In this document: one piece after another, positions 1-64,000 of the stretch
Layout of the letters: each line of letters starts with the position of its first letter
Position numbering within the stretch: the first letter of the stretch is position 1
From: Picochlorum sp. 'celeri'
Taxonomy: Eukaryota > Chlorophyta > Trebouxiophyceae
Direction of reading: 5' to 3'
DNA length: 64,000 nucleotides
Assembly (NCBI GenBank): GCA_010909725.1
Contig: JAACMV010000017.1
Span: 1-64,000 of the forward strand
Notes under the pieces: model-generated
Databases searched by the model: none
The model's input: only the letters and a program-made list of their open reading frames with translations
What the model was told of the DNA's origin: nothing
Position numbers and translations under genes: made by a program

Positions 1-23
1 TAACCCTATAACCCTATACCCTG
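1..23. repeat. Telomere-like CCCTA repeats at left edge
   Basis: The first bases are about two and a half degenerate copies of a TAACCCTA-type unit, read C-rich to G-rich away from the window edge as a left chromosome end would be. The adjoining 10 kb is gene-free and repeat-rich, which fits a subtelomere. The tract is too short and irregular to prove a telomere; it could be an interstitial or chance match. Confidence 0.3.
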
Positions 24-52
24 TGCCTACGTCGTTTCTCCCGTTCCGGGCC

Positions 53-270
53 AAGGGTAATGAGGGTAAATAGGCCAATATTCGCCCCCATTCCACTGCC
101 GCTACTCCCATTCCAAAATTAAATATTGATAATACAAAAAATAAATTACCCAAAAATAAGAAAAAATCCAAAAAAGACAAAATATAGCACAAAAATAACA
201 CCCCCAACAAGACCAAAATACCCTAACCAAAAAAACACACCAACCAAAAACACCACCAAAACAACAAGAA
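53..270. repeat. Dispersed AT/CA-rich repeat, copy 1
   Basis: This block, beginning with a GAGGGTAATGAGGGTAAATA segment, recurs near 4501-4715 with the same order of short motifs and roughly 85-90 percent identity by eye. It is A/C-rich on this strand, and the open frames through it are low-complexity. It is non-coding subtelomeric repeat material. Confidence 0.7.
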
Positions 271-544
271 TATAGACAACAACACAATATCAAGAAGAAT
301 AACTACAATAACTACTATATAATAAACACCCTTACTATATATACAACAACGACAACGACAAAAGACACGGCACACCACAAGCACTGCTGCTGCTGCTGCT
401 ACTCCTACTACTCCTACTACAGCAAAAGACAACCAACAAAATCCAAAGAAAAAATCAACAAAAGAAAAAATCTAGTAGGGAAAGAATCATAATGACATGT
501 ACAACAATATATATACGACGATGCTATGCTATACTATAAGTGGA

Positions 545-1285
545 GCAGGGTAGAGCTACGACGTCCCTGTGGGAGAGGAGGAGATCCCTCGTCAACATCC
601 CTAGAAGAAAGAGAGAGAGACATGCTGTTACAATCATGGTCAATTTGAGTAATGTAATTCATATATTGAAAAAAGATGTATTTTCATATGTAACTACAAC
701 TTCCTTCACAATTCAAACTACTATCTTGTTGTGAAGGAAGAGAGAACCCTCTGTACACTGGTTGGGATTCTACTCCATCCTCTTGTATCCAACCTCACTG
801 CGTGTCAAGGTTGAACGCTCTGTGTTGTTTGGCAACGACACGAGAGTGACAAGGCAGTATGGACGCTGCCACAATAATAGCAATCAACAGGACACAACTG
901 AACAGACATAGAGTCTCATACACAACAACAACAACAACAACAACAACACCCAGGAGCTAGACTGTAGCAGAGAGCTATGTCCCTGTAGGAGGAGATCTCT
1001 CGTCAACATCTAGGGAGATGAGATCTCTAGGAGAGATCTGGTCATCATGGTCAATTTCATATACTGAGAAGATTTATTCTCATGTAACAACTTCTAATTC
1101 AAACTATCTTGTGAAGGAAGAGAGAACCCTCTGTACATTGGTTGGTATTCTACTCCATCCTCTTCTATCGAACCTCACTGCGTGTGAAGGTTGAACGCTC
1201 TGTGTTGGCAACGACACGAGAGTGTCTTGGCAGTACGTTGTGTAACCTGCGAAGGAAATCCAGGCCACGACTGGCAATGTACGCT
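545..1285. repeat. Two diverged tandem units of about 400 bp
   Basis: Unit 1 (about 545-875) and unit 2 (about 945-1285) share CCTCGTCAACAT-type text, a GTGAAGGAAGAGAGAACCCTCTG block, the CTACTCCATCCTCTT stretch, and the end segment ACGACACGAGAGTG. They are separated by an AAC microsatellite around 919-945. Small indels distinguish the copies. No protein family is recognisable. Confidence 0.7.
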
Positions 1286-1315
1286 GCCACATAGACCCAC
1301 AAACAACATATCTAT

Positions 1316-2045
1316 CAACATATGAGATATAATATGAGGTATAATAATAACACTATATATATATATATGGAAAGAATAAATAAAGAGCAAAGAATGAAAA
1401 GAATCTCTGCCTTCTTCTTCACAACAACAGCAACAACAACAGAAGGACAAAAACAAGTCAAAACAACATGACACACAGAGAGAGAGAGAGCTGTCATAAT
1501 AGTATACATGAAATACAACAACAACAACAAACAAAAAAAGAATTCTCCTCCTCACACCAACGTCGTGTGCAGAACACTCCACACACAAGACAACCATGCA
1601 GTGATAGTGTGTTGAATGGAGCCAAGCACCACAAATCCAGGATGTATATATCACCTTATAGAGGCTCTTGACGCACATCAAAGACTCATCAACGTAACGT
1701 CGCAGACGAGGCCAACGACCTCTCTCACTAATACCACCCGAACTTCCCACTCTCAAGCAAGCTTTGCTTTCACAGCTGGCTGTCCCCACCCCCCTCCACA
1801 CTCTCTCCCATCAGACGAGGTCTTGGATAGGAAGAGGAGGAGAGATATCACAACAACAACAACAACAAGAAAAAAGAAAATCTACCACTTTATTCGCCGG
1901 TCCAACGCCCCTTGTGATGGGGTAGAAGAATGAAACAACAACAAGGCAGCAAAAACCACGAGGCACCCCCTTCTCGCGTGGTGGAGCGGTCTCATGGTCG
2001 TCCTTTTTTATTGTCCTCATTTACGGACACGCCTGAAAAAGAAAA
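1316..2045. repeat. Composite subtelomeric repeat block, copy 1
   Basis: It contains ACATATGAGATATAA-like text, AAC microsatellites, a CCATCAGACGAGGTCTTGGA segment and a terminal TTTTTTATTGTCCTCATTTA motif. The same elements recur in the same order at about 4835-5420, so a larger composite block including the 53-270 repeat was duplicated and then diverged. No gene is supported here. Confidence 0.6.
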
Positions 2046-3070
2046 AAGCCCTCATCGACGCTGTCCCTGCTATATAGATGGACCTATCTGGCACCTTCCA
2101 TAGTTTCTTTGGATACATTCAACACTTGGTGGTAACATCGCAGATGTGACCCTAAACAGAAAACGCACTCAGCCACTTTCTTGCACATCATGTGGCCTCG
2201 GTGATCCCACACCCTCGCCACTCACCGGCAGTGCATAGCAGTATGGGTTGTTGGTGTTGGTTAATTGGACGAATAAAACAATATTAAGGGCTATTTCAGT
2301 CGGTACCGAGTCGAATGGATCTCACGAACCGACGTTGGTCCATTCCGATCGCGTCGCGACGGTTGGGACGAACACGCCCAGAATCGTTCCTTTGTGGGCA
2401 TAAGGGAGCATCATTCTTGCTTTAAAATTATATATCAGTCGAAAGAGCCGACGATTGACCACCACGGAGCACAACAGGGTTCCAACAATAACCGTTCCAC
2501 GGGAATGTCATGACAACACTCGCAACGGTGCCAACAAGCCACGACCTATTGTATTGTCCCAGAGGTTCCCACCCTCTATCTTAAATTGATATATATGTAT
2601 CCCTCCAACAATCAAACTCACAAAGTTTGCTTTGCCCAGAGGTTGTTGTGAATTCTGTTGGGACGCGAACTACTCCTGATGCTGGCGAGCGGGGAAGCTC
2701 TTTACGATGCCAGTTCCTTCTCATCAAGTCCATATGAATGCCTAAACTCGGCAGGCCACGGTGAAAGCTCTCAACCATCGAGTCTGAGGCAACTGCTCCT
2801 GCTTTGACTCCTGGGCCAGGAGTCCTGGCCCGTTACAAAAACATGCGGTGACCAAAGTTGGTGGTCGCCACCCAAATGCCCGATCTCGCACTTCGCACGG
2901 TTTCTATGAATACATAAAAGACTCAAAAGCGCCACGGACGCGGCGAAACAAGACTCAGCCGACAAGCAGCGCGTGATTTCTAATCCCAATTATCCCTTAT
3001 CCCTTTTTAGCCCTTCCTGGTGATCGGTCAGAAGGATGCGTGGACCGGACTCAACAGTCGACTAATTTTT
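2046..3070. other. Gene-free subtelomeric spacer
   Basis: No supported gene or RNA is seen. Short frames on both strands are not conserved and overlap one another. A TTCCACGGGAATG segment near 2496 recurs near 9846 next to similar GCCACGAC text, so parts of this spacer are old dispersed repeat. Confidence 0.5.
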
Positions 3071-4240
3071 CAAGGGGAGCCACCAAGGTGACCACTTCAA
3101 CACAACGAATGACCATGCCAGAGACAATGTCCACTCTTCTCGCTTTGCTCATATATTGATATTATATAAATACATCTACACAAAAACGCGCAGGACTGGA
3201 CATTGTCTTTGACACCACCAAACGCGCTCCACAAGCTCACTCATACTCACCACCAGTGTAACCACTTCACCCCGCTGAATGACCATGCCGGAGACAATGT
3301 CCACTCTTCTTACTTTGCACATACGTTGATAATATATAAATACATCTACACAAAAACGCGCAGGACTGGACATTGTCTCTGACGCCACCAAACACGCCCC
3401 ACAAGCTCACTCATACTCACCACCGGTGTGACTACTTCAACCCGCTGAATGACGATGCCAGAGACAATGTCCACTCTTCTGGCTTTGCTCATACATTGAT
3501 ATTATATAAATACATCTACACAAAAACGCGCAGGACTGGACATTGTCTTTGACACCACCAAACGCGCTCCACAAGCTCACTCATACTCACCACCAGTGTA
3601 ACCACTTCACCCCGCTGAATGACCATGCCGGAGACAATGTCCACTCTTCTCGCTTTGCTCATACATTGATATTATATAAATACATCTACACAAAAACGCG
3701 CAGGACTGGACATTGTCTTTGACACCCCCAAACACGCGCTATAAGCTCCCTCATACTCATCACCGGTGTCACCACTTCAACACGCCGAATGACCATGCCA
3801 GAGACAATGTCCACTCTTCTCGCTTTGCTCATATATTGATATTATATAAATACATCTACACAAAAACGCGCAGGACTGGACATTGTCTTTGACACCACCA
3901 AACGCGCTCCACAAGCTCACTCATACTCACCACCAGTGTAACCACTTCACCCCGCTGAATGACCATGCCGGAGACAATGTCCACTCTTCTTACTTTGCAC
4001 ATACGTTGATAATATATAAATACATCTACACAAAAAGGCGCAGGACTGGACATTGTCTTTGACACCGCCAAATACGCGCTACAAGGTCGCTGATACACAC
4101 CACCAGGGTGACCCCCTTCAGCTCCCTGAAAACCAACCTCAGAGACATTTGTTTTTTCTCTAGCTTCTCTCATATACTAGTTATATATGATTATATATCT
4201 GGGCAAACGGGCGGGACTGGACATGCTTTCGTCTGGTAGG
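3071..4240. repeat. 170-bp satellite array, seven units
   Basis: The anchor GAGACAATGTCC starts at 3121, 3291, 3461, 3631, 3801 and 3971, a spacing of exactly 170 bp. A degenerate seventh copy begins at 4141. Each unit has an AT-rich core (TGATATTATATAAATACATC) followed by GCGCAGGACTGGACATTGTC. The GACAATGTCC and GGACATTGTC segments are reverse complements about 77 bp apart, so each unit has internal inverted arms. The array is non-coding; short reverse frames of 71 and 105 residues repeat only because the DNA repeats. Confidence 0.9.
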
Positions 4241-4500
4241 TAGACCACTGCAAAGGATTGGACTACTGACAGTCACCTTCGTCCAAGTGGGGGCGCCTTT
4301 TTCTCCTTGTGGCGCGCCCAATTTTGTGCCAGTTTTGGACCCCTCTGAAATGGACCCAAAACAAAATATTTTTCAGTTCTGACTCGCGTTTGATGCTATT
4401 GAAAGGCAAATAAAACTTAATATGTGGAGAGACGGAGCACATCGTCAAAAAATCTATACCCTACCGTGCTTGACACATGGATTTGGGCCATATAATGGGC
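4241..4500. other. Spacer between satellite and repeat copy 2
   Basis: A short non-coding spacer follows the satellite. It contains one short CCCTACC-type tract near 4457 just before the second copy of the repeat that starts the window. Nothing else is supported. Confidence 0.4.
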
Positions 4501-4715
4501 GAGGGTAATGAGGGTAAATAAGGCAATATTCACACCCAGTCCACCGCCGCTACTCCCATTCCAAAATTAAATATTCAAAACAAAAATAATAAACTACCAA
4601 AAAATATGAAAACATCCAAAAAAGCCAAAATATCACAAAAATAACACCCACAACAAGACCAAAATACCCTAACCAAAAAATACACACCAACCAAAAAACA
4701 CGCCAAAATAACAAA
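4501..4715. repeat. Dispersed AT/CA-rich repeat, copy 2
   Basis: This is the second copy of the block at 53-270, with the same GAGGGTAATGAGGGTAAATA start and the same run of short A/C-rich motifs. It is separated from the composite block downstream by about 120 bp of microsatellite-like sequence. Confidence 0.7.
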
Positions 4716-4834
4716 AAAATAGCTCATAATACCCTTTATATATGATAATGATAATAATAACATGCACAACAACAATCCACACCACCAATAATAACACGAC
4801 ACGACAAGAAGAACAACCTGGAGCTACCCTACAC

Positions 4835-5420
4835 AGACAACATATGAGATGGAAAAGAGAGGTATAATAGTAGTAGCATATATAAAAAGAATACATAGAA
4901 GACATGAGACATGAAAAAGAATGAAAAAGATCGTCTCCTTCACAACAACAATAACAACAAGAAGCAAGATGTGGCAAGCACGAGAGTAACGATGCACCGA
5001 TGCTGGAGCAAGTATTTCAATATCATCATCATGCATGGCACGTTGTCTTACTTAAACTACATGTGATGCAATGAGCATAGTAGGATAATATATATACAAT
5101 TGCGACGCTTCTTGGAATGGTGGGAATGGGGAAGATCTTGTGTTGTGGTGTTGAAAGACTGCTCCACAGCTCTATCCTCCTCTCCACCTGTGTGTGCTCC
5201 ACATATCCAAGCGCCCCCATCAGAAGAGGTCTTCGATAGGAGGAAAAGAAACAACAAAAGTGAAACTACCATACCATCGGTCAAATGTCTCTTGTGATGG
5301 GAGGTGAAAAAAGCACGCTGAGTGTGGCCGAGCGGTTTTAAAGCGTGTGGGCTGGCCCATGGTCGTCCTTTTTTATTGTCCTCATTTACGGACGGACACC
5401 CCCGAAAAAGAAAAGGAGGC
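4835..5420. repeat. Composite subtelomeric repeat block, copy 2
   Basis: It matches 1316-2045 in element order but is shorter: ACATATGAGAT text, AAC microsatellite, a CCATCAGAAGAGGTCTTCGA segment, CTTGTGATGGG, then a tRNA-like TGGCCGAGCGG and the TTTTTTATTGTCCTCATTTA motif. Its 3' end overlaps the start of the 1.57-kb tandem unit. Confidence 0.6.
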
Positions 5421-8400
5421 CGATCTCACCGATCGGTCCAATACCATGTCGGACCGATGCCTTCAGTCTATCTACCCTCTCCCTAAGAAGACGGATGAAA
5501 AAGACCTTTGAAGAAGAAGAGCTACACCTTTTGTTCTTCTTCTTTTCTACAACTATTATTACTGATGGTTTACTACTACTAAAAACAAACAACAATAGTT
5601 ACTGCTGTTGCTGCTCGAGAGGTAGAAACAAGGAAGAGAGGAGTAGCACAACATGTGTGCTCACCTACCATCCACAGACTCAACCAACAAAACAGCAAAA
5701 CAGCTCCATACATATCTCCACACATACTGATTCGTGGATTCAGAAAACACAAGAATAACACGAATAATCAAAAAATGTGTTCTAATCCATCTACTCTATC
5801 GTATGCTAAGGAGTAGGACGACGTGTGAATATAGGGTGGATGTGGACACTCACACACACAGAGATCTGTTAGGAATCATGCAACACACCTGCTGTCCTGA
5901 CACGCGACTGCTTTTTTAGCAGTATTTCTAGTAGTTTGTCGTATCCTTGTACAACAATACAAGAACAAAAGATGTATAGCAGAATCAATCTGGTTTTGAT
6001 TGAAATGATAGGTGTTGTCTGTCCAGCAGATACTAGGAATGAATGTGGCCACCACAGGAGCTGCTCTGACCTGGATCAATGAATGTAGGAGCTACAACTA
6101 CAGAAGAAAAAAAAGAAAGGCTTCTCCGCTACACAACAACAATCAAAACGAAAACAAAGAACAAACAGAATGTATTCCCATGCGTTTGTATACCAGATTG
6201 GAACAACAATACAACAAGAGCCTGTGACAAAAGAAAGGAGGTGAGCTCACCCTCAACAGGTTGGTTGTTGAATGGGGCTCTACTAGTATGTGACACCGTG
6301 TCGAATAGTCGAGATTCAAAAGGCAGGCAAACAATAAGAGAAGGAGTTGAGAAGATGATTGCAACAGCAGGTACAAAAAAACCGAGGCAAGAAAAAACCA
6401 AGCCACGCGCCAGACTCGCAGGACAAATCGATCCATCCGTTCGAAAAAGAAAAGAAAAATCAAGAGCGGAAAGCACACAGGGAAAGTGCAACGTTCGACG
6501 ACAAACAATGGGGTAGGTTCACCACAAGAGGCCCAGAGGTTGCATCCCACAACCACCTGCTGGCTTGGTTTTCTTTCGTCTGTCGTCTCCTTGACTTGAT
6601 TCGATACTAGTTTTAAACGTTGGATTGACACGTGTAAGATTTGATTTAATCTCACAATCAATACTGCGCAGAGAAATGGTGGGACTCACGGTCGGTCCAC
6701 ATGAGAGTCCACATGAGAATGGATGTCCACATGCTACACAATGGTCCATCTGCCTCGGATGGACCCTCAGATGGACCGTCCATCCATAGCCTTAGAATGT
6801 ATGCGTACATTGCCAAACCACCACGATGACACACGATGATTGCATACATACCACTAGTAAACCATGTATGAAAAAAGCACGCCGAGTGTGGCCGAGCGGG
6901 TGGTTTCGAGGGGTATAGGGTCGTCATTTTTTATTGTCCTCATTTACGGACGGACACGCCCGAAAAAAAAAGAAAAAAGGTCGACCTCACCGATCGGTCC
7001 AATACCATGTCGGACCGATGCATTCAGTCTATCTACCCTCCCGATGGAGATGGATTAAAAAGACCTCTACTACTACACCTTTTGTTCTTCTTCTTTTCTA
7101 CAACTATTATTACTGATGGTTTACTACTACTACTAAAAACAAACAACAATAATTACTGCTGTTACTGCTCGAGAGGTAGAAAAGAACGAAGGGAGTAGTA
7201 GTAGCAATAGCACACAATGTGTGCTCACCCACCATCCACAGAGTCAACCAACAAAACAGCAAAGCAGCTCCATACATATCTCCACACACACACACACTGA
7301 TTCGTGGATCCAGAAAACACAATAATAACACGAATAATAAAAAAAATGTGTTCTAATCCATCTACTCTATCGTATGCTAAGGAGTAGGACGACGTGTGAA
7401 TATAGGGTGGATGTGGACACTCACACACACAGAGATCTGTTAGGAATCATGCAACACACCTGCTGTCCTGACACGCGACTGCTTTTTTAGCAGTATTTCT
7501 AGTAGTTTGTCGTATCCTTGTACAACAATACAAGAACAAAAGATGTATAGCAGAATCAATCTGGTTTTGATTGAAATGATAGGTGTTGTCTGTCCAGCAG
7601 ATACTAGGAATGAATGTGGCCACCACAGGAGCTGCTCTGACCTGGATCAATGAATGTAGGAGCTACAACTACAGAAGAAAAAAAAGAAAGGCTTCTCCGC
7701 TACACAACAACAATCAAAACGAAAACAAAGAACAAACAGAATGTATTCCCATGCGTTTGTATACCAGATTGGAACAACAATACAACAAGAGCCTGTGACA
7801 AAAGAAAGGAGGTGAGCTCACCCTCAACAGGTTGGTTGTTGAATGGGGCTCTACTAGTATGTGACACCGTGTCGAATAGTCGAGATTCAAAAGGCAGGCA
7901 AACAATAAGAGAAGGAGTTGAGAAGATGATTGCAACAGCAGGTACAAAAAAACCGAGGCAAGAAAAAACCAAGCCACGCGCCAGACTCGCAGGACAAATC
8001 GATCCATCCGTTCGAAAAAGAAAAGAAAAATCAAGAGCGGAAAGCACACAGGGAAAGTGCAACGTTCGACGACAAACAATGGGGTAGGTTCACCACAAGA
8101 GGCCCAGAGGTTGCATCCCACAACCACCTGCTGGCTTGGTTTTCTTTCGTCTGTCGTCTCCTTGACTTGATTCGATACTAGTTTTAAACGTTGGATTGAC
8201 ACGTGTAAGATTTGATTTAATCTCACAATCAATACTGCGCAGAGAAATGGTGGGACTCACGGTCGGTCCACATGAGAGTCCACATGAGAATGGATGGATG
8301 TCCACATGCTACACATGTGCTGGTCCATCTGCCTCGGATGGACCCTCAGATGGACCGTCCATCCATAGCCTTAGAATGTATGCGTACATTGCCAAACCAC

Positions 8401-8448
8401 CACGATGACACACGATGATTGCATACATACCACTAGTAAACCATGTAA
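5307..8448. repeat. 1.57-kb tandem direct duplication
   Basis: Unit 1 runs about 5307-6869 and unit 2 about 6870-8448. The offset is 1564 bp at the left and 1571 bp through most of the unit. The left 450 bp differ by several indels and microsatellite changes, while about 5834-6770 and 7405-8330 look essentially identical. Each unit starts with a tRNA-like TGGCCGAGCGG and ends in an ACTAGTAAACCATGTA segment. The identical 145- and 172-residue frames in both units are low-complexity, on opposite strands and unlike any family, so no gene is called. Confidence 0.9.
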
Positions 8449-9234
8449 GGGTGGATCAACTCGATTGTGGGTTTTCTATTAGTGACTTCAAAAAGATCCT
8501 ATGGGGGAGCGGGGCATCTTTTAATAATTGATAATTTGATAAAGGTGCCAAGCTGGCATCCAATCGCCTCTTAAAACCTCTGAATCAATGCGTATGCATA
8601 TCCTAGTGCACAAACATAATAAACATGGTCGCTTGGCTGATCCTGTGTGGAGGAATCTTGCCTGGATCACTGTCCATAGCATGTCCTCTGTACGAGCCTT
8701 GTGCCCCACAGCCCTTGCGAATTTTCCGAGGTTCATCATCCCCAAATACTCTCATGATACACCAAGATATACAGAATCTGCATTTGGCATTCGATTTCAC
8801 GCCAGATACGAGAGAGATGTCGACACAGTGCAAAATTCAAACTCCTTTTGACCATGCCCCTTTGCATTCAATGTGATTTCAGCTGTTTCCTTCGCCCCAA
8901 ACCCAATTTGTTAACTCAATATCTCCAAAAAGTGTCAAGTATGTTTTATGCTCGGAATTTCCTTGGAAATGGACCCACTTCAGGTTGTCTCTGTGACAGA
9001 TCTGAAGCTGAGATGTAGATCCAGGCTCTGCCGTATTTTATCATTATTGAGGCTTTCCCCGGGTACCTAATGACATTTGTCGGCGTGTAGGATGCTTAAA
9101 TGCATCGCAAGGGTTGGTTAAAGCCCATTTAGGGTGGATTTGGCTCAAATTATCACTTTACAAAATCAGGTCCAATTCTGAGAAAATCCTATGGGCGGGG
9201 CTAATAGAAAACCCACAATCGAGTTGATCCGCCC
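8449..9234. mobile_element. Non-autonomous TIR transposon, Harbinger-like by target site
   Basis: A 34-bp terminal inverted repeat starting GGGTGGATCAACTCGATTG at 8449-8482 is matched in reverse complement at 9201-9234 with one mismatch. The element is 786 bp and flanked by TAA at 8446-8448 and 9235-9237, the expected 3-bp duplication. A TAA/TTA target site and a G-rich end are typical of PIF/Harbinger elements. No transposase is encoded; internal frames under 90 residues are unremarkable, so it is a deletion derivative or MITE. It sits at the end of the second 1.57-kb unit. Superfamily assignment is inference from target site and ends only. Confidence 0.8.
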
Positions 9235-9309
9235 TAACAGATTAATAATGATGTTTATTACTTCCTGAGAGTCGTAGGAGGAGTGCTTGATGGGAGTGGA
9301 GAGTCTGTG

Positions 9310-9540
9310 TTGGTCTCACTGACAGTGTCCGCTCCTGGCATCCACTCGACCGGAGACATATCACGCATAGTAGTACTTCTCGTCGTCTTCTCTCTCTCTC
9401 CGTCCGTAAACAAACACAATAAAAACAGGCGACCACACCGGCACACCGGCACAAAGGCACACCGGCACACCGGCACACCGGCACACCGGCACACCGGCCA
9501 TGGGTCACGATTTTTTATTGTGTTCAATTACAGCAGAAAA
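9310..9540. repeat. Subtelomeric inverted-repeat module, copy 1
   Basis: It opens with a GTGTCCGCTCCTG...TCGACCGGAGACA segment shared with 10,075-10,110. It then has an ACACAATAAAAA arm near 9413, an 8-bp minisatellite, and a TTTTTTATTGTGTTCAATTAC arm at about 9511-9531 that is complementary to the first arm. The minisatellite forms the spacer of an imperfect hairpin. Confidence 0.65.
9434..9497. repeat. 8-bp minisatellite CACACCGG x8
   Basis: Eight contiguous units of CACACCGG are present; the third reads CACAAAGG. They lie inside the inverted-repeat module at 9310-9540. The translation into alternating Cys/Ala/Gly/Val/Pro runs in two reverse frames is an artefact of the repeat. Confidence 0.9.
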
Positions 9541-10069
9541 AAAAACACTTTGGTAGCCTACTTGGGGAGTGTGTATCGATCGCTCTAGTGTTCAATTACA
9601 TTGAATATGCCATAATTATACTTGCAAAAACGTCCCGTCGACACCGCGACGAATGAGAGTCCCCATTAAAAACACAGCTGGTCGTCGTCAATTCCGTTCG
9701 CATCACATTGGTTGGGACGAGGGGGAGGGGCCTGCAGAGCTGTCACCCATGGGCAGGAAGGGCCATTAATATGATTCATAGGTTCATAATAATTCCATCA
9801 TACGACCCACATATGGCCACATCCACAGAGAAGGGTCCCGCACCATTCCACGGGAATGCCTTGGCAATCACAGTGGACAGAGCCACGACGTCCAGGACCT
9901 CTCTTTCTCCTGATGGGTTTCTGCACGAATCGTTGATTGACATTGCAATACTGTTGAATCAAATCAATGCGACGGCAGAGAAACAAAACCAAGCTCAAGC
10001 AGGCGGGTGACAGTGAGTGTGTTGCGCCAAGAGCACGCTAGCTTGTTCAACCCTGTGGCTCTCTGACTG
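9541..10069. other. Gene-free spacer
   Basis: No gene is supported. A GGTTGGGACGAG segment near 9711 and TTCCACGGGAATG near 9846 resemble text around 2360 and 2496, so this stretch is diverged subtelomeric repeat. Confidence 0.45.
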
Positions 10070-10240
10070 AAAATAGTGTCCGCTCCTGTCATCCATTCGA
10101 CCGGAGACACAATGTCAACAACGCTCGTCGTGTTTGTCTCTGTAATTGAACACAATAAAAAAGACGACCACGCAACATTTGTTATGAAATCGACGCAGGT
10201 CACGATTTTTTATTGTGTTCAATTACAGCAGAAAAACACT
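10070..10240. repeat. Subtelomeric inverted-repeat module, copy 2
   Basis: A GTGTCCGCTCCTG segment is followed by GTAATTGAACACAATAAAAAA (about 10,141) and, after a spacer of about 45 bp, its near-perfect complement TTTTTTATTGTGTTCAATTAC (about 10,207-10,227). This is a clear hairpin of roughly 20-bp arms. It is the same module as at 9310-9540 but without the minisatellite. Confidence 0.75.
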
Positions 10241-10590
10241 TGGGTACTTGGGTATGTGTGGGTCCCAAATGAATCTCCAAAAATCCTTTTTAATATCACA
10301 CATATCACCAATAGCCGTAAAAGAAGAAGATTACAAATCGAAGAAGCGCCCAATTGCATAGGGTAGGGTGCATGTCCACGGAATGCGACGGCAAATCCCA
10401 AGGTCGTCGCAGTCATGTGTCCACGATTCGACATCCGATTGCTACTAAAACAAATAAAGCCGAACCTAAGAGAAGTTGAACGAGTTGGAAACAACGCAGG
10501 CCGACCATATGCACCCAAGACGAGGACAAGGAGACAATGCTTTAAAAACAAATTTGCTACATGCAAAAATTTGCAATTAATTGCATTGCA
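10241..10590. other. Boundary between repeats and gene-rich DNA
   Basis: About 350 bp lie between the last subtelomeric module and the 3' end of the PDH E1-alpha gene. Nothing beyond short unsupported frames is visible; its right end presumably includes the 3' UTR of that gene. Confidence 0.4.
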
Positions 10591-11950
10591 TCAACCAGAA
10601 ATCAATTTATGATGAACACCAGGACGTGCCCCTCGAACTTTAATGCCATCAGCTTGAATATACACATGAGAAAAGACCTCGTCTAATGGGGGATACGGAT
10701 CAGACTTGGCCTTTTCCACCGCACTGTCAATCTCTTTTTTCAGGCTCTTCTCGATCGCCTTCAGCTCTGATGCCTCGCACATTTTATTGTCCAACAAAAG
10801 TCTGCGGACATGCTCGATTGGGTCGCGCTTTTGCCGAACATTGCTGATCTCATCGCGCGAGCGATATGTGCTGCCAGGATCGGACATGGAGTGCCCGTGG
10901 TACCTGTATGTGTCCATCTCGAGAATCATGGGCCCATTCTCGAGGGCGTACTTTTTGGCATATGCAAAAGCCTGCTTCACTGCAAGCACATCCATTCCAT
11001 CGACCTTCATTCCGGGCATGTAATCTCCTCTGGAATAGAATGCAGGAGACTTGGCTGCTCTCCATTCTGCAGTTCCCATTCCATAATGATTGTTCTCGCA
11101 GACAAACAAACATGGCAAATCCCACAATGCCGCCATATTGAAAGCTTCAAAGACTTGTCCTTGGTTCGCAGCACCATCCCCGTACATGGTGATGCCGATG
11201 CTTCCATCGTCCAAATATTGATGAGCCAGTGCCAACCCTGCTCCAACGGGAACTTGAGCTCCCACAATGCCCTGCCCTCCGTAAAAGTTGCTCTCCTTGC
11301 TGTACATGTGCATGGAGCCTCCTTTACCCTTGGATGCCCCCGTGTACTTCCCCATGAGCTCAGCAATCACACCGTGCACAGTCCCACCGCGAGATAAATA
11401 GAGTGCGTGGTCTCTGTACGATGTGATGATCGAATCATTCTTGGTGATGCTAGCCTCCATACCAACGGCAACCGCCTCCTGACCATCATACAAATGACAG
11501 AACCCACGGATTTGCTTAGCTTTGTACAGCATATCCGCTGTAATCTCCATGCGCCTCATTCTGTACATGTCGGTGAAAAATGCTACAAGTTCGTCCTTCG
11601 TCGTGGTCACCGTCGTCGATGGACCGTCACATTTGTGCGTCTTAAATGGATTTATCTGAATTGCATGCATGATGTAACGTCTTAAATGGAGAAAACCCGC
11701 ACATCGTGAGGGAAGAACGGAGACAAAATCTCAACCCGGCCATGCACGACGGACTCTCGCCCATGGGGGTCGCAGATACAAACCCAACATCGTATATCAT
11801 ACATATATATCATTTTGGACCATCGATACGCACCTCCACGGTCAATTCCTCCGAAGCAGCACTGGACACGAATCTCTGTAGCCCTAGCAAGAGCCTGGCG
11901 TCCTTGCTGGCCTGCGGCGACCTGATCCGTCTGGCAATTGTTCCAATCAT
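10591..11950 (-). CDS. Pyruvate dehydrogenase E1 component subunit alpha, mitochondrial
   Basis: This is the thiamine-diphosphate-dependent E1-alpha subunit that decarboxylates pyruvate in the mitochondrial pyruvate dehydrogenase complex. The 393-residue protein contains [35 protein letters not shown] and [19 protein letters not shown]. It also has the GDGAANQG...CENN thiamine-diphosphate motif and the [16 protein letters not shown] phosphorylation loop, which marks the mitochondrial rather than the plastid class. Exons are 11,834-11,950 and 10,591-11,655, with a 178-nt GT-AG intron. The short first exon encodes an Arg-rich presequence ([10 protein letters not shown]...) that joins in frame to [12 protein letters not shown]. 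An upstream in-frame ATG at 12,034 is possible but would break the presequence pattern. It is divergently transcribed from thioredoxin m. Confidence 0.93.
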
Positions 11951-12278
11951 AATTAATTTGAGGAATCGATATGGTGTCCTTCCCCGTGCGGGCCCGCACT
12001 GTGTTTGAGACGACTTCGCGTTGTTTTTTAACATTGGCTCCCATCAAGTGTCGTATTTGACAGGCGTGAATTCTCTCCGGAGAGATATCTCTCTTGTGGG
12101 TGGCGACCCATGGGCCCTGCTCGGCTTCGGATGAGATTTGGGATTGAGTTTCCAGCTGCGATAATGTCCACTACGGTGGGCCCATAAGAAGGATCCAGTC
12201 GACCACATACGATAGATTTCTTCAAGTTAATGTGATTATATTCACTGCAGATCACGAATATCATCCAACGTGTGAGAA
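11951..12278. promoter_or_regulatory. Divergent promoter region, PDH E1-alpha / thioredoxin m
   Basis: About 330 bp separate the two divergent start codons and must carry both promoters. No clear TATA box at a fixed distance is seen, apart from short AT-rich text near 12,230. The frames crossing it are not conserved. Confidence 0.4.
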
Positions 12279-12857
12279 ATGGCATTTACTACCACAATCG
12301 CGACACCCAAGCCTGTCGCTGCTGGACACGTAGCTGGGCGTGTCGGTCGTCAGACTTCGTTCGCTAACCGTGTGCAAAAGTGGGAACCTAGATATACTTC
12401 GCTGGCAGCTAGAAACGTTGTGGTTCGTGCCGGGGATGCGACATCAACAGGTACGTTGTCTTCGAGAGTCGTCGTGACCTGAATGAGCCCGCGCCTCTTT
12501 CTTGTTCGCCACATTGATGCATGCCGTGTTTTTACAGGTGCTGGAGCTGTGAATGACGACACCTGGGAGGAGCTGGTGCTCAAGTCCTCTGTGCCCGTGC
12601 TCGTGGACTTCTGGGCCCCTTGGTGCGGGCCATGCCGCATGATCGCTCCCATCATCGACGAGATTGCGCAAGAGTATGGGGATAAATTGAAGGCGGTAAA
12701 GCTGAACACGGATGAAAGCCCACAGGTGGCCACCGAGTATGGCATCAGAAGCATCCCAACTGTTATGGTGTTCAAGGATGGTCAGAAAATGGATGCTGTC
12801 ATTGGAGCTGTCCCCAAGTCGACGCTGGTGCAGACGATTGAGAAGTATATGAACTAG
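12279..12857 (+). CDS. Thioredoxin m-type, plastid
   Basis: A small redox protein of the chloroplast stroma that reduces target disulfides using ferredoxin-thioredoxin reductase. Exons are 12,279-12,450 and 12,538-12,857 with an 87-nt GTACGT...AG intron, giving 163 residues. Residues 1 to about 50 are Ser/Thr/Arg/Ala-rich and lack acidic residues except one, as in a plastid transit peptide. The mature domain has [19 protein letters not shown] with the WCGPC active site at about residues 86-90, and the cis-proline loop [12 protein letters not shown]. The [12 protein letters not shown] context and length fit type m; types x or y are less likely. Confidence 0.93.
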
Positions 12858-12998
12858 GTCTCTGTATTTTGTGCTTCTTCTGAGAGACACTACAATGTTG
12901 CAGGGGGGTGGAGGAGGAAAACAGCCTAATTCTGTAAATAATGTAATTGACAAACAATATTGCTACCAATAATGACAGGAAAACAACAACAACAAATA

Positions 12999-15191
12999 TC
13001 AATCCACCCTGTCCGTGCTCCTTCCTTTGGCAACGGCTGATGCGGTGTCTGAACCGAGCTGGTGCTGGGTCACGAGGATGACCAGCATCACCACAATCAA
13101 CCCTCCCACCAAAGCGCTGATGGATACTCCACCAGGAGTCCGCACTTGTGTCCAAGCATACATGGCGCTATCTGTGACTAAAATAATATCTGTGTACCCG
13201 TCCATGTTATAATCTGTTTGGACCACTTGTTGCACCGGAGGGCTCGGGAGGTCAACGGACCACAGCTCTCTTCCGTGCTCGCTCAAAATTGTCAACAAAT
13301 TCCTACCAGCAGCAATTATACCTGATGGAATTGCGTGTTTTCGAAAAGAGAATGGGGCAAACGTGGGGACTGCCCAATCCTGTGCATCGTAGTCATCGTC
13401 TTGTTCGTCTTCCTCCAGCGAATCAGAGTCAAACTGGGGATATTTCTGCCTCCACGTGATTCCCGTATGAATGGAGTATACTCTATCTCCTCTATGATCA
13501 TACGATATAATCTCACCTCTGCTATTGAAATAAAACAAGTTCATCTTCTGATGGAGTGGGTTGGTGGCATAATGTCCATTCTTCCTTGGCACTGGAATTG
13601 CGACTGGGGGAGCAATGTCCAGGGAACCTTGCGGGCGATTTGTGACCGCCAGAGAACAAATGCTTCCATTGAATAAAACCGTGCTAGGAGGTATTCCAGA
13701 AGTTACTTTTGTCATGCACGGGCCCATCTTGTCGTGGCCAAACTGCCGTCGTGCGATATCCATTTCTATTCTCTCTGGTTTCGGAATCCCGCCAGTCACA
13801 TGAACGTGGTCTGGGACGCCATCTCCGTTAATATCTGCATGCAAAGCATTCTTAGAGAGACGTAGGCGACATACTGGCCTCCCGGAGAATAAATGCATGA
13901 TCTCTAAGCCGTCCTCCACATGAGAGACAATCACGTTTGGAGGCATTTTTTGGAGCGGTTTTTCTTTGACGCTTGTCTTCCATTGGAAATGCGTCGATGG
14001 AGGACTATTCAGTCTCGACCCTTCTGCATCAGCTTGCGAGGATCCCAGGTTGTGTCGCTGAGATCCATGGTGCTTACGATGCATGTGGAAATGAGCAACA
14101 TGGATTGATGAATCTGCGTCCCCAAACCACCCATGAGGCAGCGAGGCGAGGATGGATTCTCTGTAGTCTCTGCAAGAGTGCTCACCGTAATGAATCCCCC
14201 CAAGAAGTTCTGCCTTGAGCCTATCGGAATACAACGTTTTGACTCCAGGTTCCACCAGCATCATGGGGTCTTTGTGAAAATCGTCTGGAGTGTGGCTCCA
14301 GGCAATGTGCCCCGTGGCTCCTCCGAAAGCAAAGTACGAGACATGTCTCGATTTCGTGCGAGGATCCGAGTCTAGTTCTGACAGTTTCTCGTCCTTTTCT
14401 CTCCCATGTTCGTGCTTCTCTTCCTCCTCAGCATCCTCCTCATAGTCATAATCATCATCCTCCTCTTCCACGAATTCCCTCACACTGACTACCACAATGC
14501 CCGAGTCGCTCATCACACCACTGTGTGGTGTCACCAGCACAGAAACATCTTTTAAGTCTACTGAATCCCTTATATTTGGAATTCGTGCTCTCCATCTCAC
14601 TTTGAGATTGGAGTCAAGGAGTGCAACCATCCCATTGGACATAACTATCGCAACCACCTGCTTTCTTGGGCGCCGCACGTAATCCTTCCTGGGCATGTCA
14701 AGGCTCCCAGATGTCACAGCGAGGACTTCTGGCGTGTCTTCATCCTCTTTCAGGTTTGCAATGTCCCTCGTTGACAGCACTGCTAAAACAAGAGCAGGTG
14801 CAAAGCCATCTCCATGCTTCTTTGGTGCTGCTAAAATGACCCTGCCCTCGGGCGCTACTGCCACGAACTCTGGCTTTCCATCACCGTTAAGATCGACCTG
14901 CACATGCATGTTATAGTAAGGCAGCGTATGACACCATCGTGCAGCATTACAGCACCAACGTACCGAAGTTGGGCCAGGGAGACTATGTGATCCGGTACCA
15001 GCACCATCACCTGGGAATTTCAAATACCTGCATACATCGCAATAAATGAATTTTCCTGACTTCAAAGGACGCGTAGCTCCATACATGGGCACTCACCAAG
15101 CTTTCTGAAACGTGATGGGCCCGTCGCTCTGCAAGCTGACGAACACCGCACAGATTGCCAGGATAAGGATCCCAACGTCTCTTTTGTACAT
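12999..15191 (-). CDS. FG-GAP repeat membrane protein, NERD1-like
   Basis: This is a homologue of the plant FG-GAP/integrin-alpha-like protein NERD1 (At3g51050 family), a Golgi/endomembrane protein linked to secretion and cell-wall growth. Exons are 15,097-15,191 and 12,999-15,027, with a 69-nt intron, giving 707 residues. The first exon encodes a hydrophobic signal (MYKRDVGILILAICAVFVSL) ending in TFQKAW, which matches the family N-terminus. Calcium-binding-like FG-GAP segments are VDLNGDGKPEF, ADINGDGVPDH and TDYNMDGYTDI. An acidic Asp/Glu run lies near residues 225-245, and a C-terminal membrane helix (SALVGGLIVVMLVILV) is followed by a short tail. The topology is single-pass with a lumenal beta-propeller. 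Function in an alga is inferred. Confidence 0.85.
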
Positions 15192-15332
15192 ACTACAAAG
15201 TTAAATATAAATGTTTCATAAATATACGTGTATAGTGCGCATCAAAATCCTTGTACAATGTACAGGCCACAAGCCACAGCATTGCTCAATTGAAAACTTG
15301 TTGTACAACGCCCAAAAAAGACCCACGCTGTG

Positions 15333-17001
15333 CTACTGCTTTTGTTTTTGCTTTTCTTGCCTCTCTCGAATCGAATCAGCTTCGATTTGGAGGATGGTGT
15401 CGACTGCTTGGTCTTCTCTTCCCTTGATATGCTCCCATGCCTTGTGGCAACGCTTTGTTGATCTCAGAGACCTCCAGACAGCACTGTTGCACTTGAAACC
15501 CGAGCCAAACCCAATTTGCCAGACACGCTGTCCCTGTTTTACTCCTTGCAGGCTTTCTATGAAGGCAAAGCTGTACCACACGGTCGAGCTCGACGTGTTA
15601 CCGTACCAGTGCAGAGAGTTGGCTGACGGTGCCATCTGCTCTCGAGAGAGTTGCAGCTGTTTGCTCAACCCAGTGACAACAGCTCTGCCCCCAGCATGAA
15701 GACAAAAATGATCGAATGCCTTATTGAATCGAGGAATATATGCCTGAAGCTTCAATCCGAGTATCTTCCTAGCGATCCAGTTGATGGCAAAGGCAAGTTT
15801 CTCCCCCAGTGGCAGCACCAGGGGGCCCATCCTGGTCAGGTTGGCCTCCATGGCTCTGGCGGCCACCTTGACGAGGTCTTTGTTCAGCTCGACTCCAATT
15901 TTGTCATCCTGATCTTCCATTTGGTATACGCACCTATACGCGTCATCTTGGGCACCCAGGTGCACCCTGACTACATGCTCTAATTCATACACTGCCCTCC
16001 TTGCCTCTGTCTTCTTATTCGTCAGAAGGATTCCAGCGCCTCCCATCCTGAAAATAGTATTGGGAATGAGCATCGACCTTTCGTTCCCTTGGTACCAATT
16101 TTGTGTGATATTCTCCGTCGACACAACCAGCGCATAACCTCCCCTGTTCAGGCTGCCCAGAAGCCTCTTGGCCAGCCCAATAGAGATGATTCCAGCAGAA
16201 CAGCCCATCCCGCCCAGATTGTACGATTCAATGTCTCTCCTCATCTTGAACTTGTTGATTATCATCGCGGACAGGGACGGCGTGGGATTAAATAACGAAC
16301 AATTGACAACGAGAATGTCGATATCCCTGGGCTTGATCCCTGTTTTGCGCAACACCTTTTCAACCACATCAAAAAGCACCAGCTCCGCCTCTTCCCTTGC
16401 CCAAGCCATGGTTGGCTGGGGTGGATCCAGGTGCAATCCGCTTGGGAACATGGTCTCTTGAGAGAGACCACTTTTTTTCAGCATTCGAAGCTGGAAATCC
16501 AGGCCGTCATCTGTGAAACACCCCTTGTCCCTCGATCCATCCTCAAATCTCTTGTATGACACCCACTTGTCCTCCTTGTTCTGAAAGCATTCAAAATCCA
16601 ATAAATACACCCGATCTTTCAACCACCAGCGCCTCAGAAGAAACAAAACTATCAACGCCGCGGCAAGAAGTGCAAGGGCTCCCAAGTTGTCCGGGTCACA
16701 AATCATCTGCCACAGCCTCATCGTATGCTGCTGAAGAGGGGCGCGAAGGGCCAACCATGCGCTGCGTGGGGAGTCCCATGTTTTCCTCGCTTTATTCTAC
16801 AATGCAAATCAACACATACATCAGAAACGCTCGGACAAATACCTGCAAAACCACGAAATGACAACTACGCACTGCTGCAAACCCCGCGGCCAGGCCGAGA
16901 GCAGGAGCCACGCCCTTTCTCAGGGTGTTTGTTAGATAATCTGTCACATCAGAAAACCATAGAGGCGGAAACTCTGCATTTATGTAGAGTGTTGGAGTCA
17001 A
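15333..17001 (-). CDS. 3-ketoacyl-CoA synthase, FAE1/KCS type
   Basis: This is the condensing enzyme of very-long-chain fatty acid elongation in the ER, joining malonyl-CoA to acyl-CoA. Exons are 16,843-17,001 and 15,333-16,796 with a 46-nt intron, giving 540 residues. The catalytic triad is visible: Cys in GGMGCSAG (about residue 252), His in CLHAGGRAV and Asn in WYGNTSSSTVWY. NCSLFNPTPSLSAM and GNERSMLIPNTIFRMGG are further family blocks. Two hydrophobic segments, one in the short first exon (GVAPALGLAAGFAAV) and one in exon 2 (ALALLAAALIVLFLL), give the N-terminal membrane anchors. Starting at exon 2 would lose the first anchor, so the two-exon model is preferred. Confidence 0.93.
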
Positions 17002-17466
17002 AATACTGGGACCCGGCCAAGCCGTTGTCAGAGGGTGTCAGTTGTTGAGTCAACAGCACCATTATCAGGAATGCGCGATGAAATCGGATGTGCATCTCTC
17101 ATGAAAAATACGCAACAATAACGAACCTTTCGCGGCATGGCCTGTGCGCGCTCCAGGCCCTTGGTCCCCTGCAGCGTCTTTCACGCCCATGTCGTGGCAG
17201 CAACGGCGTTGTTTCCTGTTTCAGACAACGGAGCGCTGGTCACTAGCGCAGGAAAAGTACAATTAAAAAACTAATGGTCTGCATCGTCGAAAACAAGCGC
17301 ACATCGCCCTTCAATGAGGAATCAGGAATGAGCTCCTTCAAGGAAAATCCCAGCATGCAGTCGAACGCAATTGCGTTGCAAGGCTGATTTTGAACGGTGC
17401 ACTACGTTTAATGGGAATGGCACCCATTAAACAAAAAGAGGAATCAGAATATAAATTTATGGGAGC
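17002..17466. promoter_or_regulatory. Divergent promoter region, KCS / RED
   Basis: This spacer of 465 bp between divergent genes should hold both promoters and 5' UTRs. An AT-rich ATATAAATTTATGG segment lies about 10-20 bp before the RED start codon. No repeat or further gene is seen. Confidence 0.4.
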
Positions 17467-18903
17467 ATGGACGGAACCCAGCAAGAGGCACCTCCCGAGA
17501 ACGGGCCCTCGAGCGCTGGTTTGACAAATGCGGACTTTCGAAAACTCCTCGACACTCCACGAGTAAATGGGTCAGGGAATAGGCAAATTAAAGAGAAGAG
17601 TAAGCCTGTGAAAAGGCGTGGTAAGACAGTTCGCCCGCAGGGCACTCAGGAGGAAGAGGTCACGGAACCAACAGATGTGTCCACCTATCGAGACAGAGCA
17701 GAGGAGAGGCGTCGTGGAGTCATCGATGGAGGTACAAGCCATTTAAGTGATAGAGACGTGGCTACGCTGAGCATTGAAGAGTCCAAGTATTTCGGAGGGG
17801 ACGAAGAGCACACGCACCTGGTGAGGGGTCTGGACTATGCTCTGCTGTCCAAGGTGAGGGCGGAGCGCGAGCAGAGACAGAGGGAAGAGCGAAGGATAAA
17901 AATAGAGGATGAAGTTATGAAACAGGTGCCCCCGATGCCGAGGAAGAGCACGTGGGAGGAGAGTGTCTCTCATGGTCATTCAGCACTGGGAAGAGCCATA
18001 CTCCAAGCACTAGGCCAGATCACCAGGGATAGAGGTGGATCGACAGTTGATACGTTTTTACCTCGCAGGACCGGATTTGCGTTTTCGATGAGTCCCACGG
18101 ACAAATTCGAAATGCCCACCGTTCGAATGAGGGCACTGGAGGATGCTCCAAGGACTGCCGCCTGCGCTGAGAATGCGTCTTTGCCCAAAGAAGTGGTCGA
18201 CGAGATTGTCAGCATTATGCAATATGCTCAGGTTGGAGGGGCCAAGTCGCGTAGAAAAGAGTCTGAGATGCGAGCTCGTGAGCCAGAGCAGGTCCAGTTG
18301 GAAATGGCTCCGGCCCAGGAGCAAAAGGAAAAGATGGAGAAAGATGACGATGATGACGAGGACATTTTCGGGGACGCTGGAACAGATTACGTTCCTGAGA
18401 AGAGGAATGAGGCGAAAAAGTCGTCAGGCAAGGCCGCGGGCTCGTATTTTTCGGACACACCACAAGGAGAGGCTAGGACAGAAGATGGCACGAGTCGAGC
18501 ACTTGTGGCCGAGGATGCCACTGGCGCGAATAGGGGGCCACCTCCTGAGCAATGGAATATACATAGACAACGTATGTCGAGGCGTCAGCTGGAGATTGAT
18601 GGATACGAAGAATGCTACCCCTTTGAAGGAGGGGGAATCATGGATGAAAGTGACGATGAAGAGGGTCAGGTCAAACTAGAGAAAGAGGCGCCTCAGCCAG
18701 ACAAAAGAAAAGAATTAATGCGTGAGCAAGCCCGGGAGAAGGCAAAGTTAGATCAAGAGCTGAATCGTATTCAGAAAATTTTTGATGACAAGGGCTATGA
18801 GCACAGATCTGCCTTTGGTGGCACGTCCTCAAAGAAAGACCCTAGCCATCCCAAGGCTGACGAATCCTTCGAGCCCATCCTGAAAAAAAAGAGGCGAATA
18901 TAG
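17467..18903 (+). CDS. RED/IK spliceosomal protein (SMU2-like)
   Basis: This is the homologue of human RED (IK cytokine) and plant SMU2, which with SMU1 joins the spliceosomal B complex in the nucleus. It is an intron-less frame of 478 residues. The RED N-terminal region contains YRDRAEERRRG, DRDVATLSIEESKYFGGDEEHTHLVRGLDYALLSKVR and, further on, GRAILQALGQ. The middle is charged and low-complexity with an acidic DDDDDEDIFGD segment. The C-terminus has the conserved YEECYPFEGGGIMDESDDEE block and ends in a basic KKKRRI tail that could act in nuclear import. It is somewhat shorter than animal RED (about 557) because the RED/RE repeat is missing. Confidence 0.93.
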   Translation: MDGTQQEAPPENGPSSAGLTNADFRKLLDTPRVNGSGNRQIKEKSKPVKRRGKTVRPQGTQEEEVTEPTDVSTYRDRAEERRRGVIDGGTSHLSDRDVATLSIEESKYFGGDEEHTHLVRGLDYALLSKVRAEREQRQREERRIKIEDEVMKQVPPMPRKSTWEESVSHGHSALGRAILQALGQITRDRGGSTVDTFLPRRTGFAFSMSPTDKFEMPTVRMRALEDAPRTAACAENASLPKEVVDEIVSIMQYAQVGGAKSRRKESEMRAREPEQVQLEMAPAQEQKEKMEKDDDDDEDIFGDAGTDYVPEKRNEAKKSSGKAAGSYFSDTPQGEARTEDGTSRALVAEDATGANRGPPPEQWNIHRQRMSRRQLEIDGYEECYPFEGGGIMDESDDEEGQVKLEKEAPQPDKRKELMREQAREKAKLDQELNRIQKIFDDKGYEHRSAFGGTSSKKDPSHPKADESFEPILKKKRRI

Positions 18904-18914
18904 TTACACGATAT

Positions 18915-19924
18915 TTAATTGTCACCCTTGAACACATCCGATAATTCATTCCTTGGAACTTTGTTGGCGGCCAGGTGCTGCTTCCGCTGCTTTCGTGCAC
19001 CGACTTTGGAAACGTATTTCGATTGTTTTGACCTCTTTATTGCCGCCCGTATTGCATTTGGTGACACATATGTGGGATTATCGTAGACAACCGGCCCCCC
19101 AAAGGACCCAGAAAGAATCTTCACGGGGTTCATGCACACCCTTGGGCCCACCTCGATCAATGTGAGGTCTTCTGCCGATTGCACTCTCTTCTCTGGCGAC
19201 ACCTGATAGTTCCTAATCCACACCCGGTCATCTGCCACACTAAAATTAAGTACATGGTCGAAAAATGGCTTTCGTTTGGGGGCTAACGGCGGCGTGGCAA
19301 ATATCTGGCTCAGGACTTCCCTGATCAACTGCAGGTGAGGCGATCTCTCAAAAGCAGCATCGAAAGTCAATACTGGTCTGGAACCCTTGAGATGATTTCC
19401 ACTCAGCTTGAGTTCAGCCATGGTGTGAACTGCAAAATACATTGGTCACATGAGACACATACCACTTGATCACATTATTCACGAGGGTGCACCACTCACC
19501 ATTTGTGACATGGAACTTGATGGAAGGGCCATTGGGTGTCTTTGCAGCCCACAAGTACAAGTCCTGATGCTTTCGAGTCTCGAAAAAGAGCGTTGACGAA
19601 CAGTTCTTGAGATCGGCAACCTCGTTGATGACCCCTCTGTCTGACTTGGTGTCCAGCTTGGCATCCTTTTTCGAATGCGGCAAAAGCTGCAGGATATCTA
19701 AAAGCAAATGCCTCGACCTGTACAAAAATCGTATTTTCAATATGACATGATCAGAGGCGCCCGCCAGGACGGAGCGTAAACACACACCTAAACGTAATGC
19801 CACGAGAAGACACAACAAGAACCTTTTCCTTGTTTTTGAACGATCCATTCCTCTTCTGTACCCTTCCTTCGGCAGTTACTGGATCTTGATTGGTCTCATC
19901 CTTCTTCCCCTTCCTTTTTCCCAT
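18915..19924 (-). CDS. Ribosome biogenesis protein BRX1
   Basis: This is a Brix-domain protein required for 60S subunit assembly in the nucleolus. Three exons (19,788-19,924; 19,500-19,717; 18,915-19,429) with two 70-nt introns give 289 residues. The basic start MGKRKGKK is followed by KVLVVSSRGITFRSRHLLLD across the first splice junction, then DLKNCSSTLFFETRKHQDLYLW. After the second intron come VHTMAELKLSGNHLKGSRP, the BRX1 signature, and later DDRVWIRNYQV. The 3' end lies only 11 bp from the stop codon of the convergent RED gene, so the two 3' UTRs must overlap. Reading frames, junction phases and family motifs all agree. Confidence 0.94.
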
Positions 19925-20207
19925 CGTGCTTTGCTGAATGCTTCACGAAACGAGTAATTGCATGCAGAGACCGTAGGCAGCTTCAGCGTGGGAGGCTTTC
20001 GCTAAGAATCAAAGTATAAATTGTATTTCAATGTTTAAAAGCCTGGGAAATTTCATGCCATCCTGTCTTTATCTTTTGTGGGTCGCCAAGCATCCCGATC
20101 TGTGCATCTCTTTTTTTGTCTGTCACTGGGATCCGGATGGAGTCTCGGCGTATCGGAGCGACATATTGGCAATGGCACAGTTGTGGATCTCTCATAGGTA
20201 TTGAGAG
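19925..20207. promoter_or_regulatory. Divergent promoter region, BRX1 / PRAI
   Basis: About 280 bp between divergent start codons. An AT-rich segment (AAGTATAAATTGTATTTCAAT) lies near 20,010-20,033. No gene is seen. Confidence 0.35.
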
Positions 20208-20990
20208 ATGTTAATAGTTTCGCTCATCGCCCCGAAAGTGTGTGGCACGGAGGGGAGCCTTGTGGCTTGTTCTCCACATGTCCAGCAGCAGCGGACGACA
20301 CTCTTCAAAAGAGTTACGCACAGGACGATGCGTTGCTCCGCATCCCAGAAATGTGATCATTTAGTCAAAGTGTGCGGGGTTGTGTCCCCAGAGGATGCGG
20401 CCTTTGCAGCCTCAGAAGGAGCTGACCTGATTGGCATGATACTGTGGCCCAAGGCTGGGCGAAGCGTCTCGCTGGAGACGGCCAGGAATATCGCAGCAGC
20501 AGCAAAGAAGCACGGATCGCGCGCTGTTGGAGTGTTTGTGGAAGAGACTGCCGAGGCCATAGTGGAAACCTGTGAGGAAGTAGGAATTGATATTGCTCAG
20601 CTTCATGGAGATGTGGCACGCTCAGCATTTGCGTCCCTGCCGCTAGATTTGCAGGTGATATATGTTGTACATGCAGATAGCAATGGTGAGGTGCAAACGG
20701 ACGTGTCGGGGCTTGAGAGAAGGCCGGATTGGTTTCTCGTGGACTCTTTGAAAGGAGGCAGTGGAATGAGGTTTGACTGGGAATCTCTTCGGCCCCCGAC
20801 CTTTTCACAACATGGGTGGTTGCTTGCGGGTGGCCTGACGCATGAGAATGTAGCAAGCGCCATAGAAATCGCCCGGCCTGACGGCGTGGATGTTTCCAGC
20901 GGAGTCTGCGATGACACAAAATTGGCAAAAGATCCAAGCAAAGTGTCTTCCTACGTGCAACGAGCACAAAGAGCTTTTGAAGAGAACTAA
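20208..20990 (+). CDS. Phosphoribosylanthranilate isomerase, plastid
   Basis: It converts N-(5-phosphoribosyl)-anthranilate to the carboxyphenylamino-deoxyribulose phosphate in tryptophan synthesis. This is a single exon of 260 residues. The first 45 or so residues are hydrophobic then basic and Ser/Thr-rich and probably form a plastid transit peptide. The TIM-barrel follows with KVCGVVSPEDA (catalytic Cys), GADLIGMILWPKAGRSVS, VGVFVEE, IAQLHGD, FLVDSLKGGSGMRFDW and the phosphate-binding WLLAGGLTHENV...GVDVSSGVCDD. A second ATG at residue 41 exists; the first is kept because it gives the transit peptide. The gene is a separate monofunctional enzyme, as in plants, not fused to TrpC. Confidence 0.95.
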   Translation: MLIVSLIAPKVCGTEGSLVACSPHVQQQRTTLFKRVTHRTMRCSASQKCDHLVKVCGVVSPEDAAFAASEGADLIGMILWPKAGRSVSLETARNIAAAAKKHGSRAVGVFVEETAEAIVETCEEVGIDIAQLHGDVARSAFASLPLDLQVIYVVHADSNGEVQTDVSGLERRPDWFLVDSLKGGSGMRFDWESLRPPTFSQHGWLLAGGLTHENVASAIEIARPDGVDVSSGVCDDTKLAKDPSKVSSYVQRAQRAFEEN

Positions 20991-21023
20991 TATGTTACAT
21001 TATTATTGTCAAACATGAATGCA

Positions 21024-21748
21024 TTAAAATTGTCTCAGGCCAGCCTCTACCAGTGTGCGTCTCTCTAAGGCACGGGCTTCTCTCCTGGTGACACCCTGCT
21101 CTAACGTGCGCTCTCGCTGAATCGTCAACAGCTGGGCAACGCGTTTTCTCAGAGCTTTGTACTGTGCTGGCTGGTATTCCTCACGCTTGGCGAATTTAAT
21201 GCGCATGGTGAACATCTCACTTCTGAGCCTATCAACCTCTCCCTGGACTGCTTCGGCGGTCGGGAACTCGGTCCTACAGTATTGGGCATTGAATTTAGGG
21301 TTAAAGACATGTAAACAGGCCATGATGTTTCCCGAGCGCTCGTTGCGCACAGTTTCTTCAGCTGTGTACCATGGTGCGGTGCCAAGCAGCAATACTACCA
21401 CCGCAACTCTCTAGTGCACATTCGCCCGTATACGGGGCTCAGATGTCCATAAAATGTGCATATTGGGCATACAAAAGTGAGATACGGGGCAATGTGCTTG
21501 CACAAGGTCCGCATGGACCCAGTGGCACCGCGCCGTCCTCCAGATGTGGTTGTCCGACACAATGCCGGGCATTTTACGTACCTTAAGGTCGCAGCCTTGG
21601 CCTTGGCAGCAGATTTTTTCTCTGGAGCATCTTCGCACACTATTCTTGAGACTGTTCTGGCACGCTGGGCTTGCTGGGGGCCAGTGGCCCTGACTTGTGG
21701 ACCACGCAGGAAGGAGCGTGAGCCTACTGTGTGAGTTGCAGCAATCAT
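21024..21748 (-). CDS. Large ribosomal subunit protein uL29, plastid
   Basis: A nucleus-encoded plastid ribosomal protein L29. Exons are 21,582-21,748 and 21,024-21,273, with a 308-nt intron beginning GTACGT, giving 138 residues. Exon 1 gives a Ser/Arg/Ala-rich transit peptide (MIAATHTVGSRSFLRG...). Exon 2 carries the L29 helical hairpin: EVDRLRSEMFTMRIKFAKRE, YKALRKRVAQLLTIQRER and a basic C-terminus. The chosen acceptor (CTGTAG/G) keeps the frame and starts exon 2 at TEFPTAEAVQGEV. The nearest other acceptor introduces a stop. The intron is long for this window and deserves transcript support. Confidence 0.82.
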
Positions 21749-22323
21749 CTTGAAACTAAAAAATGTATACAGTTGAATCGAATATAGAATGTCTGGGCGA
21801 AGTTGCCACATTGTTGGAGTCGCCTCATGGAACTCTAGAGTTGCCGAAACTCCAGACAGCGACAACCAAGCGCGATGGCTCATGAGCCACCGTTGATCAC
21901 CCTCTTTGATGGGGCCATCCATTTCTTGGCCCCTTGACGCAGGCGTCTCATACGATTCGAGCGCTCAGAGTACAACGGGCAGTTATATTACTATCGAAGC
22001 GGTTTTGTATCAGATTAACCTGGTGCATTGTGTTGCGATAGGAGCAGCATCTCGCGACGTTCGCTTGGAGGAGTGTTCTTTCTCTGACGGCCAAAAGGTG
22101 AGTCCCTCGGGCGAGTCGGGCGGCAGCGCTTCTATGATAATGTTATATATGATAAATGGGTGGGGAGTACGGGGTATCTGGGGTGTGTGTTTGGCATCTC
22201 CACGTCCTTGGTGGCATTCCTTTTTTTAGAGTGTATATTTGTGTGGCGGGAGGCTGCTTCCAAGTTCGAGTTTCGGTTCCAATTTTGACTGAAAGAACAG
22301 TGTTTAGATTTCTGCAGGCTTTT
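21749..22323 (+). promoter_or_regulatory. FtsHi promoter and probable 5' UTR intron
   Basis: Upstream of the FtsHi start codon a GAAAAG-like donor context (CCAAAAG/GTGAGTCC at 22,099) and an acceptor (TTTCTGCAG at about 22,317) could define an intron of about 220 nt. It would end a few bases before the ATG at 22,324. This would explain why the frame stays open upstream without family similarity. Inference only. Confidence 0.4.
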
Positions 22324-24903
22324 ATGAAGTGCCTCGGGGCAAATATGGCCCTTCCTTGCGGAAAGGGGGTTCATGGGCCAGGGGCAGTGCAGCTTCTTGC
22401 AAATAGGAAAGTCCAAAGGCTTTCCAGTAGAGATTTTCATCGGCATTGCTCAGGAAAAAAAATAGATGCGCCAGGATTCCAGCGTGGGTCTCGCAGTTTA
22501 GTAATAAGGGTGGCCAGCCAACCATGCCAGGCTTCGGATGGGGCCGTGGCTGACCCCAAATCGCCTTGGTCTGGGCTGCTCAGGGGCAGCATCGTTGGAG
22601 CAGCATTGCTTGGTGCATTTTATCCATTGATGGTTCCAAAGACATCACACGCCTCGCCTACAAAGCCAAAAACGGCGGAGACGTTGCGGACACCGACATG
22701 GCTGGCAGACGTTGCTGATGCTGGTAGGCGAGGCCAGCCCATGAGTCCGGAGGAGATTGATGCGGAGACAAGGGCGGCCATCGCTCGTTCAGGTGATGAG
22801 AGATTGCAAAAGCAAATGAAGCGAGCTAATCATCGTTCCAAAGGTGGAAAGCTTGTCAAAGACCCCTCGAAATCCAGGGTTCCTGATCCGACATCAATCC
22901 CATCGAACAAAGAAATCGAGAAGATGGCTCTGCAGTCGGCGTGGAGACCAGATAAGTTGAAGGATATGACGTATACGCAATTCTGGAACTTGGTGGAGGA
23001 AGGGCATGTCGAGAGTGTCAAGTACACGTCTGACAGGAGATCTGTTGTCGTGAGGACGCGGAACTCTGCTCCTGGAGGTGCTCGAGTAGAAAAGGTCGGC
23101 CTGCCGTATGATCCCGAACTGTTCGATCACATGGTCAATCATGGAACGTACATAATTCCTTCAGATCCAAATCCTGCGCTTCCTGTGGTGCATGCGCTGG
23201 TCAGACTAGTATTTCCAGTGTGGTTCTCATTCTTGCTGATCAAGTTTGCCTTTCGGATTGGCAGGAAGAAGAAGCGGGACAAAATCTTTGGAGGTGCCAA
23301 ATTGGAATCCGTGTCTTCTAAAGATGCCACCATAACGTTCGACGATATCGCTGGGATCGATCAAGTCAAATCAGAAATTACAGAGGTGGTCTCTTTCCTC
23401 AAGGACCCTCAGAAGTTTCTCAAATTAGGGGCCAGATCTCCGGCTGGCGTGTTGCTCGTGGGTCCTCCCGGGACCGGTAAGACCCTCTTAGCAAAAGCAA
23501 TCGCTGGAGAAGCAGGGGTCCCGTTTTTTTCCATTGCTGGGACCGAGTTCATGGAAATGTTCGTCGGGGTAGGGGCCTCGAGGGTTCGTGATATGTTCCA
23601 GCAAGCTAGGGATAATTCACCATGTATCCTATTCATCGACGAGTTCGATGGATTAGGCAAAGCTAGAGAGTATGGAGGGGCCGGGAATGACGAGTCTGTC
23701 CACACAATCAATCAGTTATTGGCGGAGATGGATGGGTTTGAGGATAATACAGGGGTAGTGGTGATGGCAGCTACCAATAGACCAGCCGCTTTGGACCAGG
23801 CTTTGACCAGGCCTGGGCGCTTCGATAGAATTGTGCACTTGCCTCTCCCGAACGTTGAAGGCAGAGTGGGTATCTTGAAAGTTCACGCACGGGACAAGAA
23901 GGTGGACCCCGACATTGACTTTTCGAAACTGGCCCGAGCTACGGCTGGTTTCACAGGTGCCGAGCTCATGAACCTGATGAATCAGGCCGCTATTATTGCT
24001 GCGCGTCAGAAGCAGCCATTCATAGGAAACGATGAGGCCTTCGAAGCTCTGGAAAAGATCCACAGAGAGAAGATGGGCGGTTCTATCACGGCAACAGAAG
24101 TGGAACAGGATACAATCCCTGAGAGGATGAGAAGAACAATAGCAATTTATGAAGCAGCACGGGCGCTGGTAGGGTACATCACACCCAAATTTGACGAGAT
24201 TCAGCGTGTGAGCGTGTGTCCAGGGGGACTGGCGACTGGATATACGTATTTTTTGCCGATGGAGGAGAGGCTTGAGAGCAGAATAACAACACGAGCGTAT
24301 TTGGAGAGTCGAATGGTGGTTGCTCTGGCAGGTCGTTGCGCCGAGCAGCTTGTTCTGGGAGAGGCAAACCTGAGCACTGCTGGAGCGACTGATTTGGAGA
24401 TGGCAAATTCGATTGCAAGAGAGATGGTGTACAGGTGTGGGTTTGGGAGGCGCACTGGCCCAGTGGCTTTGATGGATAACGAAGAGGTCTACCTCAACAA
24501 GAGCAAGACCAAAAAAATATCGGACATATCCACAGATATGGCCAAGGTAGCCTATCAGGATGTTGTAGAATTGCTTGAGGGGGCTGAGGCGAAAAGTTAC
24601 TGGGCCTTGGTCACGAATTATGAAGCCCTTGAGAAACTCTCCAAGGTCCTGTATGAGGAGGAAACGTTGACGGGAGAACAAGTTGCAGAAGTTATAGAAT
24701 CATGCAATCCTACCAAATTCGACGCGCCATATGTGAGTGGATTCTCTTGGAGTGAGAATGGGGAACTTATTTGCCCAGATAAGAAGGGCGAGACTAGTAC
24801 TCAGAATGGAGTGAGGAATGAGGACACACCGTCATGGTGGTCCCCCAAAAATCCCTACAGTCCACCTGCGGATATAGCAAATTTGCTCGGCGAATATTCC
24901 TAA
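22324..24903 (+). CDS. FtsHi-type inactive chloroplast FtsH protease
   Basis: A membrane AAA ATPase of the FtsH/M41 family that has lost the protease zinc site. It is 859 residues from the ATG at 22,324 (22,345 is an alternative). The N-terminus is transit-peptide-like, followed by hydrophobic segments (IVGAALLGAFYPLMV and, before the ATPase, PVWFSFLLIKFAF). The AAA module has Walker A GPPGTGKT (about residue 380), Walker B ILFIDEFD, and the ATNRPAALDQALTRPGRFDR second-region-of-homology block. Where active FtsH has HEAGH, this protein reads YEAAR (about residue 609), so zinc-dependent proteolysis should be absent. In plants, FtsHi proteins act in the chloroplast envelope as part of the Ycf2-FtsHi import motor. 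Which FtsHi paralogue this is cannot be told by eye. Confidence 0.9.
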   Translation: MKCLGANMALPCGKGVHGPGAVQLLANRKVQRLSSRDFHRHCSGKKIDAPGFQRGSRSLVIRVASQPCQASDGAVADPKSPWSGLLRGSIVGAALLGAFYPLMVPKTSHASPTKPKTAETLRTPTWLADVADAGRRGQPMSPEEIDAETRAAIARSGDERLQKQMKRANHRSKGGKLVKDPSKSRVPDPTSIPSNKEIEKMALQSAWRPDKLKDMTYTQFWNLVEEGHVESVKYTSDRRSVVVRTRNSAPGGARVEKVGLPYDPELFDHMVNHGTYIIPSDPNPALPVVHALVRLVFPVWFSFLLIKFAFRIGRKKKRDKIFGGAKLESVSSKDATITFDDIAGIDQVKSEITEVVSFLKDPQKFLKLGARSPAGVLLVGPPGTGKTLLAKAIAGEAGVPFFSIAGTEFMEMFVGVGASRVRDMFQQARDNSPCILFIDEFDGLGKAREYGGAGNDESVHTINQLLAEMDGFEDNTGVVVMAATNRPAALDQALTRPGRFDRIVHLPLPNVEGRVGILKVHARDKKVDPDIDFSKLARATAGFTGAELMNLMNQAAIIAARQKQPFIGNDEAFEALEKIHREKMGGSITATEVEQDTIPERMRRTIAIYEAARALVGYITPKFDEIQRVSVCPGGLATGYTYFLPMEERLESRITTRAYLESRMVVALAGRCAEQLVLGEANLSTAGATDLEMANSIAREMVYRCGFGRRTGPVALMDNEEVYLNKSKTKKISDISTDMAKVAYQDVVELLEGAEAKSYWALVTNYEALEKLSKVLYEEETLTGEQVAEVIESCNPTKFDAPYVSGFSWSENGELICPDKKGETSTQNGVRNEDTPSWWSPKNPYSPPADIANLLGEYS

Positions 24904-24965
24904 CAACTGGTTACATATATCGTATGAAAAATGTAATAGACGTAAAAAAATAAATAGTTGGTTTT

Positions 24966-27900
24966 TCAAAGGCTTTCATCAATGGAGAAGACTGAGAGAA
25001 GCTTGTTGGCTTGAATTGACACTAAAACTTGGTCCTCCGCCGTCCAATTCCTCACCAATGTCTGCAGAATCCCGGGAATCTTATTTTCACTGAGAAATTG
25101 TTGTGGATGCGGCTGTATCTCGTAAAGAAGCTTCAGCAGATCCATTAATGACAGGATTGTCGAAGGGTTGGATTTTGCCATCAGCTCTGTGATCCTAGAT
25201 GCCAGCCCCGAACTCGAGAGCCCCAGCCCAATCTTTCTTGACTTTGATACGAGCTTGGAAATTGGAGAAGTTATATTCGGAAGGTTGTCAAGCTTTGTCT
25301 CAGAGATGTCGTTGCCGCAAGGCATCAGGAGCACTATTCGGGTGATTGCAGCATCTTCTAGCAGTTTGGGTTCAATCCTGGCAGCATCACAGTCCAGCCA
25401 GAAAGTGATAGCCTCCAAGACGGATGCTTGACATGCTTCATCTTTTAGAAGCTGGAGAAAGACGTCCAGAGCGTTGGCTTTCCATAGGAGATCGCGAGTT
25501 TTCGAGCTCGAGTGGACCATGGCGCAAAGCAAGGCAATCGCGTCATCCTCACCAGCATCCTCCCTTTCTGCGGAACGAGCATTGAGCTTTGGTGGGTGAA
25601 TGGCAAGCCTGCATAGCCAAGGCACGGATCCAGCTCTCGCCGCCTTTTCTTGCCTTGTTCGACTAAGTTGGCACATATTCTTCAGAGTCTTCAGCCCATC
25701 AGCCTGAAGCCGGGGAGAGTCTTCTCGTGCCAGCTGTGCCGAGGCATAAGCAACACCATTTGCCTCCTCCAAGCTGCCAATGACCGTCTCCTCACCTGAC
25801 AAGGACTTTATGGCCAGCAGCACCTTCTCCTGCATGTCTGTTGGCATTCTTAAGGTCAATGATAACAGTAGAGTAATTGTATCCTTTCTGGCACATCTTG
25901 CTTTGACCACCTTGTCGCCAAACGACAGAGCAACAAAAAGATTGAGAGCGCCCTCTGAAATTCGCAACATATCATCCAATTCTCTCATGACACATGGCTG
26001 CGAAAAATTTTCCAAGTGACTGTCTACGTCCGTGTTCACAGAGGCCTCAGGTTCGCACATCGCACTCTCTGCCTGCTGCCCACTCTGTGGCCTTGGAGCT
26101 CGTTGTCTGGAGCCCATCTCAGAGGCACGCCTCAGAACGTGTGGCAGGATCTGCACGGCCCTATGAGGCACTCCATGGTGGGCCATCAGCCTCAGATATT
26201 GGTTTGGCCAAACATTTGCACCCGGAAGTGTGGTACGTCTGAGGATGGCCCAAAACGTCGAGATTGCTAGACTTGCCAACTGAAAGTCTTCCACATGCTG
26301 AGGCTGCTCATCGATCAGAGCCATTAAAAATGGAATCCCTTGGCATGATATAAGTAAGCGAGACGAAAAAGAGGAACTGGTTGCTAAGATATGCCCAAAC
26401 TGCCCGGCCCGGATCCGCAGTGAGACAGGGTGCTGCTTTGCAGCAAACCTGAGAGCTGATGGGATGATCCCAAGGCAACAAACTTCTTCCAAAGCCTCTA
26501 AATCTGCTGTGATGACGGTCATCAGCAAGTCTAGACAAGGCATCAACACTCTTTCAGAGGATGAATCAAACAATTCCCGCAGGGATGACAATCCATCTGC
26601 TTTGACAAAAACCTTTGCTAGTTGGTGGTGTTTTGCAATGTAGCCATCAATCGTCCTCGCTGAGGCCGCTGCCGCCGCTTCCTCGACTAAACTTCTTTCT
26701 TTAGAGTTTGAAGATATTTTTAGGGAGCTAATTTGCCGAATAACATCTGCGGCATCTTGGACAGTGGCGTGAGGATTGGTAGGTTGTCCAACTGAGAAAG
26801 GATCCTGATGAAAAGCACCAGACTCCACAATACGACTCAGAGCGATCTGGCCAGCTGTATCAACTTGATTTTCTTCGTCGAATTCCGCTTGATTGACGCT
26901 GTCTATCCGATATCCTTCAACTGTGTCGATAACATCGCTAGGCCGCGACGAGCTGGGCCGGGTTTCATTGGCCGTCTCAAAAGATTCTGTGCTAGCCCCA
27001 GCGTTGGAGGCGTCTGAGACGGAAGATGTCAGATCTGCGGCAATCAGGCGCTGAACCACAGATGCGACGCCGGCATCATATTGATCATTCGAATCGGCCT
27101 TGATTGTCTGGCCCCACAGAGACTTGATGGACTTTCTGTTTTGGACAATCCACGGGTGCATTGTCAGGGCTTGAGCTGATGGCCTTTTCATAGGGTCCTG
27201 CAGGTTTTGCGTTTAAGATATTTTTCAGTGAAATAATACAGACACACGGAAACAATATACTCGTACCTTGTCAAAACAAGACAGCAAGAAATCTTTAAAG
27301 GTCTCAGATGCTCCATTTGGCAGTGGTGGATGGGGTTCCTGAACAATATTGTACAATGCGCTCAAGGGTTGCAGATCAAAGTACGGCGGAAATCCCGTCA
27401 AAAGTTCTATTGCTACGCAGCCAACGCTCCATATGTCTGATGATGCTGTAACAGTCTTCAGTTCTACAATTTCTGGTGCCATCCAGTACGGAGTCCCCGC
27501 TGGCTGCATGTACTCTTCCTCTGATTGACCTCTATCGTACTGAGGAGCCTCCTCCAACCTTGCTGCCACCCCGAAATCGGCTAATTTGACCAATCCCTCC
27601 TTATTCGTCAGAATGTTGGCCCCTTTGATATCTCTATGCACAACACCCTGAGAATGGAGATAGGCAAGCCCCTGCAATACCTGGTCAATGTACACAGCTA
27701 CAAGGCTTTCAGGAAATGGACCGAAATGATTCTTCTTGATGATCATCGCGAGAGAACCAGCTTCCACCAACTCCATGACAATGTACAAGTAATGCCGAGT
27801 TTGGAACGAACCAAGGTACTGCACCACGTTCACATGGTTGAGAGACTTCAACAGCTCCACCTCCCCCATGATGGCAGAAATATTGCTCGGCTGCATTCTC

Positions 27901-28142
27901 TCCAACGACACCTCTTTCACGGCCACATGCTTACCCGTCTTTGTATCCAAACCCCGATACACGACACCAGAAGCTCCTCGACCGATTTCTTCCCCCAACT
28001 TGTACCTCTCTCCGATCAATTTCTGCGGCTTACTCTCCTTGTTCCTACTATTCCTAGATAGCATCTTCCTTTCTATCCAGGGAACCCTGGCCGGGGAAGA
28101 GTCTTCGCTGCCCACGAGATCGTGCTGTCCTTCTTGGTTCAT
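24966..28142 (-). CDS. MAP3K-epsilon-type protein kinase (Cdc7/Cdc15-like)
   Basis: A Ste-group kinase with a C-terminal armadillo-like region, homologous to plant M3KE1/MAP3K-epsilon and yeast Cdc7/Cdc15 of the septation network, which acts in cytokinesis and plasma-membrane integrity. Exons are 27,267-28,142 and 24,966-27,197 with a 69-nt intron, giving 1,035 residues. The kinase domain begins at ERYKLGEEIGRGASGVVYRG. It has VAVKEVSLE, HRDIKGANIL, ADFGVAARL and GTPYWMAPEIVE, and ends at DPMKRPSAQALTMHPW across the splice junction. The remaining 700 residues are helical ARM/HEAT-like (EVCCLGIIPSALRFA, LARLAIH-type repeats). The GTG upstream of the chosen ATG is not used. Confidence 0.93.
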
Positions 28143-28803
28143 TACACGCGAGCCAAACACCTCCCCGCCACAAAAAGAAACTCACGAAGCAAATTAAAAA
28201 GTATCTTAGGAAAAAGCAAGCCCTCAAGGGATCCCGTGCTGTCAGTTGTCGTGCATCGCGTCTGCAACGGACATGCCGCGTTCAACGGTGATGGAATCTC
28301 TTCCCAAGAGCTGCATGTACGCAAGGTATTTATCACGTTTGTATACGTTACGCTGATGGATGTTTGAGTTTATGTTCCACCAAGCAGAGACCTGATGCTC
28401 TCCCGTGAAATAAAAGCTGTGTTGATACCGTCGGTTGAGGGGTTGGTTTGACAGGACAGGCCTGTCTATATAGGTCGATCGACCACGTAATTCAAATTGC
28501 AGCCTGCGATATACAGTCACAAGACTGCACGGCTGTGACGATCTAATACATATTAGTGACTAGAATACTGTTTTACAGCATCTATTGTTCATGTACCGCG
28601 CTGTCGCGTGAAAAACAGAGGTTGTTACTGTGAGGGGCAGGCGCAGGGTGTATCAGGGTTGCACGCGGTGTATTTGTCACCATCCGGTCTCGATTCATTT
28701 TTCATTTATATATGGTTTATTAGCGCACGTTATCTGGGGCAGTGGTACGAGTTGAGAACAGCCTCTTGGTCGCAAGGTTTGAATTTTGTTCCGCGGGTTC
28801 TTT
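28143..28803. promoter_or_regulatory. Divergent promoter region, MAP3K-epsilon / CDC45
   Basis: A 661-bp spacer without a supported gene. Two perfect 12-bp palindromes, GACAGGCCTGTC (28,455-28,466) and GGTCGATCGACC (28,473-28,484), are separated by 6 bp containing TATATA. They lie about 320-350 bp before the CDC45 start and could be protein-binding sites. Confidence 0.4.
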
Positions 28804-30594
28804 ATGATTTTGACGGATTCCGACCAGTGGGTCAAGTTATTCGAGGCCTTACGGCTAGAGACTAGGAAAAGTGCGGAGAAGCATGTGCATATATACGTGT
28901 CAGCGTCGGATGCGGACTCCACGTGTGCGCTGAGGATTTTGGAGTCCATGTTCCAGAACGAAATGATTCCTCACGGGTGGCTTCCTGTGAGTCGCTATCA
29001 GGAGATTGTGGATGATTTCATGCGGGCGTATGACGACGAGGACGAGGTTGTGCGGTATATCATTTTGTTGAATTGTGGAGCCTCAGAGGATGTGGGCAAG
29101 ATTCTAGATCTGGGGAGAAGACCCAACGTGTGTGTCATCATCTTCGATTCTCACCGCCCAGTGATGCATGTGGCTAACGATAACGATCCACAGAGTCAGG
29201 TGTATGTTATTATGGACGCCGAGTCGGAAGGGATCTCGCTGGAGGATATACCCTTTGCGTTTGGTGAGGGCGTGGATGAGGATGGACACAGTCCGTCATA
29301 TCCAGAGAATACGGATGGGATGAATGTAGTAGAGGGTGACGCTTCAGGAAGGAGGGGTGAAAAGTCTTCTCATGCACAGTCGGGGGCAGTGAGGCGGGCA
29401 GCGTACTATCAGGCGGGTATGCATTACGGGAAGCCTACTTCTTGTGTCTTGTATGACTTGGCATACCATTTACGGCAGGAATCATCATACTTCTTGTGGC
29501 TCGCAATCGTTGGACTGACCGACTACTTGATTCATAATAAGATGCCGGCTTCCAAGTATGAGTCATACTACGTACAATACGAAAATCATGTTGCATCTGC
29601 TGGTCACCTGGATGATCCCGGGGAAATCCAGAGAGAAGATGGATTGGAGGAAGGTGCCACAACATCAAAGCCTATCTGTCGAATCGCACGCGAGGATGAC
29701 TATAGGTTCGGTCTCGTCCGGGAATGGACGTTGTGGGATGCAATGATGAATTCGCCCTACGTAGCAGCACGACTCCAAACATATTCGGAGAAGGGCAGGG
29801 AGAGACTTGAGTTCCTCCTTGCCAAGATTGGAATACCTCTGCGTGAAGCGAAAAGCTCTTTCCAATTCGATATGAAACCTCTATATCACCGAAGATTACA
29901 GGAGCAGCTGGCTCTGCATGGAATGTCGTACAATCTGGGCGATTGCATGTTTCACTCCTTCCAGCTCCAGGATGGGTTTAATAGATGTGTCATGGCCGTA
30001 GATATTGTGCATGCCCTGTCGGCACTGTTAGAGTGTGGCTCGAGAAAGTCGGAAACAGACGGATCGTCACACATTGATAGGTTTTGGAGATGCTGGAACG
30101 CCCTTAGCTGGAGCAATGACTCGAAAGAGCTTAGAAAGGGACTGGAGTTGGCAAAAAAGTTGCAGACTGCATTGGTCACGGATGGCGGGGCAGTGATTGC
30201 TCAAAGGCTGTATCACAACTTCCGATCATTTAGAGTGTTCGACCTTTCGGAACATAAGCTCACGAATCAAAATCTCCTGGTGCACCCAGTAGCGTTGCAA
30301 AGAATGGCAGAATTCTTGCAGGAACAGTATTATCATCAGAGCCAAACAAGCAAAAGGAAGCCCGTTGTGCTAGTCGCACCAAAAGATGAGAGTGGTCGCT
30401 GCTTGGTGGTTGGGTATCAAGTATGTGCTCCTGGAGAGGGAAACAAGCTGGGATCCGCTTTTGTTCAAGCAGCAGAAGATGTTGGGGCACAGTCGTGGCA
30501 TGATCTCTTTGACACAAGCGTCATGGAGATTATGGCAAATGATGTCGAAAGATTCAAAGCAGAACTGTTGAGGATTGCCTCCGAGATATTATAA
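28804..30594 (+). CDS. CDC45: CDC45 replication initiation factor
   Basis: A subunit of the CMG replicative helicase (CDC45-MCM-GINS), nuclear. It is a single exon of 596 residues from the ATG at 28,804; translation from the upstream TTG is unlikely. The N-terminal DHH-like fold is seen in VHIYVSASDADSTCALRILESM, VRYIILLNCG and VCVIIFDSHRP. Then come an acidic linker (DEDGHSPSYPENTDG), YYQAGMHYGKPTSCVLYDLAYHLR, FLWLAIVGLTDYLIH and ESYYVQYENHV, followed by the C-terminal block ending with KPVVLVAPKDESGRCLVVGYQVC. All family blocks are present and the length is normal (about 570-610). Confidence 0.95.
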   Translation: MILTDSDQWVKLFEALRLETRKSAEKHVHIYVSASDADSTCALRILESMFQNEMIPHGWLPVSRYQEIVDDFMRAYDDEDEVVRYIILLNCGASEDVGKILDLGRRPNVCVIIFDSHRPVMHVANDNDPQSQVYVIMDAESEGISLEDIPFAFGEGVDEDGHSPSYPENTDGMNVVEGDASGRRGEKSSHAQSGAVRRAAYYQAGMHYGKPTSCVLYDLAYHLRQESSYFLWLAIVGLTDYLIHNKMPASKYESYYVQYENHVASAGHLDDPGEIQREDGLEEGATTSKPICRIAREDDYRFGLVREWTLWDAMMNSPYVAARLQTYSEKGRERLEFLLAKIGIPLREAKSSFQFDMKPLYHRRLQEQLALHGMSYNLGDCMFHSFQLQDGFNRCVMAVDIVHALSALLECGSRKSETDGSSHIDRFWRCWNALSWSNDSKELRKGLELAKKLQTALVTDGGAVIAQRLYHNFRSFRVFDLSEHKLTNQNLLVHPVALQRMAEFLQEQYYHQSQTSKRKPVVLVAPKDESGRCLVVGYQVCAPGEGNKLGSAFVQAAEDVGAQSWHDLFDTSVMEIMANDVERFKAELLRIASEIL

Positions 30595-30629
30595 AAAGAT
30601 AATATTATTATTACATTTAACTTAATGAC

Positions 30630-30653
30630 AGTAGTAGTAGTAGTAGTAGTAGT
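30630..30653. repeat. AGT microsatellite in CDC45 3' flank
   Basis: Eight AGT units lie between the stop of CDC45 and the stop of the convergent GH9 gene, probably within one or both 3' UTRs. Confidence 0.8.
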
Positions 30654-30764
30654 TTGAATACTAAGTAAAATATTGATCGATAGTTGATAGTAGGTCAATC
30701 CTGAATGCACAATGTCACGATTGATTATGATTCCTTCAGCTTACGTTATTCATGGGCAGGAGGC

Positions 30765-33219
30765 CTACAAAAGCTCACGCAAACCAGCAAGAGCAGCGCC
30801 AAGGCCGGCATTGTAGTCTACAGCAACCTCATTCGTGACGTAGTCATCACGCTTGTCCCAATATGCTTCATCAGGATTATTCGGATCTTTTCTCACTCCG
30901 CCTGGTCCTGCAACCATTGCACCGTACAAAATTTGTGGGTTTGGATCTGGGGACCTGAATGCTGCCTTTCCACATGGAGCAGGAAGATCTGGGCAGGATG
31001 CAGGGGCATGGTGAGGGTTCTTTGGGTAGTTATACCCATATCCAATGACATAACTGCGGATTCCATTCCCTCCAATGGCATAATCAACTTGGCTCCTAGC
31101 AAAATTTATCAATGACGATCTCTTGGCGGTGTCCTTGGTGTACTTTGCGGTGATCAAGGCTAAGGATGCAGAGGTTGTGGAGAATTGAAGATTTGCCCAT
31201 GCATTCCACTTAGGATAGTGCATTCCTTTAGGCGTCTTGATAATAGACTGGTAGCCATCAGCTTTCAGCCAGGCGCGGTAGAACTTGTTATCCAAGTAAC
31301 GTCTGTATTCTGTGATGCCTGGGACGCCAATACCCTTGTCTGCCAAGGAGACCATGTGGACTGCATGAGGGGCCCACAAAGAGTCCCAGCATGGATACAC
31401 ATCTGCCGCACTGTAATCCCAGTACGACTCTGCTTTCCTCAGCCAGTCGTAGTCTTCGGTTGCTCTGAACAACCACCCTGCAGCTGCTGCCATGCTGTCA
31501 TCAGAATCTCCTGATTTGTATATTTTGGTTTGGTCTTTATAGTAATTGCTGTAGCGCCCCGGCCTGCCATCTCCCCAGGAGTACAATGTCTTTGAAGCAT
31601 CGAGCAGGTCTGAAGCAAATCTAGTTTCTCCTTCCTTTTTGAACACAATGGATGCCGCTGCCAACGCTGCTGAGGCAGCTCCATACAAATCAGCAGCAGG
31701 CATGGAGTCCTTTTTATAAATGTATGCAGGTCTAGCGATTCGTTGCTCCTCTGGCCGACCCCAATAATTGTGATCAATCTTAGGATCACCAATTTGGCCC
31801 ACGAATGTCCCAGCATTTTTGTCTAAGCAGTCATACAAGTACTGCACTGCTATCCTGTAATTCCTGAGGGCGTTCGTCTTTGTGCTTCCGGAGTACGACT
31901 TTGGAAATTCGATAAGTCCCTGTCCAATGAAGACCAAGCTCGAGGCCAATGGGAAGGAGAGCTTGAGGGTATCTCCTGCATCATACCATCCACCTGGTAC
32001 CTTGTCAGTGGTATGGGATGTACCTCTCCAATCAATTCGATTCCAGGATGGTTCCTGTCCACTCCTCTGTGCCTCATAAAACATCCATGTCAAATCGAGG
32101 GTTTCTTTGTATTTTTGTGTCCCAGATGGTAAATTTGGGGAATCTGTGGGTCCAAACTCGTAGATGTCGTTGGGTGGTGGTGGAGGTGGTGGCGAGGCAG
32201 TCCAGAAGTCATCCATCCACGAGGGCTCATCACCGGTAGATGGAAGTGGTGGTGCTTCATACGCGTCATTGCCCGTGGATGGAAGGGGTGGTGCTTCATA
32301 CGCGTCATTACCCGAGGGTGGGGGAGACGATGGTTGCCTGGCATCTCCAATATATCCTGACCAGTATCCCTTCTTGGTGATACTCCTCTTGTACCCCGCT
32401 CTTCGCAAGTAGCATCCTCTAATCTTACCAGTAGACTTTGGCTTGAGTGTCCACGCAGCACAATCTCTCCTCCTGCCGCAGGCAGCACAGCATTTATCTG
32501 GTGATGAAATGCTTTTCACAACCTTGATGAGCTTGCCAAGGTATGCCTTGTTTTTGAACTGCCTGCACGTTTTCCTGGACTTGAGTGCTCGTGCTGGTTT
32601 CCTGCAGCTATCATCTGCCTGGAGCCTTCGCCTACTGGAGAATCTCTCCTCCTCCTCCTCCGGAGGATCTATGCCCTTCCACTCCTCAATAGCTGCTTCT
32701 TTGTTCAGGATGAACTCAATCTTGCTGACCACGTACTCGAACATTGGATGCTCCGTTGCATTCATAGCAACCTATACACATAAACATTTCATGTAATGAA
32801 TACTCAGAGACGCAATGGTGACGAGTGGCACACGTGTTCCCTACAGGAGGGGCACTGCGGCGATGGCAGGTATCCAGCCTCTACCCATCCAAGAGGCCCT
32901 ATGATGGGGCCAATACGCTCAAATTCAAGTTGACCACACGTACCACACGCCCAGACGACAGGGTTCGCATCGCCTCTTTGACGGCAATCTCTCTCAATTT
33001 CTTCTGCTCATTCGTCTGTAAACAAAATATAGACACGAAGATTAGAACTTTGCCCCGCTAGCGATGGATGGAGAAATTCAAGGCCACCCCAGATTCGATC
33101 TTCGAACCCCTCCCCACCAGGAGGAGGCAACATGGTATGCCTTCACCTACCTCTTGAGCTGTGACAGAGATTGCCAGCAATAAGATTAAAGATGAGAGCT
33201 TGAACAAGGCGCGCATCAT
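30765..33219 (-). CDS. Secreted GH9 endoglucanase with PAN-like Cys-rich domain
   Basis: A glycoside hydrolase family 9 cellulase, expected to cut beta-1,4-glucan by inversion. Exons 33,151-33,219, 32,944-33,015 and 30,765-32,771 are all phase 0 and give 715 residues. Exon 1 encodes a classic signal peptide (MMRALFKLSSLILLLAISVTA). Residues about 103-188 form a Cys-rich PAN/Apple-like module (CCAACGRRRDCAAWTL...GCYL...YWSGYIG). A Pro-rich linker with two GNDAYEAPPLPST repeats follows. The GH9 domain starts near residue 254 and has the nucleophile/base region VPGGWYDAGDTLKLSFP, the PHHAPASCP histidine block and the acid region NEVAVDYNAGLGAALAGL, so it should be active. There is no membrane anchor, unlike KORRIGAN-type GH9. 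Confidence 0.93.
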
Positions 33220-33794
33220 CGTTCGCTTTGAGATCGATTCAAGGAGTCAGCGCAGGTTTCGATCTGGCTGACAACTTTCAGCCTCCTATGGTATATTCAA
33301 ATCTATTCGCCAAGATCGTGCACTAGACACTCTCAAATGTACATGAATTCCAGATAAAATATAATAATGATTATGAATTGCCCACATTGTGGAGTTGAAC
33401 GGAGGAAGAGACTGATGCGCCTGCTGGCAATTTCCTGACCAGGTCCTGGCCATCACATTCGGCAGGGGCACGTTGGATCTGATCCAACAGATCCTGTAGC
33501 TTGGTTGGGTGCGCCAAAAAGTGGTTGATCCCCAGCATGCTAACAGTGCCGTTATCCAGGGATATGTATCGGCAATGAATGTGTGTCCTGTGTCTCCTTT
33601 TTCGTCCGTTTGCTGGTGGGCCCCTCGGAAATACAGGTGGGTCATCCCCATCCTGATGGGCCCATCAGGCGAATCATGTGACCGGGCTGCTTACGCATAT
33701 TTCAATTTTCTGTTGTCGCCGATGGTATCTGATACCGGTCCGAAGAACCTCCAGACTCAGCATTCATACCCCATTTATAATTTTGACTGGAATC
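33220..33794. promoter_or_regulatory. Divergent promoter region, GH9 / importin-5
   Basis: A 575-bp spacer between divergent start codons. It holds an AT-rich GATAAAATATAATAATGATT segment at about 33,353-33,372 but no supported gene or RNA. Confidence 0.35.
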
Positions 33795-36700
33795 ATGGCG
33801 GACATAATGACCGCCCTACACGGCGGAGACGCTGTTGCGTTCGAAACGCTGCTGCAAATGCTCATGGCGACTGACAACGAGCAGAGATCACAGGGAGAAA
33901 AAGCATTTCAAGAGCTTCAGAACAGCCCAGATGTCTGTGCTAACCATTTAATTCGTGGTCTGAGGTCTGCTGATAGGGCCGAGTTGCGAAGTTTGTCTGC
34001 TGTCTTGTTGCGACGGGTATGCTGTGAATACTGCCTAGTGGTCCTTTTCATTCGAATTTGTCCTGATGGCAGTTTCATCACTCTTGTTGCTGTAGGTGTT
34101 AACGCGAGATGAACCGTTGTGGCCGAAAATCTCTGCGCCTGTGAAGCAGACGATCAAGGGCGAACTGCTGGCGTGTCTGCAGCACGAGCCAGAGCGGAGC
34201 ATCACGAAAAAGGTTTGCGACAGCGTGAGTGAAATAGCTGCTGAAATATTTGACGAAGTCAAAATCGAAGTTATGAAGAGGCTGAATGTAGACAAGGAGA
34301 CTGACCAAGTGACGCAGCATGCAGCAGAGATTTTTCAAAAGGAAAGTCAGGGTTGGCCAGAATTGCTTCCTTTCATTTTTCAATGCGTTCAATCGGGAAA
34401 TACAGGTCATGCTGAGAGCGCATTTTTAGTTTTTGATCAGTTGGCCCGGTTTTCTATCGACCAGCTGGCACAATATCTGGGAACCATCCATGGAGCACTG
34501 TCTGCTGGTCTCTCGAATCCGTCCCTGGATGTGAAAATAGCTGCATTCAGTGCGACCACAACTTTTATAGGATGTCTGGAAAAGCAATCTGATAGAGAAA
34601 AATTCCAGTCTTTGGTTCCTGCCCTGTTGGGGGTTCTTGGGGATGCACTCAATTCTGGGGATGAGATTGCTGCAAATACTGCGGTTGAGAGGTTGATTGA
34701 GGTGGCAGACGAGCACCCGCGATTCTTGAGGAAGCAAATTAATGAGGTTGCTGGTGCGATGATCAAGATAGCGGAGGCGGACTCCTTAGATGATGGCACT
34801 AGGCGTCTGGCGGCTGAATTTTTGGTCACATTGTGCGAGGCTCGAGATAAAGCCCCAGGAATGATGCGAAAGCTTCCTCAGCTTGTGCAGCAACTCTTCA
34901 ATTGTTGCGTAGCATTTTTGCTAGAGATAGAGGACGATCCAGAGTGGCACTCAGCCGAGGATGAGAAGTTTGAAGATGCTGGCGAAACAGAACTCTTTGA
35001 ATTTGGGCAGGAATGTCTTGACCGGATATCGATCTCCATCGGGGGAAAATCAATGCTTCCAGTGGCTGGACAGTCTTTTTCATTATTGATGGCGGATGGA
35101 GACTGGAGAAAGCGACATGCCGCTCTTGTTGGCCTCGCTCAGATTGCAGAGGGCTGCGAGAGGGTCATGAAACAAGAGCCAGTCATGTCAGAGCTCGTCG
35201 CTATGTGCATCAAGGGTACCAGTGATCCTCATCCAAAAGTTCGATGGGCTTCTTGCCAGGCGTTAGGTCAGCTTTGCACCGATTTAGGCCCAGAGTTGCA
35301 GGAGTCTCATCATGAGACAGTCCTGAGGGGATTGATTGGGCTGATGGACGACTTTGACAACCCACGGGTACAAGCCCACTCATGTGCGGCGATCGTCAAT
35401 TTCGCGGAAAGCTGCGATCAGGATGTGATGGCACCGTATTTGGACGACCTCATCACTAAGATTCTTGTGCTATTGCAGAAGGGCCGTAAGAATGTTCAAG
35501 AGGGTGCACTTACAGCAATGGCCTCCATTGCGGACTGCTCGGGCGACTATTTCATCAAATATTACGATACTTGCGTTCCACTTTTGAGGCATATTTTGGA
35601 GAATGCCAACGACAAATCCTACCAGATGATGAGGGCTAAAGCGTTGGAGTGCATCTCCCTGGTTGGGATGGCGGTTGGAAAAGAAAGATTTGCTGCTGAT
35701 GCCGGTAGAATCATGCAATATATTCAAAACGTCTTGAATATGGGCATCGAAAACGATGATCCTTTCGGCTCATATATGCTGCAGGCTGGTGCCAGAATCT
35801 GTACTGCCCTCGGCCAGGACTTCATACCATACTTGCCTGTGATGATGCCGAAGATGCTAGAAATAGCGGCAGCAAAACCCGATTTTAAAGTGGATGACGC
35901 AGACGATGAGGCAGACAATGGTGACGAAGACCTGGAGACTTTCTTTGTTGCAGGAAAGAGGGTCAGTTTGCATACATCTGCGTTGGAAGAGAAGGCAACT
36001 GCATGCAGTATGCTGTGTTGCTTTGCCTATGAATTGAAAGAAGGATTTTGTCCTTACGTTGAACAAGTCGCCGAAATAATGATACCCCTTTTGAAGTTCT
36101 ACTTCAATGAGGAAATTCGGATAGCATCTGCACAGACGTTGTCAGAATTGTTAAGGTCCTATGTTGAGGGTGCTGGAAAGGGCATGGGACCAACAGAAGA
36201 TTCTTGTAGGCAGCTGCTAGGCCGAATGTGGCCGCAACTAGTGGACTCTCTTGCGAAAGAAGTAGACCCAGACGTAGTGCAAGTAATGTTGACAAGTGTG
36301 GACGAGTTAGTTGATGTGGCCAAAGGCCCAGCTTTGATGCCCTTGGATCTCATGGCTCCAGTATTTGACGCGTTCAAGACTGTTCTAAATGATTACGAAG
36401 AGAGGAGGATGATTAGGATGGAGAGGACTGAAGGAGAAGATTTTGATGCAGAGGAAGAGGAGGCCCTTGAGGAGGAGCATGAGGCTGAAAGCGAACTTTT
36501 GGATGCCCTGGGGAATTGCCTGTCCACAATTCTGAGGCTGTATGGAGATGCCGCGCTTCCTTTTGTCGAATCTCTGCTCCCTGCATTCTATGAGCTCATG
36601 AAAGAGTCTAGATACACGGAAGAAAGAAGAGTGGCTCTCATTGTCCTGGACGACATCATTCAGTACTCCCCAGCTGGTGCTGCCAAGTACGTGCAACAAG

Positions 36701-37275
36701 TCTTGCCATATCTTTTGAGCGGAGCAGGCGATCCAGATGCTGGAATACGACAATGTTGTGTATATGGGCTTGGAAGAGCGGCCGAGCACAGAAAGTTCGA
36801 TTTCGAACCCCACGTCCAAGATGCCATTCGAGTAGTTCTTGCAATGCTGAATGATCCAGCAGCCCGCTCAGTTGATAATGCAATGGCGACAGAAAATGCC
36901 GTAGGGGCGCTTGGAAAAATTTTGGAATTTCATCCCAATCTTGCTGATCCATCGTTGGGCACAGTATTTGTGCAGAATCTGCCATTGGTGGAAGACGAGG
37001 AGGAAGCACGGATTGTGCACCCGCAGCTGGTGAGGCTCGTTTCTGCCAACGATTCCAGAATTCTCGGTCAAGGCAACTCAAATCTCCCCAAAATCATGGA
37101 AGTCTTAATCAGAGTTGTTGGATCGGGTGAGAAACTGGTACAGGCTAACGATGTACCTGAGATGGCTACTTTGATCAACCAATTGCGGGGCGCCTTCCCG
37201 GATCATTTCGAATCTTGCGTCGGGGCCTTGAAGCCCAAACAGCAGGAGGCCCTGATGAAGGCCCTAGGATCATGA
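33795..37275 (+). CDS. Importin-5 / karyopherin beta-3
   Basis: A nuclear import receptor of the importin-beta family that carries ribosomal proteins and histones through the nuclear pore. Exons are 33,795-34,016 and 34,096-37,275 with a 79-nt intron, giving 1,133 residues, normal for the IPO5/KPNB3 class. HEAT repeats run throughout: MATDNEQRSQGEKAFQEL at the N-terminus, then GLAQIAEGCERVMKQEP, HPKVRWASCQALGQLCTDLGP, NPRVQAHSCAAIVNFAESC and DPDAGIRQCCVYGLGRAAEH. The acidic insert DDADDEADNGDEDLETFFV matches the RanGTP-release loop region of the class. Confidence 0.95.
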
Positions 37276-37380
37276 GGGTGAGATCCCTCATTGCCATATC
37301 GATTAAGACCTAAAGTTTATTTCCGTATGTAAAGATTACTTCACATGCTGCATTCGTCTCGATAGGTGCTTTGGACGGCA

Positions 37381-39369
37381 ATGGCTGTGAGGGGCCGTTC
37401 GAAGGCCCATGGCGTAACAACTGTCCCGAAGAGAATAGGAGGCGAGATTCAAACACAAGATTCACACAATAATAATGTCAACTCACCACTAGTGGGTCCC
37501 ACCCATTGTCCTCACGTGCAGGCGTGGAAGGAGGAAAAGGGCGAGAGACTGACACAGTTGCTTGCAACGCTTCTGTGCCAGTGCAATGAGCCATGTTCTG
37601 ACGCGTACTCTGTCCGAAATAGTGCTTCAAAACGCGAGCTGTCGGCGACCGTGATACCTGGAAGCACCATGGCGTGTGTGGACTGTCAGCTAGTAGCTGA
37701 AACACCAAAGGAGCTCACGAGGAAACACGGCAATAAAAGGTCAAAAGCTCACGATATTTTTCTTGATAGGAAGCTTAGGGAGCTCTATTGCACTAAATGC
37801 GATGATTATGTATACCTAGATGATTTTGATGTCGTCATGTACGCATTGAAGAACAAAGGCACAGGTCAAGCTTTGGCACCTCTGGTCACCTCGAGCAGTG
37901 GAGGGCCAAAGGCTGCCCAGGGAGAGGGCAGCGTTAGCGGTGGTGCGCATCAGACGGAAGATTGGAAGTCAGATTCTGGAGATGATGAAGTGATTCTGTC
38001 CGAGTCACTTGACGTAAAGAGTGAAGAGTTTGTGAATGTGTCCAACAAGGACACATGGCCTCTGGGCCTTCGAGGAATGAATAATATGGGCAACACGTGT
38101 TTCATGAATTCCATACTCCAAGCATTTATCCGAACTCCAAAGATTAGAGACTATTATTTACAAGGAAGGCATTTTAAAGGGAATTGTAGAGTGTCAGGGG
38201 AAGGAGGACGCTGTGTAGAGTGCGAGTTGGATGCCGTCATCTCCAAGGTCTTCAGTGGAGAGCGGACTCCATATTCGCCGGTGAACTTTTTACATACCTG
38301 GTGGATGATGGCAGGTGGGATTTTGAGTGGTTATAAGCAGCAGGATGCCCACGAATTTTTCCTCTTCATCCTGCAAATGTTGACAGGCCCCAGCAGCATA
38401 GCCACGACCCTCTTCATTGGGCAGATGGAGTCGCACATATTCTGCCAGGCGTGCGGGAGAACATCAGTGCAAAACGACGAGTTTTCGCATTTGTCGCTAG
38501 ATGTCTTGCCTCCCGCCGGCCTCCTTCCTCAGCCCATTGTCCCAAAGTCCAAGGCAAAGCCCATCCGACGTGCAAAGAGAAGCAAGGGGAGCAAGCAGGC
38601 AAAGTCTGGGTCATCTCAAGTTTCTGTTTCGGCATCACAGAGCGCTCTGCAGAATGTATCGGATATCCCGTCGGTAAGGACAGTTTCAGAGACCGGTATA
38701 GACGACATTCATGATACATTGTCATCCCCGGGCAGGAAACATCTTCGAGATGAGGATGACCAAAATGGGGCTCCATGCCAGGAGAAGGTTCATTGGAATC
38801 ATCCATCCCTAGCAGGATATCTTCATTGGCCTGGAGACTCGTTGTTGGGATGCTTGAGGCGTTTCACCACGCCTGAGATCTTGGACTCGGGGACTCACAA
38901 CTGGACGTGTACAGACTGCAATGCAAAATCTGGAGCAGCAAAGCAAATTTCTATCCTCAGATTGCCCCCGATTCTGACTCTGCACTTCAAAAGATTTGAG
39001 CATATTGGAGGCACGCAGGCTCGGGGTCGCAAATTAGAAACTTTCGTGGCCTTTCCACTGAACGATTTGGACATGTCGCCCTACCTGACATCCAGAATAT
39101 CACTGGACCGGCACCGAGTGAGGAAGAGCCAGGGCTTTGTTAGCAATGCCAATTTCGTGTACGATGCTTTTGCGGTCATTTGCCATCGGGGTACCTTCCA
39201 AGGAGGTCACTACGTGACATATGTGCGGTGTGATGACAACAAATGGTACCTGTGTGATGATGCCTTTGTGATCGAGGTGCCGGAGGACGTCGTGCGGAAT
39301 TGCCAGGCCTACATGGTTTTGTATTCACTCCAGAGTATCTCGCCATGGCGTCTTAGACAACAAAAATAA
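37381..39369 (+). CDS. SAGA-type ubiquitin carboxyl-terminal hydrolase (USP22/Ubp8-like)
   Basis: A cysteine deubiquitinase like USP22/Ubp8, which removes ubiquitin from histone H2B in the SAGA complex. It is a single exon of 662 residues from the ATG at 37,381; an AG just upstream of the start leaves room for a 5' UTR intron. The N-terminal ZnF-UBP has CPHVQAW...CQCNEPC...CVDCQ and YCTKCDDYVY. The protease domain has the Cys box GLRGMNNMGNTCFMNSILQAF, QQDAHEFF, the zinc knuckles CQACGRTS and CTDCNAKS, and the His box GGHYVTYVRCDDNKWYLCDD. A basic low-complexity insert lies near residues 380-430. The paired ZnF-UBP and zinc knuckle layout fits USP22/Ubp8 over other USPs. Confidence 0.92.
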   Translation: MAVRGRSKAHGVTTVPKRIGGEIQTQDSHNNNVNSPLVGPTHCPHVQAWKEEKGERLTQLLATLLCQCNEPCSDAYSVRNSASKRELSATVIPGSTMACVDCQLVAETPKELTRKHGNKRSKAHDIFLDRKLRELYCTKCDDYVYLDDFDVVMYALKNKGTGQALAPLVTSSSGGPKAAQGEGSVSGGAHQTEDWKSDSGDDEVILSESLDVKSEEFVNVSNKDTWPLGLRGMNNMGNTCFMNSILQAFIRTPKIRDYYLQGRHFKGNCRVSGEGGRCVECELDAVISKVFSGERTPYSPVNFLHTWWMMAGGILSGYKQQDAHEFFLFILQMLTGPSSIATTLFIGQMESHIFCQACGRTSVQNDEFSHLSLDVLPPAGLLPQPIVPKSKAKPIRRAKRSKGSKQAKSGSSQVSVSASQSALQNVSDIPSVRTVSETGIDDIHDTLSSPGRKHLRDEDDQNGAPCQEKVHWNHPSLAGYLHWPGDSLLGCLRRFTTPEILDSGTHNWTCTDCNAKSGAAKQISILRLPPILTLHFKRFEHIGGTQARGRKLETFVAFPLNDLDMSPYLTSRISLDRHRVRKSQGFVSNANFVYDAFAVICHRGTFQGGHYVTYVRCDDNKWYLCDDAFVIEVPEDVVRNCQAYMVLYSLQSISPWRLRQQK

Positions 39370-39471
39370 TGAATCTTAATCTGCAATGGCGTGTAAGAAT
39401 TGTACAACGGAACGTTACTTTCGACAAGTAGACAGGTTTGAAATTCGCACCTTTTTCTAGTGGAGTAAAAT

Positions 39472-42400
39472 ATGGTGAAACTGTCTGGATTCACGTCGGT
39501 GAATCCGACTGAAAAGGATGAGGAAGGTCTTTCGCCAACATTGGAAGCCGAGGAAGCGGCTGTGATCGAATCGTATGAACAGGGAATTCAAGCTGCTCTG
39601 GACGGCCATGTGCAGGAAGCTGAGGTACGATTGTTGTGAAATAAAGTCTATCTCAAGCGTGAAATAATCAATGGTGGCTTTGACTCGTAGGAATGTTTTC
39701 GCGCGGTCCTGTCGAGCGAGCTGGTTGTGAGAGGAGCAACTGAACAGTTGCAGCGTTTGGAAGTTCTGTCGGCGAAAAATTTGGCAATAACGGTCGGGAA
39801 ACAAAGCGACCGTATTGAAGAAGCGATCAAACTTTTTCGTGAGGCAATCGAGAAGAATCCAGAGGATTCAGGGCTTATAGACCGGTATGGGACTCTTGCT
39901 GCCAGACTTGGAGAATGGAATGCCTCAAAGGACGCTTTCCTGACCGGTTTAAGCCTAGACAATGAACATATAACGATGAAAATGAAACTGTACGAGGTTT
40001 TGAGACACTTGCAGGATTATCAAACTCTGTATAGGATTTCCCAATTTCTTCCACGTGGCACTCGGAGCAGTCAAGGATGGAGGAATCTGCTTGGGGACAT
40101 CCCACAAGCCATCAAGTATGATGAGGCAATGGATGATGACAAAGAAGCGAACAAATGTTGTATCACGGTATCTAATTGGATGGAGTTATTGAATGAGGTG
40201 GGAGCACGGATGTCTTCCGAAGAGAGACCTACACCCCTCATCAATATTCTTGTGACTAACTGTGACGATATTGTCCTTGAGCTGGATGGGACCACAGACG
40301 CCGATTTGGAGGAAAATGGCGCGGAAGTGATAGAATTAGAGGAGAAAGGAACGGATCAGAGTGGGTCAGGAGGAGAAGAAGAGACACACCAGGACAAAAA
40401 ACTGAAAGTAACGCAAAATTCACCTCGGAAAACAAGGTACGAAGTTGCACATGCGCACAGTCTTTTCTAGGACAGCGGATGAAACTTTATTTTCTTATTA
40501 CAGGAGGTTAAGGGGTAATTCGACTCCTGAGCGTGCAAGCCCGCAGCTAGATTCGACATCAAATCCATTCAGTTTTATTGACGGGTGGATGGACAAAATC
40601 CAGGAGCCGTCTGGCTCCCCTGTGGGAAGCTGCTCTACGCCAGCATTGGCAGAACGTATAAAAGATTGCCCAGTGATGGAATCAAACCCTGCTCTTTTAT
40701 TGCACTGTACTGGCTGTGATTGGACGCTAGACTCACTGTGTGAGCTGCTTCTTTTGTATTTTTTGCAGTCTGAGGACCTGAATAATTTAGAGGACCAGGG
40801 CAAGGACAGCCTGATCGATATATGCCGGTCTATGAAGCGGAAACTTCCACTGGAGTATGCTCTAAGGTTGACCGAATGGCTCATTGATGGCCTCGCTAGC
40901 ATCAAAGCATCCACAGATCTTGGGGATTCAAGCATGGCGCAGGGGAAGTTTGAATCGCTCCAGACATTGGCTGAAAACTTTTTGAGGACCTGCGCGGCCA
41001 CCATGGAGCCTCAATTAATGGAAAATATGTCTGGTGGAAATGATCAAGGTATGTGGAGAGCTAGGTACTTATTCGCAAAGGCCAAGTATTTTGAGATTTT
41101 AGAGCGGATGGAAACAGCAAAGCAGTACTTTTTGGAATGCTTGGATGCCATTGGATGCTCTGAGGAAGGCTTACGCCTCGGCCATGTGACTGAAGATAAC
41201 ATAGTCAGTTACTCTAGGGTGAAGTTCAAGTATGATACTCTCGATGTGCACAGCGAGATTCACAAGGTAAGGGATCTTCCAGCCACTCCGGATTCTCAGA
41301 CGAGAGTGGACTCTCTTGCCAGCACTATATTATCCGGCCCAGAGAGAGAGGCCTTCATGCTGTCCATAGATCGAATAGGCTGGTCTAACATTCTCAGAGA
41401 GCTCCATGATGCGGCTTATCGGGTACAAAATGTACGCGTGTGCATCAAGTGCCAGATACGGTTGTTGAATGCCAACTTGCCCTCAGCCACATCGAATGAC
41501 ATGAAGACAGCGAGAGAGCAACCAGAAGAATATGTGCAGCCTCTTTTGAGCACATCATTCATGAATGTCATCATGAATTCCATCAAGATAGAGAATATTG
41601 TTTATCACACAGACATCTCAAGTGTTTTCGAGGACTTTGAAACGGAGATCTTTAGGGATGTTTTAAGACGACTTCTTCTGGTCATGCATGCATCGTACCA
41701 ATTGCTGAGCGCTGAAGCGGATCATGTAGGGAAGAAAAAAAATCTCAAGGTGCTTTTATCGCATTGTTGTGCATTTTTCATGGCCCTATTGCCACTAGAA
41801 TGGGACTCGGATCAGGGTTTGGATGTTGTTGGGGTATTGGATGATTCTTTTAGAGCCCTTGGGCAAGTAGATGCCCTCCTATTCAGAAAGTCTCTTGTGC
41901 CATATTGCGCCATCCCATTTCTTGTCAGGATTAACAATTGCCAAAGCAAGCATGATGTGGAAGACCATCGCTTTGGTCTCTTGAGTGAGCTAATTCAGCA
42001 TCTATTAAGATTTGCCTTTGGGGTCATATTGCCGGCAGCAGAGAATCCTGAAGCCATTCGTTATGTGACATCATTCGGTAGTTATGACCACCGGAACCCG
42101 AGGTGCATAGAGGAACTGATTGTTCTGTGGCCCTTCTGTGACGAGCACTTTTCATCTCTGAGCAAGCAAATGTTGAAAAAGAGAGGAGGGGAATTTTTGG
42201 AGAAATGCTATCTTGTAGCTGCCGAAAGTTTGCCCATGGCCACGAGGCATCAGATGATTACTGCTTTGGACAAATTTGGATTGCTCATGCCGCCAAAAAT
42301 TGGAGATTCCAATGTCACAGCTGATGTTGCCCCCAGATCAGATTGCACTGATCAGGAGCGAATGGACATCGATCCGAAATGCGAAATACAACGTGATGCT

Positions 42401-45023
42401 CTTGCTGTATACAGTACAGTCTTCCACTACTATTCACGCGTTTATGCCCCTGATTTATCTGCTCTGCAACGGCAAGAAGGAGGATTGCTTGATAAGTCTG
42501 ACAGAGATTTTGAGAGTAAGATGGATGCATGTATCTGGGACTTGACCTTCAACAGAACGCGCTTTGAGAATTGGCAGGAGCTTGCAGAATTTCATCAAGG
42601 TCTGGCGGAGTGGATCCTAGATGAATGCATGATGGAGGGTCGACAGTTGACCCACACAGAGTCTCTGCGCGTCTCTAGGCATCGTAATATTGGTTATTGG
42701 TGTTCGTATTTCGCTATTAAATACTCGGAGCTCGAATGGAATTCCCAGGGTATGACGCAATATCGCCAAGGGCTGATGAGCAACATATTTGAGTTCTATG
42801 GCTTCTCCTTGCTGAATCATATCGCAGATGCTCCACCAGAGTTTGATCAATGCTTCAAAAAACCTAAAGAGGAAAATCAAGGCATTCTAAACATTTTAAA
42901 GAATGCTTTGGATGCTTTTATAGGAGTGTCTCGGGTTTGTCCCAATAATTGGTCGTCCCATTTGTTCATTGGCATGTGCCTAAAGCGTCTGGGTCACAAA
43001 CCTTCAGTGTATATGCCTCCCCTTGCACACGCATGCCAGCTAGCGAACGAAGAATTTGGGGCTATAATTGATCCAATTTATGAGATACATGCATGCAGAC
43101 TCGATTTACTGGAATCTCTTTGGGACTTTCGCAGCAATTCTCTCACAGCAGGGTTGGATGATGAAACAAGAGAGGAAATTCTGCATCAATGTGCCTTGTA
43201 CTCTTTTCGCGAGAAGCCCGGAATTTCAGCCGATAATATGCAAGAAAGAGTCACAGAATTATACACAGACGCGATCGAAGCCATGGAATGGTGTCTGGAA
43301 ATAGATTCGCATTACTACAAGGCATCACTGCGGTACGTTCTTGGTCCTATGCTGGTATTCATTTGACTGACTCCGGTTGACTTGAGCTTCTTGCACTCCA
43401 TTTTGTAGGCTTGGGAAATCAGAACATTACAGCCCTGAGAAACGCTTTGATTTTCTAAACAGTCTGTTTAGCAGAGGCAAAAGCGAATTTGTTTTTAACA
43501 TGTGGCGCATTGTCACAAAAGGTCAAAATGTGCAAAAGTCCAAGGATAAAAAGAAACGAGCCCTTCGAAGGGAAGATGTTTTGGTTGATACACCATACTG
43601 CAGTCATCATGATGCTGTGACACGGGTTATAAACGGTGCTCTGTACGCAGATATCAATTTTGAGGGTGTCTGTGCAAAGCCCAGCCAAAGAATGGTTGGC
43701 ATTGGCCTGGAAGAAGATGCCCAGTTTCCGCGCATCTTTCGTGGAAAACTGAGAAAAGCTCTCTTGGAATACATTTCAATCATCAGAATTTTAGGAGCAG
43801 CTGACGTATTGGATAAAATCATCATGTATTTTGGAAACGGTGGCCAAGGAATCTTCAACACAGAGGAATTTCGAGACATTTCTGCAGTGTGCCAGGGCTG
43901 TAAACTCGTCTTGAACATCTCCAAGTTGGACTCAATGTTCCCTGCCTTGGAGCTCCTGGAATTAAAGAATCCAACTGTGTTCATTTACAACCGCGAGCCC
44001 CTGCCAATGTTCTCGGAATGCAACGCCCCTGTTGAGCACCAATTGAGCTCCCTAAAATCCATGTACAATGTGTTTCTGAAGTATCTCTTCTCAGAGGAGG
44101 AAGAATGGCTGTCGACCGTCGTGCAGCCTGTAAGCAAGTATCTGCTGTGGAAAATTCGACAAGGTGATACGTCTGACGAGATGTTTGGGAAGTTTTTCAT
44201 CACAAAAAAGAAAGGCACCAGGGTTTTGGGGCAGTATGCATGCCTATACATAAGGCGCCTCGTGGATCTGTCAGAAGCAGAGACACTTCTTGATGTATAT
44301 CAAGAATTTTTCAGACTTCAAGGAAACACATCGCCCAAAAATCCCGGCGAATATCTAGGCATGATTCTGTGTATGAATGTATGGCCAGTATTGAGGGATC
44401 TTATTCAAAAGGACATACAGGTGTGCACAGAGCCCACCACGCAGATTCCTGCTCCTGCAACGGATTTGGGGACTTCAGGGATCAGTGAAATGTCTGGACT
44501 GACCTCAACGTGTGATATGATATCATTGTACGCGAGAAATGTCATGGGGTATGCCTCTCAGAGCATGGGTGATGATTTCACAAAGCAGCTACAGGAGGCT
44601 CTGTGCAGCACCATGCCTCTAGTAGACAATTTAATTCAGCAAGTTGTACAGGCTCGGAAACGAAAGGAACTCGGAGATGCTAGCTTTCAGATAAGTATCC
44701 AAGAATCCAAGGATTTCCTGGGCTTGTCCCCTCAAGAAGAGAGCAGAGGAACTGAGCTGGACACAGACCAGCCCGTTCAGGAGCAAGACGTGCATCAAGA
44801 GGAACACAAAGACGTTGAAATCACAGAGGATAAAGATCATGCCAAAGAATCATCCCCCACCGTCCCTCCTGAGAATGCTTCACCAGCTGGCGAATCCTCT
44901 GCAGAGGATGTTTGCCAGAGGATGCAGAGTACAGAGAATGAGACTGCACCTGTATTTGGAGGTGGCATCGCTGCTGAGGCCATCATGGCAGCCATGAGAG
45001 AAGCGGAAGATACGCAGAACTGA
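39472..45023 (+). CDS. HIR3/CABIN1-type histone chaperone subunit
   Basis: A large TPR protein related to HIR3 (yeast) and CABIN1 (animals), scaffold of the HIRA histone H3.3 chaperone complex. Four exons (39,472-39,624; 39,691-40,436; 40,504-43,332; 43,409-45,023) with introns of 66, 67 and 76 nt, all starting GTACG, give 1,780 residues with consistent phases. The N-terminus has TPR text: IESYEQGIQAALDGHVQEAE, AIKLFREAIEKNPEDSGLIDRYGTLAARLGEWNASKDAFLTGL. NNWSSHLFIGMCLKRLGH and AMEWCLEIDSHYYKASLRLGKSEHY lie in the later TPR block. The C-terminal 150 residues are acidic, Ser/Glu-rich and likely disordered. Assignment rests on architecture and several conserved segments. Confidence 0.85.
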
Positions 45024-45093
45024 TATAATTAATTAATTATTGCATGAATTGTGACAGATAAAGAAACGGCAGCCACATTTGTACGTTGCAGCC

Positions 45094-45879
45094 ATGGTGT
45101 CAACAAGGAGGTCGAAATCCCATCCTGCTGATGCCGCATACGTAAAAAATAGGAATCATACGAACATAATACCTCAGCATATGACTTCAGAAGGAACACC
45201 AACGCCGAGTAGCGCGACTGCAGGAGATGAGCGGCATGCAACTTTGACGGATTCAAAGTCCATAGACAATGCGCTGATCAATTCCATTGCGGATGTTTTC
45301 CAATCTCAGAAAAGCACTGGAAAAAGTACATCTGGTGCGCCAGTGTCGATTGCAGGCTTATCGTGGAAACCAGATGTGAGCATTGTGCCTGAGAGGAGGA
45401 GTTCAGGCCAGGAGAAGGCTTCGGCAGGTATCGACACAAAGCATGGCAACTCGTACAAGGCGATTGAAGCATCGAGTCGGAGGAGATTGCCACCTAAAAA
45501 TGCCTCTAAGGATTGGTTCCAGCTACCTACGCAAGAGATAACTGGCCAATTGAAAACAGATTTGAGGGTGTTGAGGCTTCGATCAGCATTTGATCCAAAG
45601 CAATTTTACAAGAAGTTTGACGAAACAAAATTTCCTACTCAGTTCCACGTTGGTACTGTTGTTGAACCAGCAGCAGACTTTTATTCATCCAGGCTTACAA
45701 ACAAGCAGAGAAAGAGTACCATGGCCGAGGAAATCATGCATGATCCATACCTCTCCAGTGTTAGGAAGAAGAGGTACAACCGCATCCAGGATGATGCAGG
45801 GTACTGGTCCCGAAAGCCTCGAGGTCGGAAAACTGACAATCCGCGGATGAAGAAGAAACCCAGGAAGGCCAAGCATTGA
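45094..45879 (+). CDS. FCF2-type pre-rRNA processing protein
   Basis: A nucleolar protein with a C-terminal Fcf2 domain, needed for early cleavages of 35S pre-rRNA in yeast; the animal relative is DNTTIP2. It is a single exon of 261 residues. The first 140 residues are Ser/Thr-rich and disordered. The Fcf2 domain begins at DWFQLPTQEITGQLKTDLRVLRLRSAFDPK. It continues with FPTQFHVGTVVEPAADFYSSRLTNKQRK, TMAEEIMHDP and KKRYNRIQDD, and ends in a highly basic tail RMKKKPRKAKH. The start is the ATG at 45,094. Confidence 0.93.
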   Translation: MVSTRRSKSHPADAAYVKNRNHTNIIPQHMTSEGTPTPSSATAGDERHATLTDSKSIDNALINSIADVFQSQKSTGKSTSGAPVSIAGLSWKPDVSIVPERRSSGQEKASAGIDTKHGNSYKAIEASSRRRLPPKNASKDWFQLPTQEITGQLKTDLRVLRLRSAFDPKQFYKKFDETKFPTQFHVGTVVEPAADFYSSRLTNKQRKSTMAEEIMHDPYLSSVRKKRYNRIQDDAGYWSRKPRGRKTDNPRMKKKPRKAKH

Positions 45880-45915
45880 TTCATCTCCTAGAGCAAGTCA
45901 CGCGAGTGGCCTGGT

Positions 45916-46856
45916 TCAATCCGAGCTTGCTTTGGAGTACATCGTGTTGAAGACAATATCCAATAGAGGAGATGTTATCCCAAAGTTCTTGGTGTGATCC
46001 ACATAGTGATGGTGCATATGGCTTCTTGATAACCTATTGTTGTACCAGCCTGAATGAATGAAATAATGAGAGCAATCATATGCGATATATCCAAAAAGAA
46101 CTCCAGAAAACACAGAGAGTGACTCTGCATAATTGTAAAATATCCTAATTACTGAAAAAATGAATCCGGCTATGATTGAAGCCGGGACTGGGGGGAACAC
46201 GAGGCGGTCCACGTCGGTCGGGAACTTGTGATGGCAACCATGGAAAAGAAAGTGCATGTATACTGCAGGCATGCAGTGAGGCTCCCAATGAAACACAAAG
46301 CGGTGCAAACCGTACTCAATTCCTTGCCACAGTAGAATTCCCATGCATGATAGCATCGCAGCGCGTGACATTATGATGGACCCACAGGATGTCACCAGGC
46401 AGGTGCATGCGATTGGAATCCATAGCAAAGGCACGAGCCACCATTTGACCTTGGTCAACTGCTCCGCTGATTTGCTTCTAAAAAATATTGGCTGCACAGC
46501 AGCAGGTCGATTGATCCAATCCATGTATCTATCCTTCACCAATGGCAGCTGATCCATTATGGGCTGCTCCAGGTCAATGGGGCCATCACTCCTCACCCCC
46601 TCAACCACCTCCCATTTCTTGAGCAAGTCCTTGGCTGCAGCACCGTGCTTGTGGCCAGATGCATCTGTTCCATTGAAAAATGAGGTAATATCTTGGCCAG
46701 AATGAGCCCTCAGTATCTACACAAAGCGCACCTCAGCACTCAAACGCCACAGAATACTATGCAACCAGTCAAGCACATGGGCCGTACCTCATCCCCCCCT
46801 GGATGAACGAAAGACTCATCGATTCTATACAAAGTATCTTCAATCACAAATTCCAT
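45916..46856 (-). CDS. Fatty acid 2-hydroxylase with N-terminal cytochrome b5 domain
   Basis: An ER di-iron enzyme that 2-hydroxylates the fatty acid of sphingolipids. Exons are 46,788-46,856 and 45,916-46,716 with a 71-nt intron, giving 289 residues. Joining the short first exon creates a cytochrome b5 motif across the junction: HPGGDE / ILRAHSGQDIT, then the second heme-ligand region GHKHGAAAKDLL. The hydroxylase part has its histidine boxes HRFVFH, HFLFHGCHHKFP, HYFIHSG and HMHHHYVDHTKNFG, between hydrophobic helices. Yeast Scs7 and animal FA2H carry this b5 domain; land-plant FAH proteins lack it and use free cytochrome b5. The window gene thus keeps the fused form. Confidence 0.93.
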
Positions 46857-46966
46857 GCCCGATCGCCCTGAAAATGAGTTGCATTGGTTCACTGCACTCT
46901 CGCAGAGGTACGGCTAGGATATCTCTCCTCGCAGTATTAATACGACATATTTGCATTACAAAATTA

Positions 46967-48037
46967 CTAATTTTTATTTGCCAACGAGTTCAGAGGGACA
47001 AAGATGACATCAGACCAATCCCCTTTGGAATCCTGCTGCATTTTGACCAGGACTTCCTCAAAGCTACCCACATCTACCCTCGGGTACGTCTTTTTCTCTT
47101 CTTCCGACTGCTCCTTACGAAGCTTTCTTGTGTATTCATCCACCCGTTTCTTTGCCTCTGCCAGTGATTTCTCTGCCTTGCTCTTTGCCTTGGCATCCTT
47201 CTCTTGGCGCACCTGCTCCTCTAGCTCGCTCATCTCTGCCCTTGCTCTGTCCACCTTTTGCATCAAGTTTTTCAAGGAACTCGACAACTGATGCGAGTAT
47301 GTCTCTTTGAGAGCCACATCCAGGTCGTCTTTCGAGAAGAAGAGAGGAGTGTATCGGGAGGCATCCCCCTTGACAGTCAGCCCCTCAGCCTGGAAGAGCG
47401 GGACTCCAACAAAGCCTTCTTTGGGGATACCGGCAGATTTATATAGATCCAAGGCCTTCATCACCTGCTTGCTGTCCGGCATGAACCTAAATGACACATT
47501 TTCCGCCCCGCCCACGGAGAATTTCTTATTCTTGGCAGTGGTGAGTTCATACACTGCCTCCAGGGACGTGGCCAAGACCTGCGCGGTCTTGCCCAATTTA
47601 GGATTCTCCTGCTTTATCGTCGCTTGAAACCCTTCAGCATCTTCTTTGCTAAAGAAAAGGAAGCTCATCTGACGACCAGAGTCGTCGTCACCGCTGACCA
47701 AAATGAACTCCTTCTTACTGTTCACCACAGCGTACACGGGAACACCTGCCAACCTCGCACGAATCTCTGCTGGACTTGCTGAAATATCACCAACAACTGG
47801 GTTATCCACCGCAGGGCTTCTCTTCCTCCCCACGTTCGCAGACAGGGATGCAAATGCAGGAACGGTCATGCCCTCATCTCCTGGCATCAGATGCTTGCCA
47901 AAGGTATGTAACGACTCTGTAGCACGCTGTACAATATTCTGGACCCCAACAAAGGCTACTTTGACGTTCTCACCAGCCTGTTCCAGGTGGTGGTGGACAG
48001 AGGAGTGCCACGATGGCCGTGGGTGAGCCTTCTCCAT
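46967..48037 (-). CDS. Tic22-like chloroplast import protein
   Basis: Tic22 is an intermembrane-space chaperone for preprotein import into chloroplasts. It is a single exon of 356 residues. The Tic22 core has RARLAGVPVYAVVNSKKEFILVS, FLFFSKEDAEGF, a central FRFMPDSKQVMKALDLYKSAG and VPLFQAEGLTVKG...YTPLFFSKDDLDVAL. After it comes a charged coiled-coil (MQKVDRARAEMSELEEQVRQE... to YTRKLRKEQ) not present in small plant Tic22, then a hydrophobic C-terminus (WSDVIFVPLNSLANKN). The N-terminus is not a strong transit peptide. It may instead be the Tic22-III/Tic22-like group; family assignment is firm, paralogue is not. Confidence 0.87.
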   Translation of the reverse strand: MEKAHPRPSWHSSVHHHLEQAGENVKVAFVGVQNIVQRATESLHTFGKHLMPGDEGMTVPAFASLSANVGRKRSPAVDNPVVGDISASPAEIRARLAGVPVYAVVNSKKEFILVSGDDDSGRQMSFLFFSKEDAEGFQATIKQENPKLGKTAQVLATSLEAVYELTTAKNKKFSVGGAENVSFRFMPDSKQVMKALDLYKSAGIPKEGFVGVPLFQAEGLTVKGDASRYTPLFFSKDDLDVALKETYSHQLSSSLKNLMQKVDRARAEMSELEEQVRQEKDAKAKSKAEKSLAEAKKRVDEYTRKLRKEQSEEEKKTYPRVDVGSFEEVLVKMQQDSKGDWSDVIFVPLNSLANKN

Positions 48038-48263
48038 TGCTATATCAACTCTGTGGAAATAAATAATGACGTCTTGTCCCGTGCGAGCATGTGGATGGAC
48101 GTGAATTCATTGCAATGGCAACGTTTGTCACGTGGCCAACTAAATAAGGAACAACAACCGCTTTCATGGAGACCCGCCTGTCTCCGCCTCATGCCATTTG
48201 TTTTGTAATAGCGATAGATATTACAATCAAGTGATTTAGAGTCCTGGAATCGGGAGAAAGAGA

Positions 48264-48981
48264 ATGGTTGCGGATCAACAACGACTCGGTGGTGGTTCTG
48301 AACGGAACAGCATTCTGCTCAAGGGGTCGACGAATACGGTGTCAGAATTCTTTCAATATGCTTTAAGTTCAGTTTTATACCAGCGTGGAGTGTATCCAGC
48401 GGACAACTTCGAGCCAACAAAGAAGTATGGGATAACCGTTATGACTGTCAGGGACATGAAACTGCAGGTGTACCTCAAGGATGTTCTAGAGTACTTTACA
48501 AAGTGGTTGGAGACTGGCACTCTGCAGAAGGCTGTCTTGGTAATCTTGGGAGCAGCGAGTGGACAGGTATTGGAGAGGTGGTCGTTTGACATTCAGACGG
48601 ACAAGGGGGTGGTGACGGGAGAGACAGAGGCCACGGAAAAGGACGAGGGCCAGGTGATGCAAGAAGTCCAGGCAATCATTCGCCAGATAACTGCAAGCGT
48701 AACATTTTTGCCGCTCCTGCAGGAGACGTGCTCGATAGATTTACTAGCGTACACTGATAAAGATTTGGCTGTTCCAAGTGAATGGTGCGTAGTCTCATAC
48801 GAATTAGATGATTGTATCTATGGCTGTTGTGCACTTTGGGTCAAAATGTATCGTACTTGCTCATGTCTGTAGGGAAGAGAGCGATCCTCGCATCATTGAG
48901 GGCGGAGCCAATGTTCAGCTCAGGTCTTTCAAAACATCTGTTCACAATGTAGAAGCCCTCGTATCATACAAGGCAGAATAA
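48264..48981 (+). CDS. MAD2: Mitotic checkpoint protein MAD2
   Basis: A HORMA-domain spindle checkpoint protein that binds CDC20 at unattached kinetochores. Exons are 48,264-48,784 and 48,873-48,981 with an 88-nt intron (donor GTGCGT), giving 209 residues. Key text: LLKGSTNTVSEFFQYALSSVLYQRGVYP, LEYFTKWLETG, VLERWSFDIQTD, QAIIRQITASVTFLPLL. Exon 2 supplies the C-terminal safety belt ANVQLRSFKTSVHNVEALVSYK. Length and motifs are those of canonical MAD2. Confidence 0.95.
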
Positions 48982-49000
48982 AAAAAAAGTATCATGGTAT

Positions 49001-49594
49001 TTATGAATATTCCTCTACGTCAATAGGAGTGTTATAGAGTTCAAAATTACGGAGCATCCGCCGTTTCTTGGCCTTGGGGATGTCCACACTGGGAGGTGGG
49101 TTTTGTCTCTGCCTGCCCACCATGATATCCTGCCCGAGCACAATAAGAGGCTCTATATCACTGATTGATATTCCTTCATGGTCTATTTGCCTCCTTCTTG
49201 GAAGTATGCTCTCCGTGCGCGCAGTGTGTCTCGTGGTTTCCTTCCGAGGAGTACAGTCACCTTTGACGGTGGGTCCCCTTCGAAACAAACGCAGCCCTGG
49301 GCTGCTCTCGACTCTACTAGAGCCCTGTGTATCACGATGTGTCGAACATGAAGGATTAGAGTCCTGGTTGATCGTTCCGAATTCTATTCCCGCATCCAAC
49401 TTTTTCCACAGGGCCTCTGAGACGGTTGTAGCAACCCCTTCTGGAACCGCACCACCATCCGAAACCCCCTTGCCCCGAATTGACACGCTCTGCCGTCTTA
49501 CATCTTCTGCATTCACAGCAACGGATGCAAATTTGGCGTATTCTTCGTCATCCTCTGAGGATGACGACGTTGCATCTGCATGGCTGGTCCCCAT
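49001..49594 (-). CDS. Small Ser/Arg-rich protein, possible CUSTOS-like
   Basis: A single exon of 197 residues that I do not firmly recognise. It has an acidic Ser/Asp/Glu N-terminus (SSSSEDDEEYAKFASVAV), a short conserved-looking segment ALWKKLDAGIEFG, the segment SPGLRLFRRGPTVKGD, and a basic C-terminal PKAKKRRMLRNFELYN resembling a nuclear signal. The order of an acidic SSSSEDxEE segment, a KKLxAxxD helix and a GxRLF motif recalls the CUSTOS (C12orf43) family, but the match is weak. It is convergent with MAD2 (20 bp between stop codons), and the ATG is followed by a sensible frame, which supports a real gene. Confidence 0.6.
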   Translation of the reverse strand: MGTSHADATSSSSEDDEEYAKFASVAVNAEDVRRQSVSIRGKGVSDGGAVPEGVATTVSEALWKKLDAGIEFGTINQDSNPSCSTHRDTQGSSRVESSPGLRLFRRGPTVKGDCTPRKETTRHTARTESILPRRRQIDHEGISISDIEPLIVLGQDIMVGRQRQNPPPSVDIPKAKKRRMLRNFELYNTPIDVEEYS

Positions 49595-50016
49595 CGAGAT
49601 ATCTTCCGAGGAGAGATGCCCTTGCCGCTATCCAATTATTTATCATGCCATTATGGGCAGTGCGTTGTGTCATCAATCGGAAAAAGGGCATGCGTCTTGC
49701 CGAGACTATTTTGAGATGCGGTCTTTGTGCCTATCAACAGATGTACTGGATGGGAGATGTTCGACTCAGCACATGGCTGTGTCTTTTTATGCTTGTATTC
49801 AGCCGGAAGAACGACCCATAGGGTCACAATCATCTATATATAATGATTGAATGAATGAATAAATGATTTTATATGCTGGAGAAGGTCCATAGGCTTGGAA
49901 GAGAGAAACAATAAGACGCTGTTACTCTAACTGCAACTCGGGTGGTGACGTTGTGGCTTTTTTACCGATAGATAGGGGCGATTTATGTCAACATAGAATT
50001 ACATAATACCTGATAG
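49595..50016. promoter_or_regulatory. Divergent promoter region, small Ser-rich gene / Fused kinase
   Basis: About 420 bp between divergent start codons. It contains a short ATGA/ATAA repetitive tract (about 49,841-49,866) but no supported gene. Confidence 0.35.
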
Positions 50017-53000
50017 ATGTCTGGCGAAAAGGCTCTGGTCGGGGAGTACAAGCTCTTGGAGCTTGTTGGTGAGGGCTCTTTTGGCAAGGTGTGGAAGGCC
50101 CGGAAGGTGGGGGACTTACGGACGGTGGCGATTAAACTCATTCCCAAGAGGGGGAAAAAGGACAAGGATATACGAGGGCTTCGACAGGAGATTGATATAC
50201 TGCGAAAATTACGGCATCGGAATATCATTGAGATGATTGACGCGTTTGAGACTGGCAGTGATTTCTGTGTGGTGACTGAATTTGCTCAAGGTACGTATGC
50301 CATGCTTGCTTGGCGTCATGGAAAAATATCATGACCATGATTTGATTGCAGGTGAGCTCTTTGAGATTTTGGAGACGGATACCAGTCTGTCTGAGGAGGT
50401 GGTCCAGACATTGGCTGGGCAGTTGGTGGATGCATTGCACTATCTACATTCAAATAGAATCATCCATAGAGACATGAAGCCACAGAATATCCTTATCGCG
50501 GCGGATGGAACGGTGAAGCTGTGTGACTTTGGTTTTGCAAGAGCCATGTCACAGAATACAGTCGTGCTGACCTCCATTAAAGGGACTCCCCTGTACATGG
50601 CCCCAGAGTTGGTCCAGGAAAAGCCATACACCCATGCTGTCGATTTGTGGTCATTGGGTGTCATCCTGTATGAGCTCTTCGTTGGGAAGCCTCCATTCTA
50701 TACGTCGTCAATTTATGCGTTGATCAAGCAGATTGTTCACGATCCACCAGTATATCCGTCCAGCATGTCTGGGCCGTTCAAGTCTTTCCTAAAGGGTTTG
50801 CTGGAAAAGGATCCTAACAGAAGGCTTGACTGGCCAGAAATAATGAATCATCCTTTTGTGGCAAAATCTGTCCAGGACAGGCGAACCGAGGAAGAGTGCA
50901 GGGTTGTGTCTAGCCAGAAGGTAGAGAGCACCGAGGTGCCTACGCCAAGCACGGCCCCACATCACAAAAGTGCACCATCCCAGAAGCGCTCGTCTCCATC
51001 CAAGAGTGGCATTAATGTTCCTAGCGCATCTTCAGCATTGAGGAAGCCTAATGGTGGATCGACGAATCAAGGCCACGAGCCAATGTTTCTAGATCCACCC
51101 CAGTTCTCGCCGCAAGGCTCCCCAGGGGATGGGCCCATGGGGTCTGCGATTGCTGCGTCATCTCTATCGAAGGCAGCTGGATCCGCTTCACCGTTATCAT
51201 ATCCGCAGCATCAAAGTCCCCCTATACTGACGGTGCTTGTGGATGCAGAGAGGAAAGTTAAGAAAGGCGAATACAGCGATGCTGTGAATATTCTGCTCAA
51301 TCCTTCGATTCTAGAGGCAATAAAAGGGGCCCTCAACCCTCCTTCAAGCGGGTTGGCATTGACCAAGTGGTGTAAATTACAAGAGACGCAGCATGTCCTG
51401 ACTCTCTTGGATCAAATCCTGGCAAAGTTACCTGTGAACGCTAGTTTGCAGGAGGTTGATCCAACCGGCCAGTTGGTGTCTGTTCTCGTCTTGCTAGCGA
51501 AATCAGCTCATCTCTGTGTTGGCGCGAATCCTCAATTTTCTGCAGGGGCTGCAGGAGTTCTTAGAAAGTGCAACGACTGGGTCATCTCGTTGGAAACAGT
51601 ATCCCTTTGCTGTGAACTGGTGAGTTCCCGGACATCCTGGGCTGTGGTAGAGGAAGGATGTTGTGGAATACGCCATTGGGCCCTCAAATCTCAATATACA
51701 GTCCTCGATAAGGCTTCAAGGTTCAAGGTCATGTCTGAAAAAGTCATCGACACATTGTGCAAGAAGAGGGTAGCCGGAAGAATCTGCAGGTGCATAGAGG
51801 ATAATGCTAGGTCATCGCAATCACAAAGCGAGTCTCTAGATATTGCTGCCTTGACGTGTCTGGCAACTCTTTTGCCTTGTTCTCACGGATCTGTGAGCGA
51901 GTTGGAAAGTAGAGCTGACTGGTCACCATGTTTGCTCTTATGTGAGGACGTTCAAGCTGTGATGAACACGTTAAAAATTAGCGACTCGAGTCATTTGTTG
52001 TCTCTCTGGATTCTAACGACACAATCCATTTATGAGTCGAACGACACATTCAAAAGTCTAGTGAGACACGTGAGAGAAAATTCGCAACCAGTCTCGTCCA
52101 GTATGTTGATCTGCATGCTTGGCAGATTGATTCGCCTCGAGCCCAGAATATCAAAATCAGTATGTCTCAGCAAGGTTACGGATGGCTTGCTGAGAAATTC
52201 AAGCAGGACTCGGATGATATCTTCAGCTTTATTACTATCAAATATCTGTGAGGGAATTTCAAAGACCTGCGCCCCAAAGGATGTTGCCTTTTTTGAACAG
52301 CAAATTGCATCCTCGATTTTTGATGCAATGAAGGGCCAGTGGATTCCCATGATTATCAATAAAAAAGCCGACACGGTGCTTACTGCTGCTTTCTGTGATG
52401 CAATAGGATCTTTTATGCTCCTTTTTTTCAGATATTGGTCCATAGGATCCCGCTATTCCCATGTGACCGCGTTGAAAGGCTGTATGCCTGTGATCAGGGA
52501 TATTTTGGATACGTGGACATTTACCCCAGGCGCCCCTGCTTTCTCGTCAATAGAAGGTGCACCATGTCCTAGGGGCCTCGTTGACGGGCCTATGAGGTTT
52601 GTGCACGGTTTTGCTCTCTTTGATCACAAAGGTGCTATTGATGCAGGACTGGTCTCATGTGTAATGCACATTATTGGTGGCCTTGGTTCCAGTTCAAATT
52701 CATATGCAATGGAAATGACGCCAGTAGGATTGCTCAATGCCTTGCAATGCATTCAAATAGGAGTGGAAAATAGCTTGGATGCTCTGGAAGGTCTTGTGGA
52801 GAACGAATCTCTGGTGAAGACACTCATCTCGATCATGTCCCCAAACTTCCTTGCTGCCACGAAGAAATTCTATGCTGGTGCGGGAGCAGTGGAAAGAAAT
52901 TTACTGCACGAGTATATCAATGGAAAATCCTCAGGATCCATGTCGTTGGCAAATAACATATTAGCTGCAGCGCTTTCAATCCTCCAGGCTCCATGGACAC

Positions 53001-54126
53001 ATGCATCAATCTTCACCAGTGACGTTGACAAAGTCCTCGACCCTATAAAAAGCCACCTGAGCCTAGAGTCCAATATAATTCCGTATTTGGTAGGAATCTT
53101 GCATTCTGTGAATTTTGATGATCCTTGTGGAAAGATATTGTTACCGTCCTCAGCAGCAATGCTTGCTAGGCTGGTGCTCATCCATGGGGACGAAGCAGTT
53201 GTTATATTTGCCAGATCTGGAGGTCTGGATAGTGCTGTATTAGAAACGTGCGTTGAATTATACTTGAATTTAATGTATGACATGTGTTCATCTTGATACG
53301 GCCTATCATATTTTGCAGCTTGCTAAATGCCGGCAATTCTGATTCCATGCTTGCCAGTGCGCTGCTGGTTGTGTCTCAACTGGCAAGGACCGCGACGTCC
53401 AAGCATCAAATCGAAAAGTTTGTTGACTCTGGTATCATGAACTTGATTCCCCCTTTGCTGAGTGAGTCAACGTCCTCTGGCGTTCGGGCAAGGGCATGCA
53501 ATTTGTTGGGCAATCTTTGTAGGTATAGCGATGCCGTGTATCCAAGTATTCAGGAGTTGGGGATTTTGCCTCCACTGATCGAGCTGTGTCAGGACGACGA
53601 TCGTTCAACTAGAAAGTTTGCATGTTTCGCCATTGGAAATGCTGGCTTTCATAGCGATTACCTGTACGAAGACCTGCAGCGGGCAGTGCCCATACTAGTC
53701 CGCTTGCTAGAAGACGAGGAGGACAGAACGAGGGCAAATGCGGCCGGCGCTCTTGGAAATTTGGTGAGAAATTCATCTCTATTGGTTCCCAAGATGCTTT
53801 CATGTGGAGCAGTGGAATCTCTTCTCAGGATAATTCGCGAGGCACTTGCTGCTGTCGAAGGAAAATCAACTGCATTTCAGATAGCCTTGTTCTCCCTTGG
53901 CAATCTAGCAGCTCATCATGAGTGCTTGCCCAAGTTCCAGGAATTGAGAGTGGCTGATGTAATGCTGGAAGTTGAAAGCACGACAAAAAATTCGACGATA
54001 CTCAAGTATGCGAACCGTGTCCTGACCAAGATGAATACTGCTAGTAGTGGGGTCAAATCAAGGTCAAAGACTGCTGTACAGCAAACCCCGTTGAGGGAAC
54101 GAGATTCCGACAAATCAACGCCATGA
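50017..54126 (+). CDS. Fused/STK36-type kinase (TIO-like) with ARM repeats
   Basis: A homologue of animal Fused/STK36 and plant TWO-IN-ONE, which drives phragmoplast expansion with kinesin-12. Exons 50,017-50,290, 50,352-53,274 and 53,319-54,126 (introns of 61 and 44 nt) give 1,334 residues. The kinase domain starts at [19 protein letters not shown], with [44 protein letters not shown] and [20 protein letters not shown] Ser/Pro-rich linker of about 100 residues follows, then a long helical region. Exon 3 encodes clear ARM repeats ([56 protein letters not shown]). The 44-nt intron is required, because the exon 2 frame stops just after it. Confidence 0.95.
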
Positions 54127-54143
54127 GGTTATAAAAGTTACAG

Positions 54144-57009
54144 TTATGTAAAATAAAATGGTTTCACATCGCCCACGCCAAATTTTTCTCCACAGCCAGG
54201 GCACTTTCTGTGCCTGCTGGACAAGTTGACATCAATGCATGCAGAACAGAACAAATGATTGCATTTGGTGATGATACGATCTTTCAAACGTGTCGAGCAG
54301 ACACTGCAATTAACCATCTTTCTCAGTACCTCCCTCTCCGCTTCTTCGCCCGCTTGTAGTTTCAGGTCTTTTCTACCTGACAGAATCCTCTCTGCCCTAT
54401 CAGCTCTTGTTTTCTCAGACTTCAATGCTGCCAAATGCTTTGCTTTGTCAGCTTCTATCATCTCGATATCTTTCTTTGCGTTCGATAATTCGGATCTTAA
54501 TGCATCCATGGAAATTCTCAAAGCTTTGGCCTCGCTCTGTAAAGACTCTATTTGCTCCTTCGAGTGCTGCACATCCGTCTTGTAGACATCTCGCTCTTTA
54601 GATAATCGATCAAACCTTTCTTCTATTTCTTTCGCTCTTTCTTCCGCATCTTGTGCTTTTTGTTCCATAGACTTCATCATTCTTTGCGCCATATCCCTGT
54701 CCTCCTCCATGATTGTTTTGTCTCTAGCTGCAGCAGCCGCTTCACTCAGAAGTCTGGCATGTCCTCATCTCTCTTGGACATGGCAGACAGCAGTTTTGTA
54801 TTTTGATCTCGCGAAGCTTCATAAGCCTCACTGACACTATCCATTTCCTTCCAAAACGTATCTGCCTCGATCATCAAATTTGCCTTCTCAGAACGGACCT
54901 TTTCAACCTCTGCAAGCAAGCCTGCCTGCTTTCCCTTGATGCCCTCGAGCTCATTCCGAAGCTCATTGATCTCTTGAGTCATCTCTCTTTCTCTCTCTGA
55001 ACGCGACTCTTTCAATCGCTGCTGTGACCCGATTTTCCAAAGACGACATCTGCGTTTCAGGTACTCGTGTATGGCATCCCTGAATGCTAGCCTCCATTGT
55101 CTCATGTTTTCCCAGATACTCCTGGGACAGATTCCAGGAAGCAGCGGAGCTCTTCATTGACCTTTGTTTGATCCACATACTTTGAATCCAATCGTTGAGT
55201 TTAACCATCGAAACGCTCACCTGCTTATTCATGTCAGCAAACCCGGGATCTATACTCTGCATCTCCACCTCATGGGCAGACTTGAGCTTGTCTGGCTTCC
55301 TCCACAACCTCGGCAAGCCTTTTGGTGCTTTGAAACCGCATCCTTCAGCATCTTCATCTCTGTTTCCATTCCCTGCATTTGTTGAAGCAACTCATCTCGA
55401 GTCTGAGAGGAATCATTGTGCTTGCATTCCTGCCAAACTGACGTTCAGCCTCATTCCGCTCTTTCTAAGGGCGCTTCAACCTGTGCCTCCAGCTCCGATA
55501 TTGCATGTTCCAGCCTGGATTCACGTCTGAGAGCTCTTTGACCTTTCTCAAGATCCCGCACTGCATCCCGCAACTTGGAATTCAGGCGATCTTGCTCTCG
55601 ATAGGAATCTTTCAATTTTTGCTTCACCCTTTCCACATCTTCAGTCAGCAGGTCCAGTTTTTCTTGGCGCTGCGCGACCTCTATCTTTGTATTCCTCGGA
55701 CACTGCGTCCATCTCACGCCTCAGCGTGTATAATTCACTGCAAGAACAAGACGAACGACATGATGAGACGACGCGCCGCACAACCACCCATGGATGCAAC
55801 CAAGCAAAAATTCTACATCGGCACTATGCCGCCAAGGCGCCCAGATGTCATCTGGAGGGTCGCGGGTTCGATCCCCGCAGGCGATGGCGAAATTCCGCAT
55901 TTAGGGACAGTAAAATCGTCCTAGATTCCGGTTTCTAGACTCCCGTGGACAGGGAGGGTCATATAGTCTGACCTCTTTCATAGAGGTACTATGCGAGAAC
56001 GAGCTCGTCTCGTTCTGTCGCCTTAGCGCAGTGGATTAGCGCGCCAGACTTCGGCACTACTTTTTAGACATTTTGCAAGAAATACATACCTCTCAAACGA
56101 GCAATGTCTCCATCCCTCTTCTCCACCTCTTTCTTGAGAGCCTCCACCTGAGGTGCAGCCTCATCCTTTTGGTCCAACACTAATTTCTGCTCAACCCTTC
56201 CGAGACACCCTTTGCTCCCTCTGGGGCCTCTTCCGACCGAGACACGCCCACATCCCCTCCCACCCCTGTCGACACTCTTCTCCATCACGAGCTTGCGATG
56301 CAGCACTTGTATCTCTGCTTCCTTATCAGCAATATCTGCCTCCAGCTGCCTGATCGCTATCGAGTCCGACAGGGAATCCTTCACCAATTTTCCATTCTCA
56401 GACTTTAATATATTCACAAGAGCTGCCAGCTTGGACTCTTCAAAGCCAGGAAGGCTGCCTCCACCATTCCCTGCTCCTTTCATTTCCTCTATAGCATTCA
56501 AAATGGACGAAGCCACGGCCATTGTGTCCTTCATTTTATTTCGAAGCGCCTTCTCCGTCTCAGATAAATCATCTGCCAGGTTCTTGGCCGACTTGGCCGC
56601 CACAGGATCGTCTGGCAAGTACCTAGAAAGGAGATGGGCCAGGAAAGGATTCGTCTCCTCCAGAAGAGCTTTCGCAGAAGACGCATCCAACCCAGCGGGT
56701 GCAACCTCGGCACTCTCATTGACTCTGAATAAACATATGTAAACAATGAAGGAAGAATCAGCAAGAAGACACCATAACAGACGGCCACGTACTTGAATTG
56801 CAAAAAGCCAAGCGATGAGTTCAACTCGTCCCATACAGACGTCAGACAAGCAGCTGTATCCTTCCATTTTATTTCTTCGTTTTCTAAATTATGCAGCTGT
56901 CCTTCAAATCATTGATTTCCTTTCGCTGCGTTGCCACTTGAGCACTCAGTTTCGTATTCTTGTCCAGAAGCATTTGTTTGCCACCAATAGGTGGCTGAGG
57001 CTGGGGCAT
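54144..57009 (-). CDS. BRE1/HUB-type E3 ubiquitin ligase, frame-interrupted
   Basis: A RING E3 that monoubiquitinates histone H2B, nuclear. Exon 1 is 56,793-57,009, exon 2 is 56,090-56,724 (68-nt intron between), then an intron from 56,089 to about 55,738 and coiled-coil plus RING DNA down to 54,144. The C-terminal RING reads CSVCSTRLKDRIITKCNHLFCSACI...RHRKCPGCGEKFG and ends DVKPFYFT as in BRE1 proteins. The middle is coiled coil (KLDLLTEDVERVKQKLKDS, DELLQQMQGMETEMKMLKD) but switches frame near 56,905, 55,690, 55,455, 55,340, 55,020 and 54,765. At 56,905 and 54,765 one added base restores continuity. It may be an assembly error patch or a decayed gene. A tRNA gene lies antisense in the last intron. 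Confidence 0.8.
55850..56054 (+). tRNA. Circularly permuted tRNA-Arg(UCG) gene
   Basis: The 3' half lies at 55,850-55,886 and the 5' half at 56,017-56,054, so the B box (GGTTCGATCCC, 55,865-55,875) precedes the A box (TAGCGCAGTGG, 56,024-56,034). Joining the 5' half to the 3' half gives a cloverleaf. The acceptor is GTCGCCT with AGGCGAT (one G-U); the D stem is GCGC/GCGC with an AGTGGATTA loop. The anticodon stem is CCAGA/TCTGG around loop CTTCGG-A (anticodon UCG), and the T stem is GCGGG/CCCGC with TTCGATC. The junction is at 37/38, the usual intron site. The variable loop is 6 nt (5 is usual). The intervening DNA is 130 nt and no CCA is encoded. A normal tRNA is ruled out because no A box lies upstream of the 3' half. 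Confidence 0.88.
55921..56016 (+). ncRNA. Structured intervening segment of the permuted pre-tRNA
   Basis: Between the two tRNA halves four simple hairpins follow one another. They are CTAGA/TCTAG (55,921-55,938), CTCCC/GGGAG (55,940-55,956), ACCTCT/AGAGGT (55,971-55,987) and an 8-bp AGAACGAG/CTCGTTCT stem (55,996-56,016) that ends one base before the mature 5' G of the tRNA. This RNA would be excised by RNase P and RNase Z. Whether it is a by-product or a stable RNA is unknown. Confidence 0.5.
56061..56065 (+). terminator. RNA polymerase III terminator of the permuted tRNA
   Basis: A T5 run follows the 5' half after six bases. A terminator after the 5' half, and not after the 3' half, is expected only if the halves are transcribed together in permuted order. 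Confidence 0.75.
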
Positions 57010-57253
57010 GGTGCTAGAAAAGTTTTATATGGGAATTGCGAATGGGATGGGTCATGCCAGTGGCTTGTATCTTCTGATGAAGATCTCATCCTCCCAGGAT
57101 GGATGATTGCCTTCATCAACTAAGGGAATTCACACGTTGATGACCACCTGGTCGATCTGGAATGGTACCTTTTTGATCTGCATGCATGGTTGATGTACTA
57201 CATTTGCATTTATTTATTCATCGAGGCATAGCATCCGGTGTTTGGTGGGAAGC

Positions 57254-58651
57254 ATGTGGGGGGCCCAGTCTCAGGGGATTGACGATATTGTCAGACGAAT
57301 ATCTCAGAACGATGCTACTTTGACATCCTTGTACCTGATGAGGCACCGTCGGTTCAATGAGGAGGATGCGGGAAGGCTGGCTGATGCCCTGTCGCGGTCA
57401 GAGACGCTTGTTGAACTCAACCTGAGCAGTCATGCTATTAGTCCGCGGATAGCTGGTATCCTCGGGGCGGGGTTGAAGTCAAACCAGAGCATCAAGTTCA
57501 TTTCAATAGGAATTCGACATTTGGAGACGAGGTGCGTGGTATTTTGGTGGAGGACTGGAGGACTGCTTCCTGGAGGTGCTGTCTCACACAAGGGACTCCT
57601 TGCAATGATGTGTTGCAGGCCATGGTTGAATTATGCGGGTGTTTCGAGGAGAATACGAGTATCACGACAATAGATTTAGAGAGGAAAGGGTTGACTCGCA
57701 GCTCTGCTGCTGCTGTATGTAGGGCTGTGGAGAAGAGTACATCTGTCAGGCACCTGATGCTTTCCCATAATGATTTGCAAGGAGGGCTGGAGGATGTTCT
57801 TCCGTGTGTGTCAGTTTGGAGAGTTTTGTGTCTCATTCGTGTGGTATAGGATGTGCAAGATCATCGACCGCGTTGTCTGTCGCCATGAGGAATGCATCTG
57901 CGTTGAAGAGAGTGGAGCTAGATCACAACATGTTGGATGCCAACAGCGCAGTATTGCTTGCTGAGGGGCTTTCTCACTGCACTTGTCTGGAGAAAATATC
58001 ACTAAGCTCAAATCCTCTGGTCCAGAGGGGGTTTCATCTCTCGTTGAGGCCCTACCAGCAGGAATACAGAGTATTGATATTAGCCATACAGATGCCCAAG
58101 ATGCTGGGTTTGTTCTTTGGCTGCATGCTTGAGGTCCCAAAAGTTACCCCATATACGATATATCAATATTTCGGGTTGCGGCTTGACGGCACGGAGCATG
58201 TCTACATTGTTAGAAGCTGCCTCACATCTGCCAGATGGAAAAGGTTTGGAGTTGGATGCTGGTGAGAATATAGGTTTGGGGCACGATGAATTTTTCTCAT
58301 ACGTTCTCACCTGTCATCGTGTACTCTCTCTGAGGCTTCATGGATGTAATTTGGGACACGTGGCATAGAATCCTTGATACGTGCCCTGGAGGTGCATGCA
58401 GAGGGTGCTCACCCCCTCAGGGATTTGGACATCTCTGGCAATAATATTTCAGAGGATTGTATGGTCACACTCCTCTCTCGATTGGCGAGTCCTCATGGAG
58501 TATCCGTATTTTCTGCCTCCAAACCCTCGTGATTGCAGCCAACCCGGATGTTGAAGGGCACAAGGTTGCAGATGCTGTGGAGGCTCTGTACACAGCACGA
58601 CCCAGCATGGTTGTGATCCGCGCAGCTACTGATTCATCTGGTCAAAAGTGA
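57254..58651 (+). CDS. Leucine-rich-repeat protein (RNase-inhibitor type), frame-interrupted
   Basis: A protein of RI-type LRRs, as in NOD-like or T-LRR proteins; exact role unknown. It starts MWGAQSQGIDDIVRRI and shows repeats such as EETLVELNLSSHAISPRIAG-type text, SITTIDLERKGLTRSSAAA, VRHLMLSHNDLQGGLEDVL, LKRVELDHNMLDANSAVLLAEGL and RYINISGCGLTARSMSTLL. Introns are supported at 57,532-57,618 and, less firmly, at about 57,810-57,860. Beyond these the frame changes near 57,510, 58,030, 58,125, 58,365 and 58,510. In each case one inserted base, often in a homopolymer, would restore a continuous LRR pattern. It is either a locally mis-sequenced gene or a pseudogene. Confidence 0.65.
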
Positions 58652-58763
58652 AACACATGCGAGAACTAACATCATTTTACACCATTGTAAATTGTATTCA
58701 TGATTCGAGATTCAGGCAGTGTACCAGACCCATCCCGGGACCAGTCTATGGCTTTCACTGTGC

Positions 58764-59801
58764 TTAGGCGACGGTGAAAGAGTTGAAGCATCCGAGGGCG
58801 TCGTTTTGGCTCCCTTGAACCAACGCTTGTCTCCAACCTGAACCTTGCAAACCACAAGTCTCCCTTGGACACGGTGGCAGCAATCAACTGGTGGCGACCT
58901 CCCTCATCACCATCTGCAGTTCTGCAGAGGACGTAGTATTTGTAGTATTTCTTTCCATTCTTGTCAGTGGCCTCCTCAACATCGAGAACAGAGGCAGCTG
59001 CAACGGATCCCCTTCTGAATCCTCCCTCAGAAATTGTGTCTCCAGTGAAGGCAGCACTCTGTCCCAAGAGATATGCATTGTCCTGGAGGAACTTGTCTGG
59101 GGAACCCAGATCCTCGATGGAACCCTTTCCGACCTTCTGCTGAAGGACGACGACGTTGTTCACGGCATCACCATTGTCTTCGTACCTGAGGACGGTTCCT
59201 GGGAAATCGTTCTCAGTGGATGGGTTCCACTTGGATGGGAGCAACAAGGCGAATCCCTCACCGGCATATGGAATGAAACCAGACTTATTGGTGATCTTGG
59301 ATGCGAAAACTCTTGCAGCGTCACCATACTCGGCCTTGGATGGGGCTGCTCCAGCAAGAGTGGCAGCGGCAGCCATCATTCCGAGGGTGGCACGACGGTC
59401 AACCTGGACAACATATCAACATGTCAGCATCCAAGAAAAGGTTTTCATCGAATCCTTCCGTCAGTAGAAGCCTTGATGAGGTACTGCTGGGCTTATGGGC
59501 GGCAGGAAGACGCAGTTCACTTCCGACAGAGAAAAGGCGCCTCCTCCAATCTCCGTTGCAATCCACCTTATCCATCACTAGACTTGGAAAGATGTTGCTG
59601 CGTGATCCCCCAGTCTCCCGCAAGGCCCACTGGAAAGTGAGGATTCAAACATAAAAATGAATGTTGCTATGATATGGTACATACCTCATCGGCAGAGGCA
59701 CGGACCATCACTGCCGCTCTGCGGGCTGATGGTGCGTTTCTCGCCTTGGTGGACACAGCCACACCAGATACGCAGGATTTCTGAGTCAAAGCAGTCTGCA
59801 T
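58764..59801 (-). CDS. PsbP, oxygen-evolving complex 23-kDa protein
   Basis: A lumenal extrinsic subunit of photosystem II that stabilises calcium and chloride at the Mn cluster. Exons are 59,685-59,801 and about 58,764-59,403 (intron 59,404-59,684, donor GTATGT). Exon 1 is a plastid transit peptide. Exon 2 starts with the twin-arginine lumen signal VDRRATLGMMAAAATLAGAAPSKA, then mature text EGFALLLPSKWNPS, FPGTVLRYEDN and VNNVVVLQQK. Near the C-terminus the frame changes at about 58,857 (missing base before VVCKVQVGDKRWFKGA) and at the T4 run 58,804-58,807. After both changes the chain ends SFTVA-stop at 58,764, the expected family end. Identity is certain; the two shifts are probably sequence errors. 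Confidence 0.9.
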
Positions 59802-60061
59802 CTTAACTATGTGTAAATGTTGATCTTTACCAATTGAATACAATGTGTGTTTTAGAGAAAGTTTTATGCCGGATGTCGAGAGATTCTCTCCGTATTAGGG
59901 AATTGAGCCATCTCGATAGGATTTCTCTCGTGGATGGGCGATTACCGGTCGTACGGGTGCTTCGACAGTGTGTGACGAATTCCCCGGTGGCGACGCAGCG
60001 ATTTCACCATATTTGCGGTGGATGGTCTCTTCGACGCATTATAGACCAATAATAAGGTATT
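59802..60061. promoter_or_regulatory. Divergent promoter region, PsbP / FEY-like
   Basis: A compact 260-bp spacer between divergent start codons. No classical TATA box at a clear position and no further gene are seen. Confidence 0.35.
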
Positions 60062-61178
60062 ATGAGTGAGGAGCATCGGTGCCATGGCACCTGGTGGCTG
60101 GTGTTGTGGGAGACGGTGGTGGTTGCAGTCGAAGTGCTTTTTCAAAAGGTGTGGATGATGGGTCTGCCGTCTCTCGAGCATATTGGACAGGAAGGAAACA
60201 TTGATGAGATATCAGAGGATCGCTATTGTATTGTAACAGGCCCAACGAGTGGCATTGGCAGGGAGACTGCTCAAGAAATGTATCGCAGAGGCTGGCATGT
60301 GGTTCTGGCATGCAGAAATGAGAACAAAGGCAGGCAGTTGGCCGAAGAAATGAGGGCAAGTTTTGGAAATACTCATAGAGGGGAGGTGCAGGTAATGCAG
60401 CTCGATGTTTCATCGTTGCAGTCGGTGAGAGAATTTGCAGGGACATGGGGACGCAAGATCAAGATGCCTGTGCATGTTTTGATCAACAATGCAGGAGTGT
60501 TCGCAATGTCAGCTCCGCGAACAGAGACAAAAGATGGATTAGAATCCCATATGGGCACGAATTTCGTGGGGCATTTCCTGCTGACTGAGTTGATGATGCC
60601 GTGGATGGCAAAGGCTCAGCAACAGTCTGGTGCGCCTGCGAGGATAATCAACGTGTCCTCAAAGTTGCATCGAATGGGTAAAATCCACAGAGATGATCCA
60701 AATTTGAAATTAAAAGGTAGTTATAACTCTCTAGTGGCCTATTCTCAGAGTAAACTGGCGCAAGTCATGTTCTCAAAGGAGTGCAACAGGAAGCATGCAG
60801 GGATCGTGCATTGTGTGAGTGTTCATCCAGGGGAGGTGCTCACCGATGTCGTTCGCAGCTTGCCGCTTTTTATGCAACATTTATATAGAATGATTATGCG
60901 TTTATTTTTACTAACACCAGCCCAAGGTAGGTGATCAGGTTCAGTATACTACATATGTTCAGGATTCATTCATTGATTTGTTTCATCACGCAGGTGCAAG
61001 ATCGACTGTGTACTGCGCTACCAGCTCAAATTTTGATACAAAAGAGTACGCTCACGTATGCTATATCGACTCCAATTGTGAACCAGGGACCCCACACCCA
61101 TCCATCCATGATGATGCTCTCGTCTCCTGGCTTTGGCAATGGTCTGTCGACATCACACAGGACAATCGGCAAAAATAG
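60062..61178 (+). CDS. Short-chain dehydrogenase, FEY-like
   Basis: An NAD(P)-dependent short-chain dehydrogenase resembling plant FOREVER YOUNG (At4g27760) and animal retinol-dehydrogenase-type SDRs. Exons are 60,062-60,926 and 60,994-61,178 with a 67-nt intron, giving 349 residues. The Rossmann motif is TGPTSGIGRETAQEM, then the NNAG block VLINNAGVFAM, catalytic YSQSK (AYSQSKLAQVMF) and the SVHPGEVLTDVVR loop. The start MSEEHRCHGTWWLVLWETV is a hydrophobic N-terminus as in FEY. The second exon gives GARSTVYCATSS and the Cys-containing YIDSNCEPGTPHPS tail characteristic of the FEY group. The substrate is unknown. Confidence 0.9.
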
Positions 61179-61466
61179 CGCCATCATTCTTCATGATTCG
61201 TTCATCGCATATTTATTCTTTATTCCTAGAATACTCAGTTCATGAAGCACTGATCAGAAATTCATCGTTACAAAGGAAAACTGCATGCTCCGCCATCCAA
61301 AGTCAAGCTTGGTAGGATGCTCCAGCAGCAACAGCTCAAGATCAAACACTATTACAGCAAACAATCAATAGCAACATGTGGCCCCGGTCAAGCCCAATAT
61401 CTCGGGCCATTGTCAAGTGTCAGTCCACCCCCCTCTGAGGAAACGATGTATCAGGCTGCTCGCAGC

Positions 61467-62443
61467 CTAATCCTCCCGTCCCTCGTACCTGTCATCAGCC
61501 CGAGGACTATAGTCTCGGGGTAGACTTCTGCTCACACTCCTTGATCTTCCTCTTGGAGATCGCGACCTCCTTGGTGATCGTGACCTCCTTGGTGAAGGTG
61601 ATCTCCTTGGTGAGACGGATCTCGAGTCAGGTCTTCCCCGCGGCGAAGGCGACCTCGAGTCCCCACGCCTTCCTCTTGGCGAGTATGAACGTGGTCTTCT
61701 CCTTGGGGGAGAGCGTGATCTAAAGCGTCCCCTGGGAGGTGGACCTCTGCCCCGCTGTGGTGGGCCAAGCTTATCCTCCATCACCTTGATAACTCCAGAC
61801 CCAAACGGATTTCTAAATTCAGATCCATCCAGGTCCCGGATCGCCCTGTCCATATCTCCACCAGTCTCAAACTCAACAATGCCAAGCGGTCCGTCTCTGG
61901 ACCTCTTCACATCAGTGTACACAGGTGGTGCTGCCTTTCTAAAGTAATCCTTCAGGTCTTGCCAAGACACATTCGCAGGAAGACCACGAACAACCACTCT
62001 AAATCCTGTCGTAGGAGGTGGAGCTCTCCTGTCCTGGAACCTATCCCGTTCCCTCCTGTCGCGACCACGGGCAATTTCGACCCTCATGCGTGCACCCAAA
62101 AGCTCGCGTCCATCCCTGCCCCGAACGGCATCCTCAGCATCCCTGAAAAATGGAATAAATTAATTTAGGATCATTTCAGTACCTTTTCATCCAATCAATA
62201 GCGTGCTGGGGGTCATCTCTGTGCGGCTGCTCATCAGCACCAATCATCAGGGCTGGTAAGCACGTACCTCCAATCGTCGTACTCAATAAAGGCAAAGTTC
62301 GGTGGTCTAGCAGGAATTTTGATCTCAATATGGACAATCTTCCCATACTTCTCGAACAGGTCCCCCAAATCTCGCTCTCTTACGTCTTCTGGCAAATTAC
62401 CCACGTAAACAAGGCGACCCTCATCAGCTGCAATCCTACTCAT
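61467..62443 (-). CDS. SR splicing factor, SRSF1/SR34-type
   Basis: A nuclear splicing regulator of the ASF/SF2 class. Exons are 62,268-62,443 and 61,467-62,142 with a 125-nt intron, giving 283 residues. RRM1 has RLVYVGNLPEDVRERDLGDLFEKYGKI and, after the intron, DAEDAVRGRDG. RRM2 starts at GFRVVVRGLPANVSWQDLKDYFRKA and carries the SWQDLKD signature of SRSF1-type pseudo-RRMs. The C-terminus is an RS domain of alternating SPRR, SRSP and SPRG. The intron falls inside RRM1, a position where the SR genes of plants also have introns. Confidence 0.95.
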
Positions 62444-63028
62444 CTTTACAATGTTTTTGATGAGATTAAAATACTGTTACGGGCGTAGGTATCAGAAAAC
62501 ACAAAGCGTAGATGACAGACCATCCGGCCCTCCCAGATAGATCTCGCAGGGCCGGATTTGGACCCTCCAAAATCGGCCATTCTGAGCCCCCCAAATGAGG
62601 CCCTCCCAGCTGCAGCCGGGAATGCCTCATTTCCGCCAAAGCCAAAATCGGCCCAAATGAGGGCCTCCCGGCTAGTAACCGTCAACAATCCCTCGACGCT
62701 ACTTGGCCAACAAAACCTACTGTCCTTGACGTAGTATCAATTGTAACAAACAATAGATCATCAAGTAATGTTTAATATCCACCCGTGGGCTGAGTAGCCC
62801 GGCGCATCGCGTCGACAGCGCGATGGTGTTGTGGATCGCGAAACAGGGTTCCCACCCATTCTCTGCAAGATTATCGGGAACGGTGCGTGATTTTGTTACA
62901 TAGTAGTGATTCATTATATTTTTAGAGCCCCTGATGCGAACGAACGAGTCGAATTTCTTGGACCAAGCCAGCGAGCCTGAGGACCAGCAGGTCCTGAATA
63001 CCAACAGGCATGTTTTACACGTTTCACA
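62444..63028. other. Intergenic with imperfect palindrome
   Basis: A 585-bp spacer upstream of the SR gene. At about 62,594-62,633 an imperfect palindrome of two 20-bp arms (AAATGAGGCCCTCCCAGCTG and its near complement) is centred on GCTGCAGC. AAAATCGGCC is repeated at about 62,568 and 62,644 in direct orientation. No clear gene is seen; a 95-residue reverse frame (62,717-63,004) lacks recognisable motifs. Confidence 0.5.
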
Positions 63029-63997
63029 TCATTGACGAGTGGTGTTGTCACGCAGATTTTCCCTGATACTACGGAGGGTAGCCTCAACATGTGTTCCCCG
63101 AGGTTGAGTTCCTGGATTGGGAGGAATCTGGCCAGCAGGTGGTGGGCATGGAGTGGCATCGATGTCCACCGACTCTTCCTCTTCGGTGTTTCTTGTAAAC
63201 TGAGCTAGATATTCAAGACCATCAGAGAAGAGTGCGTTCTCCGAGTTGGGAGCAGAGGAGCTCTGGCGAGAGAACCTGACCTGAGTCACAAACCGATTTT
63301 CCCGGCAATCAAACGCCCGCGATCCTGAGACGTGGCTGGAATTATTGTTTGAGCTCGCAGCGTGCCTCTCCTTGAAGACTTTTATTTGATTCACGGCAGG
63401 TAACATGAAGTCGTTCAACCATTGCATTTGCACGTGATCATCCATGGCATCAAAATCTCTTTTCATGCTTTTGATGGCGTCAGAAAGGAGGCCACTGGCG
63501 TGTCTCCTTTGACTAGTGCGCGATGCGTCGTCCCTTCTAGGCAAGGCAATCTCGTCTTGTGTGTGAGGTGCCAATTCCAACTGCGCCTGCAGGGCCGTGA
63601 TCCATTCCTCATTGACCTCGTTATTTTTCTTGATGGAGAGGGAGCCTTGCATCTGGTTCAGGATTTCCCTCAAATCATCTTCGCTTGAACATCCAAGCCC
63701 TATGAGATGTGGACATATAGACAGCAGGTTGTAGCAATGGCATGTGCAAATATTGTCACTGGCATTGACAAAATATGGGAGGCGTCTCTTGTTTGAATCT
63801 TTTGCTGGAAATTCTCCAGTGACATAAAAGCTGATTGGCCAGCACTCGTAGACATCCACGGGCTCGTCGCTCGTTCTATCTTCTCTCATTTTCTGGACTG
63901 GCGCAGGATTCTCGTGCTGAAGTCCTCTTCGGACAATGTCTGCAGCACCCATGATGTGATCCAGGTTCAGATGGCATTCTCCATTGTCTCCATGCAT
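63029..63997 (-). CDS. SWIM-like zinc-finger protein, partial at right edge
   Basis: An open frame of 322 residues that reaches the window edge, so its true start probably lies beyond it. I do not recognise the family. The segment ICTCHCYNLLSICPHLIGLG has the CxCx(n)CxH spacing of a SWIM zinc finger, found in MULE/FAR1-type transposases, MEKK1 and ubiquitin-related proteins. It is followed by a Gln/Glu-rich helical region (EVNEEWITALQAQLE), a DFDAMDDHVQMQWLNDFMLPAVNQIKVF segment, and a low-complexity tail with TPCPPPAGQIPPNPG. Domesticated or live transposon origin is possible but not shown. The stop codon at the left end is firm. Confidence 0.65.
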   Translation of the reverse strand: MHGDNGECHLNLDHIMGAADIVRRGLQHENPAPVQKMREDRTSDEPVDVYECWPISFYVTGEFPAKDSNKRRLPYFVNASDNICTCHCYNLLSICPHLIGLGCSSEDDLREILNQMQGSLSIKKNNEVNEEWITALQAQLELAPHTQDEIALPRRDDASRTSQRRHASGLLSDAIKSMKRDFDAMDDHVQMQWLNDFMLPAVNQIKVFKERHAASSNNNSSHVSGSRAFDCRENRFVTQVRFSRQSSSAPNSENALFSDGLEYLAQFTRNTEEEESVDIDATPCPPPAGQIPPNPGTQPRGTHVEATLRSIRENLRDNTTRQ

Positions 63998-64000
63998 CAG

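Follow-up and report, generated by a model that had tools for sequence, protein, structure and literature searches.

Layout of the tRNA halves in the window

The window analysed here, a 64-kb stretch of Picochlorum celeri DNA (C17:1-64000 of a 27,412,692-base assembly in 30 contigs), carries two tRNA halves in the wrong order, and the question is whether they constitute a working, circularly permuted tRNA-Arg(UCG) gene or something that merely resembles one. The accessible part of the genome description gives P. celeri as a phased diploid of 27.43 Mb, with two sets of 15 scaffolds and 46% GC (PMC7225527). The first-pass annotation had proposed a B box upstream of the A box, seven acceptor pairs, five anticodon pairs, a complete anticodon loop on joining and a T5 terminator after the 5' half, and each of these was recovered (Table 1). 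The 3' half, with its T arm, lies on the same strand as the 5' half and precedes it; the window sequence between them contains no T4 run, and the longest T run within the unit is three. The acceptor strands (55879-55885 and 56017-56023) form 7/7 pairs, six Watson-Crick and one G-U, a count that is partly built in, the best complement having served to locate the 5' half; the anticodon strands (56044-56048 and 55851-55855) form 5/5 pairs. When the halves were joined from 56054 to 55850 (tRNA positions 37/38), the product was named tRNA-Arg(tcg) by ARAGORN. Joins at adjacent positions also yielded legal tRNAs by ARAGORN, other anticodons among them (Glu, Pro, Thr, Gln, Ala), so the 37/38 junction was chosen by analogy and from the leader pairing rather than from ARAGORN alone, and it is on this footing that we infer the exact join. 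No ordinary tRNA was found in the 64-kb window with ARAGORN or with Rfam at gathering scores; at permissive settings, Rfam gave a weak tRNA match over the leader and 3' half (15.9 bits, E 1.9).

Two covariance models in the permuted layout were used. Model R1 was built from 15 sequences, the Arg(UCG) gene included, while model R2 was built solely from 13 ordinary tRNAs of the genome, permuted in silico with random linkers. With R2 the window locus scored 53.2 bits (E 6.6e-16 in 179,026 bases from 78 sources; R2 E-values are rough, the calibration having been shortened), and nothing else in the 64 kb matched at E up to 5. As judged by R2, the Arg(UCG) locus is beyond chance likeness.

Table 1. 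Features of the window locus (positions in the window) and permuted tRNA genes found elsewhere in the genome
Feature	Position or locus	Strand	Remarks
13.7-kb segment, second copy inverted on same contig	48811..62506		partner C17:531938-545619, 99.4% identical
Putative spliceosomal intron GTATGT...TTGCAG, coiled-coil protein gene	55738..56089	-	splicing leaves one frame open across the 499 codons translated (L039, L040)
Leader repeat ACATCGGCACTA	55815..55826	+	11/12 identical to 56048-56059 (end of 5' half and start of trailer)
Leader adjoining 3' half	55840..55849	+	-3, -5 and -6 pair with tRNA 32, 34 and 35
tRNA-Arg(UCG) 3' half	55850..55886	+	position 38, anticodon-stem 3' strand, variable loop, T arm, acceptor 3' strand, discriminator G
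T arm with B box, GCGGG-TTCGATC-CCCGC	55862..55878	+	from sequence and covariance-model matches
Intervening sequence, tRNA 3' end to 5' end in pre-tRNA	55887..56016	+	130 nt
tRNA-Arg(UCG) 5' half	56017..56054	+	acceptor 5' strand, D arm with A box, anticodon-stem 5' strand, position 37
Anticodon TCG of tRNA-Arg(UCG)	56051-56053	+	within 5' half
Trailer CACTAC and T5 terminator	56055..56065	+	T5 at 56061-56065
Arg(TCT)	L089		permuted 37/38
Ala(TGC)	L082		permuted 37/38
Ala(CGC)	L110		permuted 37/38
Gly(GCC)	L080		permuted 37/38
Cys(GCA)	L108		permuted 37/38
Leu(AAG)	L070		permuted 37/38
Leu(CAG)	L112		permuted 37/38
Leu(TAA)	L133		permuted 37/38
Ser(GCT)	L131		permuted 37/38
Ser(AGA)	L075		permuted 37/38; weakest counted member

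Ten further permuted tRNA genes

A search of the genome yielded ten further permuted genes (Table 1), bringing the total to 11 different tRNAs, all with the 37/38 junction. The search was conducted around matches to the B-box pattern GGTTCRANYCC on contigs C1-C15, among which no homologous pair is apparent, with a model built for the 37/38 junction; the number 11 is thus a lower bound, other T-arm words, contigs after C16 and other junctions lying outside the search. The pattern had 187 matches in the genome, against 157 for the reversed pattern. One hundred of the 187 comprised 16 on known ordinary tRNAs, two in Arg(UCG) copies, six on C16 (the partner of C10), which were left out, and a remaining 76 matches representing 73 loci, 33 of these represented by roughly 300 bases apiece. 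Unit counts exclude the second Arg copy, whose anchor had fallen on a wrong upstream match (2703 nt), and weak model matches were excluded from the count of 11.

In all 11 units, 7/7 acceptor and 5/5 anticodon pairs were formed, and the amino acid assigned by ARAGORN after joining agreed with the anticodon. Nine of the ten sister genes were detected by R2 at E 1.6e-10 or better; the tenth, Ser(AGA), scored 26.3 bits with R1 and was missed by R2 even at E up to 5. In 11/11 units, a stretch of at least four T starts 4-36 nt past the 5' half; one of the 11, Leu(TAA), also has such a stretch inside the unit, continuing into the anticodon. The two Ala genes have the start of the trailer in common, and two of the three Leu genes most of the intervening sequence; in both cases, judging by these shared stretches, permuted genes seem to have been duplicated, with a change of anticodon afterwards. 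On the sequence evidence, the host genome is one that uses the permuted architecture for at least 11 anticodons.

Several other candidates were rejected. By manual reading, L069 is an ordinary intron-bearing Ser(TGA) gene and not permuted; L107, L119 and L065 were without a convincing downstream 5' half; and the likeness of L100, L103, L104, L124 and L129 extended barely beyond the T loop. L084, L115, L127 and L134 are copies of a single repeat found at contig ends, whose T arm is tRNA-like (the others being 82-91% identical to L127). A tRNA-Cys (anticodon aca) called by ARAGORN across the Gly(GCC) locus was taken as false.

Leader pairing as a probable splicing signal

Joining by the tRNA splicing endonuclease expects a leader paired with the anticodon loop in a fixed register, with a three-base bulge. 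When leader positions -3 to -6 were set against tRNA positions 32-35 in the 11 genes, 34 of 44 positions formed standard pairs (29 of them Watson-Crick), as compared to 14-21 of 44 in the ten other registers tested. On swapping leaders among the genes, 34 standard pairs were attained in 1 of 20,000 trials; swapped leaders averaged 18.3 Watson-Crick pairs, a high mean that arises because the anticodon loops resemble one another. The pair between tRNA 32 and leader -3 was Watson-Crick in 9/11 genes and G-U in one. The Arg(UCG) gene forms three of the four central-helix pairs, 33:-4 being T-T, and has a relaxed bulge-helix motif, while Ser(GCT) forms one of four. A comparison with ordinary introns (n=7, the borders of Leu(CAA) and Ser(CGA) being poorly set) was kept out of the evidence. 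We consider this leader signal, which lies outside the mature tRNA, the best evidence that these genes would be processed.

Copies, sequence quality and the search for an ordinary counterpart

The Arg(UCG) unit is present at four places in the assembly, two per haplotype, because the 13.7-kb segment around it is repeated in inverted orientation and the partner carries a second copy of the gene. The inverted repeat may be real or a misplaced haplotig. Among the ordinary tRNA matches obtained with Rfam (n=34), 32 were paired on apparently homologous contigs. The 5' half is identical in 4/4 copies and the 3' half in 3/4. The difference lies in the variable loop, which is AGGGTC (6 nt) in the window copy versus AGGTC (5 nt) in the other three; two copies with the 5-nt loop scored 61.1 bits with R2, higher than the 53.2 bits of the window copy. 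Further 1-nt indels distinguish the window copy from the other three. Its host-gene frame is broken, but the frame is open in two other copies (L039 and L040), over the 499 codons translated. According to the part of the genome description that covers assembly, polishing was by long reads only (PMC7225527). In view of the single-base indels, the broken host frame and the long-read-only polishing, the extra G in the variable loop of the window copy is probably a consensus error.

The first-pass annotation had called for a check that no ordinary tRNA-Arg(UCG) exists elsewhere, and strict patterns together with a single similarity search revealed no intact one, within the limits of these methods (a TCG gene with an intron and a different D arm could escape the strict patterns). 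In the genome, a pattern for an intronless TCG tRNA gave nine matches versus ten in the reversed control, and a TCG 5'-half pattern gave the four known copies and one further match versus two in the control. Similarity search with the joined tRNA-Arg(UCG) returned eight matches, all of them halves of the four copies. The 5' half matched solely 56017-56054 and its three copies, and the ordinary intron-bearing order, 5' before 3', was not found. The ordinary tRNAs read amount to 19 kinds, of which the 34 Rfam matches supplied 18 and L069 the Ser(TGA) gene; none of the 11 permuted anticodons occurs in this list, which is incomplete, 63 of 866 candidates having been scored. In this list, L029 and L030 were read as Arg(CCG), where ARAGORN had Trp, and L033 and L034 as Leu(CAA), where ARAGORN had Arg(tct) and Gly(tcc). 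Should the Arg(tct) of ARAGORN be correct for L033/L034, one anticodon would overlap with the permuted set.

Folding of the transcript and alternative explanations

The intervening sequence is 130 nt long in the window copy and 128 nt in the other three copies, and is without a run of four T. The 128-nt spacer folds at -45.2 kcal/mol versus -32.4 on average for shuffled sequences (z -3.7; none of 200 equally stable), and the whole Arg(UCG) unit at z -2.2 (4 of 200 shuffles as stable). This spacer structure may simply serve to hold the two halves close to each other; an RNA function of its own is conceivable, though unsupported. At minimum energy the whole unit does not fold into the cloverleaf, and the leader pairs with the 3' anticodon strand instead. 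The cost of enforcing the 17 tRNA pairs is 4.2 kcal/mol for the window copy, 4.8 kcal/mol for a copy with the 128-nt spacer and 0 to 5.8 kcal/mol for the ten sister genes.

The halves could be a dead fragment, left behind and unused after rearrangement of an ordinary gene, as would be in line with the best fold of the isolated transcript not being a cloverleaf, with the extra variable-loop base in the window copy and with the location of the gene within a duplicated 13.7-kb segment. However, the stem pairs are intact, the searches described above turned up no ordinary TCG gene, and the leader pairing is common to the 11 permuted genes; the identity of the halves among the copies points the same way, although as evidence it is weak because the copies are recent. 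Taken together, a dead fragment appears very unlikely. Even less probable is a split tRNA, in which each half would be transcribed on its own and the two joined in trans, as in Nanoarchaeum. The spacer of 128-130 nt does exceed any intervening sequence in the table of a 2014 review (1-74 bp, PMC3978253), but no run of four T separates the Arg(UCG) halves, the sister spacers measure 11-48 nt in 9/10 genes and 58 nt in the tenth, and in 11/11 genes the two halves are neighbours on a single strand, always in the same order. Least of all, at a level that we regard as negligible, could the locus be a chance or mobile-element likeness (a SINE-like repeat or an organellar insert), since, common as B-box-like words are (187 matches versus 157 reversed) and despite the tRNA-like T arm in some contig-end repeats, the unit was found solely at the duplicated locus, at four places in all, and the R2 score of the paired halves is far above background.

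A predicted working gene and its relation to known systems

Based on the anatomy, the leader helix across 11 genes, the ordinary counterpart not being found and the presence of endonuclease-like genes, the locus is very probably a working, circularly permuted nuclear tRNA-Arg(UCG) gene of type II with a 37/38 junction. The splicing-endonuclease family PF01974 had nine matches, of which two form a pair (C7 and C24) and the other seven, each at its own place, belong to a second type. In the predicted pathway, RNA polymerase III would make a single transcript that runs from the leader through the 3' half and the intervening sequence to the 5' half and stops at the T5 run, and this transcript would fold such that the halves form a cloverleaf with their ends within the anticodon loop. 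The tRNA splicing endonuclease, guided by the helix between leader and anticodon loop, would then cut at 37 and 38, a ligase would close the joined halves into a circle, and, by analogy with Cyanidioschyzon merolae, RNase P and tRNase Z would remove the intervening stretch before CCA is added.

In the 2014 review, the prasinophytes Ostreococcus and Micromonas are given as having type II permuted tRNA genes (Maruyama 2010, cited via PMC3978253), which, as in P. celeri, combine the 37/38 junction with a relaxed bulge-helix motif. Leu(TAA), Cys(GCA), Arg(TCT), Ser(GCT) and Ser(AGA) are permuted in P. celeri as well as in prasinophytes, while Arg(TCG), Ala(CGC), Gly(GCC) and Leu(AAG), permuted here, are absent from the 2014 table (PMC3978253). 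The green algae in that table have 3-6 permuted genes per species, as compared to 11 anticodons here, and the Arg(UCG) spacer of 128-130 nt compares with 11-64 in the table's four green algae and with 1-74 bp for the intervening sequences given in the review as a whole (PMC3978253). C. merolae (Soma 2007, cited via PMC3978253) has the same order of halves, a T-run past the 5' half and a CCA that is not encoded; it likewise has 11 permuted genes, and Ala(TGC) and Leu(CAG) are permuted in both. Its junctions occur at four positions (PMC3978253), whereas only 37/38 was found here with a search model built for 37/38.

Within the Trebouxiophyceae, the available text on Auxenochlorella UTEX 250-A, like P. 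celeri a phased diploid of this class, reports permuted tRNA genes, and there too the ordinary tRNA search gave an incomplete set; the comparison is by class and not by individual tRNAs (PMC12636532). The first-pass statement that such genes are rare, so that each new case in the green lineage is notable, is tempered by the permuted tRNA genes already reported in prasinophytes and Auxenochlorella. No report of permuted tRNA genes in Picochlorum was found in the accessible portions of the open literature, including PMC10943592, PMC4494063 and PMC13353863, with subscription papers and most preprints outside this coverage; the SENEW3 genome study used tRNAscan-SE for tRNAs, and the word 'permuted' is absent from its main text. 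The Arg(UCG) gene is therefore an addition to a known kind, permuted tRNA genes having been known before, also in Trebouxiophyceae. Compared with the 2014 table, Arg(UCG), Ala(CGC), Gly(GCC) and Leu(AAG) are new to the kind, and so is an intervening sequence as long as about 130 nt. Because standard tRNA annotation overlooks permuted genes, these are probably more widespread in green algae than is recognized. In a fast-growing, genetically tractable alga with at least 11 permuted anticodons, none of them in the incomplete list of 19 ordinary kinds, the pathway would become directly testable by knock-out and RNA work.

Origin of the permutation

In the published origin model, as outlined in the available text of the review, a tRNA gene is duplicated in tandem and the outer halves are then lost (PMC3978253). 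The leader of the Arg(UCG) gene contains a repeat of the junction between the 5' half and the trailer (Table 1), with a score that shuffled leaders reached in 3 of 2000 and 0 of 500 trials. Its position fits the upstream exon-intron border expected under duplication and loss of an intron-bearing tRNA gene, and the ancestral intron thereby implied (55822-55849, 28 nt) ends exactly at the 3' half. The repeat was noticed before testing and occurs in one of 11 genes, no comparable leader repeat being found in the other ten permuted genes (p 0.23 to 1.0), and it is suggestive only. General likeness between leader and own 5' half was negative in 11/11 genes (lowest p 0.16; Arg(UCG) p 0.29), as was that between trailer and own 3' half (11/11, lowest p 0.095). 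It is conceivable, if rather doubtful, that ACATCGGCACTA is a relic of the lost upstream 5' exon and the start of its intron, and hence a fossil of the route by which the permutation arose. If true, the locus would be direct sequence evidence for duplication and loss, in a genome with at least 11 permuted anticodons.

Surroundings of the gene

Exact words from both halves had 0 matches in viral contigs. The tRNA gene lies inside the putative minus-strand intron of a coiled-coil protein gene, antisense to it. Pfam matches of the host protein were weak, below the cut-off and mostly to coiled-coil families. For a 1059-aa protein also encoded in the window, the best named relative among the best 120 of 474 relatives was from Nannochloris desiccata (57%), followed in this set by Micractinium, Chlorella and Auxenochlorella.

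Permuted tRNA genes

Besides the tRNA-Arg(UCG) gene of the window, 10 permuted tRNA genes were located in the same genome, with the junction at 37/38 in all cases (Table). Among the permuted genes, the pair for Ala and two of the trio for Leu look like duplicates in which the anticodon changed after permutation. Four further candidates were rejected as permuted tRNAs; they represent one repeat located close to contig ends and bearing a tRNA-like T arm (82 to 91% identity to the copy L127).

In both permuted Arg genes (L089 and the window gene, at 55887) the intervening sequence starts with GCGAAA, directly after the discriminator base. The intervening sequence of the window gene (55887-56016) had an unusually high predicted RNA fold stability (z -3.7, computed on the 128-nt copy), and a separate function of this putatively stable RNA is possible. 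The tRNA-splicing-endonuclease domain (PF01974) was found with identical score at seven genome sites, three of which (C9, C12 and C26) share one position close to the contig start.

Assembly context of the window locus

The window region 48811-62506 constitutes a 13.7-kb inverted repeat with C17:531938-545619 (99.4% identity, both on C17), followed by a 2.49-kb piece with 100% identity to C17:67611-70100. Approximately 10 kb of the repeat is likewise present twice on the homologous contig C8. The repeat could be either a real duplication or a misplaced haplotig. Around the tRNA locus, single-base indels interrupt the reading frame of a coiled-coil protein gene in the window copy, but the frame is open across the 499 codons translated in two other copies of the locus (L039 and L040), suggesting local consensus errors in the window sequence.

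Table. Positions of features in the assembly
Feature	Contig	Position	Strand
Coiled-coil protein gene	C17 (window)	~53900-56900	minus
PF01974 domain	C9	1564-1779	
PF01974 domain	C12	1564-1779	
PF01974 domain	C26	1564-1779	
PF01974 domain	C10	613187	
PF01974 domain	C16	614070	
PF01974 domain	C21	81237	
PF01974 domain	C25	30222	
Contig-end repeat L115	C14	4.6 kb	
Contig-end repeat L127	C15	4.1 kb	
Contig-end repeat L084	C4	1105 kb	
Contig-end repeat L134	C15	944.8 kb	
Permuted tRNA L089, Arg(TCT)	C5		
Permuted tRNA L082, Ala(TGC)	C4		
Permuted tRNA L110, Ala(CGC)	C10		
Permuted tRNA L080, Gly(GCC)	C4		
Permuted tRNA L108, Cys(GCA)	C10		
Permuted tRNA L070, Leu(AAG)	C2		
Permuted tRNA L112, Leu(CAG)	C11		
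Permuted tRNA L133, Leu(TAA)	C15		
Permuted tRNA L131, Ser(GCT)	C15		
Permuted tRNA L075, Ser(AGA)	C3
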